DNA of 64,000 nucleotides, taken from contig NZ_CP162414.1 of the NCBI RefSeq assembly GCF_040932005.1, positions 1,019,501 through 1,083,500 on the forward strand, read 5' to 3'. The notes beneath the pieces were generated by a model, which saw nothing but the letters and a program-made list of their open reading frames with translations, had not been told where the DNA came from and did no database searches. Origin of the DNA: Aestuariibius sp. HNIBRBA575 (GTDB lineage Bacteria; Pseudomonadota; Alphaproteobacteria; Rhodobacterales; Rhodobacteraceae). Positions 1 to 64,000 of the stretch are shown piece after piece (within the stretch, counting starts at the first letter, position 1; the number at the start of each line of letters is the position of its first letter). The translations under genes and the position numbers were made by a program.

Positions 1-581
1 ATGTTGTCGCCCCAGCCCGGTTTGCCGCGCAGACAGATGCCATAAACACCGTTGTCTTTGTCGGTCATGGCGGCGGCTGCATCTGCCACATGGCCCCAGC
101 TTGGATTGTCGGGCATGGTCATGCCAGCCGCATCCAACAGGTCCTTGCGATACATGATCATCGAGCTTTCGCCATAGAACGGTGCCGCATAAAGGTTGCC
201 GTCATGGGACAGACCGTTGCGCATGGCAGGCAGGATGTCGTCGACGTTATAGTCTTCGCCAAATTCCAGCGCCTGCAACCAGCCGCGTTCGCCCCAGATT
301 GGCGCCTCGTACATGCCGATTGTCATAATGTCGAACTGACCGCCACGTGTGGTGATGTCGGTGGTCACGCGGCTGCGCAATGTGCCTTCGTCCAGGGTCA
401 CCCAATTGACGGTGATGCCGGGGTTGGCTTCTTCGAATACAGGGGTCAATTTCTGCATTTCGATCATGTGGCCGTTGTTTACGGTGGCGATTGTCAGCTC
501 ACCCGCACTGGCCATGCTGGCCATCGATGCACCGGCAACCCCAAGGGTCAAGCCGAGAGCCGTGTTACGTAAAGATTTCAT
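1..581 (-). CDS. ABC transporter substrate-binding protein, polyol/sugar type (3' end off window)
   Basis: Only the N-terminal ~193 residues lie in the window; the gene runs off the left edge. The protein starts MKSLRNTALGLTLG, followed by a small-residue-rich signal peptide probably cleaved after SMASA, as expected for a periplasmic binding protein. The mature part has the extracellular solute-binding (family 1) look, including RGGQFDIMTIGMYEAPIW and PFYGESSMIMYRKDLLDAAG. The second stretch is typical of sorbitol/mannitol binding proteins of the SmoE type in Rhodobacterales. The start at 581 is set by a strong GGAGG five bases upstream. The substrate assignment is by resemblance only. The permease and ATPase genes should lie to the left, outside the window. 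Confidence 0.8.
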   Translation of the reverse strand, partial: MKSLRNTALGLTLGVAGASMASMASAGELTIATVNNGHMIEMQKLTPVFEEANPGITVNWVTLDEGTLRSRVTTDITTRGGQFDIMTIGMYEAPIWGERGWLQALEFGEDYNVDDILPAMRNGLSHDGNLYAAPFYGESSMIMYRKDLLDAAGMTMPDNPSWGHVADAAAAMTDKDNGVYGICLRGKPGWGDN

Positions 582-843
582 GGTTTCCTCCCAGAAAGTA
601 CGGATTGTTTTGATCCAGTGCATTTACATTGGGGCGGAAAGGGGCGGCGCGGCTTATACCTTTCTTCCAATGGATGATACAAATCTACGCATATTTTCGT
701 ATTTTTCCTAATTTTACCGTGATTTTGTATGTCCGATGGTTAGTGACCATCTGTAGATGATTGGATTCGCACGGCCAGAATCAGCAAAAACCGGCGCGTT
801 CAAACGTACCGGTTTTTGGGGGATCTAACTTGATAGGGTCCGT

Positions 844-1446
844 CTATTCGTCTGGGCGTGTCAGGCTAAATGTGTCGGTGACAGACGTGTAATCCCGATA
901 TCCAAGCCGCGCGAGCGGGCGAAATTTAGTGACATCAAACAGGCCATCCGTCAGGCAATCGTCGCGCAGATGCACACCCGTGACGGTGCCGAAAACCACA
1001 AAATTGGTCGCGCCGGGCAATTGCACGATCTGGGTCATTTTGCATTCCAGCGTGGCAGGCGCATCCGCCACGCGCGGGCAATCAATGGTGTCACATTCCG
1101 CTTTGTTGATCCCGGCAAGTGCAAATTCATCCTGCCCTGCTGGCCAGGCCCCGGATGATTTATTCATGGCATCGCGCGCGGCAAATTCCACGATGTTCAC
1201 CGCAAAACACCCGGTTTCACGGATTTGGGCCATGCTGTCTTTGGTGTCGTCCCGATCCGGTTTGGCGCTGGTAGAGGCAAACATAACCTGCGGCGGTTCA
1301 TAGGCCACAGCATTAAAAAACGAATAAGGTGCCAGATTGTCACCCAATGCGCCGCGGGTGGAAATCCAGCCAATCGGGCGGGGGGTGACAATGGCGTTAA
1401 ACGGATTATGGGGCAGGCCATGCCCGTTTTCTGGCTGATAGAACAT
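844..1446 (-). CDS. flavin reductase family protein (FMN-binding split barrel)
   Basis: A 200-residue protein of the flavin-reductase-like, split-barrel FMN-binding family. N-terminal PFNAIVTPRPIGWIST and NLAPYSFFNAVAYEPPQVMF are the family's signature region, which holds FMN. The C-terminal half, with FVVFGTVTGVHL, completes the barrel. Members reduce flavins with NAD(P)H or use bound FMN for small-molecule redox chemistry. The substrate cannot be read from sequence. Length is normal and no signal peptide is seen. It is transcribed alone, away from the GNAT gene at 1517, leaving a 70-bp divergent promoter gap. Confidence 0.8.
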   Translation of the reverse strand: MFYQPENGHGLPHNPFNAIVTPRPIGWISTRGALGDNLAPYSFFNAVAYEPPQVMFASTSAKPDRDDTKDSMAQIRETGCFAVNIVEFAARDAMNKSSGAWPAGQDEFALAGINKAECDTIDCPRVADAPATLECKMTQIVQLPGATNFVVFGTVTGVHLRDDCLTDGLFDVTKFRPLARLGYRDYTSVTDTFSLTRPDE

Positions 1447-1516
1447 ATCGCGACTCCAAGCGTTTGCACGAGATTTAGGCGCATGTTAGGTCGGCGGCCA
1501 GTGAAAAGGATCGGGC

Positions 1517-2011
1517 ATGGATCAGATCAGGCAAGAGAATGCACAGGATTGGTGGGACGTTGAGGCGCTCTATGATCTGTGTTTTGCACCGGGCCGCGAA
1601 GCGTTGTCGTCTTATCGGCTGCGCGATGGGGTTACGGCGGTGCCTGAATTATGTCTGGTCATGCGCGACGACGCCGACATTCTGGGCGGCGCGATCCGGG
1701 TCTGGCCAGTGGATATATCCGGGCATCCCACATTGCTGCTGGGGCCTGTGGCGGTGCATCCCACCCGCCAAGGCGAAGGGCTGGGGGGGGCATTGATCGC
1801 CCAAGTCCAGGACCGCGCGCGCAAATTGGGCTGGGCGCGGATTTTGCTGGTTGGGGACGCACCTTATTATGAGCGGTTTGGGTTTATGCCCGTTTCAGGT
1901 GTGATCATGCCCCCGCCCACCAATCCAAATCGGGTTTTGGGCTATGCGCTGACCGCCGGTGCCTGGGATGGAATTACAGGGCAGGTGGCGCGCGCAGATC
2001 AAACTCTGTGA
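1517..2011 (+). CDS. GNAT family N-acetyltransferase
   Basis: A 164-residue acyl-CoA N-acyltransferase. The central beta4-alpha3 region reads LLGPVAVHPTRQGEGLGGAL, containing the acetyl-CoA pyrophosphate loop (R/Q-x-x-G-x-G/A pattern, here RQGEGLG). A typical C-terminal GDAPYYERFGFMPV follows. This resembles the YhbS-like subgroup of predicted N-acetyltransferases. The acceptor is unknown. The stop codon overlaps a possible GTG start of the EcsC gene, so the two may be co-transcribed. Confidence 0.8.
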   Translation: MDQIRQENAQDWWDVEALYDLCFAPGREALSSYRLRDGVTAVPELCLVMRDDADILGGAIRVWPVDISGHPTLLLGPVAVHPTRQGEGLGGALIAQVQDRARKLGWARILLVGDAPYYERFGFMPVSGVIMPPPTNPNRVLGYALTAGAWDGITGQVARADQTL

Positions 2012-2046
2012 TTGAAGTGGGCCGGGATCACCCCCATCTTAGAAAG

Positions 2047-2847
2047 ATGAGCGATCTTGACCCAAATATGAAAATCATCAACCCCGCCAAAACCAAACCG
2101 GCACTGAGCGATGACGCCAAGTCTGACATCGCCGCATTGGTGGCCCGCCAAAACAAGGCAGGCACCGTGTTGATGAAAGTCATCAGCTTTGCCGGTGGTC
2201 AGGTCGAAGACGCGTTGAAAATGCTGCCAGAAGGGGCGCGAACCCGATTAGAAAGCGGCGCGCGCGACGCATTGGTGCGATCCTATGATCTGGCCGGGCG
2301 CAGCCGATCCGTTGGCGTCAAAGGCGACCGCGCCAACAAAGTGCTGGCCTCTGTGTCCGGGGCGCTGGGCGGGCTGGGCGGATTGCCTACGGCGCTGGCA
2401 GAATTGCCGGTGGCCACGACATTGATTTTCCGCGCGGTTCAGGATGTCGCCGAAAGTTTGGGCGAAGATCCCACCGCGCCAGAAACCCGCGTGGAATGCC
2501 TGCGGGTGTTTGGATCAGGTGGTCCGGGCGATGCGGATGATGGGATCGACACCACCTTTGTGGGGGCGCGCCTGTCGCTGACCGGGCCCGCCGTTAATAA
2601 ACTGATCCAGAGCATCGCGCCGAAATTTGCCACCTTGCTGGGGCAAAAACTGGCCAGCCAAGCGGTGCCGGTTTTGGGCGCAGCGGCCGGGGCTGGGACC
2701 AACTTTGCCTTTACCAGCTATTATGTGGAAATGGCGCAGGTGCATTTTGGGTTGCGGGCCTTGGCGCGCATCCATGACGAAGCCGACGTTTTGGACGAAT
2801 TCCACCGTCAATTGGCCGCGTCAAAACTGCCGGTGATCCGCAACTAG
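2047..2847 (+). CDS. EcsC family protein
   Basis: A protein of 266 residues from the ATG at 2047, or 279 if the GTG at 2008 that overlaps the GNAT stop is used. The middle contains a Gly/Ala-rich stretch (SVSGALGGLGGLPTALAELP) and RAVQDVAESLGEDP, followed by ECLRVFGSGG. These are hallmarks of the EcsC family, named from a Bacillus protein encoded beside the EcsAB transporter. A second hydrophobic region (VPVLGAAAGAGTNFAFTSYY) suggests membrane association. The biochemical role of the family is not established. I prefer 2047 because AGAAAG lies just upstream. Confidence 0.75.
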   Translation: MSDLDPNMKIINPAKTKPALSDDAKSDIAALVARQNKAGTVLMKVISFAGGQVEDALKMLPEGARTRLESGARDALVRSYDLAGRSRSVGVKGDRANKVLASVSGALGGLGGLPTALAELPVATTLIFRAVQDVAESLGEDPTAPETRVECLRVFGSGGPGDADDGIDTTFVGARLSLTGPAVNKLIQSIAPKFATLLGQKLASQAVPVLGAAAGAGTNFAFTSYYVEMAQVHFGLRALARIHDEADVLDEFHRQLAASKLPVIRN

Positions 2848-2907
2848 CGCCGCACGTTTGTGGGGGCGGGTTTCATAGCAACCAAAACAGGCCAAAACAG
2901 CGCGCAG

Positions 2908-5160
2908 TCAAATCGACCAATCCTGTTTTTTCAGATAATCCATAATGGCTGGGCGCACGGTCATGGCGCCGGACGCTTTGGCGGTTTCGATCACATCGCG
3001 GATTTCAGACAGATTGCTGCGGCGCAACAGGTGTTTGACCGGCCCAATAGAGGCCGGGCGCATCGATAGCGACCGCAGGCCAAGAGCCGCAAAACAAAGC
3101 GCCTCGATGGGGCGACCGGCGTCCTCGCCACAGAAAGAAAGGTCAGTGTTGTGGGGTTCACACCGCGCAATGACCTGTTCGATAAAGCTGAGAAAGGACA
3201 CATTCAGCGTGTCATAGCGTTTGCGCACCCGTTCATTTTCGCGATCCGCCGCAAAGAAAAACTGCTTTAGGTCATTGCCGCCGATGGACAGGAAATCCAC
3301 CTCGTCAAAGAACACTTCGGGGGCAAAAGCCAGCGATGGGGTTTCCAACATGGCGCCGATTTGCACATCCGCAGGCAGGGGATGGCCGAGGATGCGTTCG
3401 CGTTCCATGGCTTTGTCCATTTCGGCGCGCGCGGCCCGGAATTCTTCGAGCTGGGCAATAAACGGGAACATCACCGACAATGGCCGCCCATTGGCCGCAC
3501 GGATCAGCGCCTGAAGCTGCATCCGCAAAACGCCGGGTTTTTCCAGCCCCACACGGATCGCCCGCCAGCCCATGGCCGGGTTGGGTTCGTCATTGGGCTT
3601 CATATAGGGCAGCACTTTGTCGGATCCGATATCCAACGTGCGAAACGCCACGCGCCGGCCTTCGGCGGCATCAATGACACGGGCATAAAGTGCGGATAAT
3701 TCGGCGCGGCGCGGCATTTGATTGCGCACAAGGAATTGCAATTCGGTCCGAAACAGACCCACCCCTTCGGCGCCGGATGTGGGCAGCGAAGGCAAATCCG
3801 CCATCAAACCGGCATTCATTTGCAGCGTGATTTGCTGGCCATCACGTGTTTCAGCTGGCAAATCACGGATGGACGTATACCGTTCCTGCGCCCGGGTTTG
3901 CATGGCGATTTTATCGCTGAACGCGGCCTGAACTGTTTCATCCGGGCGCAGATGGGCGATGCCTTGGTCACCATCCACAAGGATCGCATCGCCGTTCAAC
4001 GCCTCTGAGATAATCCCACGGGCGTGGATGATCAGCGGGATGGCCCAGGCACGGGCTACGATGGCGGCGTGACTGCCAACGGACCCTTCTTCTAAGACGA
4101 TGCCTTTTAGGTTTTTGCCGTAATCCAGCAATTCTGCCGGACCGATATTGCGCGCCACAAGCACAGGATTGGCGGGCATTTCCGCCCCCGTATGTGCGCC
4201 CTGGCCGGTCAGGATCCGCAGCAGCCGATTGGACAGATCATCCAGATCATGCAGGCGGTCGCGCAGATAGGCGTCTTTGGCTTGCCCCATCCGAGTGCGC
4301 GCCAGCGATTGTTCCTTTTCCACGGCGGCTTCTGCGGACAGACCGTTGGAAATATCCGCTTCCATGCGCTTCATCCACGACCGGGAATTGGCGAACATGC
4401 GGTAGGCTTCCATGACCTGCATCTGTTCGGTGTTGGTCGATGGCGTGGCTGACAGCATATCGTCCACCGACAAACGCAGCGTGTTCACCGCCTCGGTCAG
4501 GCGTTTTATTTCGGCCACCGGATCATCCGATACCGGATTGGTGACCACAACACGCGGTTCATGCAGGTAAACCTGACCCTGTGCGGTGCCTTCTTGGCCG
4601 GTTGCGCCGCGCAGCATCACCGCCTGTTGATGGCGCGCAGATAGCGCCGCACCGTCGCCCAGAAACACGCCCAATTCGGTCATTTCCGCCAGCACCATTG
4701 CCACCACTTCGAGGGCATAGATTTCGTCGGCGACAAATTTACGGGCCTCTTTGGATTGCACCACCAAAACGCCCATCATGTCGCCCAACCGCTGGATCGG
4801 CACACCACAAAAGCTTGAATACCGTTCTTCGCCGGTTTCGGGCATATAGCGGAACCCCTTGGCAGACGGGGCGTCTTCGGTGTTGAGGATACGTTTGGTG
4901 CGGGCCACTTTGCCCACCAGACCTTCGCCGATTTTCATGCGGGTCTGATGCACAGATTCTGCGGCCAACCCTTCGGTTGCGCATAGTTCCAGCGTGTCTT
5001 CGTCGCGAAACAGATAGATTGAACAGACTTCGGCCTGCATAGAATGGGCAATCAGCTGAACAATTTTGTTCAGACGTTCCTGCCCAGCAGCATCTTCGGC
5101 CATTGTATCGCGCAGGCGACCCAATAGCTTACGACTTTCGCTCTCAAAGCTCTCAGACAT
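2908..5160 (-). CDS. ptsP: phosphoenolpyruvate--protein phosphotransferase PtsP (EI-Ntr)
   Basis: A 750-residue first enzyme of the nitrogen-type phosphotransferase system. It takes phosphate from PEP and passes it to NPr (PtsO), which in turn phosphorylates EIIA-Ntr. Residues ~1-165 form an N-terminal GAF domain, the mark of PtsP versus sugar EI. The phosphohistidine domain follows, with the active-site His at ~364 in GSVGSHAAIVARAW. The C-terminal PEP-binding TIM barrel contains GVGLFRTELQFL, ALIRAANGRPLSVMFPFI, SIGGNDLKQFF and the near-terminal LSFCGEDAGRP with the catalytic Cys. Length is standard. It lies downstream of lysC on the same strand with a 60-bp gap, an arrangement I believe is common in Rhodobacterales. 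Confidence 0.95.
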   Translation of the reverse strand: MSESFESESRKLLGRLRDTMAEDAAGQERLNKIVQLIAHSMQAEVCSIYLFRDEDTLELCATEGLAAESVHQTRMKIGEGLVGKVARTKRILNTEDAPSAKGFRYMPETGEERYSSFCGVPIQRLGDMMGVLVVQSKEARKFVADEIYALEVVAMVLAEMTELGVFLGDGAALSARHQQAVMLRGATGQEGTAQGQVYLHEPRVVVTNPVSDDPVAEIKRLTEAVNTLRLSVDDMLSATPSTNTEQMQVMEAYRMFANSRSWMKRMEADISNGLSAEAAVEKEQSLARTRMGQAKDAYLRDRLHDLDDLSNRLLRILTGQGAHTGAEMPANPVLVARNIGPAELLDYGKNLKGIVLEEGSVGSHAAIVARAWAIPLIIHARGIISEALNGDAILVDGDQGIAHLRPDETVQAAFSDKIAMQTRAQERYTSIRDLPAETRDGQQITLQMNAGLMADLPSLPTSGAEGVGLFRTELQFLVRNQMPRRAELSALYARVIDAAEGRRVAFRTLDIGSDKVLPYMKPNDEPNPAMGWRAIRVGLEKPGVLRMQLQALIRAANGRPLSVMFPFIAQLEEFRAARAEMDKAMERERILGHPLPADVQIGAMLETPSLAFAPEVFFDEVDFLSIGGNDLKQFFFAADRENERVRKRYDTLNVSFLSFIEQVIARCEPHNTDLSFCGEDAGRPIEALCFAALGLRSLSMRPASIGPVKHLLRRSNLSEIRDVIETAKASGAMTVRPAIMDYLKKQDWSI

Positions 5161-5219
5161 ACGCCCTCATCACCTTCTGGTGCCCCTGACATTCGCGCCA
5201 CGGTTGTAAGGCGTCTATA

Positions 5220-6458
5220 TCAGGCGGTTTTCTCTAATTCAAAGGCATCATGCAGGGCTTGCACGGCCAATTCCATGTATTTTCGATCAATCAACACAGA
5301 AACCTTGATTTCTGAGGTGCCGATGACCTTTAGGTTGATGCCTTCGCGCGACAAACAGTCGAACATTTTGGCGGCAACCCCCGCATGGGACCGCATGCCG
5401 ATGCCAACGATGGACACTTTGCAGACATCCGTATCCGCGACCAGATCGTGGAAATTGATGCTGTCTGCGGCCTTGGCGGCGTTCATGGCCTTTTCGGCGC
5501 GCGCGACCTGATCGATGGGGCAGGAAAACGTCATATCCGTGCGGCCGTCTTCGGAAATGTTCTGAACGATCATGTCGACGTTCACACCCGCATCAGCCAA
5601 GGGGCCAAAGATGGCGGCGGCGATTCCCGGACGGTCGGCGACCGAAATCAGGGTCACTTTGGCTTCGTCACGGCTATAGGCCACACCGGCCACGGCATTC
5701 TGTTCCATGATTTCCTCCTCGTCGCAGACCAGTGTCCCGGCCTCGTCGGATTGTTCTTCGAAAGAGCTGAGCACGCGCAGGCGCACTTTGTATTTCATTG
5801 CCAGCTCAACCGAGCGGGTTTGCAAAACCTTGGCCCCAAGCGAAGCCAGTTCAAGCATTTCTTCAAACGCGATTTTGTCGAGTTTGCGCGCCTTTTCACA
5901 GATGCGCGGATCGGTCGTGTAAACGCCATCCACATCCGTATAGATGTCACAGCGCTCTGCTTCGAACGCCGCGGCAAAGGCAACCGCCGTGGTATCAGAC
6001 CCGCCGCGTCCCAGCGTTGTGATCCGACCTTCTGGGCTAAGCCCTTGAAATCCGGCAACAACAGCGACACGCATGCCTTCGCCAAACTTGGCGTTGATAT
6101 TGTCGGTTTGAATTTCTTCGATCCGGGCAGAGGAATGCGCAGACGTGGTCAGCAGCGGCACTTGCCAGCCTTGCCATGACCGCGCGGGCACGTCCATTTC
6201 TTGCAATGTCAACGCCATCAAACCGGCGGTGACATTTTCACCCGAGGACACAACCGCATCATATTCACGCGCATCAAACAGCGGTGAAGTTTCGTTGACC
6301 CAGCCCACCAATTCATTGGTTTTGCCGGACATGGCCGAAACGATGACAATCACGTCATAGCCTTTGGCCACCTCAACGCCGACCTTTTTGGCGGCGCGTT
6401 TGATGCGGTCGAGTGTTGCGACGGAAGTCCCGCCAAATTTCATTACCAGAACTGGCAT
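5220..6458 (-). CDS. lysC: aspartate kinase
   Basis: A 412-residue aspartokinase, catalysing the first step from aspartate to lysine, threonine and methionine. The start is placed at the ATG at 6458 (MPVLVMKFGGTSV); a longer frame would need a TTG. KFGGTSV is the amino-acid-kinase ATP/substrate loop, and GRGGSDTTAVAFAAA is a second conserved kinase block. Two C-terminal ACT domains (roughly residues 265-340 and 345-410, with PGIAAAIFGPLADAGVNVD and IGMRSHAGVAAKMFDCL) are the feedback sites for lysine/threonine. It is monofunctional: no homoserine dehydrogenase domain is fused. It probably shares a transcript with ptsP downstream. Confidence 0.96.
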   Translation of the reverse strand: MPVLVMKFGGTSVATLDRIKRAAKKVGVEVAKGYDVIVIVSAMSGKTNELVGWVNETSPLFDAREYDAVVSSGENVTAGLMALTLQEMDVPARSWQGWQVPLLTTSAHSSARIEEIQTDNINAKFGEGMRVAVVAGFQGLSPEGRITTLGRGGSDTTAVAFAAAFEAERCDIYTDVDGVYTTDPRICEKARKLDKIAFEEMLELASLGAKVLQTRSVELAMKYKVRLRVLSSFEEQSDEAGTLVCDEEEIMEQNAVAGVAYSRDEAKVTLISVADRPGIAAAIFGPLADAGVNVDMIVQNISEDGRTDMTFSCPIDQVARAEKAMNAAKAADSINFHDLVADTDVCKVSIVGIGMRSHAGVAAKMFDCLSREGINLKVIGTSEIKVSVLIDRKYMELAVQALHDAFELEKTA

Positions 6459-6576
6459 TATCTTTCCCAATCTGTCGTCGCAGCGCTTTTATGCGCAAGA
6501 GATGAAAAGGGCAATGGGCGATCAAGGGGTTTCAGGGCCGCGGATCGGGCCCAGAAACCACAGGCCAAATTGGCCG

Positions 6577-7281
6577 CTATTTGGGTTGCGTGAACAACGT
6601 CTTTAGCGCGGCTTGGTCTTTTTGCAGCTCACCGCGCAGATCCGCATGCAATGCCCGTCCGGTCTGAACGCCCGGGCGGTGTGCCATCTGATCCAACCAA
6701 CGGGTCAGGTTTGGTTTGTCTGACAGGTCCTGTTGCTGGCCTTCCCATAGGCTGGCCCAAGGCCAGATCGACATGTCCGCGATCGAATAGAAATCCCCGG
6801 CCACAAAGTCTGATTTGGCCAATTGGCTGTCTAAAACACCATAAAGCCGGGCCACTTCGCTGCGATAGCGATCCTTGGCATAGGGCAAATCCTGCGGAGG
6901 GGTCATGTTAGGCGCGTATTTCAGGAAATGATGCGCCTGACCGGCCATTGGGCCAACGCCGCCCATTTGCCACATCAGCCATTGATCCACGGCAATCCGG
7001 TCCCGTTCGGTTTGCCCATAGAACAGACCGGTTTTGCGTGCCAGATATTGTAGGATTGCGCCACTTTCGAACACGGTGATGGGCGCGCCATCCGGGCCGT
7101 CTGCATCGACAATCACCGGCATTTTGTTGTTTGGCGCTATTTTCAGGAAATCGGGCGCAAATTGATCCCCTTTGCCGATATTGATCAGATTGACGTGAAA
7201 CGGCAGATCCATTTCCGCCAAAGCGATGGAAATTTTCCAACCATTAGGGGTGGGCCAATAATAAAGCTCGATTGGGGTCAT
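6577..7281 (-). CDS. glutathione S-transferase family protein (YfcG-like)
   Basis: A 234-residue GST. The N-terminal thioredoxin-like domain carries ELYYWPTPNGWKISIALAEM, NNKMPVIVD and the glutathione-gamma-Glu site FESGAILQYLARKTG. The C-terminal all-helical domain includes YSIADMSIWPW, the N-capping/hydrophobic-staple region. The TPNGWK stretch in place of a Tyr/Ser-type active site is typical of the bacterial YfcG/YghU (nu-class) group, which act as disulfide-bond reductases. The start at 7281 was chosen over the upstream 7311 because AGGAAA lies eight bases before it. Confidence 0.85.
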   Translation of the reverse strand: MTPIELYYWPTPNGWKISIALAEMDLPFHVNLINIGKGDQFAPDFLKIAPNNKMPVIVDADGPDGAPITVFESGAILQYLARKTGLFYGQTERDRIAVDQWLMWQMGGVGPMAGQAHHFLKYAPNMTPPQDLPYAKDRYRSEVARLYGVLDSQLAKSDFVAGDFYSIADMSIWPWASLWEGQQQDLSDKPNLTRWLDQMAHRPGVQTGRALHADLRGELQKDQAALKTLFTQPK

Positions 7282-7328
7282 AACGTTTCCTGTCGCGGCT
7301 GGCTGATGCATTGCCCGCAGGATGGCGA

Positions 7329-8204
7329 TTATATGCCCAATGGCAACAGATCAGATGCACAGGATCGCGGATTTGTCGCCGTGTTGGTGCGGATCGCCGC
7401 GCTGAGCAAAGCAAACGGCGTTTCATCCGCAGCCAGCAAAATAGCGCGATAAAGCGGCCAGACGGATCGGCGCGCATAGCCGCTCCAATGACAGATATTG
7501 CGATCCGGGCGATCGATGTTGAACCCCAATTGCGCCAATCCACGCAGGCGATCCGGTTGATCCAGCGGCAAATCCAGCCAGTTTTGATGTGATAATCCAC
7601 GCCCCGTTGTGGCGCCATGCACCGGAAAGGCCGCGCGCAGCAACACGTCAAAGGCCATGTTTTCACGCCCGGTCACGTTGAACACTTCGACCTCTTGACC
7701 CGCAGCACTGGCCAGGGCGGCATTGGCTTCGCGTTGAAATAGGGCCGCTGAAATCAGGATCATCCGGCGCACAATCCCCGGTGCCAGATCATGCAGGGCC
7801 TCTATCGCGACGCGTGCCCCCAAAGAATGGGCAATGATATGCACCTGCCGACCGGGCGACAGCTGTTCGATCTGCGTCAACAGACGGCGCAGTTGATCGC
7901 CCGCACGCTGCGCCGATTTATGCGCCTGCCAGATGGACCCGCGCGCCGACCACCCAAACCCGATGGCCAAACCGCCCGCCTTTTCCACGCATAACATGGC
8001 CGGCCAAGGCACGGCTTTGCGGCTGGGATTTGCGGGGGATAGGGACAGGATATGGGTGTGGGGATTATGGGGCGCGGCATGGGGGCAGAATTTGTACCCA
8101 TGGATCATGACCACAACGGGGGCGTCTTTCTTTAGTCCGGTCAATCCTGCGCTAAGGGCGTCGGGATCATACGTATCAGCAGCATTTATCGGAAGAAGTG
8201 CCAT
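7329..8204 (-). CDS. alpha/beta hydrolase
   Basis: About 291 residues from the ATG at 8204; an alternative ATG lies at 8219. APVVVMIHGYKF is the oxyanion-hole strand (HG). VHIIAHSLGARVAIEAL holds the nucleophile elbow in the form A-H-S-L-G, so Ser is the likely nucleophile. The acid and His residues cannot be assigned with certainty. It looks like an intracellular serine esterase/lipase-type hydrolase that needs no signal peptide. The open frame extends upstream to 8522, but that part overlaps the metZ riboswitch and is not protein-like. The gene is divergent from metZ. Confidence 0.7.
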   Translation of the reverse strand: MALLPINAADTYDPDALSAGLTGLKKDAPVVVMIHGYKFCPHAAPHNPHTHILSLSPANPSRKAVPWPAMLCVEKAGGLAIGFGWSARGSIWQAHKSAQRAGDQLRRLLTQIEQLSPGRQVHIIAHSLGARVAIEALHDLAPGIVRRMILISAALFQREANAALASAAGQEVEVFNVTGRENMAFDVLLRAAFPVHGATTGRGLSHQNWLDLPLDQPDRLRGLAQLGFNIDRPDRNICHWSGYARRSVWPLYRAILLAADETPFALLSAAIRTNTATNPRSCASDLLPLGI

Positions 8205-8315
8205 GCCAGCCCCATACATTGCGGTATTGCTGCAAAAACCATCGGCCAAGTGGTTAAAATTGCCGTAACAGGACCGTAACGGTGGGTTAACAATTTGCAG
8301 CTTGTGCGACGTGAC

Positions 8316-8344
8316 TTGACGGCAGGTCTGTGTCGGCGCTATTG
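8316..8344 (+). promoter_or_regulatory. predicted sigma70-type promoter of metZ
   Basis: TTGACG at 8316-8321 and CTATTG at 8339-8344 are separated by 17 bases. A start site near 8350 would put the 5' end of the transcript exactly at the first stem of the SAM-II aptamer. The -10 box is weak, so this is an inference from position. Confidence 0.45.
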
Positions 8345-8348
8345 GAAC

Positions 8349-8403
8349 GTCGTGGCGATTTGTTACCGGATTGCGGGCCACGTAAAACATTTCCGCTAAA
8401 TAG
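8349..8403 (+). promoter_or_regulatory. SAM-II riboswitch aptamer
   Basis: P1 is formed by CGTGGC (8351-8356) and GCCACG (8377-8382). The loop reads GATTTGTTACCGGATTGCGG, and the 3' segment TAAAACATTTCCGCTAAATAGG supplies the pseudoknot strand. The order (GATTT, ACCG, ATTGC, closing stem, TAAA, GCTAAA) matches the known SAM-II (metA motif) consensus as I remember it. These H-type pseudoknots bind S-adenosylmethionine and sit before methionine genes in alphaproteobacteria. The aptamer lies just upstream of metZ and of a perfect terminator hairpin. Confidence 0.88.
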
Positions 8404-8416
8404 GTGTACGGGTGCG

Positions 8417-8447
8417 CCCCGATACCTGTCCGGTGTCGGGGTTTTTT
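8417..8447 (+). terminator. intrinsic terminator / attenuator between SAM-II aptamer and metZ
   Basis: A 10-bp stem CCCCGATACC/GGTGTCGGGG (one G-T pair, 5-base loop TGTCC) is followed immediately by six T residues. It lies 14 bases after the aptamer and 50 bases before the metZ start. It is therefore well placed to stop transcription, though whether SAM binding controls it is not shown. Confidence 0.8.
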
Positions 8448-8496
8448 GTTGTCAAAACGCCCCCCGCAACACGGGCAACCGCCCAAGGAGAAGACG

Positions 8497-9672
8497 ATGA
8501 AGACGTGGAACAAACGCACCAAGGCCGTTCATTCCGGCATTCGCCGCAGCCAATATGGCGAAGTGAGCGAAGCGATCTATATGACGCAGGGCTTTGTTTA
8601 CAACAGCGCCGAAGACGCCGAAGCCCGGTTTATCGAAAGCGGGCCGGATGAATTTATCTATGCGCGCTATGGCAACCCAACCGTGGCCATGTTCGAAGAC
8701 CGGATCGCGGCATTGGAAGGCACAGAAGATGCGTTTGCCTGTGCCTCTGGCATGGCGGCCGTCAATGGCGCGCTGACATCGCTGCTTAAGGCGGGCGATC
8801 ACGTGGTTTCGGCCCGCGCGCTGTTTGGGTCCTGTCTTTATGTCCTAGAAGAGGTGCTAACCCGTTTCGGGGTCGAAGTGACCTTTGTTGATGGGGCTAA
8901 TCTGGACGAATGGCAGGCGGCCATGCGTCCAGATACCAAAGCGGTGTTTTTTGAATCCGTCGCCAACCCAACATTGCAAGTTGTTGACATCACATCGGTT
9001 TCAAAGCTGGCCCATGCAGTGGGTGCGTTGGTTGTGGTGGACAATGTGTTTGCCACACCTGTGTTTAGCAACGCAGCTGAAAACGGCGCGGATGTGATTG
9101 TCTATTCGGCCACCAAACACATTGACGGGCAGGGACGGGCGCTGGGCGGTGTGGTTCTGGGCACCAAAGAGTTCATCCGCGGCACGCTTGAACCTTATAT
9201 GAAACATACCGGCGGTTCGATGTCGCCCTTTACCGCTTGGTTGTTGCTAAAGGGATTGGAAACGATGGATTTGCGCGTGCGCGCGCAGGCGGATTCTGCG
9301 CTGGAAATCGCAACCGCATTGCAAGGCAGCAACAAGCTGGAACAGGTGATCTATCCCGGGCTGACCAACCATCCGCATTATGATTTGGCCATGGCCCAGA
9401 CCGGCAGCGGCGGCACGGTTCTGTCGATTGATGCAGGCAGCCAAGAGGCGGCGTTCAAAATCCTGAATGCGTTGGAAATCATCACAATTTCCAACAATCT
9501 GGGCGATGCCAAATCGATTGCGACCCATCCGGCGACAACCACCCATCAGCGTCTGCCAGATGATCAGAAAATTGCATTGGGCATCACGCCCGGTCTAATC
9601 CGTATTTCGGTTGGGCTAGAGGATGTCAGTGATCTGATCAACGAATTGAACGGTGCCATTACCGCGCTGTAA
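8497..9672 (+). CDS. metZ: O-succinylhomoserine sulfhydrylase
   Basis: A 391-residue PLP enzyme of the Cys/Met-metabolism (gamma family) fold. It makes homocysteine directly from O-succinylhomoserine and sulfide. MTQGFVYNSAEDAEARF and YARYGNPTVAMFEDRIAALE are family blocks. YSATKHIDGQGRALGG contains the PLP-binding lysine (K207). The start is the ATG at 8497, preceded by AAGGAG; the open frame further upstream would run through the riboswitch. MetB and MetC relatives look similar, but the IDGQGR variant after the lysine is typical of MetZ. Expression is expected to fall when SAM is plentiful, through the SAM-II element upstream. Confidence 0.9.
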   Translation: MKTWNKRTKAVHSGIRRSQYGEVSEAIYMTQGFVYNSAEDAEARFIESGPDEFIYARYGNPTVAMFEDRIAALEGTEDAFACASGMAAVNGALTSLLKAGDHVVSARALFGSCLYVLEEVLTRFGVEVTFVDGANLDEWQAAMRPDTKAVFFESVANPTLQVVDITSVSKLAHAVGALVVVDNVFATPVFSNAAENGADVIVYSATKHIDGQGRALGGVVLGTKEFIRGTLEPYMKHTGGSMSPFTAWLLLKGLETMDLRVRAQADSALEIATALQGSNKLEQVIYPGLTNHPHYDLAMAQTGSGGTVLSIDAGSQEAAFKILNALEIITISNNLGDAKSIATHPATTTHQRLPDDQKIALGITPGLIRISVGLEDVSDLINELNGAITAL

Positions 9673-9694
9673 TACGGTTCGGCGCAGAGTTCGC

Positions 9695-9714
9695 GCGGTC
9701 CCTAATGGGGCCGC
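9695..9714 (+). terminator. hairpin downstream of metZ
   Basis: An 8-bp stem GCGGTCCC/GGGGCCGC closes a TAAT loop 23 bases after the metZ stop. It has no T-run (AAATCG follows), so it may be a weak terminator or an mRNA 3'-end stabiliser. Confidence 0.4.
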
Positions 9715-9838
9715 AAATCGTTAATTCAGATAGGAATTGACGTTTCGCGCACAGAAAACTCCGCTTTCATTGGCATTGGGGACCACAAATCTCATATACT
9801 GGTCTGGCATTTGCTGGATTTGCCCAAAGGACGCCCAC

Positions 9839-10939
9839 ATGAATTCGCATGTCAAAGACCTGACATTGTCCCCGGATCGGGATGACGCTGAAACGGCGCT
9901 ATTGGTGCTGCGGCGCTGGGCGCAATCGGCCAGCCCTGAACAGGTGGCCGCGCTTGATCCTGCCATTGCACGGCTGATCCCGGGGCAGGAATTGTCCAAT
10001 TATCCGGCGCTGAACAACCAATATCCTGACGATTTTACGGTCGATGCGGCCTATAAATCCAGCCTGCCTGACCTGCAAAATGGCCCGTCTTCGTTGATCA
10101 AAGGCGCCAATACGGTGATTCAGCATGTGGGCATTTCCAATTTCCGTTTGCCGATCCGGTTTCACAGTCGCGATGGCAATGACCTGTCGCTGGAAACATC
10201 CGTCACCGGCACCGTCAGCCTAGAGGCGGAAAAGAAGGGCATTAACATGTCCCGGATCATGCGCAGTTTCTACAAACATGCCGAACAGACGTTTAGTTTT
10301 GGGGTGATTGAAAACGCGCTTGATTCGTACAAAACCGATCTGGACAGTTTTGATGCGCGTATTCAGATGCGGTTTTCGTTTCCGATGCGCATCGAAAGCC
10401 TGCGATCGGGCCTGTCGGGTTTCCAATATTACGATTTCGCCTTGGAATTGGTGGATGTGGGCGGGCAACGCAGTGAAATTATGCATTTGGACTATGTGTA
10501 TTCGTCCACTTGCCCGTGTTCACTGGAACTCAGCGAACATGCCCGTCAGGTACGCGGCCAATTGGCAACGCCGCATTCCCAGCGGTCCGTGGCCCGCATT
10601 TCGGTCAAAGTTCAGAGCGAAAAATGCCTGTGGTACGAAGATCTGATCGAATTGGCCCGCGATGCGGTGCCGACCGAAACTCAGGTGATGGTCAAACGCG
10701 AAGATGAACAGGCCTTTGCTGAATTAAACGCGGCCCATCCGATTTTTGTCGAAGATGCCGCGCGGCTGTTTTGTGAAAAACTACGTGCGGATCCACGGAT
10801 TGGCGATTTCCGGGTTGTGGCCAGCCACCAAGAAAGCCTGCATTCCCATGATGCAGTGTCGATCCTGACCGAAGGCCCCACCTTTGCGGCAGACAGTCTG
10901 GATCCGAAACTGTTCAACACGTTGTTTCACGTCGGTTAA
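9839..10939 (+). CDS. folE2: GTP cyclohydrolase I, FolE2 type (type IB)
   Basis: A 366-residue GTP cyclohydrolase IB, which makes 7,8-dihydroneopterin triphosphate for folate (and queuosine) synthesis. VQHVGISNFRLPIRF, VSLEAEKKGINMSRIMR and YSSTCPCSLELSEHARQ are family signatures; the CPC segment holds the metal-binding catalytic cysteine. FolE2 works with metals other than zinc, unlike FolE. The ATG at 9839 with AAAGGA upstream is preferred to the longer frame from 9737. It stands alone between metZ and the convergent SGNH-like gene. folB and folP lie 15 kb away in this window. Confidence 0.9.
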   Translation: MNSHVKDLTLSPDRDDAETALLVLRRWAQSASPEQVAALDPAIARLIPGQELSNYPALNNQYPDDFTVDAAYKSSLPDLQNGPSSLIKGANTVIQHVGISNFRLPIRFHSRDGNDLSLETSVTGTVSLEAEKKGINMSRIMRSFYKHAEQTFSFGVIENALDSYKTDLDSFDARIQMRFSFPMRIESLRSGLSGFQYYDFALELVDVGGQRSEIMHLDYVYSSTCPCSLELSEHARQVRGQLATPHSQRSVARISVKVQSEKCLWYEDLIELARDAVPTETQVMVKREDEQAFAELNAAHPIFVEDAARLFCEKLRADPRIGDFRVVASHQESLHSHDAVSILTEGPTFAADSLDPKLFNTLFHVG

Positions 10940-10953
10940 AGCGGCTAGATCAG

Positions 10954-11757
10954 CTAGGCGGCAACCAATTGTTGCACCTGATCGAGAACCTTTTTGCCAT
11001 AGGCCTTGTTGGCATGCAGCAGGTCCTCTTTGGGCTGTTTGATCCGGCCCTCACTTGTCAGTCGGATGGCGCCGTTGACATATTTCTGCGCCGTCAAAAG
11101 CCCCTTAAAAACGGTGTCTTGGGGTTGAGGAACAAACGTGACATCAATGGCGTTCATCAGATCGGTGATGGTGGTGTCAAACAGATGTGACAGGGACGGG
11201 CCATCCCCATGATGTACGGGTTTTTTCAACGCACCAAGGGCGTTTTTGGTTGTTTTCATCACGGCCTGCGCCACCCGCGGTTGGGAAAGATACAGGATTG
11301 GGGCATCTGTCCCGTGTCTCAGCTTTCTGGCGAAAGTGGCGCCCAGGGTGGGTTTGATCGACGATGCAATCCCTGCCGCAAAGGCGTGTTGCGACACCAA
11401 TGCGGGTGACATGGTGGCTAGATCGTTGACCTTGGTCATCGAGGGCAAGCTCATGTAACGCGCGAACCGGTAAACCTGCATCATTCGCATGGCCGTGACC
11501 TGACATCCGGCAATCGCCAACACGTCATATTCTGTCAAATCAAACGATGGCTGCCCGCCGTAATCCACAAAATATTGCCGCGTCCGGTCTGTATTCGGGG
11601 TCAGAACCGACTCGGATATTGTGGTCTCTAGCAGCATGTTGCGATGCGTGCCGACAAATGTCAGGTCCAAGTCAGACCACAGGTCTGGATGCGCCGATGC
11701 GGCCTCTTTGAGGGCGGCGACATGGGAATTTCCAAAAATCAGGACACGTTTTTTCAT
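10954..11757 (-). CDS. SGNH-like protein paired with GSCFA protein, function unknown
   Basis: A 267-residue protein opening with KKRVLIFGNSHVAALKEA. The strand followed by GNSH resembles block I of SGNH/GDSL hydrolases, with Ser as candidate nucleophile. EYDVLAIAGCQVT could be a later core strand, and the C-terminal DLLHANKAYGKKVLDQV supplies a candidate late His (LLHAN), comparable to the DxxH block. I do not recognise a precise family. It overlaps the upstream GSCFA gene by four bases (ATGA), so the two are co-translated. By association it may act on polysaccharide or cell-surface acyl groups, but that is a guess. No signal peptide or membrane helix is evident. Confidence 0.65.
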   Translation of the reverse strand: MKKRVLIFGNSHVAALKEAASAHPDLWSDLDLTFVGTHRNMLLETTISESVLTPNTDRTRQYFVDYGGQPSFDLTEYDVLAIAGCQVTAMRMMQVYRFARYMSLPSMTKVNDLATMSPALVSQHAFAAGIASSIKPTLGATFARKLRHGTDAPILYLSQPRVAQAVMKTTKNALGALKKPVHHGDGPSLSHLFDTTITDLMNAIDVTFVPQPQDTVFKGLLTAQKYVNGAIRLTSEGRIKQPKEDLLHANKAYGKKVLDQVQQLVAA

Positions 11758-12845
11758 TTTGCAAAAGCCTGTAGCAAAAGTTCGTCACAAATCAGGTCGT
11801 CCTCTTCATCCTGGTCGGATGTGTATTCGTTCTCTGACTCGGTGTTTGATGGATCTGGCGCATCGGTATCTGTGGTCTGATCCAGCAATCCATGCGATTC
11901 CAAAAAGATCCCCATCACCATATCCACGCCGTCCGGGCGCACGCTGCGCAGGTTTTTTTCAAACCATGGACCGCCTGTTTCCGGACCTGTCGCGGGGGAT
12001 GTGATCAATTCATAGGATGGAAAATAGGCGACGTCGTCGTTGTCGGCGGCAAAATCACCGGCGGCGGCGCGCAATGTCGATTTGGACCATGTGGTTGATA
12101 GCAAAACGTGATCCTGCGTGGCCGTTGCCGTCAAAGGCACCGGGGAAACGGTCAGAATCATTTTCATATCCGGATTGAACCGACGCAGTAATTTCTGAAT
12201 GGCCTCTAAATCCTCAAGGATATCACCATACCGAAAGTTACGGAAAATATGGGTTTCATCGTCGAATGTCCCGGCAACCACACCCGGGCACATCGGGAAA
12301 ACCCGCCCTGTTGGGGCGTCTTCCCAGGCTTCGGTCAGCCCAAGGGTAAAGACAAACACATCGGTTTGGCGCAGCATTTGCGACGTGCGTTCCAGATGGT
12401 AGTCGCGATGCAGCAGCACCTCTTCGACACTGGACAGGCCAAAGGGTTCGATCGTCGGGCGGAACGCATCGACAAAGGTGCTGTCTTTGGCCCAGACAAA
12501 ACGTGGATCTGTGAAACCGTCAGCGATGTCAGTCAGCATTTGACGCAATTGCCGGGTGGTATAGATATTGCCGTAACGCCCTGAAAATATGGAATAACCA
12601 AATGCTTTCGCATCCTCGTCAGTCAGGGGCTTGGGGGCGGGTTCGGCATCCAACACGGTGCAACAGGCCTGCCGCAATACCCGTCCAATATGTTGGGCAA
12701 AACAACTGCCCGCAGTGGCGACACGGGTGTCTGGCGTGATGTCGAACTTGGGTGTGAACAAATCCGGAAACCGATTACGGTCGGTCTGTACGACGCCATT
12801 TCGCCAAAACGCCTTATCTGGCAGATCCGAATATGGATGGTCCAT
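11754..12845 (-). CDS. GSCFA domain-containing protein
   Basis: About 363 residues from the ATG at 12845. VATAGSCFAQHIGRVLRQ carries the GSCFA motif that names this family, a branch of SGNH-like hydrolases in which the motif Ser is the presumed nucleophile. VFVFTLGLTEAWEDAPTGRVFPMCPG, read in two overlapping blocks, and MKMILTVSPVPLTAT are further family hallmarks. The last ~45 residues are unusual: a disordered, acidic Asp/Glu/Ser-rich tail (SENEYTSDQDEEDD). No signal peptide is visible. The stop overlaps the start of the SGNH-like gene. Family members are often linked to capsule or glycan genes, but none are adjacent here. Confidence 0.8.
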   Translation of the reverse strand: MDHPYSDLPDKAFWRNGVVQTDRNRFPDLFTPKFDITPDTRVATAGSCFAQHIGRVLRQACCTVLDAEPAPKPLTDEDAKAFGYSIFSGRYGNIYTTRQLRQMLTDIADGFTDPRFVWAKDSTFVDAFRPTIEPFGLSSVEEVLLHRDYHLERTSQMLRQTDVFVFTLGLTEAWEDAPTGRVFPMCPGVVAGTFDDETHIFRNFRYGDILEDLEAIQKLLRRFNPDMKMILTVSPVPLTATATQDHVLLSTTWSKSTLRAAAGDFAADNDDVAYFPSYELITSPATGPETGGPWFEKNLRSVRPDGVDMVMGIFLESHGLLDQTTDTDAPDPSNTESENEYTSDQDEEDDLICDELLLQAFAK

Positions 12846-13057
12846 GTGATGCCCCGAAATTTTGTTCGTCTTAGATATTATCGTTTCTGATATTGCGACA
12901 ATAGGACAAGATTGGGGCAATTAAGGGCAATGAGTTGGGCATTTACCAAGTTGAAGCCGCCCAAAACGCGATGAAAACCACGCATTATGTGCGGTCGAAA
13001 CCTGTCAAAGCCCGGTTGCATCTTGACACTTTCACGCGGTGCGGCCAACGCTGCCGA

Positions 13058-14509
13058 ATGCCTGATCTTCGACCTGTCGGATATGTTATTGGCCTGCTTG
13101 TGGCCGCGCTTGGGTTAACCATGTTGGCGCCGCTTGTGGCCGATTTGTCCGCAGGCAATGGGCAATGGCCGGTTTTCCTAGAAAGCGCGTTTTTAACCAT
13201 TTTGTCGGGCGGGTTGATCGCCTTGTCCTGTTCCAACGGCGTGTCACAGGGATTGTCGATCCGACAAACGTTTTTGCTGACCACTTTGGTTTGGTCAGTG
13301 CTGCCGTTATTTGGCGCGATCCCGTTTATGATCGGGGCGACGCAGCTGGACCTGACCAACGCCATGTTCGAAGCCATGTCCGGCCTGACCACAACAGGGG
13401 CAACGGTGGTGAATGGGCTGGATGGCCTGCCCGAAGGGATCAAACTCTGGCGTGGTATTCTGCAATGGCTCGGCGGGATCGGGATCATTGTTGTGGCCAT
13501 GGTGTTTTTGCCAGAGCTCAAAGTTGGGGGGATGCAAATCTTCCGATCCGAAGGCTTTGATACTTTTGGAAAAATCCTTCCTCGGGCGACAGAAATTTCG
13601 TCTCGTATTTCGGTGATTTACGTCTCTTTGACGATGGCCTGTGCGGTGGCATATGCGGCCGCAGGCATGTCGTCATTTGATGCGATGACACACGCAATGA
13701 CCACGGTCGCCACCGGAGGCATGGCCAATTACGACGCGTCTTTTGGGGCGTTTGGCGCCGGGGCGCATTACGTGGCTACATTGTTCATGTTCCTCGCCGC
13801 ATTGCCGTTTGTGCGTTACGTGCAATTGATTTCTGGCTCTGCACAGCCCCTCTGGCGCGATAGCCAGATCAGGGTGTTTTTCATCACGCTATCGGTGCTG
13901 GTCGCGGTGATGACATTATGGGTGTGGCGCACGCAAACGGACGTGCCCCTGGAACAAGGCTTCAGAGAGGCATTGTTTAACGTCACATCGATCATTTCAG
14001 GCACCGGATTTTCCAGCATGGATTACACAATCTGGGGGCCATTTGCCGTGACGATGTTCTTTTTCATCGGGCTTATTGGTGGATGTGCGGGATCGACCGC
14101 CTGTTCGATAAAAGTGTTTCGTTACCAGCTGTTATTTGCCTCTATTAAAGTGCAAATCCGTCGCATTCATTCGCCACACGGCCTGTTTACGCCCCGCTAC
14201 GAAGGCCGTGCCGTTGGCGATGACATCCTCAGCTCGGTCATGGCGTTCTTTGTCGCCTTTATTGTGTCGCTTGGCGTGTTTGCCATCGCGCTCAGCATGA
14301 CCGGGTTGGATTTTGTGACTTCTATTTCTGGCGCCGCGGCCGCGTTGGCCAATATCGGACCGGGTTTGGGCGACGAAATTGGCCCAGCCGGTAACTTCTG
14401 GGGCCTAAGCGCGACTGCAAAATGGGTGCTAACGGTCGCTATGTTGGTCGGACGGTTGGAAATTATGGCTGTATTAACCATTCTCACTTGGCAATTCTGG
14501 CGCCAATAA
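13058..14509 (+). CDS. trkH: Trk-type potassium uptake protein, membrane subunit TrkH
   Basis: A 483-residue integral membrane K+ transporter with four repeated M1-P-M2 units. The selectivity-filter regions read TTTGATVVNGL, VATGGMANYD, ISGTGFSSMDY and ANIGPGLGDEIGP. Long hydrophobic helices fill the rest. TrkH forms the pore and normally works with the NAD-binding TrkA, which is not in this window. The ATG at 13058 (MPDLRPVGYVIG) gives the usual family length; the open frame from 12935 adds a non-homologous Arg/Lys-rich lead. Confidence 0.93.
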   Translation: MPDLRPVGYVIGLLVAALGLTMLAPLVADLSAGNGQWPVFLESAFLTILSGGLIALSCSNGVSQGLSIRQTFLLTTLVWSVLPLFGAIPFMIGATQLDLTNAMFEAMSGLTTTGATVVNGLDGLPEGIKLWRGILQWLGGIGIIVVAMVFLPELKVGGMQIFRSEGFDTFGKILPRATEISSRISVIYVSLTMACAVAYAAAGMSSFDAMTHAMTTVATGGMANYDASFGAFGAGAHYVATLFMFLAALPFVRYVQLISGSAQPLWRDSQIRVFFITLSVLVAVMTLWVWRTQTDVPLEQGFREALFNVTSIISGTGFSSMDYTIWGPFAVTMFFFIGLIGGCAGSTACSIKVFRYQLLFASIKVQIRRIHSPHGLFTPRYEGRAVGDDILSSVMAFFVAFIVSLGVFAIALSMTGLDFVTSISGAAAALANIGPGLGDEIGPAGNFWGLSATAKWVLTVAMLVGRLEIMAVLTILTWQFWRQ

Positions 14510-14593
14510 ATCGTGTTGAGTTAGAAGTTTGGAAACGTTTCTACGTTTAGAAATTAACCAAACACATTTCGATAACATGGTTGCATTTTGAGT

Positions 14594-15250
14594 ATGATTG
14601 AAACTGCGCGCAAACGTCCCCGTGATGTTCAGGTTGAACTTTTCATGGCTATTGGGCCCAGCCGGATTGCTGCGCTCACATTATTTGCGTTGGAAAATGG
14701 CAACCTCACGACCCAAGAGGTGGCTCAGGCGCCTGCCTTGGAACTCTCGATTGATCGTATCGACGCGGCGCATACGGCGCTCAGTAAACATGTGCTATCT
14801 GAATTTACTGCCGCTGGAATTGAACCAAATCCTGAATTGTTGCACCTCTATCAAGAGGCACGTGATTGCGTGCAGGAATTGCACCACCACCTGACGCGCG
14901 CATCTGATAACCCAATGCAAGCATTGCAAAAATTTGAAGATTATCAAAGCTTTTGCTTGAACGAATTCGAACCCAAAGTTACCAAATTTTTGGTGATGAT
15001 GACGCAAATGCTTAGAAATGCGCAGGATCAACGCGACAAAACCAATGTGTCCAGCCTGATGGAATCTGTGACATCCGCCAATCAGGTTGGCCGTACAATC
15101 CATATGATCGCCATCAACGCGGCGTTAGAGGCCGCGCGCGTCGGAGAGGAAGGGGCTGGTTTCAAATTGATTTCGGACAATGTGCGCGACCTTGCCGAAA
15201 AGACTCAGTCGATACTGGGTCAAATCAGCCGCTACTTGAAGCAAATTTAG
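14594..15250 (+). CDS. short methyl-accepting chemotaxis (MCP) signalling-domain protein
   Basis: About 218 residues, with an alternative TTG start at 14588. The C-terminal third reads QVGRTIHMIAINAALEAARV, then GEEGAGFKLISDNVRDLAEK. This is the MCP hairpin tip (canonically ...ALNAAIEAARAGE.G.GFAVVA.EVR.LA). It stops about 25 residues after that, so only a stub of the returning coiled coil is present. The N-terminal part is helical and soluble, with no transmembrane or PAS segment. It may sense or bridge in the cytoplasm or act as a non-chemotactic regulator. It is monocistronic, 84 bp after trkH. Confidence 0.75.
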   Translation: MIETARKRPRDVQVELFMAIGPSRIAALTLFALENGNLTTQEVAQAPALELSIDRIDAAHTALSKHVLSEFTAAGIEPNPELLHLYQEARDCVQELHHHLTRASDNPMQALQKFEDYQSFCLNEFEPKVTKFLVMMTQMLRNAQDQRDKTNVSSLMESVTSANQVGRTIHMIAINAALEAARVGEEGAGFKLISDNVRDLAEKTQSILGQISRYLKQI

Positions 15251-15280
15251 CCGCAAAACGGGCTGGTCAGTGCTGGCAAA

Positions 15281-17056
15281 TTACCAGCAGCTCACCAAGA
15301 CGGTCATATCTGCCGCTTTGAAGGTCAACGTTTCGGGTTCCATAAAGGCCGCAGCATCGGTGGTGGACACTGAAATACCTGCCTCATTCAGAGATCCCAA
15401 AATCGCCTCGGCATCGGTGATAAAATTGACATCCTGTGGCAAAACCCGCGCATTACCAGCCGGACGTGGCAACAACATGCCCAATACCGCGCCGCCATTG
15501 TCAAAAATCGGGCCGCCAGCGTCGCCCTCATCTGCATTCATGGCGATGCGTTTGACATGCTCTTCGCCATCCAAACCACGCAGATCTGCCAAAACCCCAA
15601 AGGTCATCGTTGGCGCGCTCAGCAAGCCACCAAACGGATATCCTGCCACCGCAACCTGGCTTTGCAGGCGGGGCACACCGACTTGGAATTCTGCAACATC
15701 CAGCGGGGCAAGCGCATCCTGAGGGCGCAAAACTGCGATTCCCAGATCTTCGTCCACATGGGCTACGGTCGCGGTGTGATCCGCATCCAGCGTGATCTGT
15801 TCACATCCCTGCACGGCCTCGGCAACGGTTAACACGCTGCCTTGGGCGTCGATGTAAAACCCAGACCGCGACAGGGCAGGGCGGCGCACTTGCAATCCTG
15901 AAACCAGATCAATGGCCTGACTTTCATCCGGCAATGCAATGGCGGGGTCCAGCACTCCTTCGACTATGGCAAAGCTGTCTTTCATTTCAGCCAGAATGCG
16001 CGTGCGACGTTCGTCGTCACCGGCGGGCCAAATCAGGGAAAACCCTTTGATATGGCCATCGCGCAATTCAACCTGAGTATAGGAATGGATGTCGTCATTC
16101 ACACCTTCCAAGGTGAACGACCGGTCACGCCGCTGACGTTCGCCTTCGAGTGGCACAATTTCAAGGGTTTGCAAGATTTCGTAAAGCCCAAACAAACGGT
16201 CCTGATTGCCCTCTTGGGAAATTAACAACACCTGCGCCTGAAGGTCACCTTTGGCGTCATACCGCGCAAAGGGTGGCTCATATTCGCTGAAACCAACGAC
16301 CCCTGTGGGGATCATGATTTCGATCCCGGCCGCTTCGTCGCGTACAATCTGCAAATCCATGCCATCCAGAACGGCGTTATATTGTGCAAACAATTCAGCA
16401 CGTTGCGCCGTGGTTAGCACGCCGGTTGTTTCGTGGTTGTTGGCCTCTTGCCAATCGCGCATGGATTGACGTGTACCACGGCCATAGGACCCATCGATGG
16501 CAGCAGAGTAAAACCCGGCCCATTGCAGAGCAATTTGCAGATCTTTTTTCTGATCACGGGTCAGTTGGGATTCGCTGGCTTGGGCTTCGCGCAGGGTTTC
16601 GTCGGGGACCTGAATCGGATCAGGCTCGACAATTTCTGGGGCGGCTTCGGCCGTTGTGTCGCCTGTTTGCACATCATTTGAGGCTAAATTGTCGGGCAGG
16701 GGCTGTGCATCGGTCGGTGCGCCAACACCAACGGGCCAGAATTGCTGCTGAAACTGATCGCCGGTAACAATATAGGCGTCCCGCGGGATGGCGCCTTGGG
16801 CGCGCAATTGGCGCAGGGCCACATTGGCGTCATCCGGGCTATAGGGGCCCAACGCGATGCCGTACCAGCCCGATCCAAGGTAATACCCATTCACGTCAGG
16901 CAGGCTTCCGGCATATTCGCGGACTTTGTTCTGCGCGGCGTTTAACGTGCGCTGTGCTTCGATTTGCACATAAACGACGTCCTGGCCAAAAGCCGGCGCA
17001 GCCAAAGCCCCAGCCATCGACGCTGCTAAAATGATCCCAGAAAAACCCCGTTTCAT
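15281..17056 (-). CDS. secreted peptidoglycan-binding protein with catalytically dead trypsin-like domain
   Basis: 591 residues with an N-terminal signal peptide ending near APAFGQ. A SPOR-like repeat (~25-110; YYLGSGWYGIALGPY) comes next. A peptidoglycan-binding type 1 domain follows (~165-225; AIDGSYGRGTRQSMRDWQ), then a long linker, and a C-terminal trypsin-fold domain (~400-555). The trypsin triad is not intact. The His block reads VLTVAEAV (Glu413 where VLT.AHV is usual). The Asp block DLGIAVLRP is kept (Asp437). The nucleophile motif is GDAGGP, with Ala513 in place of Ser. It should therefore be a periplasmic binding or scaffold protein rather than a protease. It is convergent with the MCP-like gene. 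Confidence 0.8.
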   Translation of the reverse strand: MKRGFSGIILAASMAGALAAPAFGQDVVYVQIEAQRTLNAAQNKVREYAGSLPDVNGYYLGSGWYGIALGPYSPDDANVALRQLRAQGAIPRDAYIVTGDQFQQQFWPVGVGAPTDAQPLPDNLASNDVQTGDTTAEAAPEIVEPDPIQVPDETLREAQASESQLTRDQKKDLQIALQWAGFYSAAIDGSYGRGTRQSMRDWQEANNHETTGVLTTAQRAELFAQYNAVLDGMDLQIVRDEAAGIEIMIPTGVVGFSEYEPPFARYDAKGDLQAQVLLISQEGNQDRLFGLYEILQTLEIVPLEGERQRRDRSFTLEGVNDDIHSYTQVELRDGHIKGFSLIWPAGDDERRTRILAEMKDSFAIVEGVLDPAIALPDESQAIDLVSGLQVRRPALSRSGFYIDAQGSVLTVAEAVQGCEQITLDADHTATVAHVDEDLGIAVLRPQDALAPLDVAEFQVGVPRLQSQVAVAGYPFGGLLSAPTMTFGVLADLRGLDGEEHVKRIAMNADEGDAGGPIFDNGGAVLGMLLPRPAGNARVLPQDVNFITDAEAILGSLNEAGISVSTTDAAAFMEPETLTFKAADMTVLVSCW

Positions 17057-17242
17057 ACGCTTCCCAACATTTATTTTTTGATCTTAACACTGCTACCAAC
17101 TCAAATACGGGCCAAAGCACAAGGGGGGAAAACCGGAATATTGGCCGTTTTTGCACGAATTAAGCGTCCAAGGCCCAATTGACCCCATTGTCAGCACTGC
17201 CAGCACGGATTATCCAACCCTCGACCAAAGATTGAGGGCACC

Positions 17243-18187
17243 ATGGCCGACACACCGCGCAGTTTTCAGGAAATCATTTTGCGACTTCAGAATTACTGGA
17301 GCGAAATGGGCTGCGCTGTGCTGCAACCCTATGACATGGAGGTGGGCGCCGGTACGTTCCACCCCGCCACAACGCTGCGATCCCTGGGGTCGCGGTCATG
17401 GGCTGCGGCCTATGTGCAACCGTCACGCCGTCCCACCGATGGGCGGTATGGGGAAAACCCGAACCGGTTGCAGCATTATTACCAATATCAGGTGGTGATC
17501 AAACCCAGCCCGCCTAATTTGCAGGACCTGTATCTGGGATCATTACGCGCCATCGGCATTGATATGTCCAAACATGACATCAGATTTGTCGAAGACGATT
17601 GGGAAAGCCCAACTCTGGGCGCATGGGGACTGGGATGGGAAGTGTGGTGTGACGGCATGGAAGTCAGCCAATTCACCTATTTCCAACAGGTTGGCGGCCA
17701 TGATTGCCATCCTGTGACCGGTGAATTGACCTATGGTCTGGAACGTTTGGCGATGTATATCCTAAGCGCGGATCACGTGATGGACATGCCCTACAATGAT
17801 CCGGATGGGATCATTCCGTTGACTTATGGGGATGTGTTTCGCCAAACAGAGCAGGAATATTCCCGCTGGAACTTTGACGTGGCCAATACCGACGTGTTGC
17901 TAAAACAGTTCGAAGAGGCCGAGGCCGAATGCCAAACCATTCTGTCCCAAGAGGCGCTGGACCCCAAAACCGGCAAACGCATCATCATGGCGCATCCTGC
18001 CTATGATCAATGCATCAAGGCCAGCCATATGTTCAACTTGCTCGATGCGCGTGGGGTGATTTCGGTGACTGAACGTCAGAACTATATCGGACGGGTGCGC
18101 AATTTGGCCAAACTATGCGCTGATGCCTTTGTTCAGACCGAAGCAGGTGGAAATCTGGCCGTTGAACCCGCCGTGGACACACAATGA
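17243..18187 (+). CDS. glyQ: glycine--tRNA ligase alpha subunit
   Basis: A 314-residue alpha subunit of the alpha2-beta2 bacterial glycyl-tRNA synthetase, which activates glycine and charges tRNA-Gly. [38 protein letters not shown] and [19 protein letters not shown], then [19 protein letters not shown], are the class II catalytic blocks typical of GlyQ. The ATG at 17243 has GAGGG seven bases upstream. It overlaps the next gene by four bases, and glyS follows that gene directly, so the three form one operon. Confidence 0.97.
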
Positions 18188-18744
18188 AGGCCAAGATAGC
18201 GATAGGAGCCATCGTCATGTCTGCCGTGTTTGCAGGTGTCTTTTTGTACTACCTTCAGGTCTATGCCTATTACGAAGAGGTATCAGCGCCTCAGGTTGGA
18301 AATGTGCAACTCACATCGCTGATCACCGGCGAACCAGAAGAGATAATGTTCGAAAACTTCAAGGCGATTGACAGCGACTCTTCTCCGATCCGGTATCGGG
18401 CATGTTTTGACATCCCGATGTCGCAGGCCGCGTTGACCGAAGAATTCCTGACCTATGAGGCTGCAGAACCCAATCACGCTCCGGATTGGTTTGACTGTTT
18501 TGATGCGGCTGAAATTGGCGCGTTTTTGGAAACCGGGGATGCAATCGCGTTTCTGGGGCAGGAAAATATCAAATACGGCATTGATCGCATTGTTGCGGTG
18601 ATGCCTGATGGCCGGGCGTTTTCCTGGCATCAGATCAATACATGCGGCGAAGTGGTCTTTGACGGCCAGCCCGCACCCGAAAATTGCCCGACGCCCCCTG
18701 ATGCGTCGCAGCTTGAAACTGCTCTGCCCGAAGAGGGGAACTAA
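18184..18744 (+). CDS. membrane-anchored protein between glyQ and glyS (DUF6446-like)
   Basis: 186 residues. An N-terminal hydrophobic segment ([20 protein letters not shown]) is probably an uncleaved membrane anchor, with the remainder outside the cytoplasm. The exported part has [31 protein letters not shown] and [11 protein letters not shown], with four cysteines that could pair as disulfides. I associate this position inside the glycyl-tRNA synthetase operon with a Rhodobacterales family annotated DUF6446, from memory. No enzymatic motif is visible. It overlaps glyQ by ATGA and abuts glyS without a gap, so it is translated with them. Confidence 0.75.
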
Positions 18745-20976
18745 ATGCCGGATCTTCTGATTGAACTGTTTTCCGAAGAAATTCCCGCCCGTATGCAGGC
18801 CAAGGCCGCCGCGGATCTGAAAAAGCTGATCACAGATGGCTTGGTCGAGGCTGGCCTGACCTATGCCTCTGCGGCCAGTTTTTCGACACCGCGTCGTTTG
18901 ACCCTGACCATCGAAGGCCTGAGCAGCGAAAGCCCGGATACACGCGAAGAACGCAAAGGCCCCAAAGTCGGTGCACCAGACAAGGCATTGGAAGGCTTCC
19001 TTCGGGGGGCGGGCGTGCAAAAATCCGACCTTGTGGCGCGTGAAACGCCCAAAGGCGAAGTGTATTTTGCAATAATCGAACATAAAGGCCGACCCGCCGC
19101 GGACATAATCGCAGATGTTCTAGAAGCAACAATCCGCAACTTCCCTTGGCCAAAATCCATGCGCTGGGGGGCTGGTGCGTTGCGTTGGGTGCGACCGCTG
19201 CATTCGATCCTGTGCATTTTGACCGACGATACCGGCGCAAAAGTTGTTCCGATGGACGTGGATGGGATTGTTTCTGGCGACACCACGATGGGGCATCGTT
19301 TTCTATCTGAGGGCGCAATTCGTGTCACGTCATTCGATGATTACGAAGTAAAGTTAAAGCAGGCCAAGGTGGTGTTGCGCGCAGATGAACGCGCCGACGC
19401 AATTTGGCAGGATGCGTCCAATCAGGCTTTTGCGGTTGGGCTGGAACTGGTCGAAGACAAAGCTCTGCTGGCCGAAGTCGCTGGGCTGGTTGAATGGCCG
19501 GTCGTTCTGATGGGCGAAATTGGCGCCGATTTTCTGGCATTGCCACCAGAAGTTCTGACAACTTCGATGAAAGAACACCAAAAATTCTTTTCAGTTCGGG
19601 ACCCAAAATCAGGCCAGATCGTGCGATTTGTTACGGTTGCGAATGTTGAAACCTCTGACAATGGCGCCACTATTTTGGCCGGGAACCAAAAGGTTCTGGC
19701 GGCCCGTCTGGCGGATGCAAAATTCTTTTGGCAGAATGACTTACGTGTGGCAGAACAGGGCGCGCAGGGCTGGATCGACAGCCTTGAAAATGTGACCTTC
19801 CACAATCAATTGGGCAGTCAGGCCGCACGGATTGACCGTATTGCCGGGCTTGCGCAATCGCTGGCGCCGATTGCGGGTGCCGATGCAGATATTGCCGGAC
19901 AGGCGGCGCGTTGGGCCAAGGTCGATCTGAGCTCTGAAATGGTTTATGAATTCCCTGAGCTACAGGGGCTGATGGGCCGTTATTACGCCGGTCCGGCGGG
20001 GCATAACGACGATATCGCTGCGGCGGCACAGGAACATTACCAGCCCCTTGGCCCATCCGATGACGTGCCCACCGCGCCGGTATCCGTCAGCGTTGCATTG
20101 GCCGACAAACTGGACACGTTGACCGGGTTCTGGATCATCGATGAAAAGCCCACTGGCTCAAAGGATCCTTATGCGCTGCGCCGTGCGGCTCTTGGGGTTA
20201 TCCGTTTGATTTTGGACAATAAACTTCGTCTGCGTTTGGATCATTTCTTTGATCTTCAATTGCTCAAACACAAGATTGAGTTGAACCGCACCACCGCGAG
20301 TGCCCAAGACATTCTGGTGCTCGAAGATATCGCAACGGAAATCGCCAAACATGGTGTTTTCGGAGCGGCCTATCGCAGTGTCATTGATGCGCTGGACCGT
20401 CCTGAGGGCGACTTTGTTGAACTGGTGCAAAAGAAGGTGCCAGATGCCTCTGTCAGTTTGCTTGGCTTCTTTCATGATCGGTTGAAACAGCATTTGCGCG
20501 ACGAAGGCATCCGGCATGATGTGATCGACGCCTGTTTGGCGATGCCGGGCAATGATGATTTGCTGTTGTTGGTGAACCGAGCGTCAGCGTTGTCCGCGGT
20601 TCTGGCCACGGATGATGGGGAAAACCTGTTGCAGGGCTATAAACGCGCCAACAACATCCTGACCCAAGCCGAAGAAAAGGATGGTGTCGAATATTCCTAC
20701 GGTGCGGACGTGAAATATGCCGAAGATGACAGCGAAAAGGCCCTGTTTGCAGCGCTGGATCAGGCCGAAGCCACGATCGCCCCGGCCCTGGAATCTGAGG
20801 ATTTTGGTCAAGCCATGGCAGCAATGGCCAGCTTGCGCGCGCCGATTGATGCGTTTTTTGAGGCGGTTCAGGTCAATGCAGAAAGCCAGATTTTGCGTCG
20901 CAACCGGCTGAATTTGCTGAGCCGTATCCGGGGGATCTGTTTGTCGGTCGCTGATTTAAACCGAATCGAAGGCTGA
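18745..20976 (+). CDS. glyS: glycine--tRNA ligase beta subunit
   Basis: A 743-residue beta subunit, which binds tRNA-Gly and completes the alpha2-beta2 synthetase. LLIELFSEEIPARMQAKAA is the canonical N-terminus. KSMRWGAGALRWVRPLHSI, EFPELQGLMGRYYA and DPYALRRAALGVIRLIL are strongly conserved GlyS blocks, the last two from the HD-like region. A C-terminal anticodon-binding (DALR-like) domain follows, ending NRLNLLSRIRGICLSVADLN. Length is about 50 residues longer than E. coli GlyS (689), within the normal alphaproteobacterial range. Confidence 0.97.
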   Translation: MPDLLIELFSEEIPARMQAKAAADLKKLITDGLVEAGLTYASAASFSTPRRLTLTIEGLSSESPDTREERKGPKVGAPDKALEGFLRGAGVQKSDLVARETPKGEVYFAIIEHKGRPAADIIADVLEATIRNFPWPKSMRWGAGALRWVRPLHSILCILTDDTGAKVVPMDVDGIVSGDTTMGHRFLSEGAIRVTSFDDYEVKLKQAKVVLRADERADAIWQDASNQAFAVGLELVEDKALLAEVAGLVEWPVVLMGEIGADFLALPPEVLTTSMKEHQKFFSVRDPKSGQIVRFVTVANVETSDNGATILAGNQKVLAARLADAKFFWQNDLRVAEQGAQGWIDSLENVTFHNQLGSQAARIDRIAGLAQSLAPIAGADADIAGQAARWAKVDLSSEMVYEFPELQGLMGRYYAGPAGHNDDIAAAAQEHYQPLGPSDDVPTAPVSVSVALADKLDTLTGFWIIDEKPTGSKDPYALRRAALGVIRLILDNKLRLRLDHFFDLQLLKHKIELNRTTASAQDILVLEDIATEIAKHGVFGAAYRSVIDALDRPEGDFVELVQKKVPDASVSLLGFFHDRLKQHLRDEGIRHDVIDACLAMPGNDDLLLLVNRASALSAVLATDDGENLLQGYKRANNILTQAEEKDGVEYSYGADVKYAEDDSEKALFAALDQAEATIAPALESEDFGQAMAAMASLRAPIDAFFEAVQVNAESQILRRNRLNLLSRIRGICLSVADLNRIEG

Positions 20977-21061
20977 TCATTCGCGCAAAATTAACAGTTT
21001 CTTAACAGAAACCTTGCAGCGAATCGCTGGGGCCCTATGGTGCCTCTGAAAGGATGCTGCG

Positions 21062-23611
21062 TTGCAGAATGAAATTGCATATCCCGACACGACGTTGATT
21101 ACACCGTCTGTGCCGATGTCCGCCGCCATTCATGGTGGTCGTGCCAAATGCCTTCAGCGTTTGGTGCGGCTCGACTTGCCGGTACCGACAACGGTGGCCT
21201 TGTCCTTTGATGCGGTCAAAAAGATCGCCGAAGGTCTGATGCCGGATGTGACGGAAATTCTGGAACCTTTTGGGGATGCGCCGCTCTTATCTGTGCGCCC
21301 TAGCAGCCAAGACCCGGACTGGGGGGGACCCGGTGCGATTCTGAACATCGGCATGACGGATCAGTTGCATGCGAAAATGTGCAAAACCGTCGGAGAAGCG
21401 GCCGCAACGTCCCTGTATTTACGGTTCATTCAATCCTACGCCGTCGAAGTGGCGCATCTGGACCCGGACAGTTTTGATCTGCCCGAAACGCCAACCCACG
21501 AAGCGTTGGCATTGGCGTTAAAAGCCTATGAAGAGGAAATGGATGAGCCATTTCCACAGGATCCCGCCCGTCAGATTTCAGCGGTTTTGGCATCCATGGC
21601 ACGCGCATGGGAAGGCACAACCGCCAGATTGCTGCGCCAAGCCAGAGGGGCCCCTGCGGATGCGGGACTTGGGCTCGTGGTTCAGGCGATGGCATTGGGC
21701 GTCGGCAAAGGCGAAAGCGGATCAGGCGTCATCGAGTTTGTGAATGCAAACAATGGATTACATCAAATCACAGGGCGATATCTAAGCCAATCTCAGGGGC
21801 GCGAAGCGCTGACGGCTGAATCCGGTGCCCTATATCTGACCAAGGATCCTCGGGGGAAATCCCTCCAAGAGATCTGCCCAGAAGCCTTTGCGCAATTGCT
21901 GAAATTTGGCGGAATTTGCCGCAAAAGCCTGCGCGAAGAGATGCAGATCGAATTCACCCTCGAAGATGGCGTTCTGCGTATTTTGGACGCGGTGCTGGTC
22001 CAGCGCACGTCGCGCGCCAAGGTGCGGATCGCTGTTGCATTGGCTGAGGATGGCATCATTCCGCGCCAAGAAGCGATCATGCGCGTCGAACCTACAGCCC
22101 TGTCCGAATTGCTGCATCGTCAGGTCAACCCAGACGCGGACCGCGACCTGATTGTGCGCGGGATTGCTGCGTCGCCCGGTGCGGCCACAGGGCGGCTGGT
22201 ATTTACCGCCAATGACGCGCAGGCCTCGGCGGCGCGGGGCGAAGCCTGTGTGCTGGTGCGCCGTGAAACCACCCCCGAAGACATCCGTGGCATGCATGTC
22301 GCCCAAGCGGTTCTGACGTTGCGCGGCGGCGTGACCAGCCATGCGGCGGTGATTGGTCGCGGCATTGGTGTTCCCTGTGTTGTAGGCGCCTCTGATTTGG
22401 TGATTGATCGCAAAGCCAAGCAAATCGTCGCCCCTGATGGGCGCCGTTTTTCCGAAGGCGACACCGTCACAGTGGATGGCACCAGCGGTGATGTTCTGGC
22501 TGGGGAACCCCCGATGCTAGAGGCGGCATTGGACGGTGCGTTTAAAACGTTGCTCGATTGGGCGGATGATTATCGCGACATCGGTGTGCGCGCCAATGCC
22601 GATACGCCCGCAGATGCCCAGACGGCGCGCAACTTTGCGGCGCAGGGAATTGGGCTGTGTCGGACGGAACATATGTTCTTTGAACCGGGGCGTATGGCGG
22701 TGATGCGTGAAATGATTTTCGCCGACAGCCCAGAGGATCGCCGTGCTGTTCTGGATCGGCTGCTGCCGATGCAGCGTGCTGATTTCATTGAGTTGTTCGA
22801 AATCATGCAGGGCCAACCCGTCTGTATCCGGCTGTTTGATCCGCCGCTGCACGAATTCCTACCCTTTGACAAATCAGGGATGCGCGAACTGGCCGATGCG
22901 CTGGGCCTAACCATGAGCGACATTCAGTCCCGCGTCGAAGCGCTAGAAGAATACAACCCCATGTTGGGGATGCGCGGCGTGCGTTTGGGGGTCACGATCC
23001 CCGAAATCTACGAAATGCAGGCCCGCGCGATTTTCGAAGCCACAATCGAAGCCAGCCGAAACGGCGCCCCGGTGGTGCCCGAGGTGATGATTCCCTTGGT
23101 CAGTGCGATGAAAGAGGTCGAGTTGGTCAAAACCAATATCGACGGCATCGCGGCCAGTGTCGCCAACGAAACCGGAGAGGCGTTTGATTATCGGCTAGGG
23201 GTGATGGTTGAAACGCCACGCGCGGCATTGCGGGCAAATGACATTGCAGAACATTCGGCGTTTTTATCATTTGGCACCAATGATTTAACGCAAATGACCT
23301 ATGGGTTGTCACGCGACGATGCGGGGCGGTTTATGTCGGTCTATGTGCAGCAGGGCGTCTACGAAGAGGACCCGTTCCACACATTGGACGTCGAAGGCGT
23401 CGGGGAATTGCTGTCGATTGGCGCAGAACGTGCCCGCGAATCTGTGCCTGACATCACATTGTCGATCTGTGGCGAACATGGCGGAAGCCGCTCTGCGATC
23501 GATTTTTGCCGCTCAAAGGGATTCGATTATGTGTCCTGTTCGCCATTCCGGGTGCCTGTTGCGCGATTATCCGCGGCGCAGCTGGCTATTCGGGATCATG
23601 CGGCAATCTAG
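21062..23611 (+). CDS. pyruvate, phosphate dikinase-like PEP-utilizing enzyme
   Basis: 849 residues starting with TTG at 21062, preceded by AAAGGA. The C-terminal two-thirds is classical: the phosphohistidine loop LRGGVTSHAAVIGRG (His427), the barrel blocks GIGLCRTEHMFF and FLSFGTNDLTQMTYGLSRDD, and the Cys motif SICGEHGG ending FDYVSCSPFRVPVARL. The N-terminal nucleotide domain is degenerate. SVRPSSQDPDWGGPGAILNIG stands where PPDK has SVRS...MPGMMDT.LNLG, and GGRAKCLQRLVRLDLPVP replaces GGKGA.L.EM..LGLPVP. PPDK interconverts pyruvate and PEP. Whether this copy does so or is an ATP-domain-altered PEP enzyme is unclear. Confidence 0.8.
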   Translation: MQNEIAYPDTTLITPSVPMSAAIHGGRAKCLQRLVRLDLPVPTTVALSFDAVKKIAEGLMPDVTEILEPFGDAPLLSVRPSSQDPDWGGPGAILNIGMTDQLHAKMCKTVGEAAATSLYLRFIQSYAVEVAHLDPDSFDLPETPTHEALALALKAYEEEMDEPFPQDPARQISAVLASMARAWEGTTARLLRQARGAPADAGLGLVVQAMALGVGKGESGSGVIEFVNANNGLHQITGRYLSQSQGREALTAESGALYLTKDPRGKSLQEICPEAFAQLLKFGGICRKSLREEMQIEFTLEDGVLRILDAVLVQRTSRAKVRIAVALAEDGIIPRQEAIMRVEPTALSELLHRQVNPDADRDLIVRGIAASPGAATGRLVFTANDAQASAARGEACVLVRRETTPEDIRGMHVAQAVLTLRGGVTSHAAVIGRGIGVPCVVGASDLVIDRKAKQIVAPDGRRFSEGDTVTVDGTSGDVLAGEPPMLEAALDGAFKTLLDWADDYRDIGVRANADTPADAQTARNFAAQGIGLCRTEHMFFEPGRMAVMREMIFADSPEDRRAVLDRLLPMQRADFIELFEIMQGQPVCIRLFDPPLHEFLPFDKSGMRELADALGLTMSDIQSRVEALEEYNPMLGMRGVRLGVTIPEIYEMQARAIFEATIEASRNGAPVVPEVMIPLVSAMKEVELVKTNIDGIAASVANETGEAFDYRLGVMVETPRAALRANDIAEHSAFLSFGTNDLTQMTYGLSRDDAGRFMSVYVQQGVYEEDPFHTLDVEGVGELLSIGAERARESVPDITLSICGEHGGSRSAIDFCRSKGFDYVSCSPFRVPVARLSAAQLAIRDHAAI

Positions 23612-23764
23612 ATTTTGGGGCGACACAAGGGGGGAGGCCAACATCCTGTCGACGCCTCAATTTATCCGTGACATTTTCGTATCGCAAAGCCGGTTTGCGC
23701 CTCAAAGCCTATCTTTTAAGCAGATATTGCCGTAATTCGCCTTGGTCTGCATGAGGGCTTGCTC

Positions 23765-24463
23765 ATGACTTTGGTGGGATCGATGATGTTTAAACTGGTG
23801 GGAAAACGCGTTCAATTTATGATCGCTGCGATGGCAATTTTTGGATCAACCGGCACTGTACTGGCGAATGATTTGATGGCCGCGCGGCTTGAGGCTCTGT
23901 TGGGGTCTGAACGCGAAGCCATCGAGGTGATCCCATCTGCACGCCTGAGCGCGCTGACCGCGCCGCCACCCGCATCCGCGCGCAACATCGAAACGACCGT
24001 CAGCAATTTCGCCTATGACAACGCATTTTTGGCCACCCAGCCCGCCCCCAGTGGCAATGCCGAATGGCGCTGCCTGTCTGAGGCGCTTTATTTTGAGGCA
24101 CGCGGCGAAAGTGTGCGTGGCCTGTTTGCCGTGGGCGAAGTGATCTTGAACCGGGTCGATAGCAGCCGCTACCCCAATTCGATCTGCGGGGTGATCAATC
24201 AGGGCACGGGGCGCCAATTTGCCTGTCAGTTCACCTATACATGTGATGGCCGTCCGGAACATATCAACGAACCCGCCGCCTTTGTGCGCACAGGGCGCAT
24301 TGCCCGTCTGTTGATGGATGGGGCACCACGGGATCTGACCGAAGGCGCAACCCATTACCACACCCGCGCCGTCAGCCCGTCCTGGGCGCGTCGGTTCCCA
24401 CGCACCGCGACAATTGGCGTGCATCATTTTTACCGCCAGCCGGTTCGCACGGCGTCCAACTAA
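23765..24463 (+). CDS. cell wall hydrolase, SleB/Hydrolase_2 family
   Basis: About 232 residues; the ATG at 23765 follows GAGGGC. An N-terminal signal peptide ([17 protein letters not shown]) directs export. The C-terminal domain (~95-225) reads [39 protein letters not shown] and [15 protein letters not shown]. This matches the SleB cortex-lytic/Hydrolase_2 fold, in which the Glu of YFEARGE is the catalytic acid of a lytic transglycosylase-like enzyme. In a non-sporulating alphaproteobacterium the likely role is peptidoglycan remodelling. It stands alone. Confidence 0.87.
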
Positions 24464-24596
24464 GGCACATGACCCTTCATAGTCTCGGGCGGTTTTGATC
24501 CTGAAACCGCCTGTGACATAAATTGTCACACCAGATTGCTTGCCCGACCAGATTTGGGCGCGTATGTGAAATCACCACTCACAAAAGGCATCTGGC

Positions 24597-25526
24597 ATGA
24601 GCAATACCACCCGCACCGCGTTTGATCCCCTGCTTGAGCGGGCCAAATCCATGGCCAGTTCGCCCGCGCCGCTGGATCGCATTTCGCTGCGGGATTATGT
24701 GGTAGAGGTCGAAATTGGCGCGTTCCAGTTAGAACGCGATGTGATGCAGCGCGTTAAATTCAACGTGGTGGTCGAAGTGGGGGCTGTGACCGATCCGCTT
24801 GAGGATGATGTGGATCGCATTTTGTCCTATGACCGCGTGAGCGAAGCGATTGATGCCGAACTGGCTGCGGAACGTTTGAACCTGTTGGAAACATTGGCAG
24901 AAAACGTCGCGGATCGCATTCTATTGGAACCTCAGGCGCAACGTGTTTTTGTCCGGATCGAAAAGGTGGATCGCGGGCCTTATGCGCTGGGGGTGGAAAT
25001 TGTGCGTGACCGGGGGCATCTGCCAAATGTCACGTCCGCCGACCCATTGCCACGCCCGCGAATTGTGTCCCTGTCTCATGCCGCCATTGCGGCTGGGTAT
25101 TTGCCCAATTGGATAGATCAGTTGACTGCCAGCGACGACACGGCCTTGATCCTGATCGCGGGGCCGGTGGCCCAAAACCAGCCGCAGGTGTCCAATGAAA
25201 CCTCGCAAAAACGTATTGATCTGCTGGCTTATGACGTCAATGCTTGGGTGATTGCCGCGCAGGACGACAGATGCAAGGTGGTCGATAGCCGAACGGAGCT
25301 TGATTGGGCGATGCGCAACGGGCAAATCAGCGTTTGGGCCCCGTCCAAGATGGTTCTGGATGCGGTGGATGGCCCGGGCGACGTGCGCGATACAGATGCG
25401 ATCACCGCTTGGTTTGTTGATCTGATGGGCGCCAGCGCATTGATTTCAATCGGCAATCCCAATCTGACGTTGAAGGATGAAACCACCCCGAAAATATCCC
25501 ACCCCGTGCAAAAGGTGCTGTCATGA
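24597..25526 (+). CDS. folB: dihydroneopterin aldolase with extra C-terminal domain
   Basis: 309 residues, more than twice the ~120 of a plain FolB. Residues ~24-141 are the aldolase fold (DRISLRDYVVEVEIGAFQLE, LSYDRVSEAI, LLETLAENVADRIL, VRIEKVDRGP). It cleaves dihydroneopterin to 6-hydroxymethyl-dihydropterin and glycolaldehyde. Residues ~155-309 form a second domain (NAWVIAAQDDRCKVVDSRTE, VRDTDAITAWFVDLMGASAL). Its last block resembles the TSDSIAAWLA..LGA pattern of amino-acid-kinase-fold proteins, without a clear ATP loop. It overlaps folP by ATGA, so folB-folP-glmM form one operon. Confidence 0.85.
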   Translation: MSNTTRTAFDPLLERAKSMASSPAPLDRISLRDYVVEVEIGAFQLERDVMQRVKFNVVVEVGAVTDPLEDDVDRILSYDRVSEAIDAELAAERLNLLETLAENVADRILLEPQAQRVFVRIEKVDRGPYALGVEIVRDRGHLPNVTSADPLPRPRIVSLSHAAIAAGYLPNWIDQLTASDDTALILIAGPVAQNQPQVSNETSQKRIDLLAYDVNAWVIAAQDDRCKVVDSRTELDWAMRNGQISVWAPSKMVLDAVDGPGDVRDTDAITAWFVDLMGASALISIGNPNLTLKDETTPKISHPVQKVLS

Positions 25527-26560
25527 CCCAACCCAGCGCGACATTGACCTATCCATTGGCCATTGCGTCGACCGGATCGGTGGGGGGCGGAGCGGATCAG
25601 AGCTTGGCCGGGAATTCCTATGTTGGGTTTGACATGGTCACCGATCTGGCGGGCGATCCAGATGAATTGTTTTTACCAGAGGATCTGAGCGCGGACCTTT
25701 TGACTAAACTAACGCAGCCGCGTGCCGATATCTGTGGGCTATCCATGGATCGCCCGCGGATCATGGGGATTTTGAACGTAACCCCCGACAGTTTTTCTGA
25801 CGGGGGGGATCACGATGATCTAAGCGATGCAATTGCCCGCGCGCAGGATTTGTCGCGCCATGCGGACATCATTGATATTGGTGGTGAATCCACTCGTCCC
25901 GGTGCAAAAACTGTTGATACCAAAGAAGAAATTCAGCGTACGGCCCCAGTGATCCATGCCATTCGCAACGCTGGGATCACCACGCCGATTTCAATCGATA
26001 CCCGCAAAGCCGACGTTGCGCAGGCCGCATTGGATGCAGGCGCGGACATGATCAATGACGTGTCGGCCCTAAGCTTTGATCCGGAAATCGGACGGGTTGC
26101 GGCGCGTGCGGATGTACCGATCTGTTTGATGCATGCCCAGGGCGACCCGGCAACAATGCAGAAAAACCCTTACTATTCCAATGTTGTAACCGATGTTTAC
26201 GACTATCTCGGCGCGCGTATCAACGCAGCACTTGAGATGGGGATCAAACCCGAACGGATCATCACCGATCCGGGCATCGGGTTTGGTAAGACGGTGCAAC
26301 ATAACTTGAATCTGCTTCGGCATTTATCCCTGTATCATGCGCTTGGATGTCCAATCCTGCTGGGCGCGTCGCGAAAACGGTTCATCGGAACCCTGTCGCA
26401 GACGCCAGATGCCAAAGATCGGATGCCGGGGTCGGTGGCTGTTGCTCTTTTTGCAGCACGCCAAGGCGCGCAGATTTTGCGCGTTCATGATATAACAGAA
26501 ACCAGACAGGCTTTGACGCTTGAACTGGCCATAAACGCGGACAAGAACGAGGACGAGTAA
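25523..26560 (+). CDS. folP: dihydropteroate synthase
   Basis: 345 residues. It condenses hydroxymethyl-dihydropterin pyrophosphate with p-aminobenzoate and is the target of sulfonamides. The enzyme core starts at ~75 with [53 protein letters not shown] and [14 protein letters not shown] complete the pterin- and pAB-binding sites. The first ~70 residues are an extension not present in E. coli FolP. The start overlaps the folB stop, and the stop overlaps the glmM start (TAATG). Confidence 0.95.
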
Positions 26561-27912
26561 TGCGCAAATTTTTTGGAACAGATGGCGTGCGTGGACGGGC
26601 CAATACCTATCCTATGACAGCGGATTTGGCGCTGAAATTGGGGGCCGCGGCGGGGCGCTATTTCCGCAATGACGGGTCCAACGGCCACCGGGTTGTGATC
26701 GGCAAAGACACGCGATTGTCGGGGTATATGTTTGAAAACGCGCTGACCGCCGGGTTGACCAGCACCGGCATGAACGTGCTGCTGCTGGGGCCGGTTCCGA
26801 CGCCGGCAGTTGGGTTATTGACCACATCAATGCGGGCCGATCTGGGCATCATGATTTCCGCCAGCCACAACCCGCATTACGACAACGGGATCAAATTTTT
26901 TGGCCCCGACGGGTTCAAATTATCTGACGAAGCCGAAGAAGACATCGAAGCCATTTTGGAAACTGAAATCGATCCGGCGCAGGCCATGAATATCGGCCGT
27001 GCCAAGCGGATTGATGATGGACGGTTTCGCTATGCTGAACGGGTGAAATCGACCTTTCCGGGCACAAAACGGCTGGATGGGTTAAAGGTTGTGATCGATT
27101 GCGCCAATGGGGCGGCCTACAAAGTGGCCCCCGAAGTTCTGTGGGAACTGGGCGCAGAGGTCATTCCCGTCGGAACCAACCCAAACGGTTATAATATCAA
27201 CGAAAATTGTGGCTCAACCAGCCCTCAGACCGCCGCCGAAGCGATCGTAAGCCACGGGGCGGATGTGGGGATTTGTCTGGATGGTGACGCCGATCGTGTG
27301 ATGATTTTGGACGAAAACGGTCAGGTTGCCGACGGTGATCAGCTGATGGCGTTGATGGCAGGACGCTGGGCCGATCAGGGCAAATTGGCAGGCGGCACCT
27401 TGGTGGCGACGGTGATGTCCAATCTGGGGTTGGAACGGTATCTGGATGGCCGTGGGCTGCGTCTGGAACGCACCAATGTTGGCGATCGTTACGTCGTCGA
27501 AGCCATGCGCGCCGGGGGCTATAATCTGGGCGGCGAGCAATCCGGTCACATCGTGATGACCGATTATGCAACCACCGGTGATGGCCTGTTGGCAGGGCTG
27601 CAATTCCTGTCTGCGATGATCGAAGCGGACAAACCCGCATCGGCATTGACCCGCAGCTTTGAAACCGTGCCGCAAATGTTGAAAAATGTCCGCTATGATG
27701 CCGGGGTCACGCCGCTTGATGCCCAAAACGTCAAAGCGGCCATCGCCCAAGCAGAGGCGGATTTGATCGGCAAAGGGCGGCTTTTGATCCGCAAATCGGG
27801 CACCGAACCGTTGATCCGGGTGATGGCCGAATGCGAAGACGAAACCCTGTTGGCCCGCGTTGTTGACAGCATTGTTAGCGAAGTAGAAACCGTGGCGACG
27901 CAACTCGCTTGA
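26560..27912 (+). CDS. glmM: phosphoglucosamine mutase
   Basis: 450 residues. It converts glucosamine-6-phosphate to glucosamine-1-phosphate for UDP-GlcNAc synthesis. [18 protein letters not shown] is the N-terminal signature. The phosphoserine loop [20 protein letters not shown] places Ser102 at the position known in E. coli GlmM. The Mg-binding loop is DGDADRVM, and [12 protein letters not shown] binds the sugar phosphate. It is the third gene of the folB-folP-glmM operon; a folP-glmM pairing is widespread in proteobacteria. Confidence 0.96.
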
Positions 27913-27964
27913 CGAACCAGAGTGCGCATGTTGATCATGGCCTCAGCTGTCAAACGAGGTTTTT

Positions 27965-28474
27965 ATGCGCACTTTTCTTTCAAAAATTTTGCCGTCCACA
28001 TGTGTCTGTTTCATGGCGGCAGGGACCGCGCTGGCGGATATGTCGGTTGAATTGCAGGCCCCATGGGGCGGTCGCAACATCCCGAATGGCCAGCATTGCG
28101 CATTGCAGGGCGGCCATGGGGAAACGCCACCTATGCAGGTGTCTGGCGTGCCTGACGGTGCGGTATGGCTGATCGCAGAGTTTAACGACAAATCCTATCG
28201 GCCCCTGTCGCGCAATGGCGGCCATGGTGTGATCGGGTTCCCGGTTCAGGGGGCAGTGACGACCCTGCCAGCGGTCCCAGCCAACAGCACGAACCTGCCC
28301 GGCGGGGCGCAGGTTGTGTCTGCGGGACGCGGCACCGGGGATTATGCATCGGTTGGATATCTGCCCCCGTGTTCCGGTGGGGCAGGGAACCGCTATAGCG
28401 TTGATATCAAAGCAGTCTCATCCGACGGTCAGGTTCTGGAATCCGTCACCAACGTGATCATCGGACGCTACTAA
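27965..28474 (+). CDS. secreted hypothetical protein, PEBP-like
   Basis: 169 residues with a signal peptide (KILPSTCVCFMAAGTALA, cleavage near ALAD). The mature domain has PPMQVSGVPDGAVWLIAEFN and LPPCSGGAGNRYSVDIKAV. The layout (a strand with acidic residues, then P-P-C-G...-R-Y-x-V/F) resembles phosphatidylethanolamine-binding/YbhB-type proteins, but the match is weak and I do not assign it. It lies 52 bp after glmM and may be a separate unit. It is convergent with the DMT transporter gene. Confidence 0.6.
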   Translation: MRTFLSKILPSTCVCFMAAGTALADMSVELQAPWGGRNIPNGQHCALQGGHGETPPMQVSGVPDGAVWLIAEFNDKSYRPLSRNGGHGVIGFPVQGAVTTLPAVPANSTNLPGGAQVVSAGRGTGDYASVGYLPPCSGGAGNRYSVDIKAVSSDGQVLESVTNVIIGRY

Positions 28475-28481
28475 ACCTGCG

Positions 28482-29384
28482 TTATTTGCCAGTGAGCAGC
28501 CGTTTCAGGCTGTACCACTGGCTGATAGCAAGCCCGGTTAAAATCAGGCCCAATGCCGCAAAAAACCTAAGCGGCAGAGCCTCGGACAAAACAACCGCGC
28601 CAAAAATCATCGCCCAGATCGGCACCTGATAATTCACCAAAGTCATAAACACCGCCCCGGCGCTGCGGATCACCCGCACGCGCAGCAATGTCGCCGCCGC
28701 CGTTGGGATCAGCCCCAAAAACAGGATGGCAAATCCGGGTTTTGCCCCGGCCCAGCCGGGCACGCCTTCGACCCATAACATCAATGGGATCAATGCGATG
28801 GACCCAACAGCCAGAGTGAGCGCGGATAATGTGATCGGGTCAATCGGGGGGCAACGCCGTGTGGTGATGGACGATACGGCATAGCACAGCGCCGCACCCA
28901 CACAGGCCAATTGCGCCAAAGGTTCGCTGCCTTGGCCCAATGTTGCCAAACCCGGACCAATCAAAACCAGCGCCCCGACAAAGCCGATCAAAACACCGGC
29001 GAATTTCCGCATCACCAGTTTTTCATCGGAAAACACATGCGCCAATGGCAGCACAAACAGCGGCACTGCTGCCATCGAAATACCCGCAAAGGCCGAGGGC
29101 ACCAACCGGATCCCCCAGCTGAGCAACAAAAACGGAACGGCGGTGGAAAACATCCCGATCCAGAAAATGCTGCTCCAGAGTTTGGGGGCAGGGCGGGGCA
29201 TCGGGCGGCCTGTGGCGGCCATCAATCCTAACAGGCTGAGCGCGCCCAATGTGGTGCGCGCACAGGCCACCGTCAGCGGGCCATATCCGTCAAGTGCAAG
29301 CGAAATAACCATAAATGTCCCACCCCAGACAAAGCCGAGGGCCAAAATAGACATCCAATCTGATGGGCGTGGTTGATCGGTCAT
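28482..29384 (-). CDS. DMT (EamA) family transporter
   Basis: A 300-residue inner-membrane protein with ten predicted helices in two EamA repeats: ILALGFVWGGTFMVISLAL opens the first, and LACVGAALCYAVSSI opens the second. Typical DMT elements include ACARTTLGALSLLGL and VPSAFAGISMAAVPLFVLPL. Substrates of this superfamily vary (amino acids, metabolites, drugs) and cannot be read here. The ATG at 29384 with AGAGGTG upstream is chosen over the longer frame from 29414. Confidence 0.88.
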   Translation of the reverse strand: MTDQPRPSDWMSILALGFVWGGTFMVISLALDGYGPLTVACARTTLGALSLLGLMAATGRPMPRPAPKLWSSIFWIGMFSTAVPFLLLSWGIRLVPSAFAGISMAAVPLFVLPLAHVFSDEKLVMRKFAGVLIGFVGALVLIGPGLATLGQGSEPLAQLACVGAALCYAVSSITTRRCPPIDPITLSALTLAVGSIALIPLMLWVEGVPGWAGAKPGFAILFLGLIPTAAATLLRVRVIRSAGAVFMTLVNYQVPIWAMIFGAVVLSEALPLRFFAALGLILTGLAISQWYSLKRLLTGK

Positions 29385-29404
29385 ATGGCACCTCTTAAAC
29401 GCAA

Positions 29405-29432
29405 TCGGGGGCATCCTGATGGACGCCCCCGA
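29405..29432 (-). terminator. likely terminator downstream of ilvC
   Basis: An 8-bp stem TCGGGGGC/GCCCCCGA with a 12-base loop lies 26 bases past the ilvC stop. Read on the minus strand it is followed by TTGCGTTT, a weak T-rich tail. It separates ilvC from the same-strand transporter gene. Confidence 0.55.
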
Positions 29433-29457
29433 GAAATAGTTTTGGTTTGAACCAAAC

Positions 29458-30573
<1,116 letters not shown>

Positions 30574-30617
30574 TTAAAAAGCTTCTATTCGCGATTTGGT
30601 TGATTTACAGATAAATC

Positions 30618-31073
30618 ATGCATGATGACATTGATCGACGCCTGTTGCGTCTGTGGCAATCGGACCCGGACCTGACCATTGCGGAACTGGCCGAGCTGGC
30701 CGGTTTAACCAACGCCAAGGCCCAACGCCGCCTGACCCGATTAGAAGAGGCGGGAATCCTAAAGGGACGCGCGGCGGTGATCGACTGGGCGGTGATGGGC
30801 TATGCGGTGCAGGTGTCCTTGCGCGTCACATTGGACAAAACCGAAGGCCGGGCGTTTGACGAATTTATCGACGCCGCAAGGGACGTGCCAGAGGTGATTG
30901 AAATCCAAACCTTTCTGGGGCGCGTGGATGTGCGTTTGTCGATCATCGCCCGTGACATGCCCCATTATCAGGACATCTATCGCGGGCGCATTTTAACGCT
31001 GCCGCATATCACCGACATCGAAGCGTTGATGACCATTTCCCAAGTCAAACACCAAGAAACGTTACCGCTATGA
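30618..31073 (+). CDS. Lrp/AsnC family transcriptional regulator (first of pair)
   Basis: 151 residues. An N-terminal winged HTH (DIDRRLLRLWQSDPDLTIAE, then LTNAKAQRRLTRLEEAGILK) is followed by the RAM/Lrp effector domain (YAVQVSLRVTLDKTEG...EVIEIQTFLGRVDVRLSIIA). The HTH deviates from the usual Lrp start. The stop codon overlaps the start of the second AsnC gene (ATGA), so the two are co-translated and may form heteromers. Divergence from ilvC suggests amino-acid-responsive control of branched-chain synthesis, but this is inferred. Confidence 0.87.
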   Translation: MHDDIDRRLLRLWQSDPDLTIAELAELAGLTNAKAQRRLTRLEEAGILKGRAAVIDWAVMGYAVQVSLRVTLDKTEGRAFDEFIDAARDVPEVIEIQTFLGRVDVRLSIIARDMPHYQDIYRGRILTLPHITDIEALMTISQVKHQETLPL

Positions 31074-31540
31074 GCCATGATTTCGACTTAGATGACGTGG
31101 ATTGGGCGCTGCTAAAGCTGCTGAGCAAGGATTCGGGACAAAGTGCCGGGGCCATGGGACGCAAAGTTGGGCTCAGTCAGCCTGCGACTTGGCGTCGGAT
31201 CCGGCGGCTAAAGGATTTGGGGATCATTGCCGGCACGCGGTTGGTTCTGGATGCGGAAAAGCTTGGATTTGGGGTGACGGTGTTTTTGGGGGTGAAATTG
31301 GCCACCAAAGGGCAGGTGTCGCTGGAGGATTTTGAACGCGCTGTGTCCGCGATCCCAGAGGTGCAATCGGTCGAGCATGTATTGGGCATTTATGACTATC
31401 GTCTGCGCGTGGTGGCGCGGGATTTAGGCGACTTTGAACGGGTTTTGCGGCGCCGCGTCATGATGCTGCCCGGTGTGGGCAACGTTGAGGCAAATGTCTT
31501 GCTGAGCGAGGAACGCCGCCCCGGTCCACTGGGGGTATGA
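31070..31540 (+). CDS. Lrp/AsnC family transcriptional regulator (second of pair)
   Basis: 156 residues with the classic layout. The HTH reads LDDVDWALLKLLSKDSGQSA, then VGLSQPATWRRIRRLKDLGI. The effector domain runs from VTVFLGVKLATKGQ through EVQSVEHVLGIYDYRLRVVA. It shares only family-level similarity with the preceding regulator, so this is not a recent duplication. It ends 52 bp before the aminotransferase gene on the same strand, which may be part of the unit. Confidence 0.88.
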   Translation: MSHDFDLDDVDWALLKLLSKDSGQSAGAMGRKVGLSQPATWRRIRRLKDLGIIAGTRLVLDAEKLGFGVTVFLGVKLATKGQVSLEDFERAVSAIPEVQSVEHVLGIYDYRLRVVARDLGDFERVLRRRVMMLPGVGNVEANVLLSEERRPGPLGV

Positions 31541-31592
31541 TTGCCAAGTTCGCCTTGGCAGGTTAGCGTTAGAGGATCAAAGGAGTTTCCCC

Positions 31593-32726
31593 ATGGCCGC
31601 ATTGCGCAACGATATCGACCCCCAAGGATTGTCAGAGTTTTCCGTCGTTTTCACGGACCGGTCGTTGAACCATATGTCAAAGGTTTTTCAGGGGGTTATG
31701 AATGATATTTCGGACACACTAAAGGATGTGTATCAGGCAGATGCGGTTGCGTTGGTGCCCGGCGGCGGCACATTTGCGATGGAATCCGTGGCACGGTCAT
31801 TTGCTGGGTCCGGCAAAATGCTGGTGATCCGGAACGGTTGGTTTTCCTTCCGTTGGAGCCAGATCGTCGAAGCCTGCAACCTAAACGTAGAAGAAATCGT
31901 GCTAAAAGCCCGCCCCACAGGGAATGCCGCGCAATCCCCATTTGCGCCCGCCCCAATCGAACAGGTGGTCGAAACCATCCAAAAGGAACGCCCCAATGTT
32001 GTGGTGGCGCCCCATGTGGAAACGTCTTCGGGGATCATTTTGCCGGATGACTATATCGCAACCATGGCGGCGGCCGCGCATCAGGTGGGGGCGGTGATGA
32101 TCCTGGATTGCATTGCGTCGGGCTGTGCGTGGATCGATATGAAGTCGCTGGGGGTGGATGTGCTGATCTCTGCCCCGCAAAAAGGGTGGTCAGGCACGCC
32201 CTGCGCGGGGATGGTCATGCTATCTACGGATGCGGCGGAGCAGGTAAAAACCAATGGTACCAGCAGTTTCGCCGGTGATTTGGGGAAATGGCTGTCGATT
32301 ATGCAGGCCTATGAAAACGGCGGCCATGCCTATCATGCCACAATGCCGACTGACGGGTTGCGCCAGCTTCGTGACACGATGATCGAAACCCGCGACTATG
32401 GCATCGACAAATTGTGTGATGCGCAATGGGAATTGGGTGACAAAGTGCGGGCTGAACTGGCCAAACGCGGGATTGTATCCGTGGCGGCGGATGGGTTTGG
32501 CGCGCCGGGGGTTGTGGTCAGCTATACCAGCGATCCCGGCATGCAAAACGGGTCCAAATTTGGTGCCAAAGGCATGCAAATCGCCGCCGGGGTTCCGTTG
32601 CAATGTGACGAACCAGACGGGTTCAGCACATTCCGATTGGGGCTATTTGGGCTGGATAAACTTTATGACGTGGACGCTACGGTGGCGCGTCTATTGCCGG
32701 TTTTGGATGCGGTTTTGACGGAATAG
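31593..32726 (+). CDS. class V PLP-dependent aminotransferase (alanine/serine-glyoxylate type)
   Basis: A 377-residue fold-type I, class V enzyme. VALVPGGGTFAMESVARSF is the cofactor-phosphate region, HVETSSGIILPDDYI and MILDCIASGCAWIDMK supply the PLP-stacking and Asp residues, and ISAPQKGWSGTPCAGMVML contains the Schiff-base lysine. Relatives are alanine-glyoxylate, serine-glyoxylate and serine-pyruvate aminotransferases; which substrate applies is not decidable. AAGGAG precedes the ATG. The twin AsnC regulators immediately upstream may control it. Confidence 0.85.
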   Translation: MAALRNDIDPQGLSEFSVVFTDRSLNHMSKVFQGVMNDISDTLKDVYQADAVALVPGGGTFAMESVARSFAGSGKMLVIRNGWFSFRWSQIVEACNLNVEEIVLKARPTGNAAQSPFAPAPIEQVVETIQKERPNVVVAPHVETSSGIILPDDYIATMAAAAHQVGAVMILDCIASGCAWIDMKSLGVDVLISAPQKGWSGTPCAGMVMLSTDAAEQVKTNGTSSFAGDLGKWLSIMQAYENGGHAYHATMPTDGLRQLRDTMIETRDYGIDKLCDAQWELGDKVRAELAKRGIVSVAADGFGAPGVVVSYTSDPGMQNGSKFGAKGMQIAAGVPLQCDEPDGFSTFRLGLFGLDKLYDVDATVARLLPVLDAVLTE

Positions 32727-32762
32727 CCGCCTTTGGCGCGGGTATTTCACCTACAAAAGAGC

Positions 32763-32785
32763 GGGCGCAGTGTATTGCGCCCTTT
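32763..32785. terminator. bidirectional terminator between aminotransferase and ubiH-like genes
   Basis: GGGCGCA/TGCGCCC form a 7-bp stem with a 6-base loop, followed on the plus strand by TTTAT. It lies between two convergent genes; its T-tail overlaps the stop codon of the minus-strand gene. On the minus strand the tail is GCTCTTTTG. Confidence 0.6.
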
Positions 32786-33983
32786 ATCGACCTGTCCCTA
32801 AACCCAATTTCATCAAGGATTTGCGCAAAGGCGTCAGGCTGTACAGCGCCTCGATCCCTTTGGCGCGCAGGTCCCGCAGGCTGGGCGCACCTAACATTGA
32901 TGTGCGGTTCAACGCATCAACGCCCCGCACCCGCAACGCGACCTCAGGGTGGCGGCGGCGTTCATAGGTTTGCATCATTTTTGCGTCGCCCAATTGATCC
33001 GGATTGGCCTGCGCCAGCTCTAGCAGGCAAATCATATCGGCCAATGACATATTGAGCCCCTGCGCCCCGATCGGGGGGACCACATGGGCGGCCTCGGCCA
33101 CCAATGCGGTGCGTTCGGCGGTCATCTGATGGGCAATTTGGCTGATAATTGGCCAAACCTGTCGTTTCGAAGCAAGTTTCAGCTGCCCATACATGCCGGC
33201 GGATCGCGCGGTGGCTTCGGCTTCGAAATCAGCATCGCTGAGCGCAGCCAGACGCAGGCATTCAGGGCCTTTTTCCATCCAGACAACCGACGAACAGGGG
33301 CGGCCATCCTGATCGGGCAGCGGCACCAATGTGAACGGGCCGCCAGACCGGTGTACCTCGGTTGAGATGTTTTGATGCGCAAGCCCATGAGTAACCGCGA
33401 AAACCACGGCTTTCTGTCCATAGCGCGTTGTTTTTACGCCAATATCTGCCGCGTTGCGCACTGCTGAATTACGTCCATCCGCGCCGATGACCAATTTGCA
33501 ATTGAGCGAGGTTCCATCGCTCAAACGTACCCGCGCATGGGCCTGACGGGTCACCATGGATGCAAACCCAATTCCGGGTCGGAAATCGACATTGCCCAGC
33601 TCTGCCAACCGCGCCACCATTTCACGGCGCAGCAGCCAATTGGGCAGGTTCCAGCCAAACGGCAATTCTGACAAATCCGCCGCGTCGAAATCTTTGATCA
33701 CGCGCGGCTCTGGCTCAACGCCGCCGGCATCCACAATGCGCATGATTTGCAGCGGCGCGGCAAACGGCGCCAACCGCGACCACAGCCCCGCCTGTTCCAA
33801 TAACCGTTGGGAGGGTTGCAAAAACGCAGTGGTTCGCAAATCAGCGCCAGTGGAATTTTCATCCGTAACGGGCGGGGTCGGATCAACAATCACCACGCGA
33901 AATCCAGCGCTGCCAAACGCCGCCGCCGCCGTGAGCCCGGCCACGCCGCCGCCCGAAATCAGGATATCTGTGTCACATGTCAT
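32784..33983 (-). CDS. FAD-dependent ubiquinone biosynthesis-type monooxygenase (UbiH/UbiF/Coq6 family)
   Basis: A 399-residue flavoprotein hydroxylase. ILISGGGVAGLTAAAAFGSA is the dinucleotide-binding GxGxxG. KLVIGADGRNSAVRNAADIG is the conserved GD-type motif near FAD, and VPPIGAQGLNMSLADM is the second FAD motif typical of UbiH family members (usually H.l.PigaqGlN.gl.D). It should hydroxylate the ubiquinone ring, but the ring position cannot be told. The usual G-D in that last block is replaced by S-L-A-D, a mild variant. It is monocistronic. Confidence 0.87.
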   Translation of the reverse strand: MTCDTDILISGGGVAGLTAAAAFGSAGFRVVIVDPTPPVTDENSTGADLRTTAFLQPSQRLLEQAGLWSRLAPFAAPLQIMRIVDAGGVEPEPRVIKDFDAADLSELPFGWNLPNWLLRREMVARLAELGNVDFRPGIGFASMVTRQAHARVRLSDGTSLNCKLVIGADGRNSAVRNAADIGVKTTRYGQKAVVFAVTHGLAHQNISTEVHRSGGPFTLVPLPDQDGRPCSSVVWMEKGPECLRLAALSDADFEAEATARSAGMYGQLKLASKRQVWPIISQIAHQMTAERTALVAEAAHVVPPIGAQGLNMSLADMICLLELAQANPDQLGDAKMMQTYERRRHPEVALRVRGVDALNRTSMLGAPSLRDLRAKGIEALYSLTPLRKSLMKLGLGTGR

Positions 33984-34025
33984 GAACCGGAAACTAGGCG
34001 TGTTTCAACAGGATAAAAAGGGGCA

Positions 34026-34670
34026 TCAGACCAGTTGCGACAAGAAACCCGTCAGATCAGATGTGTGGTGATGGATGTGGTCGCCGGGATGTGGCTCTGG
34101 GGCGACCAGCACGGTTTGCATCCCCATCGCATGCGGAGCGGCAAGATTGCGGGGGTCGTCTTCGAACATCGCGCCTTGATCCGCGCGCAGATCGTCCAAG
34201 GCAAATACCGCCTCAAATGCGGCCTGTTCAGGTTTGGGGCAATAATTGGCGTGTTCGACACCGTATACTGCATCAAAAACACCGTCTAAGCCGCGGGCTT
34301 TTAATACATTTAGCGCATATGGCCGTGCGCCATTGGTATAGACAATGCGCCGTCCGGGCAGGGCGCGGATCATTGCCGCCAGATCTGGATCGGGGTCTAG
34401 CACACTGAAATCGATGTCATGCACGGCGTGCAAATACGGCTCTGGATCGATGTCATGTTCGGCCATAAGCCCGGCCAATGTTGTCCCGTATTGCGCCCAA
34501 TAGCTGGACCTCAGCCGGTCTGCTTGGGCTGGTGAAACGCCCAATTCTGCCGAAACATACTGGGTCATCAGCGTTTCGATTTGATCAAACAACCGGGCCC
34601 GTGGCGGATATAGCGTGTTGTCCAGATCAAAGACCCAGGCACGCACATGAGAAAAAGATGCAGCAACCAT
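34026..34670 (-). CDS. HAD-superfamily pyrimidine 5'-nucleotidase
   Basis: About 214 residues from the ATG at 34670; a GTG at 34730 would add 20. HVRAWVFDLDNTLYPP carries HAD motif I (DxDNT), RRIVYTNGARPYALNVL is motif II, and MFEDDPRNLAAPHAMGM is the motif IV acid pair. The LYPP variant and overall length match the proteobacterial pyrimidine 5'-nucleotidase group (SDT1-like) that removes phosphate from UMP/CMP. Substrate is by family only. It is divergent from the GntR gene. Confidence 0.85.
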   Translation of the reverse strand: MVAASFSHVRAWVFDLDNTLYPPRARLFDQIETLMTQYVSAELGVSPAQADRLRSSYWAQYGTTLAGLMAEHDIDPEPYLHAVHDIDFSVLDPDPDLAAMIRALPGRRIVYTNGARPYALNVLKARGLDGVFDAVYGVEHANYCPKPEQAAFEAVFALDDLRADQGAMFEDDPRNLAAPHAMGMQTVLVAPEPHPGDHIHHHTSDLTGFLSQLV

Positions 34671-34773
34671 GGATGTTTCATAGGCGGCGTGGGGATGGGA
34701 CGCAATTGGTTTGGCTTGAAACTCAGCCACATGCAGGCATAAGCTAGCTGAACGGATGTAATGAGGGCCAGTT

Positions 34774-35412
34774 ATGAGCCAAAAAGACGCCTATACGCTG
34801 ATCCTAGAGGCGATTGATACCGGGCTTTATGGGCCGGGGGACCGACTGGTCGAAAGTGAGCTGGCCGAACGATTTGGAGTGTCTCGCACGCCGATCCGCG
34901 AGGCGCTGCAACGTCTCGAAACTCAGAGCTTGCTGACGCGGGATGGGCGGTCGTTGATCGTGGCTTCGTTGGATCACAACCAACTGGCTGAACTTTATGT
35001 GGTCCGGGGCGAACTAGAAGGTCTGGCCGCCAAACTGGCCGCCACACATGCCACCCCAGAAGAGGTGCGCGTTTTGCGTGAAATGCTGGAAGCGGACCGT
35101 TCATTGCTGAACGACCCAGAGGCATTGAGCCGGGCAAACCGCAGATTTCACAAGCAAATTCACCTAGCCAGTCATAACAGGTTTCTGGTGCGGCAACTGG
35201 ATTTGGTGCATCGGTCCATGGCCTTGTTGGCCACCACATCCCTCGCGGCTGAAGGACGGTCAAAGGGCACGTTAGAAGAACACACTACCATCGTGGAAGC
35301 GATTGAAACGCGTGACGGTGATGCGGCCTATGCCGCGCTGCGCGACCATATTTCAAAGGCGTTTGTCACCCGTTTGCGTCTGGACGCGGAGGCCGTCGAA
35401 GCCAACGAATAG
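34774..35412 (+). CDS. GntR family transcriptional regulator, FCD (FadR) subfamily
   Basis: 212 residues. The N-terminal winged HTH is GPGDRLVESELAERFGVSRT, then PIREALQRLETQSLL. The C-terminal all-helical FCD domain starts YVVRGELEGLAAKLAATHA and includes RFHKQIHLASHNRFL and HTTIVEAIETRDGDAA. Three His/Asp/Glu positions resemble the metal/carboxylate effector pocket of this subfamily. The effector is unknown. Its 3' end overlaps the convergent glycosyltransferase gene by 47 bp. Confidence 0.88.
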   Translation: MSQKDAYTLILEAIDTGLYGPGDRLVESELAERFGVSRTPIREALQRLETQSLLTRDGRSLIVASLDHNQLAELYVVRGELEGLAAKLAATHATPEEVRVLREMLEADRSLLNDPEALSRANRRFHKQIHLASHNRFLVRQLDLVHRSMALLATTSLAAEGRSKGTLEEHTTIVEAIETRDGDAAYAALRDHISKAFVTRLRLDAEAVEANE

Positions 35413-37279
35413 GTTTCTTGGCCATTTCGACCCCGTGGGCGGTTTTGTCCCAATAAAACGGTCGGGTGGCCAATTCCCACAATCCTTTGTAGCTGGCCAA
35501 TGTCGCCAGCGGGAAATAGACGTGCAATGTGGGCGCCCAGAACATCACCTTTGGTTTTCCGGCATGGGACGCGGCCAACATGGCGGTGGTGATGTTCAAA
35601 ACTTCGGAACAGAAAAACAAAATCCCTAAACTGACCAGCCATCCATTTGGGATCATGCCAGTCAGGGGGTGGGGCAAACCAAAGAAAACCAGCCAGAATG
35701 ACCATAATGCGGGGGCAAGCACAAACTGAGACAACGTACCGCCAAAGAGCAATTGCACCCCGAAAAATTTCCATGTCCCCAGATCGCGCCACAATTGGAT
35801 CGGGTTGCGCATGTGCACACCATAGGTGATCGCATAGCCTTTGAGCCAACGAGACCGCTGTTTGACCCATGGCCAGGCCCGGCAATTTGCTTCTTCTTGG
35901 GTGATGGTGGGGATCATTTCCGTCCGATAGCCGTAGCGCGCCAGACGAATCCCCAGATCGGCATCCTCTGTCACGTTATGGGCGTCCCAGCCGCCCAGTT
36001 CCTCTAAAACGTCCCGCCGGAAAAACAACGTTGTCCCCCCAAGCGGCAGCGCCAACCCCAGACGTTCCAATCCGGGCAGCATGATCCTGAACCACACTGC
36101 ATATTCCAATGTGAAACACCGCGACAGCCAATTGGTGTTTGAGTTATAAAAATCGAGAACGCCTTGTAAACACGCGACTTTTCGATCCCTTTGCGCGAAT
36201 CTGGAAATCACGGTTTTGATCTGTTGCGGGTCGGGGGCATCTTCGGCGTCATAGACCCCGATGATGGAACCACGGGCAAAATCCAGCGCGTAATTCAACG
36301 CACGTGGCTTGGTTTTTAACATCCCCGGTGGGACCACAACGGGCCGGATCCAGTGGGGCAAATCTGTCGCCGCCAGCGTGTTGCGTGTGGTCAGATCATC
36401 GTGTTCCAGCACGATATTCACGTCCAACAGGTCGCGCGGATAGTCGATTTTTTCAAGACGCTGTATCAAATGGGACGCGATGGCGCGTTCTTTGAACAAT
36501 GGCACCAATATCGACACCGTGGGCAGGCGGGCCGGGGTTGCGGGGCGGTTTTGGGAAATCTGCTGTGGGCGTTTTAAGAAGAAAAACAGCGCGGCCAGTT
36601 TCAATAAGCTTGATAAGGTCAGGGTCACAACGGCCCAGCCAACCAGCGCCGCAAAGGCCGTCACCGGTGATAGAATAATCCAGACCATACAGCCGATCAT
36701 CGTCGCAAGCCCGACGTTAAACGCCGCTCGCGAATTCCAGTTTCGGCAGCTTTCTTGAACTGGCACGCGGGTTTCGGCGCTGTGGATCAATTTTCGATCT
36801 GCGCTGCGTTTCATGGCCGTCGCAATGGCCTTTTCTGTGCCGATCGCCATTGAAATCGGGCCAAATAGGGCGCTGAGCACCTTTTGGTGGCGCACAAATT
36901 GTTCGGGGCGGCAGGTTAGAATGACAGTGGTGCCGCCCATACGACGCCATGGCAAAAGACCGTATTTAACGCAGGTTTCTGGATCGATCGCAGAAATCAA
37001 ACGCCCATCGGGTGGGGTTTTGATCGGGTCAACAAACAGCGCGTCACAGGCCTCGGCTTCGGCTTCGGCCAAGGCTTCGGGGGGGATCGACAGGGATAGG
37101 CGCACCGAATCCGCCAGCCGCACTTCGCGGGACAGGCTCTGAGCTTCGAGTTGGGACAAACGCCGCGATGACACCAATCCGCGACGCAACAAGGCCAGTC
37201 CCAGCGCTGAATGGCGCTGTGATCCCGGCGTCAAATCTGGCCGGTCCATCCCGAGTTTGAGATGCCGTGAATAAGCCAA
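35366..37279 (-). CDS. membrane glycosyltransferase family 2 with N-terminal type II secretion E-like domain
   Basis: 637 residues from a TTG at 37279, or 627 from the ATG at 37249. Residues ~1-150 resemble the N-terminal domain of GspE/PilB ATPases (ALGLALLRRGLVSSRRLSQL, KYGLLPWRRMGGTTVILTC). Two membrane helices follow at ~185-235. The GT2 catalytic domain has VSILVPLFKERAIASHLIQR, YDAEDAPDPQQ (DxD-like), LGGTTLFFRRDVLEELGGWD, VTEDADLGIRL (TED) and QRSRWLKGY (QxxRW). More helices close the C-terminus. The TED...QxxRW set indicates a processive synthase of the cellulose-synthase/hyaluronan type that exports its glycan. The polymer is unknown. Confidence 0.85.
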   Translation of the reverse strand: MAYSRHLKLGMDRPDLTPGSQRHSALGLALLRRGLVSSRRLSQLEAQSLSREVRLADSVRLSLSIPPEALAEAEAEACDALFVDPIKTPPDGRLISAIDPETCVKYGLLPWRRMGGTTVILTCRPEQFVRHQKVLSALFGPISMAIGTEKAIATAMKRSADRKLIHSAETRVPVQESCRNWNSRAAFNVGLATMIGCMVWIILSPVTAFAALVGWAVVTLTLSSLLKLAALFFFLKRPQQISQNRPATPARLPTVSILVPLFKERAIASHLIQRLEKIDYPRDLLDVNIVLEHDDLTTRNTLAATDLPHWIRPVVVPPGMLKTKPRALNYALDFARGSIIGVYDAEDAPDPQQIKTVISRFAQRDRKVACLQGVLDFYNSNTNWLSRCFTLEYAVWFRIMLPGLERLGLALPLGGTTLFFRRDVLEELGGWDAHNVTEDADLGIRLARYGYRTEMIPTITQEEANCRAWPWVKQRSRWLKGYAITYGVHMRNPIQLWRDLGTWKFFGVQLLFGGTLSQFVLAPALWSFWLVFFGLPHPLTGMIPNGWLVSLGILFFCSEVLNITTAMLAASHAGKPKVMFWAPTLHVYFPLATLASYKGLWELATRPFYWDKTAHGVEMAKKPIRWLRRPPRPDANG

Positions 37280-37361
37280 CGTTCCGTCCCAATAATCCCG
37301 TTGGAAACCCTACGGTAGGGAAGGTTAATGTCGCGTTAACTGGCGGCGTAAGTGCCCGATC

Positions 37362-38534
37362 TTAGACGGTTTCGCCCAGACGTTCCTGCATGGCAGCGGC
37401 AAAGCGTTCAAACAGATAGTAGCTGTCTTGGGGGCCGGGGCTGGCTTCGGGGTGATATTGCACCGAAAACACCGGGCGATCCGTCATGCGCAACCCGCAA
37501 TTGGACCCGTCAAACAGCGACACATGGGTTTCTTTGACACCGGCGGGCAGGGTTTGGCTGTCCACGGTAAAGCCGTGGTTCATCGATGTGATTTCCACTT
37601 TGCCTGTTTCCAGATCCTTGACCGGGTGATTGGCGCCGTGATGACCGTGGTTCATTTTCACCGTTTTTGCACCCAGAGCCAGCGCAAGCATCTGATGTCC
37701 AAGGCAAATCCCGAACACAGGCAGGTCGGTTTGATCCAACACGCCCTTGATCATCGGCACGGCATATGCGCCTGTGGCCGCCGGGTCGCCGGGGCCGTTG
37801 GACAGGAAAACGCCATCGGGGTTATGGGCCAGCACTTCGGCGGTGGTGGCGGTGGCGGGCAACACGGTGACGTCACAGCCAGCGGAGGCAAGGCAGCGCA
37901 GAATGTTGCGTTTGGCCCCAAAATCGACGGCGACCACTTTGAATTTGGCGTCTGTCTGGGCAACGTGGCCCTCAGGCCAGGCCCAGCGTTTTTCGTTCCA
38001 TGTATAGGATTGCGCGCAGGTGACCTCTTTGGCCAGATCCAGACCTTCGAGGCCGGAAAAGGCGCGGGCCTGAGCGACTAAATCTTCTATGTCAAAAATG
38101 CCGTCGGGGTTATGGGCGATGGCAACATGGGGGGCGCCCTGTTGGCGGATCGCACGAGTCAGGCGGCGCGTATCAATGCCACCGATGCCAATGCGGCCCG
38201 TGCTGGCAAGCCACGCGGTCAAATCCTGCTGAGACCGCCAGCTGGACGGGTCGGTTGGGTCCCATTTCACCACCATGCCCGCGGCAACGGGTTGGGCGGT
38301 TTCGTCATCCTCGGATGTGATGCCGGTATTGCCAATATGGGGAAAGGTAAAGGTCACAACCTGACCGGCATAAGACGGGTCGGTCATGATTTCCTGATAG
38401 CCGGTCATGGCGGTGTTGAAACACAGCTCGGCGGTGGTTTGGCCAGTGGCCCCGAACCCTTTGCCGTAGAAAAGCGTTCCATCCGCCAGCACAAGGCAAG
38501 CAGTGGGTTTGTTTTTGTCGGTGTGAACTGTCAT
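37362..38534 (-). CDS. carA: carbamoyl-phosphate synthase small subunit
   Basis: A 390-residue glutamine amidotransferase subunit supplying ammonia to CarB for arginine and pyrimidine synthesis. The N-terminal CPSase small-chain domain reads CLVLADGTLFYGKGFGATGQ, FNTAMTGYQEIMTDPSYAGQ and GGIDTRRLTRAIRQQGA. The C-terminal class I GATase triad is visible: the nucleophile elbow VFGICLGHQMLALALGA, the RFAAAM tail, and SVQYHPEASPGPQD with His and Glu. Length is standard. carB is not in the window. It is divergent from yqeY. Confidence 0.97.
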   Translation of the reverse strand: MTVHTDKNKPTACLVLADGTLFYGKGFGATGQTTAELCFNTAMTGYQEIMTDPSYAGQVVTFTFPHIGNTGITSEDDETAQPVAAGMVVKWDPTDPSSWRSQQDLTAWLASTGRIGIGGIDTRRLTRAIRQQGAPHVAIAHNPDGIFDIEDLVAQARAFSGLEGLDLAKEVTCAQSYTWNEKRWAWPEGHVAQTDAKFKVVAVDFGAKRNILRCLASAGCDVTVLPATATTAEVLAHNPDGVFLSNGPGDPAATGAYAVPMIKGVLDQTDLPVFGICLGHQMLALALGAKTVKMNHGHHGANHPVKDLETGKVEITSMNHGFTVDSQTLPAGVKETHVSLFDGSNCGLRMTDRPVFSVQYHPEASPGPQDSYYLFERFAAAMQERLGETV

Positions 38535-38685
38535 GGCGCGATTCCCCTAACCCAAAACCGGCTTTGGAGTACGGGTCCTGCGCCGTGGGGTCAAGCATAG
38601 GATACAGCAAAAGTTGGATGGTTGTCAGTTCTCAAACACATCGCTATGGTCGCGGCCCGTGTTACCGCTCACAAGGATGGAAGAG

Positions 38686-39144
38686 ATGGACATGCGTACT
38701 CGTGTTGCTGACGCTTTGAAATCAGCCATGAAAAACAAAGAAGCCGGTCGGCTTTCGACCCTGCGGCTGATCAATGCCGCCATCAAGGACCGCGAAATTG
38801 CGGCCCGTGGCACAGGAGAAGAAGCGGCCGTCGGAAGTGATGAGATTTTGGCCATTCTCGGAAAGATGGTCAAGCAGCGTCAAGAAAGCGCGCGCGCCTA
38901 CGAAGAGGGCGGACGTCTGGAACTGGCCGAAAAGGAACGGTCAGAGATTGAGATCATTGAAGAGTTCCTGCCCCGGCAATTGGATGATGGTGAAGTGGCC
39001 AAAGCCGTTGCCGAGGCGATTGAAAAAGTCGGGGCGCAAAGCATCCGCGATATGGGCAAAGTGATGGGCGCGTTGAAGGCGCAATTCACTGGCCAAATGG
39101 ATTTTGGGGCCGTGGGCCCGATGGTCAAATCCCAACTGGGATAA
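38686..39144 (+). CDS. GatB/YqeY domain-containing protein
   Basis: 152 residues. A small helical protein similar to the tail domain of the GatB amidotransferase subunit: MRTRVADALKSAMKNKEAGR, LSTLRLINAAIKDREIAARG, VKQRQESARAYEEGGR, EIIEEFLPRQLDDGEVAKAV and IRDMGKVMGALK. The family is suspected to bind tRNA, and its cellular role is not settled. Proximity to carA (divergent, 150 bp gap) is common in alphaproteobacteria in my recollection. The start at 38686 follows GGAAGAG; 38692 is also possible. Confidence 0.88.
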   Translation: MDMRTRVADALKSAMKNKEAGRLSTLRLINAAIKDREIAARGTGEEAAVGSDEILAILGKMVKQRQESARAYEEGGRLELAEKERSEIEIIEEFLPRQLDDGEVAKAVAEAIEKVGAQSIRDMGKVMGALKAQFTGQMDFGAVGPMVKSQLG

Positions 39145-39170
39145 TCGATCAGACAATTTGCTAAAATGTG

Positions 39171-39190
39171 ACGGGCCCTGCGGGGCCCGT
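39171..39190 (+). terminator. hairpin downstream of yqeY-like gene
   Basis: A perfect 8-bp stem ACGGGCCC/GGGCCCGT with a TGCG tetraloop lies 26 bp after the stop. It lacks a T-run (CGCTG follows). It sits between two convergent genes. Confidence 0.45.
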
Positions 39191-39242
39191 CGCTGTATCA
39201 GGCCCGCCTGATGGGCGGTCCGGCGGGCGCATGGTAATGGTG

Positions 39243-40133
39243 TTACGCGCCGCGTTGGCCGGGGAATGTGACGTCGAATGTGGTTGTATCTGTCAGGGCA
39301 AATCGTTCGACGTAGCGCGATTTAAAACTGACACGTCCACGGCGCACCCCGAAATTATCGCCATGATTTAGCACATAAAGTGCTGCAGGCTGTGACAGCG
39401 GCATCAAGGCGCGCCCGGAAAGCTGTGCCAGATAGGGAAACATGCGATGTTCATGGGCGGTGATGGATTGAATCCAATCGGCATCTGCGGCGGTTTCATA
39501 ACGAAAGGCCGCGCAGGATCCGCAGAGTTTCCAGAAGGCCTTTTGCCCCGGTTGCAGTAGGTTTTGGGCAGCGGTAAGCGCAACCTGACCCGTGCCCGCA
39601 TCCAGAACATAGCCCGCCTGCACAACGTAACCGCTGGCCTGACGGGTCAGCATTTCGTCGACAATGGTTGGCGCCAGTAGGTCGTCTGCGTCAAATGGCA
39701 TAACAAAAGAGGGACCGGTCTGAGTGGCCTTTAGGTTCTGGGCCAACGCGTTCAGTTTGTCCCATTTGTCGTTGCCATCCACAGGTTTTGTAAAGGGCAG
39801 AAATTGAACCTGTTCGTCAAAGTGGATGGCTTCGGGTTGATCCTGACCACAGATTACCGCGCGCCAATTGGGATTGGTCTGAGATTTCAGGCTGTTGATC
39901 GTGGCCGCCAACCGGGCCGACACTGCGGGCCAATCCTGAATGTCGCCGCGCCGGACCAATGGGATCAGGAACACGACCTGTTTGGCGGGTGCGGTGATGT
40001 GGCGGCGTCGCGCCTCTAAGGCTTGTCGTTCTGATGGCTGTAAATCCGAACGTTCCGCCAGCGATGGCGCCAATGATGCCAACAGCAAATTGCGGGCTCG
40101 TTTGAATTTTGGTGTGGCTTGGGCCTGCGCCAT
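39243..40133 (-). CDS. putative glycosyltransferase (GT-A-like)
   Basis: About 296 residues from the ATG at 40133, which has AGAGGTG upstream. KQVVFLIPLVRRGDI is followed by TINSLKSQTNPNWRAVICGQ. PSFVMPFDADDLLAPTIVDE is a GT-A nucleotide-sugar site with a D-A-D-D metal motif. ITAHEHRMFPYL may be the acceptor region. It is soluble, so probably a cytoplasmic or peripheral transferase. Donor and acceptor are unknown. It abuts the DUF2244 gene with a one-base gap and probably shares its transcript. Confidence 0.7.
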   Translation of the reverse strand: MAQAQATPKFKRARNLLLASLAPSLAERSDLQPSERQALEARRRHITAPAKQVVFLIPLVRRGDIQDWPAVSARLAATINSLKSQTNPNWRAVICGQDQPEAIHFDEQVQFLPFTKPVDGNDKWDKLNALAQNLKATQTGPSFVMPFDADDLLAPTIVDEMLTRQASGYVVQAGYVLDAGTGQVALTAAQNLLQPGQKAFWKLCGSCAAFRYETAADADWIQSITAHEHRMFPYLAQLSGRALMPLSQPAALYVLNHGDNFGVRRGRVSFKSRYVERFALTDTTTFDVTFPGQRGA

Positions 40134-40134
40134 A

Positions 40135-40623
40135 TCAGGCACCTCTTTGGTTAAATTCTCTGCGCAGCTCATCCAGCAGCACTTGGCGTTCCTCAGAACT
40201 CAGAAACGCGCCGATTTCAACCTCTCTGTCATTGCCTTTGAGGGTTAAGTAGTTTTCGACCGGGCCGCTATCAGGGTGGATTTTGACCTGAACCCAATAG
40301 GGATTGGCCTGCCATGATTGGGGGGGCTTGCGTGGATCATGGCGGGTGAGCCGGGCGATGTCATCCGTCAGGGTCAGGATTTCATGTAGGGCACCATCCC
40401 GGTATGATCGCTGCAACGCCCACCACATTCCGGCAATGGCCACCCCCAGAAACGGGAACATCACCCATAATAACGGTGAACCAAGCAATGACAAAAGTGG
40501 GATCGCAATCAGGATTACCGTCAATGCGATAAACACGACAAAGCCGCGCCGGGGCAGGGACCGGTGCGGCCACAGACGCAGCTCTGATGTGTCCGGATCG
40601 GGATTGGACCAGCGATAGGGCAT
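40135..40623 (-). CDS. DUF2244 domain-containing membrane protein
   Basis: 162 residues. The N-terminus LWPHRSLPRRGFVVFIALTV opens a pair of transmembrane helices (~28-50 and ~53-72). A cytoplasmic region follows with WWALQRSYRDGALHEILTLT and QANPYWVQVKIH, then LTLKGNDREVEIGAFLSSEE. This is the DUF2244 pattern, the family often placed beside cytochrome oxidase genes in alphaproteobacteria; ctaD lies 1.6 kb away here. The open frame extends to 40890, but that part is the antisense of the next gene. The start overlaps the upstream stop by one base (TGATG). Confidence 0.85.
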   Translation of the reverse strand: MPYRWSNPDPDTSELRLWPHRSLPRRGFVVFIALTVILIAIPLLSLLGSPLLWVMFPFLGVAIAGMWWALQRSYRDGALHEILTLTDDIARLTRHDPRKPPQSWQANPYWVQVKIHPDSGPVENYLTLKGNDREVEIGAFLSSEERQVLLDELRREFNQRGA

Positions 40624-41177
40624 CAGTCGGCGTTGCGGGCCTGACGTGCGGCGCGGGATTGTTTGATCCAGGTATTGATCCCATGGGCCGCGGCAAAGAA
40701 GACCACGCTGATCCAGACCAGATTGACAATTCCGGCCAAAATAAAGGGCAGGGGCAACCCCACCGACGCAGTGTCGGCGACATAGGCCTGCACTTTGGGG
40801 ATGATCTGATTGAGGCAATACCACACGCCCATATGTGACGCGATGACCGCCCATGCATAGGTGGTGCCAACTTTGCTGCGCACCGACCAATTGGCCAATG
40901 CCAACCCGATACAGGCCAGCAATGGGTTGGTGAACCAGCTAAAAGAGGCGCTAGATCCACCGATCGCGGGGGCTGTGTCGAGATGCACGATCAGCGAAGA
41001 TGGCAAAACCCAATTCCGCAGCGCATCCTGCGACCATGATGTGAAGACCAGCCATTGCCACAGCACCAAAACCGCCAGCCCCGCCCCATGCGCCAGATAA
41101 AGCATCCGCGCATGATATCCACGCCATGCCATAAAGGCAGGGGGCGCAAGGACGATGAGGAGCAAGAGATATAACAT
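40623..41177 (-). CDS. integral membrane protein of unknown function
   Basis: 184 residues with about five hydrophobic helices: LYLLLLIVLAPPAFMAW, LAHGAGLAVLVLWQWLVF, WFTNPLLACIGLALANW, TYAWAVIASHMGVWYCL and PFILAGIVNLVWISVVFF. A short Lys/Arg-rich C-terminal tail should face the cytoplasm. I do not recognise the family. It is translationally coupled to the DUF2244 gene (TGATG overlap) and likely forms an operon with it and the following glycosyltransferase. Confidence 0.7.
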   Translation of the reverse strand: MLYLLLLIVLAPPAFMAWRGYHARMLYLAHGAGLAVLVLWQWLVFTSWSQDALRNWVLPSSLIVHLDTAPAIGGSSASFSWFTNPLLACIGLALANWSVRSKVGTTYAWAVIASHMGVWYCLNQIIPKVQAYVADTASVGLPLPFILAGIVNLVWISVVFFAAAHGINTWIKQSRAARQARNAD

Positions 41178-41469
41178 GGCGCAACTCCGGGACTATGATC
41201 AATGTGCTGGTCTTAACCGGTCAAATGTGGGGTCACGACGCGGGTGCACTATATCAGAGTTCAAACCATATTCATCTAGATTGATGTCGCGGTGCAGATA
41301 TTGGACGTGTTTGTTGTTTAGCGTTTGCGAGCATAAGCGCGGTCTGATCTGTTTTGGGGGGAAGGCAAAGAAACTGCTTTTCCATTAGTCCAAATCGGTA
41401 GTTATGTGAGCAAAGCCGTCATGCGTTGCGGTGAATGTCTACCAATCGACCCTATTGCAAGTGGGACTA

Positions 41470-41883
41470 TCAGGTCCTTGGGCTTACACGAGGCAAGGTA
41501 AACGCCAACATCGCACCGATAAGGTATATTGGCAAAACCTTTACCGGAAACAACACCGGAAGCATTAGGGCCACGTAAGCCCCCATCAGAATTCCGAGAG
41601 GGTGACCTAAAGCAGCCAAAAGCCCCGCAACACCGCCAACGAATGGAAATGCAGCCGTGATCCAGAGGAGATCCGTTATCCACCCTCTTCCCATCTTCGG
41701 AAAGACAATCCAAGCCCAAGCTCCCGCCGCGAGGCTTGCAATTCCTGCTATATTCCAAGGGCTCATTGCCCCATGGCCAGGGTTCACATTCGCCTCGTAG
41801 ATAAATGCAGAACTGCCTGCACAAAGCGCGGCAAGAACAATGCTGACCATTGTTTTCATTGATCGAAATACCTGTTTGATCAT
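41470..41883 (-). CDS. small membrane protein, unknown
   Basis: 137 residues from the ATG at 41883; an internal start at 41859 is possible. It is strongly hydrophobic with about four helices: MVSIVLAALCAGSSAFIY, IAGIASLAAGAWAWIVFP, LLWITAAFPFVGGVAGLLAA and LMLPVLFPVKVLPIYLIGAM. A competing 183-residue frame on the same strand has the composition of a shadow. No family is recognised. The ribosome-binding site is poor and surrounding DNA is relatively AT-rich, so this could be a recent arrival. Confidence 0.5.
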   Translation of the reverse strand: MIKQVFRSMKTMVSIVLAALCAGSSAFIYEANVNPGHGAMSPWNIAGIASLAAGAWAWIVFPKMGRGWITDLLWITAAFPFVGGVAGLLAALGHPLGILMGAYVALMLPVLFPVKVLPIYLIGAMLAFTLPRVSPRT

Positions 41884-42131
41884 AGCAATTACCGACTGAC
41901 CTTACTAAGCCCGTTGCAAACAGGACGCTCTTTTCTACCGAAAGGCAAAACATATTCCTGCAACCAGTGTAGTTTCAACAAAGCCGACATTCACACGCAG
42001 TGCAGAACCGGTCAGATTGAGTTCAACGCTGACATTCGGTGCATTCTGCGCCAAAATTCGTTCTTTCGGCACCGGTCCATATGAATTCTTTTTCAGCAGT
42101 TTCAGCGAGTGGCCAACACGATGCGCTCAAC

Positions 42132-42165
42132 AAAAAAGCCCCGACATTTCTGCCGGGGCTTTTGT
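42132..42165 (-). terminator. intrinsic terminator of ctaD
   Basis: On the minus strand the sequence reads AGCCCCGG...CGGGGCTTTTTTG: a 7-10 bp GC-rich stem with a short loop and six T residues, 20 bases past the ctaD stop. The A-run on the other side may let it work in both directions. Confidence 0.85.
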
Positions 42166-42184
42166 TTAGGTTCTGGCGGCTCCC

Positions 42185-43861
42185 TTAGTGGGAATGGCCT
42201 TTGTCCCAGTCTTCCTGCTTTGGCAGGATTTCGAATGTGTGCTCTGGTGGCGGGGATGGCAGGGTCCATTCCAGCGTATCGGCATATTCGTTCCATGGGT
42301 TTGCTTCTGTGCAGTTCTTTGGTGACAGCAGCACCTTGATGATGATCACCAAGAAGAACACGAAGGATGCAAAAGCCAGGAACGCGCCGATGGAGCTGTA
42401 GAAGTTCCACTGTGCGAACGCTTCTGGGTAGTCGATATAGCGACGTGGCATGCCGTTACGACCCAAGAAGTGCTGCGGGAAGAACGTCAGGTTGGCGCCG
42501 ATGAACATCGCCCAGAAATGCAATTTCCCGGCCCATTCTGGCATCATCCGGCCTGTGAATTTAGGCATGTAGAAATAGATCCCGGCAAAGATCGCAAACA
42601 CCGCACCCAAGCTCATCACATAGTGGAAATGCGCAACAACGTAATAGGTGTCGTGATAGGCGCGATCCACTGGGGCCTGGGACAGAACCACACCGGTTAC
42701 ACCGCCAACGGTGAACAGGAACAGGAAGCCAAAGGCCCACAGCATCGGCGTTTTAAACTCCACCGAGCCGCCCCACATTGTGGCAATCCAGCTAAAGATT
42801 TTCACACCGGTCGGCACGGCGATCACCATGGTGGCCAGCATGAAATAGCTCTGCTGAGACAGGCTTAGGCCGACGGTGTACATGTGGTGCGCCCAGACGA
42901 CAAAGCCCAGAACACCAATTGCAACCATCGCGTAAACCATTGGCAGGTAGCCAAACACTGGTTTTTTCGAAAATGTCGCGATGACGTGGCTGATGATGCC
43001 AAAGCCGGGGATAATGATGATGTACACTTCGGGGTGACCAAAGAACCACAGGATGTGCTGGTACAAGATCGGGTCGCCGCCCTGTGCAGGGTCAAAGAAG
43101 CCGAAGCCAAAGTTACGATCCATCAGCAACATGGTGATCGCACCGGCCAGAACCGGCAAAGAGAGCAGGATCAACCAAGCGGTGACAAAGATCGACCACG
43201 CAAACAGCGGCACTTTGTGTAAGGTCATGCCCGGCGCGCGCATGTTCAGGAATGTGGTGATCATGTTGATCGCACCAAGGATCGAAGAGGCACCCGAAAC
43301 GTGAACCGCAAAGATCGCCAGATCCATGGAATAGCCGCCTTCGGTGGTGGATAGCGGCGGGTACAGAACCCAACCCACACCAGAGCCAAGCTGACCATTG
43401 CCACCTGGTGCCAACAGCGATGCAACGCCCAGGCTAACACCGGCAACATACATCCAGAAGGACAGGTTGTTCATCCGTGGAAACGCCATATCCGGCGCAC
43501 CAATCTGCAACGGCATCAGATAGTTACCAAACCCACCAAACAAGGCAGGAATAACCACAAAGAACATCATCAGAACGCCGTGATAGGTGATCATCACGTT
43601 CCAAAGGTGGCCGTTTGGCGTACATTCATCCAGCGGTGCGGCTGAGAAGAAACGCGCCCCTTCTTCGCACATGTACTGAACACCGGGGTGCATCAGTTCA
43701 AGGCGCATATAAACGGTAAAGGCAACTGCGATCAGGCCGACAAGCGCGGACACGACCAGGTACAAAAGCCCGATATCTTTGTGGTTGGTGGACATGAACC
43801 AGCGGACGAAAAAGCTGCGGTCGTCCTCGTGATCATGGCCGTGAATGGCTGCATCTGCCAT
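42185..43861 (-). CDS. ctaD: cytochrome c oxidase subunit I (aa3 type)
   Basis: A 558-residue, twelve-helix catalytic subunit of the terminal oxidase, holding heme a and the heme a3-CuB centre. [20 protein letters not shown] is the conserved start. [20 protein letters not shown] bears a heme a ligand. [20 protein letters not shown] holds the CuB His and the cross-linked Tyr. [20 protein letters not shown] supplies the His ligands of both hemes, and [13 protein letters not shown] lies in the proton-channel region. The ATG at 43861 follows GAGGGAG. Subunits II and III and assembly factors are not in the window, so ctaD is a solo gene as in other Rhodobacterales. Confidence 0.97.
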
Positions 43862-44184
43862 GTGGCTCTCCCTCTTGGCGTCAAAATGGGACGGCCGAGT
43901 CACTTGTCGGACGCCCTCTTGCATGCGGTTTTAGGGATAGTTGTTCCAAGTCGCAATGTTCCAAGGGCCAATTATGTTGTGAAAAATTGGCGCACCCAGA
44001 TGACCCGCCCCCACAGATGCGGACAGATTGTGTGTTTGCGCTGGATGTAAGACAGGATTGGGGGCGGGTCTTTGATACAGATCAATCGTTATTCGGTGGG
44101 TGATGACGTGGGTTTGGAACCCTGAATATCGCTGCTAAGGTGCGGTTATATGGGCTGCAATCGCAGTTTAAACAGGGGATCAGC
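43862..44184. other. intergenic region between ctaD and homocysteine methyltransferase genes
   Basis: About 320 bp between two divergent genes. It must contain both promoters. I see no convincing riboswitch, RNA gene or repeat; the SAM-II pattern found before metZ is not present here. Confidence 0.6.
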
Positions 44185-45102
44185 ATGGGTTTAAATCGTG
44201 TTTTGCCGCACCAGACAACCGACCGGTTTTTGACCTATACGGGGTATGAAACCGATCTGATTTTCACCCAAGGCATTGATTTGCCCGGATTTGCCAGCTT
44301 TCCGTTGCTGGAAACGGATCAGGGGCGCGCAGCATTGGCGCGTTATTATGTGGAATTGATGGCATTGGGGCAGGCGGCGGGGATGCGGGTGCTGCTAGAG
44401 GCGCCGACTTGGCTGGCGCACGCGGATCGCGGGGCGGCGCTGGGCTATGACGCGGCCCGTTTGGCACAGCGCAACGCACAGGCGATTGCGTTTTTGTCGC
44501 AGTTGCGACTGCATCATGATCCATCAGCCATCATCAGCGCCAATATCGGCCCGCGCCGGGACGCCTATGCGGCAGATGCGCAGATGTCGGTCCCCCAAGC
44601 TCAGGAATATCACGCCGCGCAGTTAAACACCTTGGCGCAAACGCCGGTGGATTTGATCAGCGCCTATACATTTTCGGACCCGATCGAAGTCATCGGATTG
44701 ATCCGCGCCGCAAATGCAGTGTATCTGCCGGTGATGGCGGCCTTTACGGTGGAAACCAATGGGCGATTGGCAAATGGCATGGACTTGGCCGGTGCAATTG
44801 CGCAGGTCGATGACGCAACCGACGGATATGCTGCCTATTATATGGTCAACTGCGCCCACCCAGATCACATGGCCTTGATCGATTTCGCCACACAACCACG
44901 GGTGCGGGGCATCGTTGCCAATGCGTCGCGCTGTTCACATGCAGAGCTTGACCAAGCCACAGTCCTAGATGCCGGTGACCCGGTTGAATTTGGACAATTG
45001 ATGGCAGGTCTGTTGCAAAAGGCCCCGCAGCTCACGGTTTTGGGCGGCTGCTGTGGCACCGATTTTCGGCACTTGCGTCAGATCGCGACGTGTTTAACGT
45101 AA
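44185..45102 (+). CDS. homocysteine S-methyltransferase family protein
   Basis: About 305 residues from the ATG at 44185 (AGGGG upstream). A TIM-barrel methyltransferase: YETDLIFTQGIDLPGFASFP, then ISAYTFSDPIEVIGLIRAAN, VNCAHPDHM and VLGGCCGTDFRHLRQIA. The Cys of VNC and the CC of GGCCGTD are the three zinc ligands that activate homocysteine. MmuM-type enzymes use S-methylmethionine or SAM as methyl donor; which applies is unknown. The usual N-terminal D-G-(A/G) motif of the family is modified (YTGYETDL). Confidence 0.85.
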   Translation: MGLNRVLPHQTTDRFLTYTGYETDLIFTQGIDLPGFASFPLLETDQGRAALARYYVELMALGQAAGMRVLLEAPTWLAHADRGAALGYDAARLAQRNAQAIAFLSQLRLHHDPSAIISANIGPRRDAYAADAQMSVPQAQEYHAAQLNTLAQTPVDLISAYTFSDPIEVIGLIRAANAVYLPVMAAFTVETNGRLANGMDLAGAIAQVDDATDGYAAYYMVNCAHPDHMALIDFATQPRVRGIVANASRCSHAELDQATVLDAGDPVEFGQLMAGLLQKAPQLTVLGGCCGTDFRHLRQIATCLT

Positions 45103-45120
45103 CCTCAAAGAGAGGGCATT

Positions 45121-45495
45121 ATGCGGTCGTATCTATTTTTTATTGGTTTGGCGGTCGTTTTTGCCGCAATCCTGCGAACAATGTTTGCTGATCCGGACGT
45201 CACTATTGTTGTCCGGATTTACGAAGCGGAAACTGTCGCGAACATCACGCACAAAGTGCAAGCTTTTGCGGGTTATATGCCTGAAACGGTCCGTGCTCGC
45301 GAAGCCAGTCTGGGGGCGCTGATCGGGTTACGTGCAATTGATGAAACGCCCAAAACCTATCGGATGAAACGCAGTAATACGTTCCATATTTATGTCATTG
45401 GTCAGTCGGATGAACCAATACATTACAGCTTGGTGCCCGGCCGAATGGGGTTGTCTCATACATTGGACATCACGTTGGACAGCTATACAGAATAG
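45121..45495 (+). CDS. small membrane-anchored hypothetical protein
   Basis: 124 residues beginning SYLFFIGLAVVFAAILRTMF, an N-terminal anchor or signal segment, followed by a ~100-residue exported domain (VRIYEAETVANITHKVQAFA...PIHYSLVPGRMGL). No family is recognised. AGAGAGGG precedes the ATG, 18 bp after the methyltransferase stop, so it may share that transcript. Confidence 0.55.
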   Translation: MRSYLFFIGLAVVFAAILRTMFADPDVTIVVRIYEAETVANITHKVQAFAGYMPETVRAREASLGALIGLRAIDETPKTYRMKRSNTFHIYVIGQSDEPIHYSLVPGRMGLSHTLDITLDSYTE

Positions 45496-45522
45496 CAGTG
45501 GCATTTGCGGCTATGGGGCGTT

Positions 45523-46437
45523 CTATCCCGCCCCAAGCACATATTGTCCCAGCGCCAAACTTAGGGGCAAGGTCAGGAAACTGGCCAAGGTTTGCACGGT
45601 TATGATCGCGGCCATTAACGGTGCATCGCCCCCCATTTGGCGCGCCAAGGTGTAGCTGGCCACACCTGTGGGGAGGGCGGCAAAAATGATGGCGACTTGG
45701 GCCGTTAGCGGATCTGCGCCCAACACCAAAGCCGCTAAAATGACCGCAACCGGATTGATGATAAATTTACCCAGCATCGACAGGCCAATGGCCCGACGTG
45801 AGCCACCGATGCCGCGCAGCTTTAGGTTGGCGCCCACACATAGCAGCATGATCGGCAGGGCCGCCTGGCCCAGAATGCGGGCGATTTCGTGCAACACGGG
45901 CACCTCGTTCAACCCCAAAAGGTTAAACACCACCCCTGCGCCAATCGACAGGATCAACGGGTTTTTCACCAGCCCCATCAGAACCGCGCCATTGCCGCCG
46001 CCCAATTGCCGGGTCATCAACGTGACCACGGTGACATTGACCACAGGCACCAACAGGGCCGATCCCAAAACCGCAATTTGCAGGCCCGGCGTGCCAAATA
46101 ATGCCTCGGCGATGGCCAGCGCCACAAAGGTGTTGAACCGCGCCGAACCCTGCAACAAGGACGACGCGACGGGTGCGTCAAATCTGCGGCCAAACCACCA
46201 GCCACAGGCGATAGCCGCAAAGAAACCCGCATATAGAACCAATCCGTATTGCCCCAGATCCCCCGACAGATCGGCGGCTGAAATTTTGGCAAAAAACAGC
46301 GCGGGCATCAGCACCCAATAGACCAGCCGGTCATTGAGGTTCCAAAACTCGGTCGAAGGAATACCTCCGCGTCGCAATCCATACCCCATCAGGATCAGGG
46401 CAAAAACCGGAGCGATAGCAAGAAAGATCGTGATCAT
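45523..46437 (-). CDS. AEC (auxin efflux carrier) family transporter
   Basis: 304 residues with about ten helices in two halves. The N-terminus IAPVFALILMGYGLRRGGIP and blocks such as GSARFNTFVALAIAEALFG and TGVASYTLARQMGGDAPLMA are typical of bacterial AEC permeases (YfdV/MleP-like). Substrates in the family are organic acids and similar anions. It lies downstream of arsJ on the same strand, separated by 35 bp. A role in the arsenic operon is possible but not indicated by sequence. Confidence 0.87.
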   Translation of the reverse strand: MITIFLAIAPVFALILMGYGLRRGGIPSTEFWNLNDRLVYWVLMPALFFAKISAADLSGDLGQYGLVLYAGFFAAIACGWWFGRRFDAPVASSLLQGSARFNTFVALAIAEALFGTPGLQIAVLGSALLVPVVNVTVVTLMTRQLGGGNGAVLMGLVKNPLILSIGAGVVFNLLGLNEVPVLHEIARILGQAALPIMLLCVGANLKLRGIGGSRRAIGLSMLGKFIINPVAVILAALVLGADPLTAQVAIIFAALPTGVASYTLARQMGGDAPLMAAIITVQTLASFLTLPLSLALGQYVLGAG

Positions 46438-46472
46438 GACGGATGCCTGTTTGGTGCTGCAACAGGCTTAGG

Positions 46473-47744
46473 TCACGGGGCGGTCTGGTGCAATGGGGCT
46501 GGGACCTGACGTAATTTTGCGATTGATAGCCAGCTGAGGCCCACCATCAACGCGGCGGTGCCCAAACACAGTGGCAGGCCGCCAAATTGATAGGTCAGCC
46601 CCGACAGCAATGTGCCCAGTAACCGCCCCGATGCATTGGCCATGTAATAAAATCCCACATCCATCGTCACCCGGTCGTCGCTGGTGAACGCAAGGATCAG
46701 ATAGGAATGCACGGATGAATTGATCGCAAATACCGCGCCAAAAACCAGCAATCCAATGATCAGCAAAATGGTCAACCAAAGGGCAGGGGCCCCAGCGATC
46801 CAAACCGCCCCGGCCAAAACCAGAGGGATGAAAAACAACGCACCAACCCAGCGCTGGGCGTCGTGCAGGATTGCGTCGGTGGTTTTGTCCTTGGCGGCCA
46901 AAATCCGTGGCGCGCTGGCCTGCACCGCCCCATATAGGATCACCCACAAGGCCATGAATGTGCCGATGATGAAAAACGCGGTGCGATCTGCATCCGGGGT
47001 GCCGTGGGACAAAACAGCGTGGAAATAAATCGGGATGCCCACCACAAACCACACATCGCGTGCGCCAAACAGAAACACCCGCGCAGCAGATAACCAATTG
47101 ACGCGGCTATTCTTTGAAATCACCTCTTTGAACTTGGCGCTCTTTTTGCCTTTGGGCAATCCACCCGGCATTTTGAATAGCAAAATCAACAGGATCAGGC
47201 CAATTGCTGTGGCCATGCCCAGAATCGCTGGCACAAATCCAAACAGGCCCAGTGCGGCGGCACCGATCAAAAAACCCAGCCCTTTGACAGCGTTTTTGGA
47301 TCCGGTCAACACGGCAACCCAGCGAAACAATCCGCCGTTTTCAGACGGGGCCAGCAATTTGACCGCGCTTTTGGAACTCATCTTGGTCAGGTCTTTGGCC
47401 ACGCCGGACAGGCCCTGGATGGCCATGACAAAAATGACCGATGCCAGAACGGACCAGTCCGGGTTCAACTGGGACAGGGCCAAGAGCGCGAGGACTTGGA
47501 TGCCCAGCCCGGCATATAACGTGCTGGTCAGGCCAAACCGCGCCGCGATCCAGCCCGCGGACAGGTTGGTGGCAATGCCTGCGACCTCATAGAGGATGAA
47601 CAGATAGGCCAGCTGGACCGGGGAAAACCCCAGCCCGTTGAAATGCAACAGCACCAACATACGCAAGGCGCCATCCGTCAACATGAACGCCCAATAGGCA
47701 GCAGTGACAGCGATATAAGCCGAAAAGCCCGCAGGTTTGGTCAC
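46473..47744 (-). CDS. arsJ: organoarsenical efflux MFS transporter ArsJ
   Basis: A 423-residue major facilitator protein with about twelve helices. YIAVTAAYWAFMLTDGALRM, LLHFNGLGFSPVQLAYLFIL, LSGVAKDLTKMSSKSAVKLL and RWVAVLTGSKNAVKGLGFLI are, from memory, diagnostic of ArsJ. This exporter removes 1-arseno-3-phosphoglycerate formed by GAPDH from arsenate. Its partner GAPDH gene lies just upstream (24 bp), confirming the assignment by context. Together they give arsenate resistance without reduction to arsenite. Confidence 0.92.
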   Translation of the reverse strand: MTKPAGFSAYIAVTAAYWAFMLTDGALRMLVLLHFNGLGFSPVQLAYLFILYEVAGIATNLSAGWIAARFGLTSTLYAGLGIQVLALLALSQLNPDWSVLASVIFVMAIQGLSGVAKDLTKMSSKSAVKLLAPSENGGLFRWVAVLTGSKNAVKGLGFLIGAAALGLFGFVPAILGMATAIGLILLILLFKMPGGLPKGKKSAKFKEVISKNSRVNWLSAARVFLFGARDVWFVVGIPIYFHAVLSHGTPDADRTAFFIIGTFMALWVILYGAVQASAPRILAAKDKTTDAILHDAQRWVGALFFIPLVLAGAVWIAGAPALWLTILLIIGLLVFGAVFAINSSVHSYLILAFTSDDRVTMDVGFYYMANASGRLLGTLLSGLTYQFGGLPLCLGTAALMVGLSWLSIAKLRQVPAPLHQTAP

Positions 47745-47768
47745 GTAAATGGTCCTTTTGTCAGTCCC

Positions 47769-48767
47769 TTACAGGGATTTGCCAACCATCAGGGCCACGT
47801 CAACCAACCGGTTGGCATAGCCCCATTCATTGTCATACCAGGCATAGATTTTGACCTGTGTGCCATTGACCACCATGGTGGATGGTGCATCAACAATCGA
47901 AGACCGCGTATCATTGGTATAATCCGTGGACACAAGAGGGCGGGTTTCATAGCCCAGAATGCCGTTTAATTCACCATTGGCAGCGGTTTCAAACAGGGCG
48001 TTCACCTCTTCTACGCTGGTGGCTCGGTTCACTTCGAACACACAATCGGTCAGCGATGCGTTCAGCAACGGCACCCGCACGGCGTGGCCGTTTAATTTGC
48101 CAACCAGATCGGGATAGATCAGCGTGATCGCCGTGGCCGATCCGGTGGTGGTTGGGATCAGGGAATTGAGCGCAGACCGCGCACGGCGGTAATCCTTGGC
48201 CGGGCGGTCAACAATGGTCTGGGTGTTGGTCACATCGTGGATGGTGGTCATGGATCCGTGTTTGATGCCCAGGCCTTCGTGGATGACTTTGACGACCGGG
48301 GCCAAGCAATTGGTGGTGCAGCTCGCCGCGGTGACAACCCGGTGTTTGGCCGGATCATAGATATCGTCGTTTACACCGATTACGATATTGGCGGCGTCGT
48401 CTTCTTTGACTGGGGCGGATACCACGACCTTTTTCACGCCAGCCTCAAAATAGGGAGCCAGTTTGGCGTTGGTTTTGAACACGCCGGTACAGTCGATCAC
48501 CACATCCACGCCATCCAATGGCAGATCGGTTAGGGACCGGGTCGACAGGGCCGGAATGGTGGTGCCATTGATGGTGATGCTGTCGTCTGTTGCGGAAAAA
48601 TCAGCGTCCCAACGACCGTGCACCGTGTCAAATTCCAGCAAATGCGCGTGCATATGTGGATCCCCCACCGCGTCATTCACAAAGGCGATCTTTGCGCCGG
48701 AGTCCAACAAAGGCTTGAGTGCCAGTTTACCCATCCGGCCAAGACCGTTGATTGCATAAGTGGTCAT
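47769..48767 (-). CDS. ArsJ-associated glyceraldehyde-3-phosphate dehydrogenase
   Basis: A 332-residue [22 protein letters not shown] is the NAD site, [20 protein letters not shown] holds the catalytic Cys, [18 protein letters not shown] the catalytic His, and [19 protein letters not shown] the C-terminal signature. The NAD motif reads N-G-L-G-R-M-G rather than the glycolytic N-G-F-G-R-I-G, as expected for the ars-linked paralogue. It converts glyceraldehyde-3-phosphate plus arsenate to 1-arseno-3-phosphoglycerate for ArsJ. Its start overlaps the stop of the ArsR-ArsC gene (ATGA). Confidence 0.92.
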
Positions 48768-49564
48768 GATATCGTCGATGTCCTTGCTATATCGTCCATA
48801 TGGTTTTGAAGCGTCACGCGATCAAACGTGTCGAGTTTAAGGGATGTAAAGGCCTGTAGGCGCGTCCACATTGCCGTAAATGCCGATTGAAATGACGTCG
48901 GCCCATTGCGCGACGGATCAGGCAGGCCCCAATGGGCGCAAATCGGATGGTTGGGCCAGAGGTGATGATCGGCATTGGCGGCGCGATCACAAATGGTGAA
49001 CACAAAATCCATCTGAGGCGCATCCGGGGTGCGAAACTGAGAGAGGTCTTTGCTATACAAATTCGAGACGTCGATATTTTGACGTTCCAGTTCCGCAATC
49101 GCCCGGGGATTGGGCGCAGATTTGGCACAGGTTCCGGCCGAATAGACATTGAACCGGTAAGGTGCCAGATGGCGCAGGATCGCTTCGGCAATGATCGACC
49201 GGGCTGCGTTTCCGGTGCAGATGAACAGCACGTTATAGGTGGCTTTGGCTGGGGTGGTGACCATGGGGGGGCACATATCCGGCCGACCGCGACAGCAATC
49301 ATCGAACAGATCGGTCACAACGGATCGGGCCGCCGATAAATCCAGATCGTATAGCAGTGATGTGCCCGCCCGACTTTGGCGGATCAGCCCGACCTGCGAA
49401 AGGGTCGCCAAATAAACCGAGGCAGTGCTGGGTTTTAGGTCCAGCGCTGTCGCAATTTCACCTGCGGGCAGGGCATCAGGACACCGCCGCATCAACAGAC
49501 GAAACACATCCATGCGTTTGGGGTGGCTCAGGGCAGACAGACGATCTAGTAGCAGTGATTCCAT
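48764..49564 (-). CDS. ArsR regulator - low-molecular-weight arsenate reductase fusion
   Basis: 266 residues in two domains. Residues 1-~95 are an ArsR winged helix ([40 protein letters not shown]). A cysteine-rich linker [13 protein letters not shown] follows. Residues ~108-250 are an LMW-phosphatase-type Ars[20 protein letters not shown] with catalytic Cys116 and Arg122 (C-x5-R), FTICDRAA and HWGLPDPS. The reductase half would turn arsenate to arsenite, and the HTH half would repress the operon. The linker cysteines are candidate arsenite sensors. As first gene, it sits over an inverted repeat at its own start codon. Confidence 0.9.
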
Positions 49565-49585
49565 ATTTCACGAATATATGAAATA
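49564..49585. promoter_or_regulatory. candidate ArsR operator
   Basis: TATTTCA (49564-49570) and TGAAATA (49579-49585) form a perfect 7-base inverted repeat with an 8-base AT-rich spacer. It overlaps the start codon of the ArsR-ArsC gene. Size and base composition suit an ArsR/SmtB-family dimer. Function is inferred. Confidence 0.6.
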
Positions 49586-49620
49586 CGTAACAACTCCATG
49601 ACAGATGTGAGGAAAATAAT

Positions 49621-50271
49621 CTAAGCGCCAAACACCTGATCAAAGCATTTGCGCAAAGCCACATCGACATCATCCATCCCCACAGGCAGCCCCAGATCAA
49701 CCAGCGATGTCACCCCATGTTCGGTGATCCCACAGGGGACAATCCCGTCGAAATGGTCCAGCTGGGGTTCTACATTGATGGAAATGCCGTGAAAACTGAC
49801 CCATTTGCGCAGCCGGATTCCGATGGCGGCAATTTTGTCTTCGGGTTTGGCCCCGGTGAGGGTCAGTGGTTTGTCGTCACGTACCACCCAAACGCCGACA
49901 CGCCCGTCGCGTTTTTCACCGGTGACGTTGAATTCGGCCAATGTGGCAATCACCCAATCCTCTAGCTGCTGCACAAAGGCGCGCACATCATGACCGCGTT
50001 TGCCAACATCCAGCATCACATACGCCACCCGCTGACCCGGCCCGTGATAGGTATATTGCCCGCCCCGTTTACTGTCATAAACCGGAAACCGGTCCGGATC
50101 GGTCAGATCACGCGGATTGGCCGATGTCCCGGCCGTATAAAGCGGGGGATGTTCCACCAGCCAGATCGCTTCTGAGGCGTCGCCGCGCGCGATGGCATTG
50201 GCGCGGTCCTCCATAAAGTCGACGGCCGTGTCGTAATCGGTCAGCCCTTGGGATGTGATCCATTCAACCAT
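49621..50271 (-). CDS. lipB: lipoyl(octanoyl) transferase
   Basis: 216 residues. It moves octanoate from acyl carrier protein to lipoyl domains of 2-oxoacid dehydrogenases. [40 protein letters not shown] and [18 protein letters not shown] text (read here as [20 protein letters not shown]) carry the family blocks. The Lys preceding AAIGIR and the Cys in [17 protein letters not shown] are the catalytic pair. Length is normal. Its start overlaps the end of the LytTR gene by eight bases. Confidence 0.95.
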
Positions 50272-51061
50272 GTTCTACCCCGGACAACAGCCCGGCCTCC
50301 TTTACGGCTGGCAGATAGGTGCGCGATACCGGAATGTCACGCCCATCACTGAGCCGCAAAACCGTTTTCCCATTTGTCTGCTGGGCATCGGTCACTTGGT
50401 TCAGGGCGACCCAATGGGACCGATGCACCCGCAACCCTTTGGTTGGCGGCACTTCTTGGATGGCGTCGGTCAATCGGATCAACAGCAATTCGCCGCCTTT
50501 GTTTGTCACCACATCGACATAGTGATCCGTGGCCGACAACGATATCAGATCGCCGCGTTTGTCAGCGGGCAACCGGTCCAGCAGACGGGACGTGGCAGAA
50601 ACGGGATCTGTCGTCAGTTTGGCGATGCGCAATTTGATCATGGCAAAGGTAAACGTGACACAAATCGCAACCGCCAGCACCTCTAGCCACAACATCACCA
50701 TGGTTTTCATATCGGCCAGATCCAATCCAAAAACCAACCAATTGACCAAGGCGACCTCGGGCAAGACCAGCAACGCCGCTGCAACTGACCCGGCGGCTAC
50801 GGAAACCCAATAGGGAAACTTCTTTTTGGCGCGAATGGGTTCGGCGGCAAAAATGCTGCCGATTGCGCCGGTAAAAAACGTCAATGTGACCATGACCGGC
50901 CAATAGATCAGGCGTCCGAGCAGTGATAATTTGTCATGGGTTTCAAATGGCCCCGCGATCCCAAAGATGACCCCCGCAGACATCAGCGCGATCCAAATCG
51001 TCGGATTTTTGACCCAAGTGAGCACCTGTTGACGGGCAGTTTCCATCGGGGAAGGGGACAA
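50264..51061 (-). CDS. membrane-bound LytTR-type DNA-binding regulator
   Basis: 265 residues. Four N-terminal helices ([79 protein letters not shown]) anchor it in the membrane. The C-terminal ~100 residues are a LytTR beta-type DNA-binding domain ([54 protein letters not shown]). No receiver domain is present, so it may sense directly at the membrane. Targets are unknown. It overlaps lipB by eight bases. Confidence 0.85.
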
Positions 51062-51319
51062 GTGGCGCTCCTGTTGTTGGGCAGGAGCACCCCAAATTTG
51101 CGCTCACTTGCCGTTAGGGTCAATTTACCACCATCGTTAACGAATGCCAACGGGCGGCAGGCGCGCGCAGCATCAAAAAACCACCGCAAAGGTGCAAAAT
51201 TTGCGTGACCTACATCAGATGGCCCCCTGCAATTGTCATGCCGGTGTTGCAAATGCAGGAATGCAATCATCAATCGGCATTGGCGGCATTTTTGCCCTTC
51301 ACATCCGCCCTTGTCCCCG

Positions 51320-51889
51320 CTATTGACCCGCACACCAAGCTTTGACGGCGGTCGTGGCGGAATTGGTAGACGCGCAGCGTTGAGGTCGCTGTGAGGTAAC
51401 ACTCGTGGGGGTTCGAGTCCCCCCGACCGCACCAAAACAGACACCTTGGTCTGCAATCTTCTCTAAAGCTTTGAACGGTAAGGCTATTTGTGGGGTTCTA
51501 GGTCCCTTAAAACGGTCGTATTGGATGCGGTCTGCGAAGGCCAGTTTTAGCACTGTGCGACGCAGGGCTGTGTGACCTGATTCCCAGAGTTTCCGAGGAT
51601 TTGAGAGGAATGTGAGGACCGGTTCTAGTTTTTCCTCGTAAGTTCCTCTCGGTTCGGCTTGATGTGTCAGCTGTTCGCCGAGGATGATCTTTTGTTTTTC
51701 CAACGCCCCGATCTTGGTCTCATAAGTGCCAATCACGGTGCCATTGGTTGATTCCATGATGCGCGACAGCAGCGTTTCGATTTGCTTGTCCAAAACACGA
51801 AGTTGGTCTTTTCCAGACTTGATGGCGTCTTGCGCTTGAGCACGGCGTTGGTTCCACGCGTGATGGAACATCGCCTTCGCTACAGCGCG
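51320..51889 (-). pseudogene. C-terminal remnant of a large serine recombinase
   Basis: The minus-strand frame reads RRAQAQDAIKSGKDQLRVLD, ...IETLLSRIMESTNGTVIGTY, YETKIGALEKQKIILGEQL, LEPVLTFLSNPRKLWESGH, LRRTVLKLAFADRIQYDRF and LPFKALEKIA. This is the coiled-coil and C-terminal end of large serine site-specific recombinases. The N-terminal catalytic domain (with the Ser nucleophile) and the recombinase domain are missing. Family-like sequence stops at the 41-bp repeat beginning at 51890. At the other end the frame reads through the tRNA-Leu gene to a stop at 51320, as happens when an element's recombinase sits against its tRNA target. It is inactive as it stands. Confidence 0.75.
51348..51434 (+). 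tRNA. tRNA-Leu (anticodon GAG)
   Basis: The acceptor stem GCGGTCG/CGACCGC pairs over 7 bp; CCA is encoded. The D arm reads GCGGAATTGGTAGACGCGC. The anticodon arm is AGCG-TTGAGGT-CGCT with GAG in the loop. A long variable arm (class II) precedes the T arm GGGGGTTCGAGTCCCCC. All elements are intact. It marks the left border of the accessory island, with recombinase remains immediately downstream on the opposite strand. Confidence 0.97.
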
Positions 51890-51930
51890 AAGCTTGCCGC
51901 TTCTTCTCCTTTCAACTAGTTTCAACCCAT
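51890..51930 (+). repeat. 41-bp direct repeat, left copy
   Basis: The sequence from AAGCTTGCCGCTTC to TTTCAACCCAT matches 58032-58072 at 38 of 41 positions in the same orientation. It lies exactly at the join between the recombinase remnant and the truncated methyltransferase frame. The centre contains the palindrome AACTAGTT. Confidence 0.85.
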
Positions 51931-53293
51931 GACCGCCAAACGCCCGCTGGCTGTTAACACGCTGGCCCGGATTGCACGCGGCATGAAACGGTATGTTCTG
52001 GATGCGGAACGCCCTTTTCTGGTGAACATGACACAAGGTGGACAGGTTGCCCCATCGATCACCCGGTTCAATTCTGGCGCGACAGGCCACGCGATCACCG
52101 ACCCAATGGCAACGGTTACAGCGAACAGCTTTATCAAACGCCCAGGTGGGGCCGCACCGATTGGATTGCTGGCACCGGCATTGGCAACCTATTATGGCCA
52201 CACTGGAAATCGGGGAAAGCGCAGCGCAAACGTATTAGAGCCGCTGCGCACCGTTACAACCGAAAATAGACACGCTGTAATCGCACCCAGCCTCATGAGC
52301 CTCAAAGGCACATCGCGCCGATCCAGTTCAGCCGTTGAACCACATCCAACGATTTTAGCCGGCGGATTTCATTCTGCGCTGATCGCACCGCACGTCGCCA
52401 CAATGCGCAACGCTCAGAAGCCGTTTAGTCACGCAGATGAACCTACCCACACAATTACAGCTGGGGGCGCAGGGTTGTATGTTGCAGCACCGGTCCTGAC
52501 CTATGCCCAACAAGGCGGATCAAACCGATCGGTCACAGACCCGCACCACACAATCTGCGCAAACAGCAAGGATCAGAATGCGGTGATCATTCCAACCATC
52601 GTCGGTTGCGGTGGTCGCGCGGCACAAAGCAGACCGAGGGGTGGCCCCGAACCTTTGGCGACTATTACAGCCAAGGCGGACAGTTGCGCAGCAACGGCCT
52701 TCCTTGCCCAGCACAACACAGCGCGAAAAGGCGTCAATCCGGGCCGGTCCTTGGAACAACCCGCATCCACCGTGACAGGTACAGGTAGCCAGCAAGGCGT
52801 GATTGCGTCGTGGTTTGCCAAATACTACGGAACCGGCGACGGGGCCCTGACCGACGACCCCATGCACACGGTCACCGTGAAGGATCGCTTTGGCCACATG
52901 CAGGCCGACATACAAGCCCCGCCATTCACCCCTGAAATGGAAAGCCGTGCCCGTGAAGTTGCAGACTTTCTGCGGGCCCATGACGCTTGGGACGGGGGCG
53001 AGTTCGTCACACTGGAAATCGACGGTGAAACCTATGTGATCGCGGATATCGGAATGCGGATGCTGACCCCGCGCGAATTGTTCAACGCCCAAGGCTTCCC
53101 ATCTGACTATGTAATCGAAGGCGTCTGGAACCACGAAGCCGAAACCGACAAATGGACATGGAACCCCTTCACCAAAGCAACGCAAGTCAGCTGCTGCGGC
53201 AACAGCGTCTGCCCCGACATGGGTGCAGCACTGGTCGGCGCAAACTGCGCGCACCTCAAAGTCAACGCCGATCAGGAGGCCGCGCATGGATGA
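51929..53293 (+). pseudogene. phage-type DNA (cytosine-5) methyltransferase, N-terminally truncated
   Basis: An open frame of 454 residues holding only the C-terminal half of a C5 methyltransferase. The end carries IGMRMLTPRELFNAQGFPSD (motif IX region) and VSCCGNSVCPDMGAALVGA (motif X, GNSV). The preceding ~330 residues are a target-recognition region built of repeats ending in D/E-P-x-x-T-V/I-T (for example ITDPMATVTA, LEPLRTVTT, DEPTHTITAGG, DDPMHTVTV). The SAM-binding motif I and the catalytic PCQ loop of motif IV are absent, removed at the 41-bp repeat. It probably derives from a prophage and cannot methylate alone. Confidence 0.75.
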
Positions 53294-53353
53294 TCGAAGT
53301 CAGATTGTAGTTGGGATCAAGTCAGCTCAAAATATGTGGAAGAGGATTGGTTT

Positions 53354-53551
53354 ATGGTGATCAAATTAAGCAAATCTCTTGAGAGACAGGCCGACAGGGC
53401 AAATGCTTTGATTGAATACTTCGAGCAAAAGGGCCGACATATTTGTGGTGTCAGGATCGACAACAACGTTGTTCATCTTGATTTCCGCGACAACGATGCT
53501 CCTAACTCGAAGCATCACGACGTTGCGGATTTAGTGAGGATGGATGATTGA
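53354..53551 (+). CDS. small hypothetical protein upstream of integrase
   Basis: 65 residues (MVIKLSKSLERQADRANALI ...). The N-terminal half is a basic amphipathic helix; the C-terminus HHDVADLVRMDD is acidic. AGAGGA precedes the ATG. The stop overlaps the TTG start of the integrase, so it is co-translated and could be an excisionase or accessory factor, though no HTH is visible. Confidence 0.5.
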   Translation: MVIKLSKSLERQADRANALIEYFEQKGRHICGVRIDNNVVHLDFRDNDAPNSKHHDVADLVRMDD

Positions 53552-54564
53552 AACGAGACCTTCCTGCATATGTTGTCCGCCTCAAGGGTGTTTTGTATTT
53601 CAAACGTAGAGGATGGAAAACTTATCGATTTCAGAACCAGATTTTGAATGACGGGTTTTGGGCCGAATATGCGCGGACACTGAACGGCGTAGAAATTAAG
53701 CCCACGGTGTTTCTGGTTCGCGATCTCATCGCCCGCTATTATGATTCCCCAAAGTTCAAGAATTTGGCTGACCGAAGCCGAAAGGACTACATCAAGTATC
53801 TGGATGTTTTTGGGAAAAACGCCGGAGCGGTTGGCGTTAGTTCAATTAAGCGGAAGAACATCATCGCTTGGCGTGATCAACTTGCGGTTAAACACACCCC
53901 ACATTTTGCCAATTATTGGCTCCGTGTTGTGCGGCCATTATTTGAATTTGCAATTGATCTAGATGCTCTATCAAGCAACCCCGCCAAAGGGATACCTTCG
54001 CTTAAATACCAAAAGCGAGAGGCTAAACCTTGGCCTCTAGAATTGATCCAAAAAGCGCGGGAAGCCCGACCCTCCGGTGATCGGACCCGACTGCTGTTTG
54101 AGTTGCTGTATTGTACCGGTCAGAGGATTGGCGATGTCCTTGATGCGGAGTGGACTGACATTCAAGGTTCAAGAATATCAGTGCGGCAGAATAAGACCGG
54201 AACACCGTTGGTTCTGCCAATTACCGAAGAACTGGCCAAATGCTTAAGGGAGGCGAAGCGTTACAACGAAGTCCCAACGATCCTGGCTAACTATCAAGGC
54301 AAGGGAAAGTGGTCGTATCGTGGCGCTCATGACGCGGTAATGAAGCTGCGGAAGGAAATTGGAGCGCAAGATCATGCTATCCATGACATCCGGCACACCG
54401 TTGCGTCTGAGATCGTAGCTGCAGGTGGCGGGGATGAAGAGGGCATGGCGATCACTGGCCACAAAACGCCTAAGATGTTTGCTCACTACAGCAAGGCAAC
54501 GAGGCAAATAACACGGGCTGAGAACGCTCAAAAACGGCGGGGACAGAACAAAAACAAAACGTGA
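53548..54564 (+). CDS. tyrosine-type site-specific recombinase / integrase
   Basis: A 338-residue integrase starting with TTG, overlapping the previous stop. The N-terminal SAM-like core-binding domain (~50-140, SRKDYIKYLDVFGKNAGAVG) precedes the catalytic domain: Arg in LLYCTGQRIGDVLDAEW, HDIRHTVASEIVAAGGG (H-x-x-R), ITGHKTPKMFAHYSKATR with the second His and the nucleophilic Tyr. All catalytic residues are present, so it may be active. It ends 70 bp from a tRNA-Cys 3' fragment, its probable attachment site. Confidence 0.9.
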   Translation: MKRDLPAYVVRLKGVLYFKRRGWKTYRFQNQILNDGFWAEYARTLNGVEIKPTVFLVRDLIARYYDSPKFKNLADRSRKDYIKYLDVFGKNAGAVGVSSIKRKNIIAWRDQLAVKHTPHFANYWLRVVRPLFEFAIDLDALSSNPAKGIPSLKYQKREAKPWPLELIQKAREARPSGDRTRLLFELLYCTGQRIGDVLDAEWTDIQGSRISVRQNKTGTPLVLPITEELAKCLREAKRYNEVPTILANYQGKGKWSYRGAHDAVMKLRKEIGAQDHAIHDIRHTVASEIVAAGGGDEEGMAITGHKTPKMFAHYSKATRQITRAENAQKRRGQNKNKT

Positions 54565-54633
54565 ATGAGTAGGGAAATGGGTAGAGATCGAAAGCTCAAA
54601 ACCTTCGAATGTAGCTAACCCATTGAAATTAAA

Positions 54634-54682
54634 TGGAGGCGAGTACCGGAATCGAACCGGTGTACACGGATTTGCAATCCAG
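54634..54682 (-). repeat. 3' half of tRNA-Cys(GCA): probable integrase attachment site
   Basis: On the minus strand the sequence reads GGATTGCAAATCCGTGTACA, then CCGGTTCGATTCCGG and CTCGCCTCCA: the anticodon stem-loop with GCA, T arm and acceptor 3' strand of tRNA-Cys including CCA. The 5' half (D arm and acceptor 5' strand) is missing, so no functional tRNA is made. Such 3' ends are classic att sites carried by integrative elements. Confidence 0.85.
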
Positions 54683-54790
54683 AAAGAGATAAAGCAAAAA
54701 CAACGGCTTAGGGGTGCAAAATGCCCCCTGACAAAAAGTGAACAAAAAGCGAAAGTTTCAAAGCCAAATTCGCCGGTTCAAAACGAAAAA

Positions 54791-54824
54791 GGCCCCGTCA
54801 CAGCGGCAACTGTGAACCGGGGCC
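54791..54824 (-). terminator. hairpin, terminator on minus strand
   Basis: GGCCCCG...CGGGGCC with an inner CACAG/CTGTG stem. On the minus strand it is followed by TTTTTCG. No minus-strand gene lies just upstream, so it may shield the island from antisense transcription. The rest of 54565-54930 holds only the tRNA-Cys fragment and short hairpins. Confidence 0.6.
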
Positions 54825-54930
54825 AAATAGAAAAAGCCTGTCAGCTTTCGAAGCACATTAGCATGGGCCAGTGCTGCACCGCAAATGCTCAGTCGGCTTT
54901 TTCGTGGTCTCTGAGCGGCGAGGTGGTCCA

Positions 54931-55794
54931 ATGAGCTGGCGCATCGCAAACGAATGCGCCGAGCGCCGCTTTGGCAGCGCCGCGCGCAAACAGATCATCA
55001 TGTTCCTGGCCGACAAGGCGAGCGATGACGGCTCAGGCATCTGGTGCTCCAAAGGGACGATCCAGCGCCACACAGAGCTTAGTGAGAGCACGGTCAAGCG
55101 CACCATCATCGACTTCTTGCGCGAAGGCATTTTGATTGAGACAGGGCGGCGGCACTGCAAGAACGGCTACACCGTCATTTACCGCATCGTACTGGAGCGC
55201 GTTGCCGCGCTCGAACCCACGGCTGAGCCCGACATCGACACGGGGGTCACTGTGAACCCCGTCCAGCCTGAACCCGGCACGGGGTCCACGGTGAACGGGG
55301 TACGGGGTTCACGGTGGACCCCAAACCATCCTAAAACCATCCATAAACCACCTACGCGCAGGCGCGAGGCGGCGGCGGAGGTTGAAGATCTTGAAGCTGA
55401 GACGATCTTGGCGGTCTATCCCGAGGACAGGATCCGAGACCGGCGAACCAGTCTGCGCCTGATCGCAGCGGCCGTGAAAGCAGGGGTTAAGGCCGATGAC
55501 CTGCAGCAGGCGGTCAAAGCCTATGCCAAGGAAAGCGAGGGCTATACACGCAGCAAGGTCTGTTTTTCGGACAATTGGTTCAAGATGCGCCGTTGGGAAA
55601 AGGGGCTCGCCCAGTTGCAAGCCGACCGCGAGAAGGCGCGAGAGGCCGAAGCCAAAGGTCGCGCCAGCCTCGCCGAGTGGATCCACGAGCGCCATCCCCT
55701 GTGCCGCCACATCACCAACGGGCAGATCAAGGACTTAATCGCGTCAAAGGTGGTGACGCCTGAGCAGGTGCGCGCTGCGGGGCTGCAGGCATGA
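54931..55794 (+). CDS. winged-helix (HTH_36-type) replication/DNA-binding protein of mobile element
   Basis: 287 residues from the ATG at 54931, with GAGGTGG upstream. The N-terminal ~100 residues read ARKQIIMFLADKASDDGSGI, CSKGTIQRHTELSESTVKRT and LREGILIETGRRHCKNGYTV: a winged helix of the HTH_36 kind found in phage and plasmid replication initiators. A Pro/Thr-rich linker follows. The C-terminal half is helical and charged (CFSDNWFKMRRWEKGLAQLQ, WIHERHPLCRHITNGQIKDL). Its stop is followed by the hipBA operator region. The role is inferred from the HTH only. Confidence 0.7.
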   Translation: MSWRIANECAERRFGSAARKQIIMFLADKASDDGSGIWCSKGTIQRHTELSESTVKRTIIDFLREGILIETGRRHCKNGYTVIYRIVLERVAALEPTAEPDIDTGVTVNPVQPEPGTGSTVNGVRGSRWTPNHPKTIHKPPTRRREAAAEVEDLEAETILAVYPEDRIRDRRTSLRLIAAAVKAGVKADDLQQAVKAYAKESEGYTRSKVCFSDNWFKMRRWEKGLAQLQADREKAREAEAKGRASLAEWIHERHPLCRHITNGQIKDLIASKVVTPEQVRAAGLQA

Positions 55795-55809
55795 GCGCGA
55801 CTCTATTGC

Positions 55810-55878
55810 TACGCTATAGCGTAAAAAGTATATATTTACGTTGCGGCGTAATTTGTTTTCATTTACGCTGCGCCGTAA
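55810..55878 (+). promoter_or_regulatory. three evenly spaced palindromic operators upstream of hipB
   Basis: Three copies of (T)TACG-N6-CGTA(A): 55810-55823 (perfect palindrome TACGCTATAGCGTA), 55836-55851 and 55863-55878. Centres are 27 bp apart in both intervals. The last lies 13 bp before the hipB start and touches its ribosome-binding site. They are very likely HipB binding sites for autorepression, comparable to the multiple TATCC-N8-GGATA operators of E. coli hipBA. Confidence 0.8.
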
Positions 55879-55891
55879 AAGGAGCCGCATC

Positions 55892-56137
55892 ATGGACTTC
55901 ACAGCACGAACGGCCGAGCAGATTGGCGAGGCACTCCGCCGGACGCGCAAAGCGCGCGGCTGGACCCAAAGCGATATCAGCGCGCGCACGAATTTGCGCG
56001 TCGCGACGATTTCATCGCTGGAGAATGGCGACGCGGGCACCAAACTCGCCACTGTGCTCGCTGTCATGGCGGCTCTTGGGCTTGAGTTCAGATTGGTGGA
56101 GCGCGGTGGCTCGCTTGAAATCGAGGATATCTTCTGA
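55892..56137 (+). CDS. hipB: HipB-type antitoxin / Xre-family HTH regulator
   Basis: 81 residues forming a compact Xre HTH: EQIGEALRRTRKARGWTQSD, ISARTNLRVATISSLENGDA, then LATVLAVMAALGLEFRLVER. It has the HipB size and pairing. The ATG at 55892 follows AGGAG. HipB neutralises HipA and represses the operon by binding the operators just upstream. Its stop overlaps the hipA start (TGATG). Confidence 0.88.
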   Translation: MDFTARTAEQIGEALRRTRKARGWTQSDISARTNLRVATISSLENGDAGTKLATVLAVMAALGLEFRLVERGGSLEIEDIF

Positions 56138-57429
56138 TGGCGAAACGCGGGCGTAGCGGCACGATGCAGGTTCTTCTGAATGGAAGGCTGGTGGGGGCTT
56201 TGCGTCTCGCTGGCTCAGGCGCAATCAGCTTCAACTATGATCCGGACTGGCTGTCGTGGGAGCACGCCATGCCCATCTCGCTGTCCCTGCCTTTGCGCGA
56301 AGAGGCGCACCAAGGCGGCCCTGTCATTGCCTACCTGGAAAACCTGCTGCCGGACAATCAGGCGATACGTGAGCGCGTTGCCGCGCGGGTGCGTGCGGGC
56401 GGCACGGACGCGTGGCACATGCTGGAGAAGATCGGGCGCGATTGCGTAGGGGCGTTGCAGTTCGTCTCGGGTGAGGTCCCCGAGGTTGGCCCACTCGAGG
56501 GAGAGCCCGTAACTGAGGCGCAGATTGCTGATATGCTGCGCAACCTCGCGAGCGCTCCGCTGGGCTTGGATGAGGCAGACGACTTCCGCATTTCGATCGC
56601 TGGGGCGCAGGAGAAAACAGCGCTGCTGCGCCACGAGGGAACGTGGATCCGTCCATCGGGGCTTGCCCCCACAACCCATATCCTCAAGACCCAACTCGGC
56701 GTTCTGCCCGCTGGGATCGATTTGTCCGACAGCGTTGAGAACGAGTATTTCTGCATGAGCTTTTGCCGTGCCATGGGCATGGATGTCGCGGTGGTCGAGA
56801 TTGCTGATTTTGAAGACGTGCGCAGCCTTGTTGTGACGCGGTTCGATCGGCGTTGGACCAAGGATGGCCGCTTGATCCGCCTTCCGCAGGAAGACTTTTG
56901 CCAAGCGCTCACAGTTCCGCCAAGCCAGAAATACCAAATGGATGGCGGGCCGGGGATCACCGAAGGAATCGGGTTGCTGACTGGCAGTGATGACCCCGAG
57001 GCGGATCAGCGCGTGTTTTTCCGCACGCAGGTGCTGTTTTGGCTTTTGGGAGCGACGGACGGGCACGCCAAGAACTTCAGCATTGCATTGCGCCCCGGCG
57101 GGTTCCGCATGACCCCGCTTTATGATGTGCTGAGCGCCCAGAAAGCCGTGGATGACGGTCAAATCCGCCAGAACCGGATGCGTCTCGCGATGGCAGTCGA
57201 CGGGCACTACCGGATCAATGAGGTGGTGCCCCGCCATTTCCTGCAGGCTGCGAAGGCGGCAGGTTTTGGTGTGGCGCTGGCGGAAGAGGTCTTGTCGGGC
57301 GTCGCGTCTGAGCTTGAACCCGCCTTGGGCAAGACACTAGCAGATCTGCCGGATGGGTTTCCACAGCCATTGGCAGATGCCATTGCTGCTGGCATACGAC
57401 GTCGGGCGATTGCCTTTCATGCCGTATGA
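56137..57429 (+). CDS. hipA: HipA family serine/threonine kinase toxin
   Basis: A 430-residue HipA. The N-terminal couple-HipA domain includes ISLSLPLREEAHQGGPVIAY and YLENLLPDNQAIRERVAAR. The ATP loop is RISIAGAQEKTALL, with Ser153 matching the autophosphorylated Ser150 of E. coli HipA. The catalytic loop is GATDGHAKNFSI (Asp308; Asp309 in E. coli), and the Mg-binding block is MTPLYDVLSA. All key residues are present, so an active kinase is expected. E. coli HipA phosphorylates glutamyl-tRNA synthetase and causes persistence; the target here is not known. Confidence 0.92.
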   Translation: MAKRGRSGTMQVLLNGRLVGALRLAGSGAISFNYDPDWLSWEHAMPISLSLPLREEAHQGGPVIAYLENLLPDNQAIRERVAARVRAGGTDAWHMLEKIGRDCVGALQFVSGEVPEVGPLEGEPVTEAQIADMLRNLASAPLGLDEADDFRISIAGAQEKTALLRHEGTWIRPSGLAPTTHILKTQLGVLPAGIDLSDSVENEYFCMSFCRAMGMDVAVVEIADFEDVRSLVVTRFDRRWTKDGRLIRLPQEDFCQALTVPPSQKYQMDGGPGITEGIGLLTGSDDPEADQRVFFRTQVLFWLLGATDGHAKNFSIALRPGGFRMTPLYDVLSAQKAVDDGQIRQNRMRLAMAVDGHYRINEVVPRHFLQAAKAAGFGVALAEEVLSGVASELEPALGKTLADLPDGFPQPLADAIAAGIRRRAIAFHAV

Positions 57430-57434
57430 TCCGC

Positions 57435-57477
57435 AGATCATATTTCCGTTTTATGGTCGGTAGATCATATTTACCGT
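57435..57477 (+). repeat. two AGATCATATTT(A)CCGT direct repeats after hipA
   Basis: AGATCATATTTCCGT at 57435 and AGATCATATTTACCGT at 57462 are offset by 27 bp, the same spacing as the hipB operators. The rest of 57430-57750 shows no gene; a 64-residue frame there is not protein-like. Confidence 0.55.
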
Positions 57478-57750
57478 GAGCAATCTGCAGGCCCAGTACA
57501 GTAGTTGCAGCGTTCCAAGCAAGCTTTGACGGGCCAGCCCAGAGATTGAGGGCCAAACTCAGATCCTCAACGCCGTGTTTCTGATTGCTGAACATAAGCT
57601 GGCAGCCGTGCCAGACGCGGTGCAAGCCCCGCTTCAACTAGAAAATTCCCCTGCGCCAGCGCATTCCTCGCGAGCCAATTTTCCCGCTGACTTCCCCTTA
57701 GTGCCTGCTTTGGCCCTGTTCATCGAAACACTCAAAGTGAGGATCAAAAC

Positions 57751-57948
57751 ATGGCTACTCAAACTCTGAAACTGAACGTCAAATCCGGCGAAAAAGACGG
57801 CAAGAACTTCTGGGACCGCTGCGGCGTCCTCTTCGTCAACACCGACGACAGCGGCAACATCACGTCGATCAACGTCAAACACAGCATGTTCCCCGACGTC
57901 GAAATGGTCGCCTTCCCGCGTCGAGATGAAGAACAGGTCACTGAGTGA
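57751..57948 (+). CDS. small hypothetical protein
   Basis: 65 residues: MATQTLKLNVKSGEKDGKNF, WDRCGVLFVNTDDSGNITSI and NVKHSMFPDVEMVAFPRRDE. The pattern of alternating hydrophobic residues suggests a small beta sheet like a single-strand-binding or OB-like fold. GTGAGGATC lies upstream, and a strong hairpin follows at once, which supports a real, separately transcribed gene. Its family is not recognised. It lies between hipA and the second 41-bp repeat. Confidence 0.6.
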   Translation: MATQTLKLNVKSGEKDGKNFWDRCGVLFVNTDDSGNITSINVKHSMFPDVEMVAFPRRDEEQVTE

Positions 57949-57955
57949 CCTCAAT

Positions 57956-57981
57956 GCCAGGGCGGATTTTCTCGCCCTGGC
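57956..57981 (+). terminator. hairpin after the 65-residue gene
   Basis: A perfect 9-bp stem GCCAGGGCG/CGCCCTGGC with an 8-base loop lies 8 bases after the stop. No long T-run follows (GCGCC), so termination may be factor-assisted. Confidence 0.5.
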
Positions 57982-58031
57982 GCGCCGCCACGGGTAGGCA
58001 TCAAATGAACGCAATCGATCACTGGAAAGCT

Positions 58032-58072
58032 AAGCTTGTCGCTTCGTCTCCTTTCAACTAGTTTCAATCCAT
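58032..58072 (+). repeat. 41-bp direct repeat, right copy
   Basis: This copy begins AAGCTTGTCGCTTC and ends TTTCAATCCAT. It differs from 51890-51930 at three positions. It lies 25 bp before the first gene of the restriction/anticodon-nuclease operon, at the right edge of the 6.1-kb integrase/HipBA block. Confidence 0.85.
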
Positions 58073-58097
58073 ATCCCTCAGAGAGGACATTTTTGAA

Positions 58098-58292
58098 ATG
58101 CCCAATGAAGACATTTTGACCGTGAAAGAGCTCGCTGAGTATCTCAAAATCGCTGAGAAAACGGCCTATCGGTTCGCATCTGAGGGGAAGGTTCCCGGGT
58201 TCAAGGTGGGAAGCGCATGGCGGTTTCGCAAAAGCGAGATCGATCGCTGGATTGCTGAGCAGGAACAAAAACAAGAAGGGGAGCAGAAATGA
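58098..58292 (+). CDS. excisionase-family HTH protein leading the hsd operon
   Basis: 64 residues with a MerR/excisionase-like winged helix: [40 protein letters not shown] and [26 protein letters not shown] lies upstream. The stop overlaps the hsdM start (ATGA), so it is part of the operon. Such genes often lead type I restriction operons and may control their expression, acting like a C protein, though this is inferred. The Gln/Glu-rich tail is probably disordered. Confidence 0.82.
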
Positions 58293-59833
58293 CGGGTCAG
58301 CAACAAGCTGAGGCTTTGCGCCGGGAAATCTGGCAAATCGCAAATAGAGTGCGCGGCGCGGTCGATGGCTGGGACTTCAAGCAGTTCGTCCTAGGGGCAT
58401 TGTTCTATCGCTTCATCAGTGAGAACTTCACCAACTACATCGAAGGTGGCGACGACAGTATCGATTATGCTGGAATGTCTGACGCTGACATCCCCGATGA
58501 CGTCAAAGTCGATGCGATCAAGACCAAGGGATACTTTATCTATCCAAGTCAGCTCTTTCAAAATGTGGCCAAGACCGCGAGCAAGAACGACAGCCTGAAC
58601 ACCGACTTGGCAGAAGTCTTTTCGGCGATCGAGGCTTCAGCGAGTGGCTACCCGTCGGAAGACGACATCATTGGCCTCTTTGCTGACTTCGACACCACCA
58701 GCAACCGCCTTGGCAACACGGTTAAGCAGAAGAACGAACGCCTGGCGGAAGTCCTCAAGGGCGTCGAAAGCGTAACCTTGAACTTCGACGAAAACGAAGG
58801 CGACCTCTTTGGCGACGCCTATGAGTTCCTGATCTCAAACTATGCGGCCAATGCGGGCAAGTCAGGCGGCGAGTTCTTCACGCCAACCCATGTCTCCAAG
58901 CTGATCGCCAAGCTGGCCTTGCACAAGCAAACCAGCGTCAACAAAATCTATGATCCGGCGGCCGGGTCTGGATCGTTGCTGTTGCAGGCCAAGGATGAGT
59001 TCGACAAACACATCATCGAAGACGGCTTCTTCGGGCAGGAGATCAACTACACCACCTACAACCTCGCCCGCATGAACATGTTTCTGCACAACATCAACTA
59101 CGACAAGTTCAACATTCAGCATGGCAACACGCTGGAAGACCCGCATTTCGGCGATGACAAGCCCTTTGATGCCATCGTGTCGAACCCACCTTATTCGGTG
59201 AAATGGAAGGGCGCGGATGATCCGACCCTGATCAACGATGAACGCTTTGCACCAGCTGGTGTGCTTGCTCCGAAATCCAAGGCGGACTTTGCTTTTGTCC
59301 TTCATGCGCTGCACTACCTGTCGGCAAAAGGGCGCGCTGCAATCGTTTGCTTCCCGGGTATCTTCTATCGTGGTGGGGCAGAGCAGAAGATCCGCAAGTA
59401 TCTGGTCGACAACAACTTTGTCGAAACGGTTATCGCACTCGCGCCAAACCTGTTTTTCGGCACGACTATCGCGGTGAACATTCTCGTGCTTGCCAAGAAC
59501 AAGACCGACACGGCCGTTCAGTTCATCGATGCGACGGGTGAGGAGTTCTTCCGCAAGGGCACGAACAACAACTTCATGGAAGACCAGCACATTGCCGAAA
59601 TCATCAAGATGTTCGAAAGCAAAGTGAACGTGGCTCACGTGGCCGAAACCGTCCCTTACGACAAGATTGTCGAGAAAGACTACAGCCTTTCGGTCAGCGC
59701 CTATGTCGAGCCAAAGGACACCCGCGAAGTTATCGACATTACCAAGCTGAATGCTGCGCTGGAAACCACTGTCGCAAAGATCGACCAACTGCGCGCAGAC
59801 ATCGACGCCATCGTCGCGGAGATCGAGGCATGA
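58289..59833 (+). CDS. hsdM: type I restriction-modification DNA methyltransferase subunit
   Basis: A 514-residue adenine-N6 methyltransferase subunit of a type I (IC-like) enzyme. The N-terminal HsdM_N helical domain reads [20 protein letters not shown] and [19 protein letters not shown]. The N6-MTase domain has [20 protein letters not shown], motif [13 protein letters not shown] (Asp222) and motif [10 protein letters not shown] (Asn299). The C-terminus is helical ([20 protein letters not shown]). Two HsdM plus one HsdS form the methylase. All catalytic residues are present. It overlaps hsdS by ATGA. Confidence 0.96.
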
Positions 59834-61089
59834 GCGAACTAGGCTTCCTGGAAATGCTGCTGGATGGGGCTTCGGTGGAATGGATGCCGTTGGGCGATAT
59901 CGCGCAGTATTCAAAGACGCGCATCAGTTCAGAGCACCTCGACAAGACAAATTATGTGGGCGTGGACAACCTTCTGCAGAACCGAGCGGGAAGGGTTGAT
60001 TCAAGCTATGTGCCCACTTCTGGCAATCTGACGGAGTATCGGGCGAGCGACATTCTAATCGGGAATATTCGTCCCTACCTTAGGAAGATCTGGCTTGCCG
60101 ACCGAACAGGCGGAACCAACGGTGACGTTCTGGTCATCCATCCAACAGACGACGTTGTGAATCCGCGTTACCTGTATCAGGTCCTCACAGATGAAAAATT
60201 CTTTGAGTTCAATATTCAGCACTCCAAAGGGGCAAAGATGCCTCGCGGCAGCAAACCAGAAATCATTCGATACCCGGTGCCGGTTCCATGCCCAGACGAT
60301 CCAAAGAAGTCGCGTGACATCCAATCTGAGATCGTTCGGATTTTGGAGAGCTTCACCGAGCTGACAGCCGAGCTGACAGCCGAGCTGACAGCCGAGCTTA
60401 AGGCCCGCAGCAAACAATACAACTACTACCGCGATCAATTGCTAAGCTTTGAGGGTTGTGACGTCGACTGGAAACCACTTGATGAAATTGGTGAATTTAT
60501 TCGTGGGAAGCGTTTTACAAAGGCCGACTATGTCGATGACGGCGTCGATGTCATTCACTATGGAGAGATCTATACTCGTTATGGGGTTTACGCCTCACAA
60601 GTGTTTTCTCAAGTCAGCAAGGATCTGGCCGAATCGCTTAAATATGCAGAGCCGGGCGACGTTATTTTGACGGACGTCGGTGAGACAGTAGACGAGGTGG
60701 GTAAAGCTGTTGCATGGCTTGGAGACTCAAAGGTCGCGATCCATGATCACTGCTATGCTTTTCGGCACAAATTGAATCCCAAGTATGTAGCTTATTGCAT
60801 GCAAGCTTCGTCATTTATCACCAAAAAGTCGAAATATGTGGCCCGAACTAAGGTAAACACATTGCTTATAAAGGCGTTTGGAAAGGCGGAGATTCCGGTA
60901 CCTTGTCCTGACGACTCTGAAAAGTCCCTTGAAGAGCAGGCCCGCATCGTTGCCATCCTCGACAAGTTTGACACGCTGACCACATCGCTCAGCGAGGGCC
61001 TGCCGCGTGAAATCAAGTTGCGTCAGCAGCAGTATGAATACTACCGCGACCTGCTCTTGAGCTTCCCCAAATCCGAGGAGGCTGCGTAA
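59830..61089 (+). CDS. hsdS: type I restriction enzyme specificity subunit
   Basis: A 419-residue subunit with two target-recognition domains: TRD1 (~15-150, starting [20 protein letters not shown]) and TRD2 (~215-360, starting [19 protein letters not shown]). Conserved helical spacers follow each: [20 protein letters not shown], then RDQLLSF; and LREIKL-like [20 protein letters not shown]. The central spacer carries three exact 12-bp TAEL units. In EcoR124-type enzymes the number of such units sets the gap between the two half-sites. The DNA target itself cannot be read. hsdS is directly followed by prrC (TAA-ATG). Confidence 0.94.
60358..60393 (+). repeat. hsdS: 12-bp tandem repeat (x3) encoding TAEL units in HsdS
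   Basis: GAGCTGACAGCC is present three times without mismatch (60358-60369, 60370-60381, 60382-60393), then GAGCTT begins a partial fourth. It encodes ELTA x3 at residues 177-188. EcoR124I and EcoR124II differ by one such TAEL unit, which changes the recognition spacer from six to seven bases. Confidence 0.93.
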
Positions 61090-62328
61090 ATGAGCCAGAC
61101 CCTCGAAGAGATCGCAAGGCAGCTGCGGGATGCCAACAAAAAGGTACAGTTAATCTACGCATTCAATGGCACCGGCAAAACCCGCCTGTCCCGGGCAATG
61201 AAGGAGCTCATTGCCCCGAAACCCGAAGAAGGGGAGGAAGGCGCGCTCTCCCGCGAAAAAATACTGTACTACAATGCTTTCACTGAGGACCTGTTCTATT
61301 GGGACAATGACCTTGAGTCTGACACGATACCAAGGCTAAGGGTCCAGCCGAACAGCTTTACGGACTGGATTTTGGTGGACCAGGGGAAAGGTGTGGACAT
61401 CGTCAACAACTTTCAGAAGTACGCAACAGACAAGGTCACTCCAGCATTCAACGCAGTATATCAGGTAACTGACAAAGACGGCAAAAAGATTGATGTGCCT
61501 GCAAACTCAGAAGTGACTTTCCGAGTGAATCCGACCAATCTTGTCACAGAAGAAGGAGAGCTGATCGTCGCCGAGGATGGCAATCCGATTGTCACCGAAC
61601 AATATGACGTTGTGAAAATCTCTAAGGGCGAAGAGAGCAATTTCGTCTGGAGCATCTTCTTCACGTTGCTCGAGGAAGTGGTTTCAGTTCTGAACATTGC
61701 CGAGGTCGGCGATCGACCAACAGATCAGTTCAATGGGCTGCAGTACGTTTTTGTTGATGACCCAGTCAGCTCTCTTGATGAAAACCACTTGATCGAATTG
61801 GCGGTGAACCTGGCGAACCTGATCCAAGCTGCGCCGCAGCAACTGAAATTCGTCATCACAACCCATAGCCCTCTGTTCTACAACGTTTTGCACAACGAGC
61901 TTGATCTAAAGAAGCAGGGCAAGAAGGAAGGGTGCTATCTGCTTGAACGGTTGGAAGATGGGACCTTCAATCTGAACGTCAAATACGGCGATGCGAACAA
62001 GAGTTTTTCCTATCATTTGCATTTGAAGAAAGTGTTGGAGGAGGCGATCGCCGGCAACACTGTCGAGCGATACCATTTTACGCTGCTTCGGAACCTTTAT
62101 GAGAAAACGGCTGGGTTCCTGGGCTATGCAAGGTGGAGTGATCTGCTCGACACGGTGGAAGGCAGCAAAGATGCCTACGTGCGGGCAATCAACACTTTCA
62201 CCCATTCGGCGCTTTCGAATGAACAGGTCAGGGATCCTTCGCCCGCCGAGAAAAACACTGTGAAGCTCTTATTGGATAACTTGGTGAAGAATTACGCCTA
62301 TTGGCGACAGGATGAGCAAAATGGGTGA
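61090..62328 (+). CDS. prrC: PrrC-like tRNA anticodon nuclease
   Basis: 412 residues (E. coli PrrC has 396). The N-terminal ABC-type NTPase has Walker [13 protein letters not shown] (~23-34), Walker [16 protein letters not shown] with a D-loop-like end, and the H-loop [13 protein letters not shown]. The C-terminal nuclease keeps Arg334, Glu338 and His372 ([17 protein letters not shown]), aligning with the PrrC triad Arg320/Glu324/His356. [11 protein letters not shown] at 298-308 matches the Lys-anticodon recognition peptide near residue 284. PrrC cleaves tRNA-Lys at the anticodon when phage proteins inhibit the associated restriction enzyme. It sits between hsdS and hsdR, exactly as in E. coli prr, and overlaps hsdR by eight bases. 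Confidence 0.92.
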
Positions 62329-64000
62329 GCAGACGAAAACCATCGCGGAAACGAAGAATTTCATCGTCCTCGACAAGTACAACAAGGAATGGGACGCCGC
62401 AGATCGGTATCAGAGCGAAGATGATCTGGAACGTGAGTTGGTTCAGGACCTGGTCAATCAGGGCTATGAATTTATGCCTGCACTCACGACCCAAGAAGCC
62501 ATGCTCGCCAACGTTCGGGTGCAGCTAGAAGAACTGAACAACGTCAAGTTTTCGAATGAAGAATGGAAGCGTTTTGCCGAGACTTACCTAGACAAACCCA
62601 GCGACAACCTCGTCGACAAAACCCGCAAGATCCACGACGATTATATCCATGATTTCGTCTTTGACGACGGGCGCATTCAGAACATCTACCTCGTCGACAA
62701 AAAGAACAAGGCGCGCAACAAACTGCAGGTGATCAAGCAGTTCGAGCAAGTGGGCAGTCATTCCAATCGCTATGACGTGACGATCTTGGTCAATGGTTTG
62801 CCCTTGGTTCAAATTGAGCTGAAACGGCGCGGGGTGGCGATCCGAGAGGCGTTCAATCAGATCCACCGGTACAGCAAAGAGAGCTTCAACAGCGAAAATT
62901 CCCTGTTCAAGTTCCTGCAGCTTTTCGTGATTTCGAATGGCACCGACACCCGGTATTTCGCCAACACCACCAAGCGCAACAAAAACAGCTTTGACTTCAC
63001 CATGAACTGGGCGAAGTCGGACAACAGCTTGATCAAAGATCTGAAGGACTTCACCGCGACGTTCCTTCAGAAGCGCACACTGCTGAACGTTTTGCTGCAG
63101 TATTCGGTCTTCGATGTCAGCGACACATTGCTGGTCATGCGCCCCTACCAGATTGCTGCGACAGAACGCATTCTATGGAAGATCAAGAGTTCATTTGAGG
63201 CCAAAAACTGGAGAAAGCCAGAGGGTGGTGGCTTCATCTGGCACACCACTGGCTCTGGCAAGACCCTAACGAGTTTCAAGGCTGCGCGGTTAGCGACTGA
63301 GCTGGGATTTATCGACAAGGTTTTCTTCGTCGTGGACCGTAAGGATCTCGATTACCAGACCATGAAGGAATACCAGCGATTTTCCCCTGACAGTGTCAAC
63401 GGCTCTGACAGTACCGCCGGGTTGAAGCGCAACTTGAGTAAAGACGATAACAAAATCATCGTCACGACGATCCAGAAGCTGAATAATCTAATGAAATCAG
63501 AAGGCGATCTGCCGGTGTACGATCAGCAGGTGGTCTTCATTTTCGACGAGTGCCACCGCAGTCAGTTTGGCGAGGCGCAGAAGAACCTGAAAAAGAAGTT
63601 CAAGCGATTTTATCAGTTTGGCTTCACCGGAACACCGATCTTTCCTGAGAATGCACTGGGGGCTGAAACGACCGCCAGCGTGTTTGGACGTGAGTTGCAT
63701 TCCTATGTGATCACTGACGCCATTCGCGACGAAAAGGTTCTGAAATTCAAGGTCGACTACAACGATGTACGTCCCCGGTTTAAAGCCATTGAAACAGAGC
63801 AAGACGAAAAAAAGCTCAGCGCAGCTGAGAACAAGCAAGCGCTGCTTCATCAAGAACGTATTCGAGAAGTTTCGCAGTACATACTAAACAATTTCCGTCA
63901 GAAAACCCACCGAATGCATGCGGGAAGCAGTGGCTTCAACGCTATGTTCGCCGTCAGCAGTGTGGATGCGGCCAAGCTCTACTACGAAACCTTAAACGCT
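62321..64000 (+). CDS. hsdR: type I restriction enzyme endonuclease/translocase subunit (3' end off window)
   Basis: The first 560 residues are present; the gene runs past the right edge. The ATG at 62321 ([20 protein letters not shown]) mirrors the EcoR124I HsdR start and puts the nuclease residues at Asp152, Glu166 and Lys168 ([20 protein letters not shown]). That is one off the known 151/165/167. The helicase part begins with [20 protein letters not shown] (Walker A near 310) and includes [33 protein letters not shown] (DEAD-type box II) and [17 protein letters not shown] (motif III). It pumps DNA and cuts it at collision points. The ATG at 62312 is an alternative. Confidence 0.96.

Follow-up and report, generated by a model that had tools for sequence, protein, structure and literature searches.

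The window analysed here, a stretch of 64,000 nucleotides from Aestuariibius sp. HNIBRBA575, carries a prrC gene between the hsdS and hsdR genes of a type IC hsd operon. The locus is very probably a prr-type two-tier defence operon, HTH-hsdM-hsdS-prrC-hsdR, residing on an integrative conjugative element, with a mechanism modelled on that of E. coli. As such it is ordinary, since type IC operons with an intact PrrC are of a kind already known, and it extends the textbook "guard" type of defence to an alphaproteobacterial mobile element. The part worth following is the distribution of prrC alleles, which suggests that the gene has been exchanged like a cassette between operons with near-identical hsdM and hsdR genes. 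No description of prrC exchange was found in the open-access papers searched. Allele exchange makes an old open question testable, namely how HsdMSR masks PrrC. Since operons with nearly the same HsdM and HsdR tolerate PrrC proteins that are about 50-64% identical, their comparison should reveal the minimal masking interface. Comparing the classes of recognition peptide should show, in turn, whether tRNA targets have diversified.

A type IC operon hosting a PrrC homologue

The operon is made up of the following components.

58098..58292, + strand: small HTH_17 gene, first in the operon, ATGA overlap with hsdM (PF12728, 1.5e-17)
58289..59833, + strand: hsdM, type IC DNA methyltransferase (TIGR00497, 1.7e-186; best PDB match EcoR124II M)
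59830..61089, + strand: hsdS, specificity subunit (Pfam Methylase_S; best PDB match EcoR124II S)
60356..60398, + strand: 12-bp tandem repeat coding for TAEL repeats in HsdS (3.6 copies, 100% matches)
61090..62328, + strand: prrC, predicted anticodon nuclease, 412 aa (PADLOC; alignment with E. coli PrrC; 117-locus alignment)
62312..64000, + strand: hsdR, 5' part, probable start ATG 62321 (or 62312), running on outside the window to 65422 (best PDB match 2w00 HsdR)

Judged by their nearest solved relatives, all from EcoR124, the three restriction partners are of type IC, as the preliminary description had it. HsdM matches EcoR124II M at 8.2e-264 (EcoKI M at 5.9e-16) and HsdS matches EcoR124II S at 6.7e-54, while the PDB matches of HsdR include five different sequences of 1038 aa that go by the name HsdR or EcoR124II R, the E-value of 2w00 being printed as 0. 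Beyond the window end hsdR is complete in the genome, and codes for 1036 aa from the earlier ATG. The number of TAEL repeats sets the spacer length in EcoR124. By analogy, copy number in the hsdS array at 60356-60398, which encodes one TAEL more than PDB 7bst chain A, may vary and shift the spacer of the recognition site. The HTH gene overlaps the hsdM start, and of 104 loci 20, this one included, have a homologue no more than 1.2 kb ahead of hsdM; hence the operon reads HTH-hsdM-hsdS-prrC-hsdR. Neither the HTH gene (58098-58292) nor the surrounding mobile element figured in the preliminary description.

The E. coli PrrC/EcoprrI system (prrABCD) was represented by strain B1 (L004), an annotated relative standing in for the experimental strain CTr5X, and by plasmid NZ_CP061756 (L005). 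The claim that the hsdM-hsdS-prrC-hsdR order is that of E. coli prr holds, down to the 4-bp hsdM/hsdS and 8-bp prrC/hsdR overlaps found in L004, whereas the hsdS/prrC junction is one base off. Type IC partners, catalytic triad and position of the recognition peptide are likewise shared. In contrast, the two PrrC proteins are 65% identical over aligned positions, the present one is without the short insert that precedes Walker A in E. coli and is longer in its middle segment, an HTH gene precedes the operon, and the operon is carried by a tRNA-Cys element.

The prrC frame is open and intact from ATG 61090 to TGA 62328. The encoded protein matches the PADLOC PrrC model at 6.5e-133 (441 bits, against 50 bits for the next model), and is identical to the 396-aa anticodon nuclease WP_032251799 of E. 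coli strain B1 at 240 of 370 aligned positions, a likeness far above chance. By homology the frame is a PrrC anticodon nuclease, with predicted activity, in accord with the earlier identification. Its motifs are as follows.

61159..61182, + strand: Walker A region AFNGTGKT, residues 24-31 (N26, G29, K30 and T31 invariant, 117/117)
61744..61764, + strand: Walker B YVFVDDP, residues 219-225 (D223 and D224 invariant, 117/117)
61864..61866, + strand: H-loop ("linchpin") His259 (invariant, 117/117)
61981..62013, + strand: predicted anticodon-recognition peptide [11 protein letters not shown], residues 298-308, corresponding to E. coli 284-294 (alignment; role as in the available text of PMC3014915)
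62089..62103, + strand: predicted catalytic Arg334 and Glu338, corresponding to Arg320/Glu324 (invariant, 117/117)
62203..62205, + strand: predicted catalytic His372, corresponding to His356 (invariant, 117/117)

The N-domain is thus that of an ABC-ATPase with Walker A/B and linchpin His, devoid of a zinc hook, and an Arg-x3-Glu-xn-His triad lies in the C-terminal third. All motifs listed in the preliminary description, from Walker A/B and H-loop to Arg334-x3-Glu338, His372 and the peptide at 298, are present. The alignment with E. coli PrrC that it had proposed, made here with L004, brings triad and peptide into residue-exact correspondence (R334=R320, E338=E324, H372=H356, K298=K284), so that its offsets, +14 for peptide, Arg and Glu and +16 for His, are exact. 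The Arg320-Glu324-His356 triad of E. coli PrrC is described in the available part of PMC2610378, and the 284-294 peptide in that of PMC3014915, where a 15-residue PrrC box is also named, its letters not being given there. A candidate for this box is found in residues 60-75, [16 protein letters not shown], which are strongly conserved. Structural matches of the whole PrrC model included no HEPN row, and the C-terminal domain was then modelled alone, as the preliminary description had suggested; its best structural matches are HEPN RNases. In the model, the nuclease domain has the HEPN helical fold.

Database families say little about the protein. Pfam sees AAA_13 alone (1.4e-17), no NCBIfam family was hit, no PDB relative was found by protein sequence at E<=0.01, and a PrrC profile retrieved five weak PDB matches (E 0.031-0.51). 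The AAA_13 match, along with PADLOC PDC-S06 and further weak matches, might speak for RloC or another AAA_13 ABC-HEPN protein. According to the available text of PMC2610378, RloC likewise combines an ABC ATPase with a nuclease domain bearing an Arg-x3-Glu...His triad, but is about twice as long (658-897 aa), carries a zinc hook within a coiled-coil insert, and rarely shows linkage to R-M loci. At 412 aa, free of CxxC, linked to a type IC enzyme and with the PADLOC bit scores reported above, the protein was rejected as a member of RloC, and a place in RloC or among other AAA_13 ABC-HEPN proteins is hardly conceivable.

Distribution of prr operons and probable exchange of prrC

The PrrC family is large (at least 8000 homologous proteins at E<=0.001), the nearest named homologues being from Rhodobacterales, and its occurrence is patchy. 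The gene was found in 6 of the 394 family genomes, counting the present one (E<=1e-60), in 6 of 5426 E. coli genomes (DNA level, partial coverage), in 113 of 72,556 plasmid records, and in none of 50,697 phage records (tblastn, E<=1e-5). HsdR occurs at E<=1e-200 in 13 family genomes, and its full-length match reaches at least 73% in 10, on which the following counts are based. Six of the 10 have prrC; in the other four, which lack it, hsdS is followed by hsdR within 158 nt. Matches to PrrC were found in 29 IMG/VR contigs, of which 22 were used. The 22 prr operons on viral-classed contigs (L104-L125) have no counterpart in annotated phage records, and some of these contigs may be conjugative elements miscalled viral. 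PrrC orthologues linked to type IC enzymes have long been known in distant bacteria (available text of PMC2610378), and prrABCD is carried by ICEValA056-2 of Vibrio alginolyticus (available text of PMC4857294). With such precedents and so large a family, the locus itself is of limited interest.

Comparisons were based on 117 loci: the present one, 9 from E. coli and plasmids, 80 genome contigs, 22 viral contigs and 5 family genomes. The 80 genome contigs are the best 80 of 379 confirmed, and close relatives are therefore over-represented. Seven viral loci (L126-L132) were excluded, at 26-32% identity, two being without a match; the genes of L126-L130 do not stand in the order hsdS-prrC-hsdR. 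Every one of the 117 keeps the triad, Walker A/B and H-loop residues marked above, with an internal stop in one of these genes (L072). All 117 prrC genes are followed on the same strand by an HsdR match, which starts -23 to +102 nt from the end of the prrC frame in 89 loci, and 178 to 3987 nt from it in 27. The remaining locus, L116, has prrC and hsdR adjacent; a PrrC-HsdR fusion was rejected there, as a stop separates the genes. Among the 27, the gap of L028 is not an insert, as its frame resembles the HsdR start. An extra gene sits between prrC and hsdR in L032, L034, L049, L079, L082, L044 and L113. The seven inserted frames scanned comprise two RhuM, two DUF1016/YhcG, one Fic, one Bro-N and one AAA/SMC-like; RhuM and Fic neighbours of prr are already known (available text of PMC3710099). 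In the PrrC alignment the L116 row carries an HsdR tail; L116 and L072 entered the identity, motif, peptide, topology and cluster analyses where their partners allowed, and are absent from the AU-test rows.

Exchange is suggested by identities, DNA alignments and trees. Over the 4753 pairs formed by the 98 loci with all three proteins, identities of HsdM and HsdR are well correlated (r 0.79), those of PrrC less so with either HsdM (0.47) or HsdR (0.39). Of 76 pairs with HsdR>=90% and HsdM>=88%, 32 have PrrC<70% and 21 PrrC>=85%. These pairs form 9 clusters of 44 loci, five hosting more than one PrrC group and four a single one. As an example, Marinomonas L053 and Acinetobacter L093 share 99.2% of HsdM and 97.6% of HsdR, but 64.3% of PrrC. 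Conversely, L009 has a PrrC 92-93% identical to that of L053/L056 beside an HsdR at 77-78%. Five operons (L124, L151, L117, L064 and L152) match the present one at 91-95% in HsdR and 50-58.5% in PrrC, their PrrC being less similar to the present protein than that of E. coli is (65%). L104 is 91% identical to the present operon in both HsdR and PrrC, and L105 has the same PrrC as L104. Altogether, eight operons with HsdR at least 88% identical carry six PrrC alleles less than 65% identical to each other, and span three classes of recognition peptide. At the DNA level, identity of the present operon (G000) to L117 and L152 is high through the 3' end of hsdS and the first prrC codons, drops inside prrC, and returns at the start of hsdR. 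Against L151, and also between L053 and L093, it returns 100-400 nt into hsdR.

On the PrrC data (374 columns) the topologies of HsdR and HsdM fall short by 4404 and 4274 lnL, respectively, and are rejected; on the HsdM data (516 columns) that of HsdR falls short by 743 lnL and is likewise rejected, AU replicates being flagged as too few in both cases. A seven-locus HsdR clade (SH-aLRT 99) requires five changes on the PrrC tree, four of which are forced by starred branches. Holding this clade together on the PrrC data costs 294.5 lnL (p-AU 5.8e-6), in a test run on 40 chosen rows with quick trees, the group having been picked after identities were seen and L124 being a long branch. Fast evolution of PrrC alone was considered as the cause of the low identities and judged unlikely, given that identities do not scale and that the PrrC data reject the seven-locus HsdR clade. 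Exchange in its tidiest form is disfavored by the imperfect congruence of HsdM and HsdR, by the late recovery within hsdR in L151 and L053/L093, and by the four of nine clusters with a single PrrC group.

Recognition peptides come in three forms: 97 of the 117 are 11-residue peptides bearing Asp, 5 have Gly or Ala in its place, and 15 are shorter (as QPNDSPFSY). Among the 98 loci the class changes 15 times on the HsdR tree, as many as there are minority rows (4+11), and 4 times on the PrrC tree, a FastTree built with the peptide columns included. Peptide classes thus appear to travel with PrrC, and not with the restriction enzyme. We tentatively put forward, as a possibility short of an even chance, that PrrC is an exchangeable effector cassette, replaced through recombination between the 3' end of hsdS and the 5' part of hsdR with a switch of peptide class. 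According to this view, one restriction enzyme may guard RNases that differ in tRNA target or in the wobble modification they prefer, perhaps keeping ahead of phage tRNAs and tRNA-repair enzymes. Swaps of prrC would resemble those of HsdS target-recognition domains, and yet be independent of them.

Predicted tRNA target and mode of action

A contact with the modified wobble base is attributed to Asp287 of E. coli PrrC (available text of PMC3014915). This residue is kept as Asp301, one of 10 conserved residues among the 11 of the peptide, the sole change being Ala302 for Ser288. The genome hosts a tRNA-Lys(UUU) (L161) with anticodon loop CTTTTAA and discriminator A, located by Rfam search; a guessed anticodon-arm pattern had no match. 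The list of tRNAs is incomplete (39 typed Rfam hits, with no Ile or Tyr among them), hence no absence of tRNA-Lys(CUU) is claimed. Candidates for wobble modification are an MnmA match above the cut-off, an MnmE match just under it, and a 267-aa frame coding for a Methyltransf_30 protein; along with the tRNA, they make an E. coli-like wobble modification plausible. Our best guess, from these sequence comparisons, is that tRNA-Lys(UUU) is the target.

The live two-tier anti-phage system envisaged in the preliminary description would follow naturally from homology. As in E. coli, the type IC enzyme would mark and cut foreign DNA and keep PrrC latent. A phage, or another invader, would disable the enzyme by an antirestriction factor or by altering nucleotide pools. 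In PrrC, the Rad50/SMC-like ATPase part would then turn on the C-terminal HEPN RNase, which would cut tRNA-Lys(UUU) 5' of the wobble base and stop translation.

Two alternatives bear on this scenario. The substitution of Ala302 for Ser288 and the divergence of other regions may imply that the main target is another tRNA, a notion favored by the three peptide classes found across the family and by the suggestion, in the available text of PMC3014915, that PrrC substrates may vary because the recognition sequence does. Given that Asp301 and most of the peptide are kept, and that the genome provides a matching tRNA-Lys loop and probable modification genes, a different main target is unlikely. The operon might also be decaying or silent, carried along by the mobile element and providing no working defence, as the scarcity of prrC in the family and the lack of the gene in the conspecific genome G257 could hint. 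Such patchiness is usual for defence genes, and all frames are open, junctions intact and catalytic residues kept; decay or silence is thus very improbable. The prr operon as a two-tier defence directed at tRNA-Lys(UUU) remains the preferred reading.

The mobile element and its cargo

Two further features lie upstream of the operon in the window.

54634..54680, + strand: attL, one copy of a 47-bp direct repeat that matches the end of the tRNA-Cys gene exactly (second copy at 96130-96176 in window coordinates, outside the window; same copy in G257)
55841..57429, + strand: hipB-like and hipA-like pair, upstream of the prr operon on the same element (Pfam HTH_3, Couple_hipA, HipA_C)

The att repeats bound about 41.5 kb, with an integrase at 94916-96061 (window coordinates) beside tRNA-Cys, VirB4/6/8/9/10/11-type genes, a relaxase and a coupling protein. 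From its genes, the element is predicted to be an integrative conjugative element inserted in tRNA-Cys, and is probably transferable. In this it resembles ICEValA056-2, which also carries its prr operon on an integrative conjugative element; the Vibrio element belongs to the SXT/R391 family (available text of PMC4857294), whereas the present one has VirB-type transfer genes and ArdC. A tRNA-Leu(GAG) and a tyrosine integrase lie to the left (51348-54564), in a region 98-99% identical to the conspecific genome, and are perhaps the remnant of a second element. The tRNA-Leu/integrase site (53548-54564) was set aside as the integration site of the prr-bearing element, since a search of the stretch for direct repeats of 14 bp or more (11 bp or more for the tRNA 3' end) had no result, as against the 47-bp repeat at tRNA-Cys.

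The conspecific genome G257 is 98-99% identical up to the att site, and 89-92% identical inside the element over aligned pieces, one 174-bp piece being at 83%. Its left att copy is identical, the comparison covering the left end alone. No prrC was found in G257 at E<=1e-60; the corresponding slot (L133:16298-19042) hosts an MmeI-like type IIG enzyme (PADLOC 2.4e-265, also Pfam). The prr operon is thus swappable cargo of an ICE-like element, in which the slot has the look of a site for defence genes. A different frame, HipA-like by eye, is found in G257 near the place of hipB/hipA.

An ArdC antirestriction gene lies about 1.4 kb downstream of the prr operon (66836-67714 in window coordinates, outside the window; L003:8836-9714), in a part of the element common to both genomes. 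ArdC of R388 counteracts HsdRMS in recipient cells (available text of PMC7213743). As a speculation, ArdC on the element could unmask PrrC, and so be a candidate non-phage antirestriction trigger. As a conserved partner of prr it was rejected: ArdC was found in only one of the 80 genome-contig loci (L027; tblastn E<=1e-5, flanks often <10 kb), and the linkage is therefore particular to this element rather than general to prr operons. Between hsdR and ArdC a convergent gene (65441-66538, - strand, window coordinates, outside the window; L003:7441-8538) matches PDC-S14, a candidate defence family of PADLOC, at 2.3e-115, and carries a DUF4357 domain.
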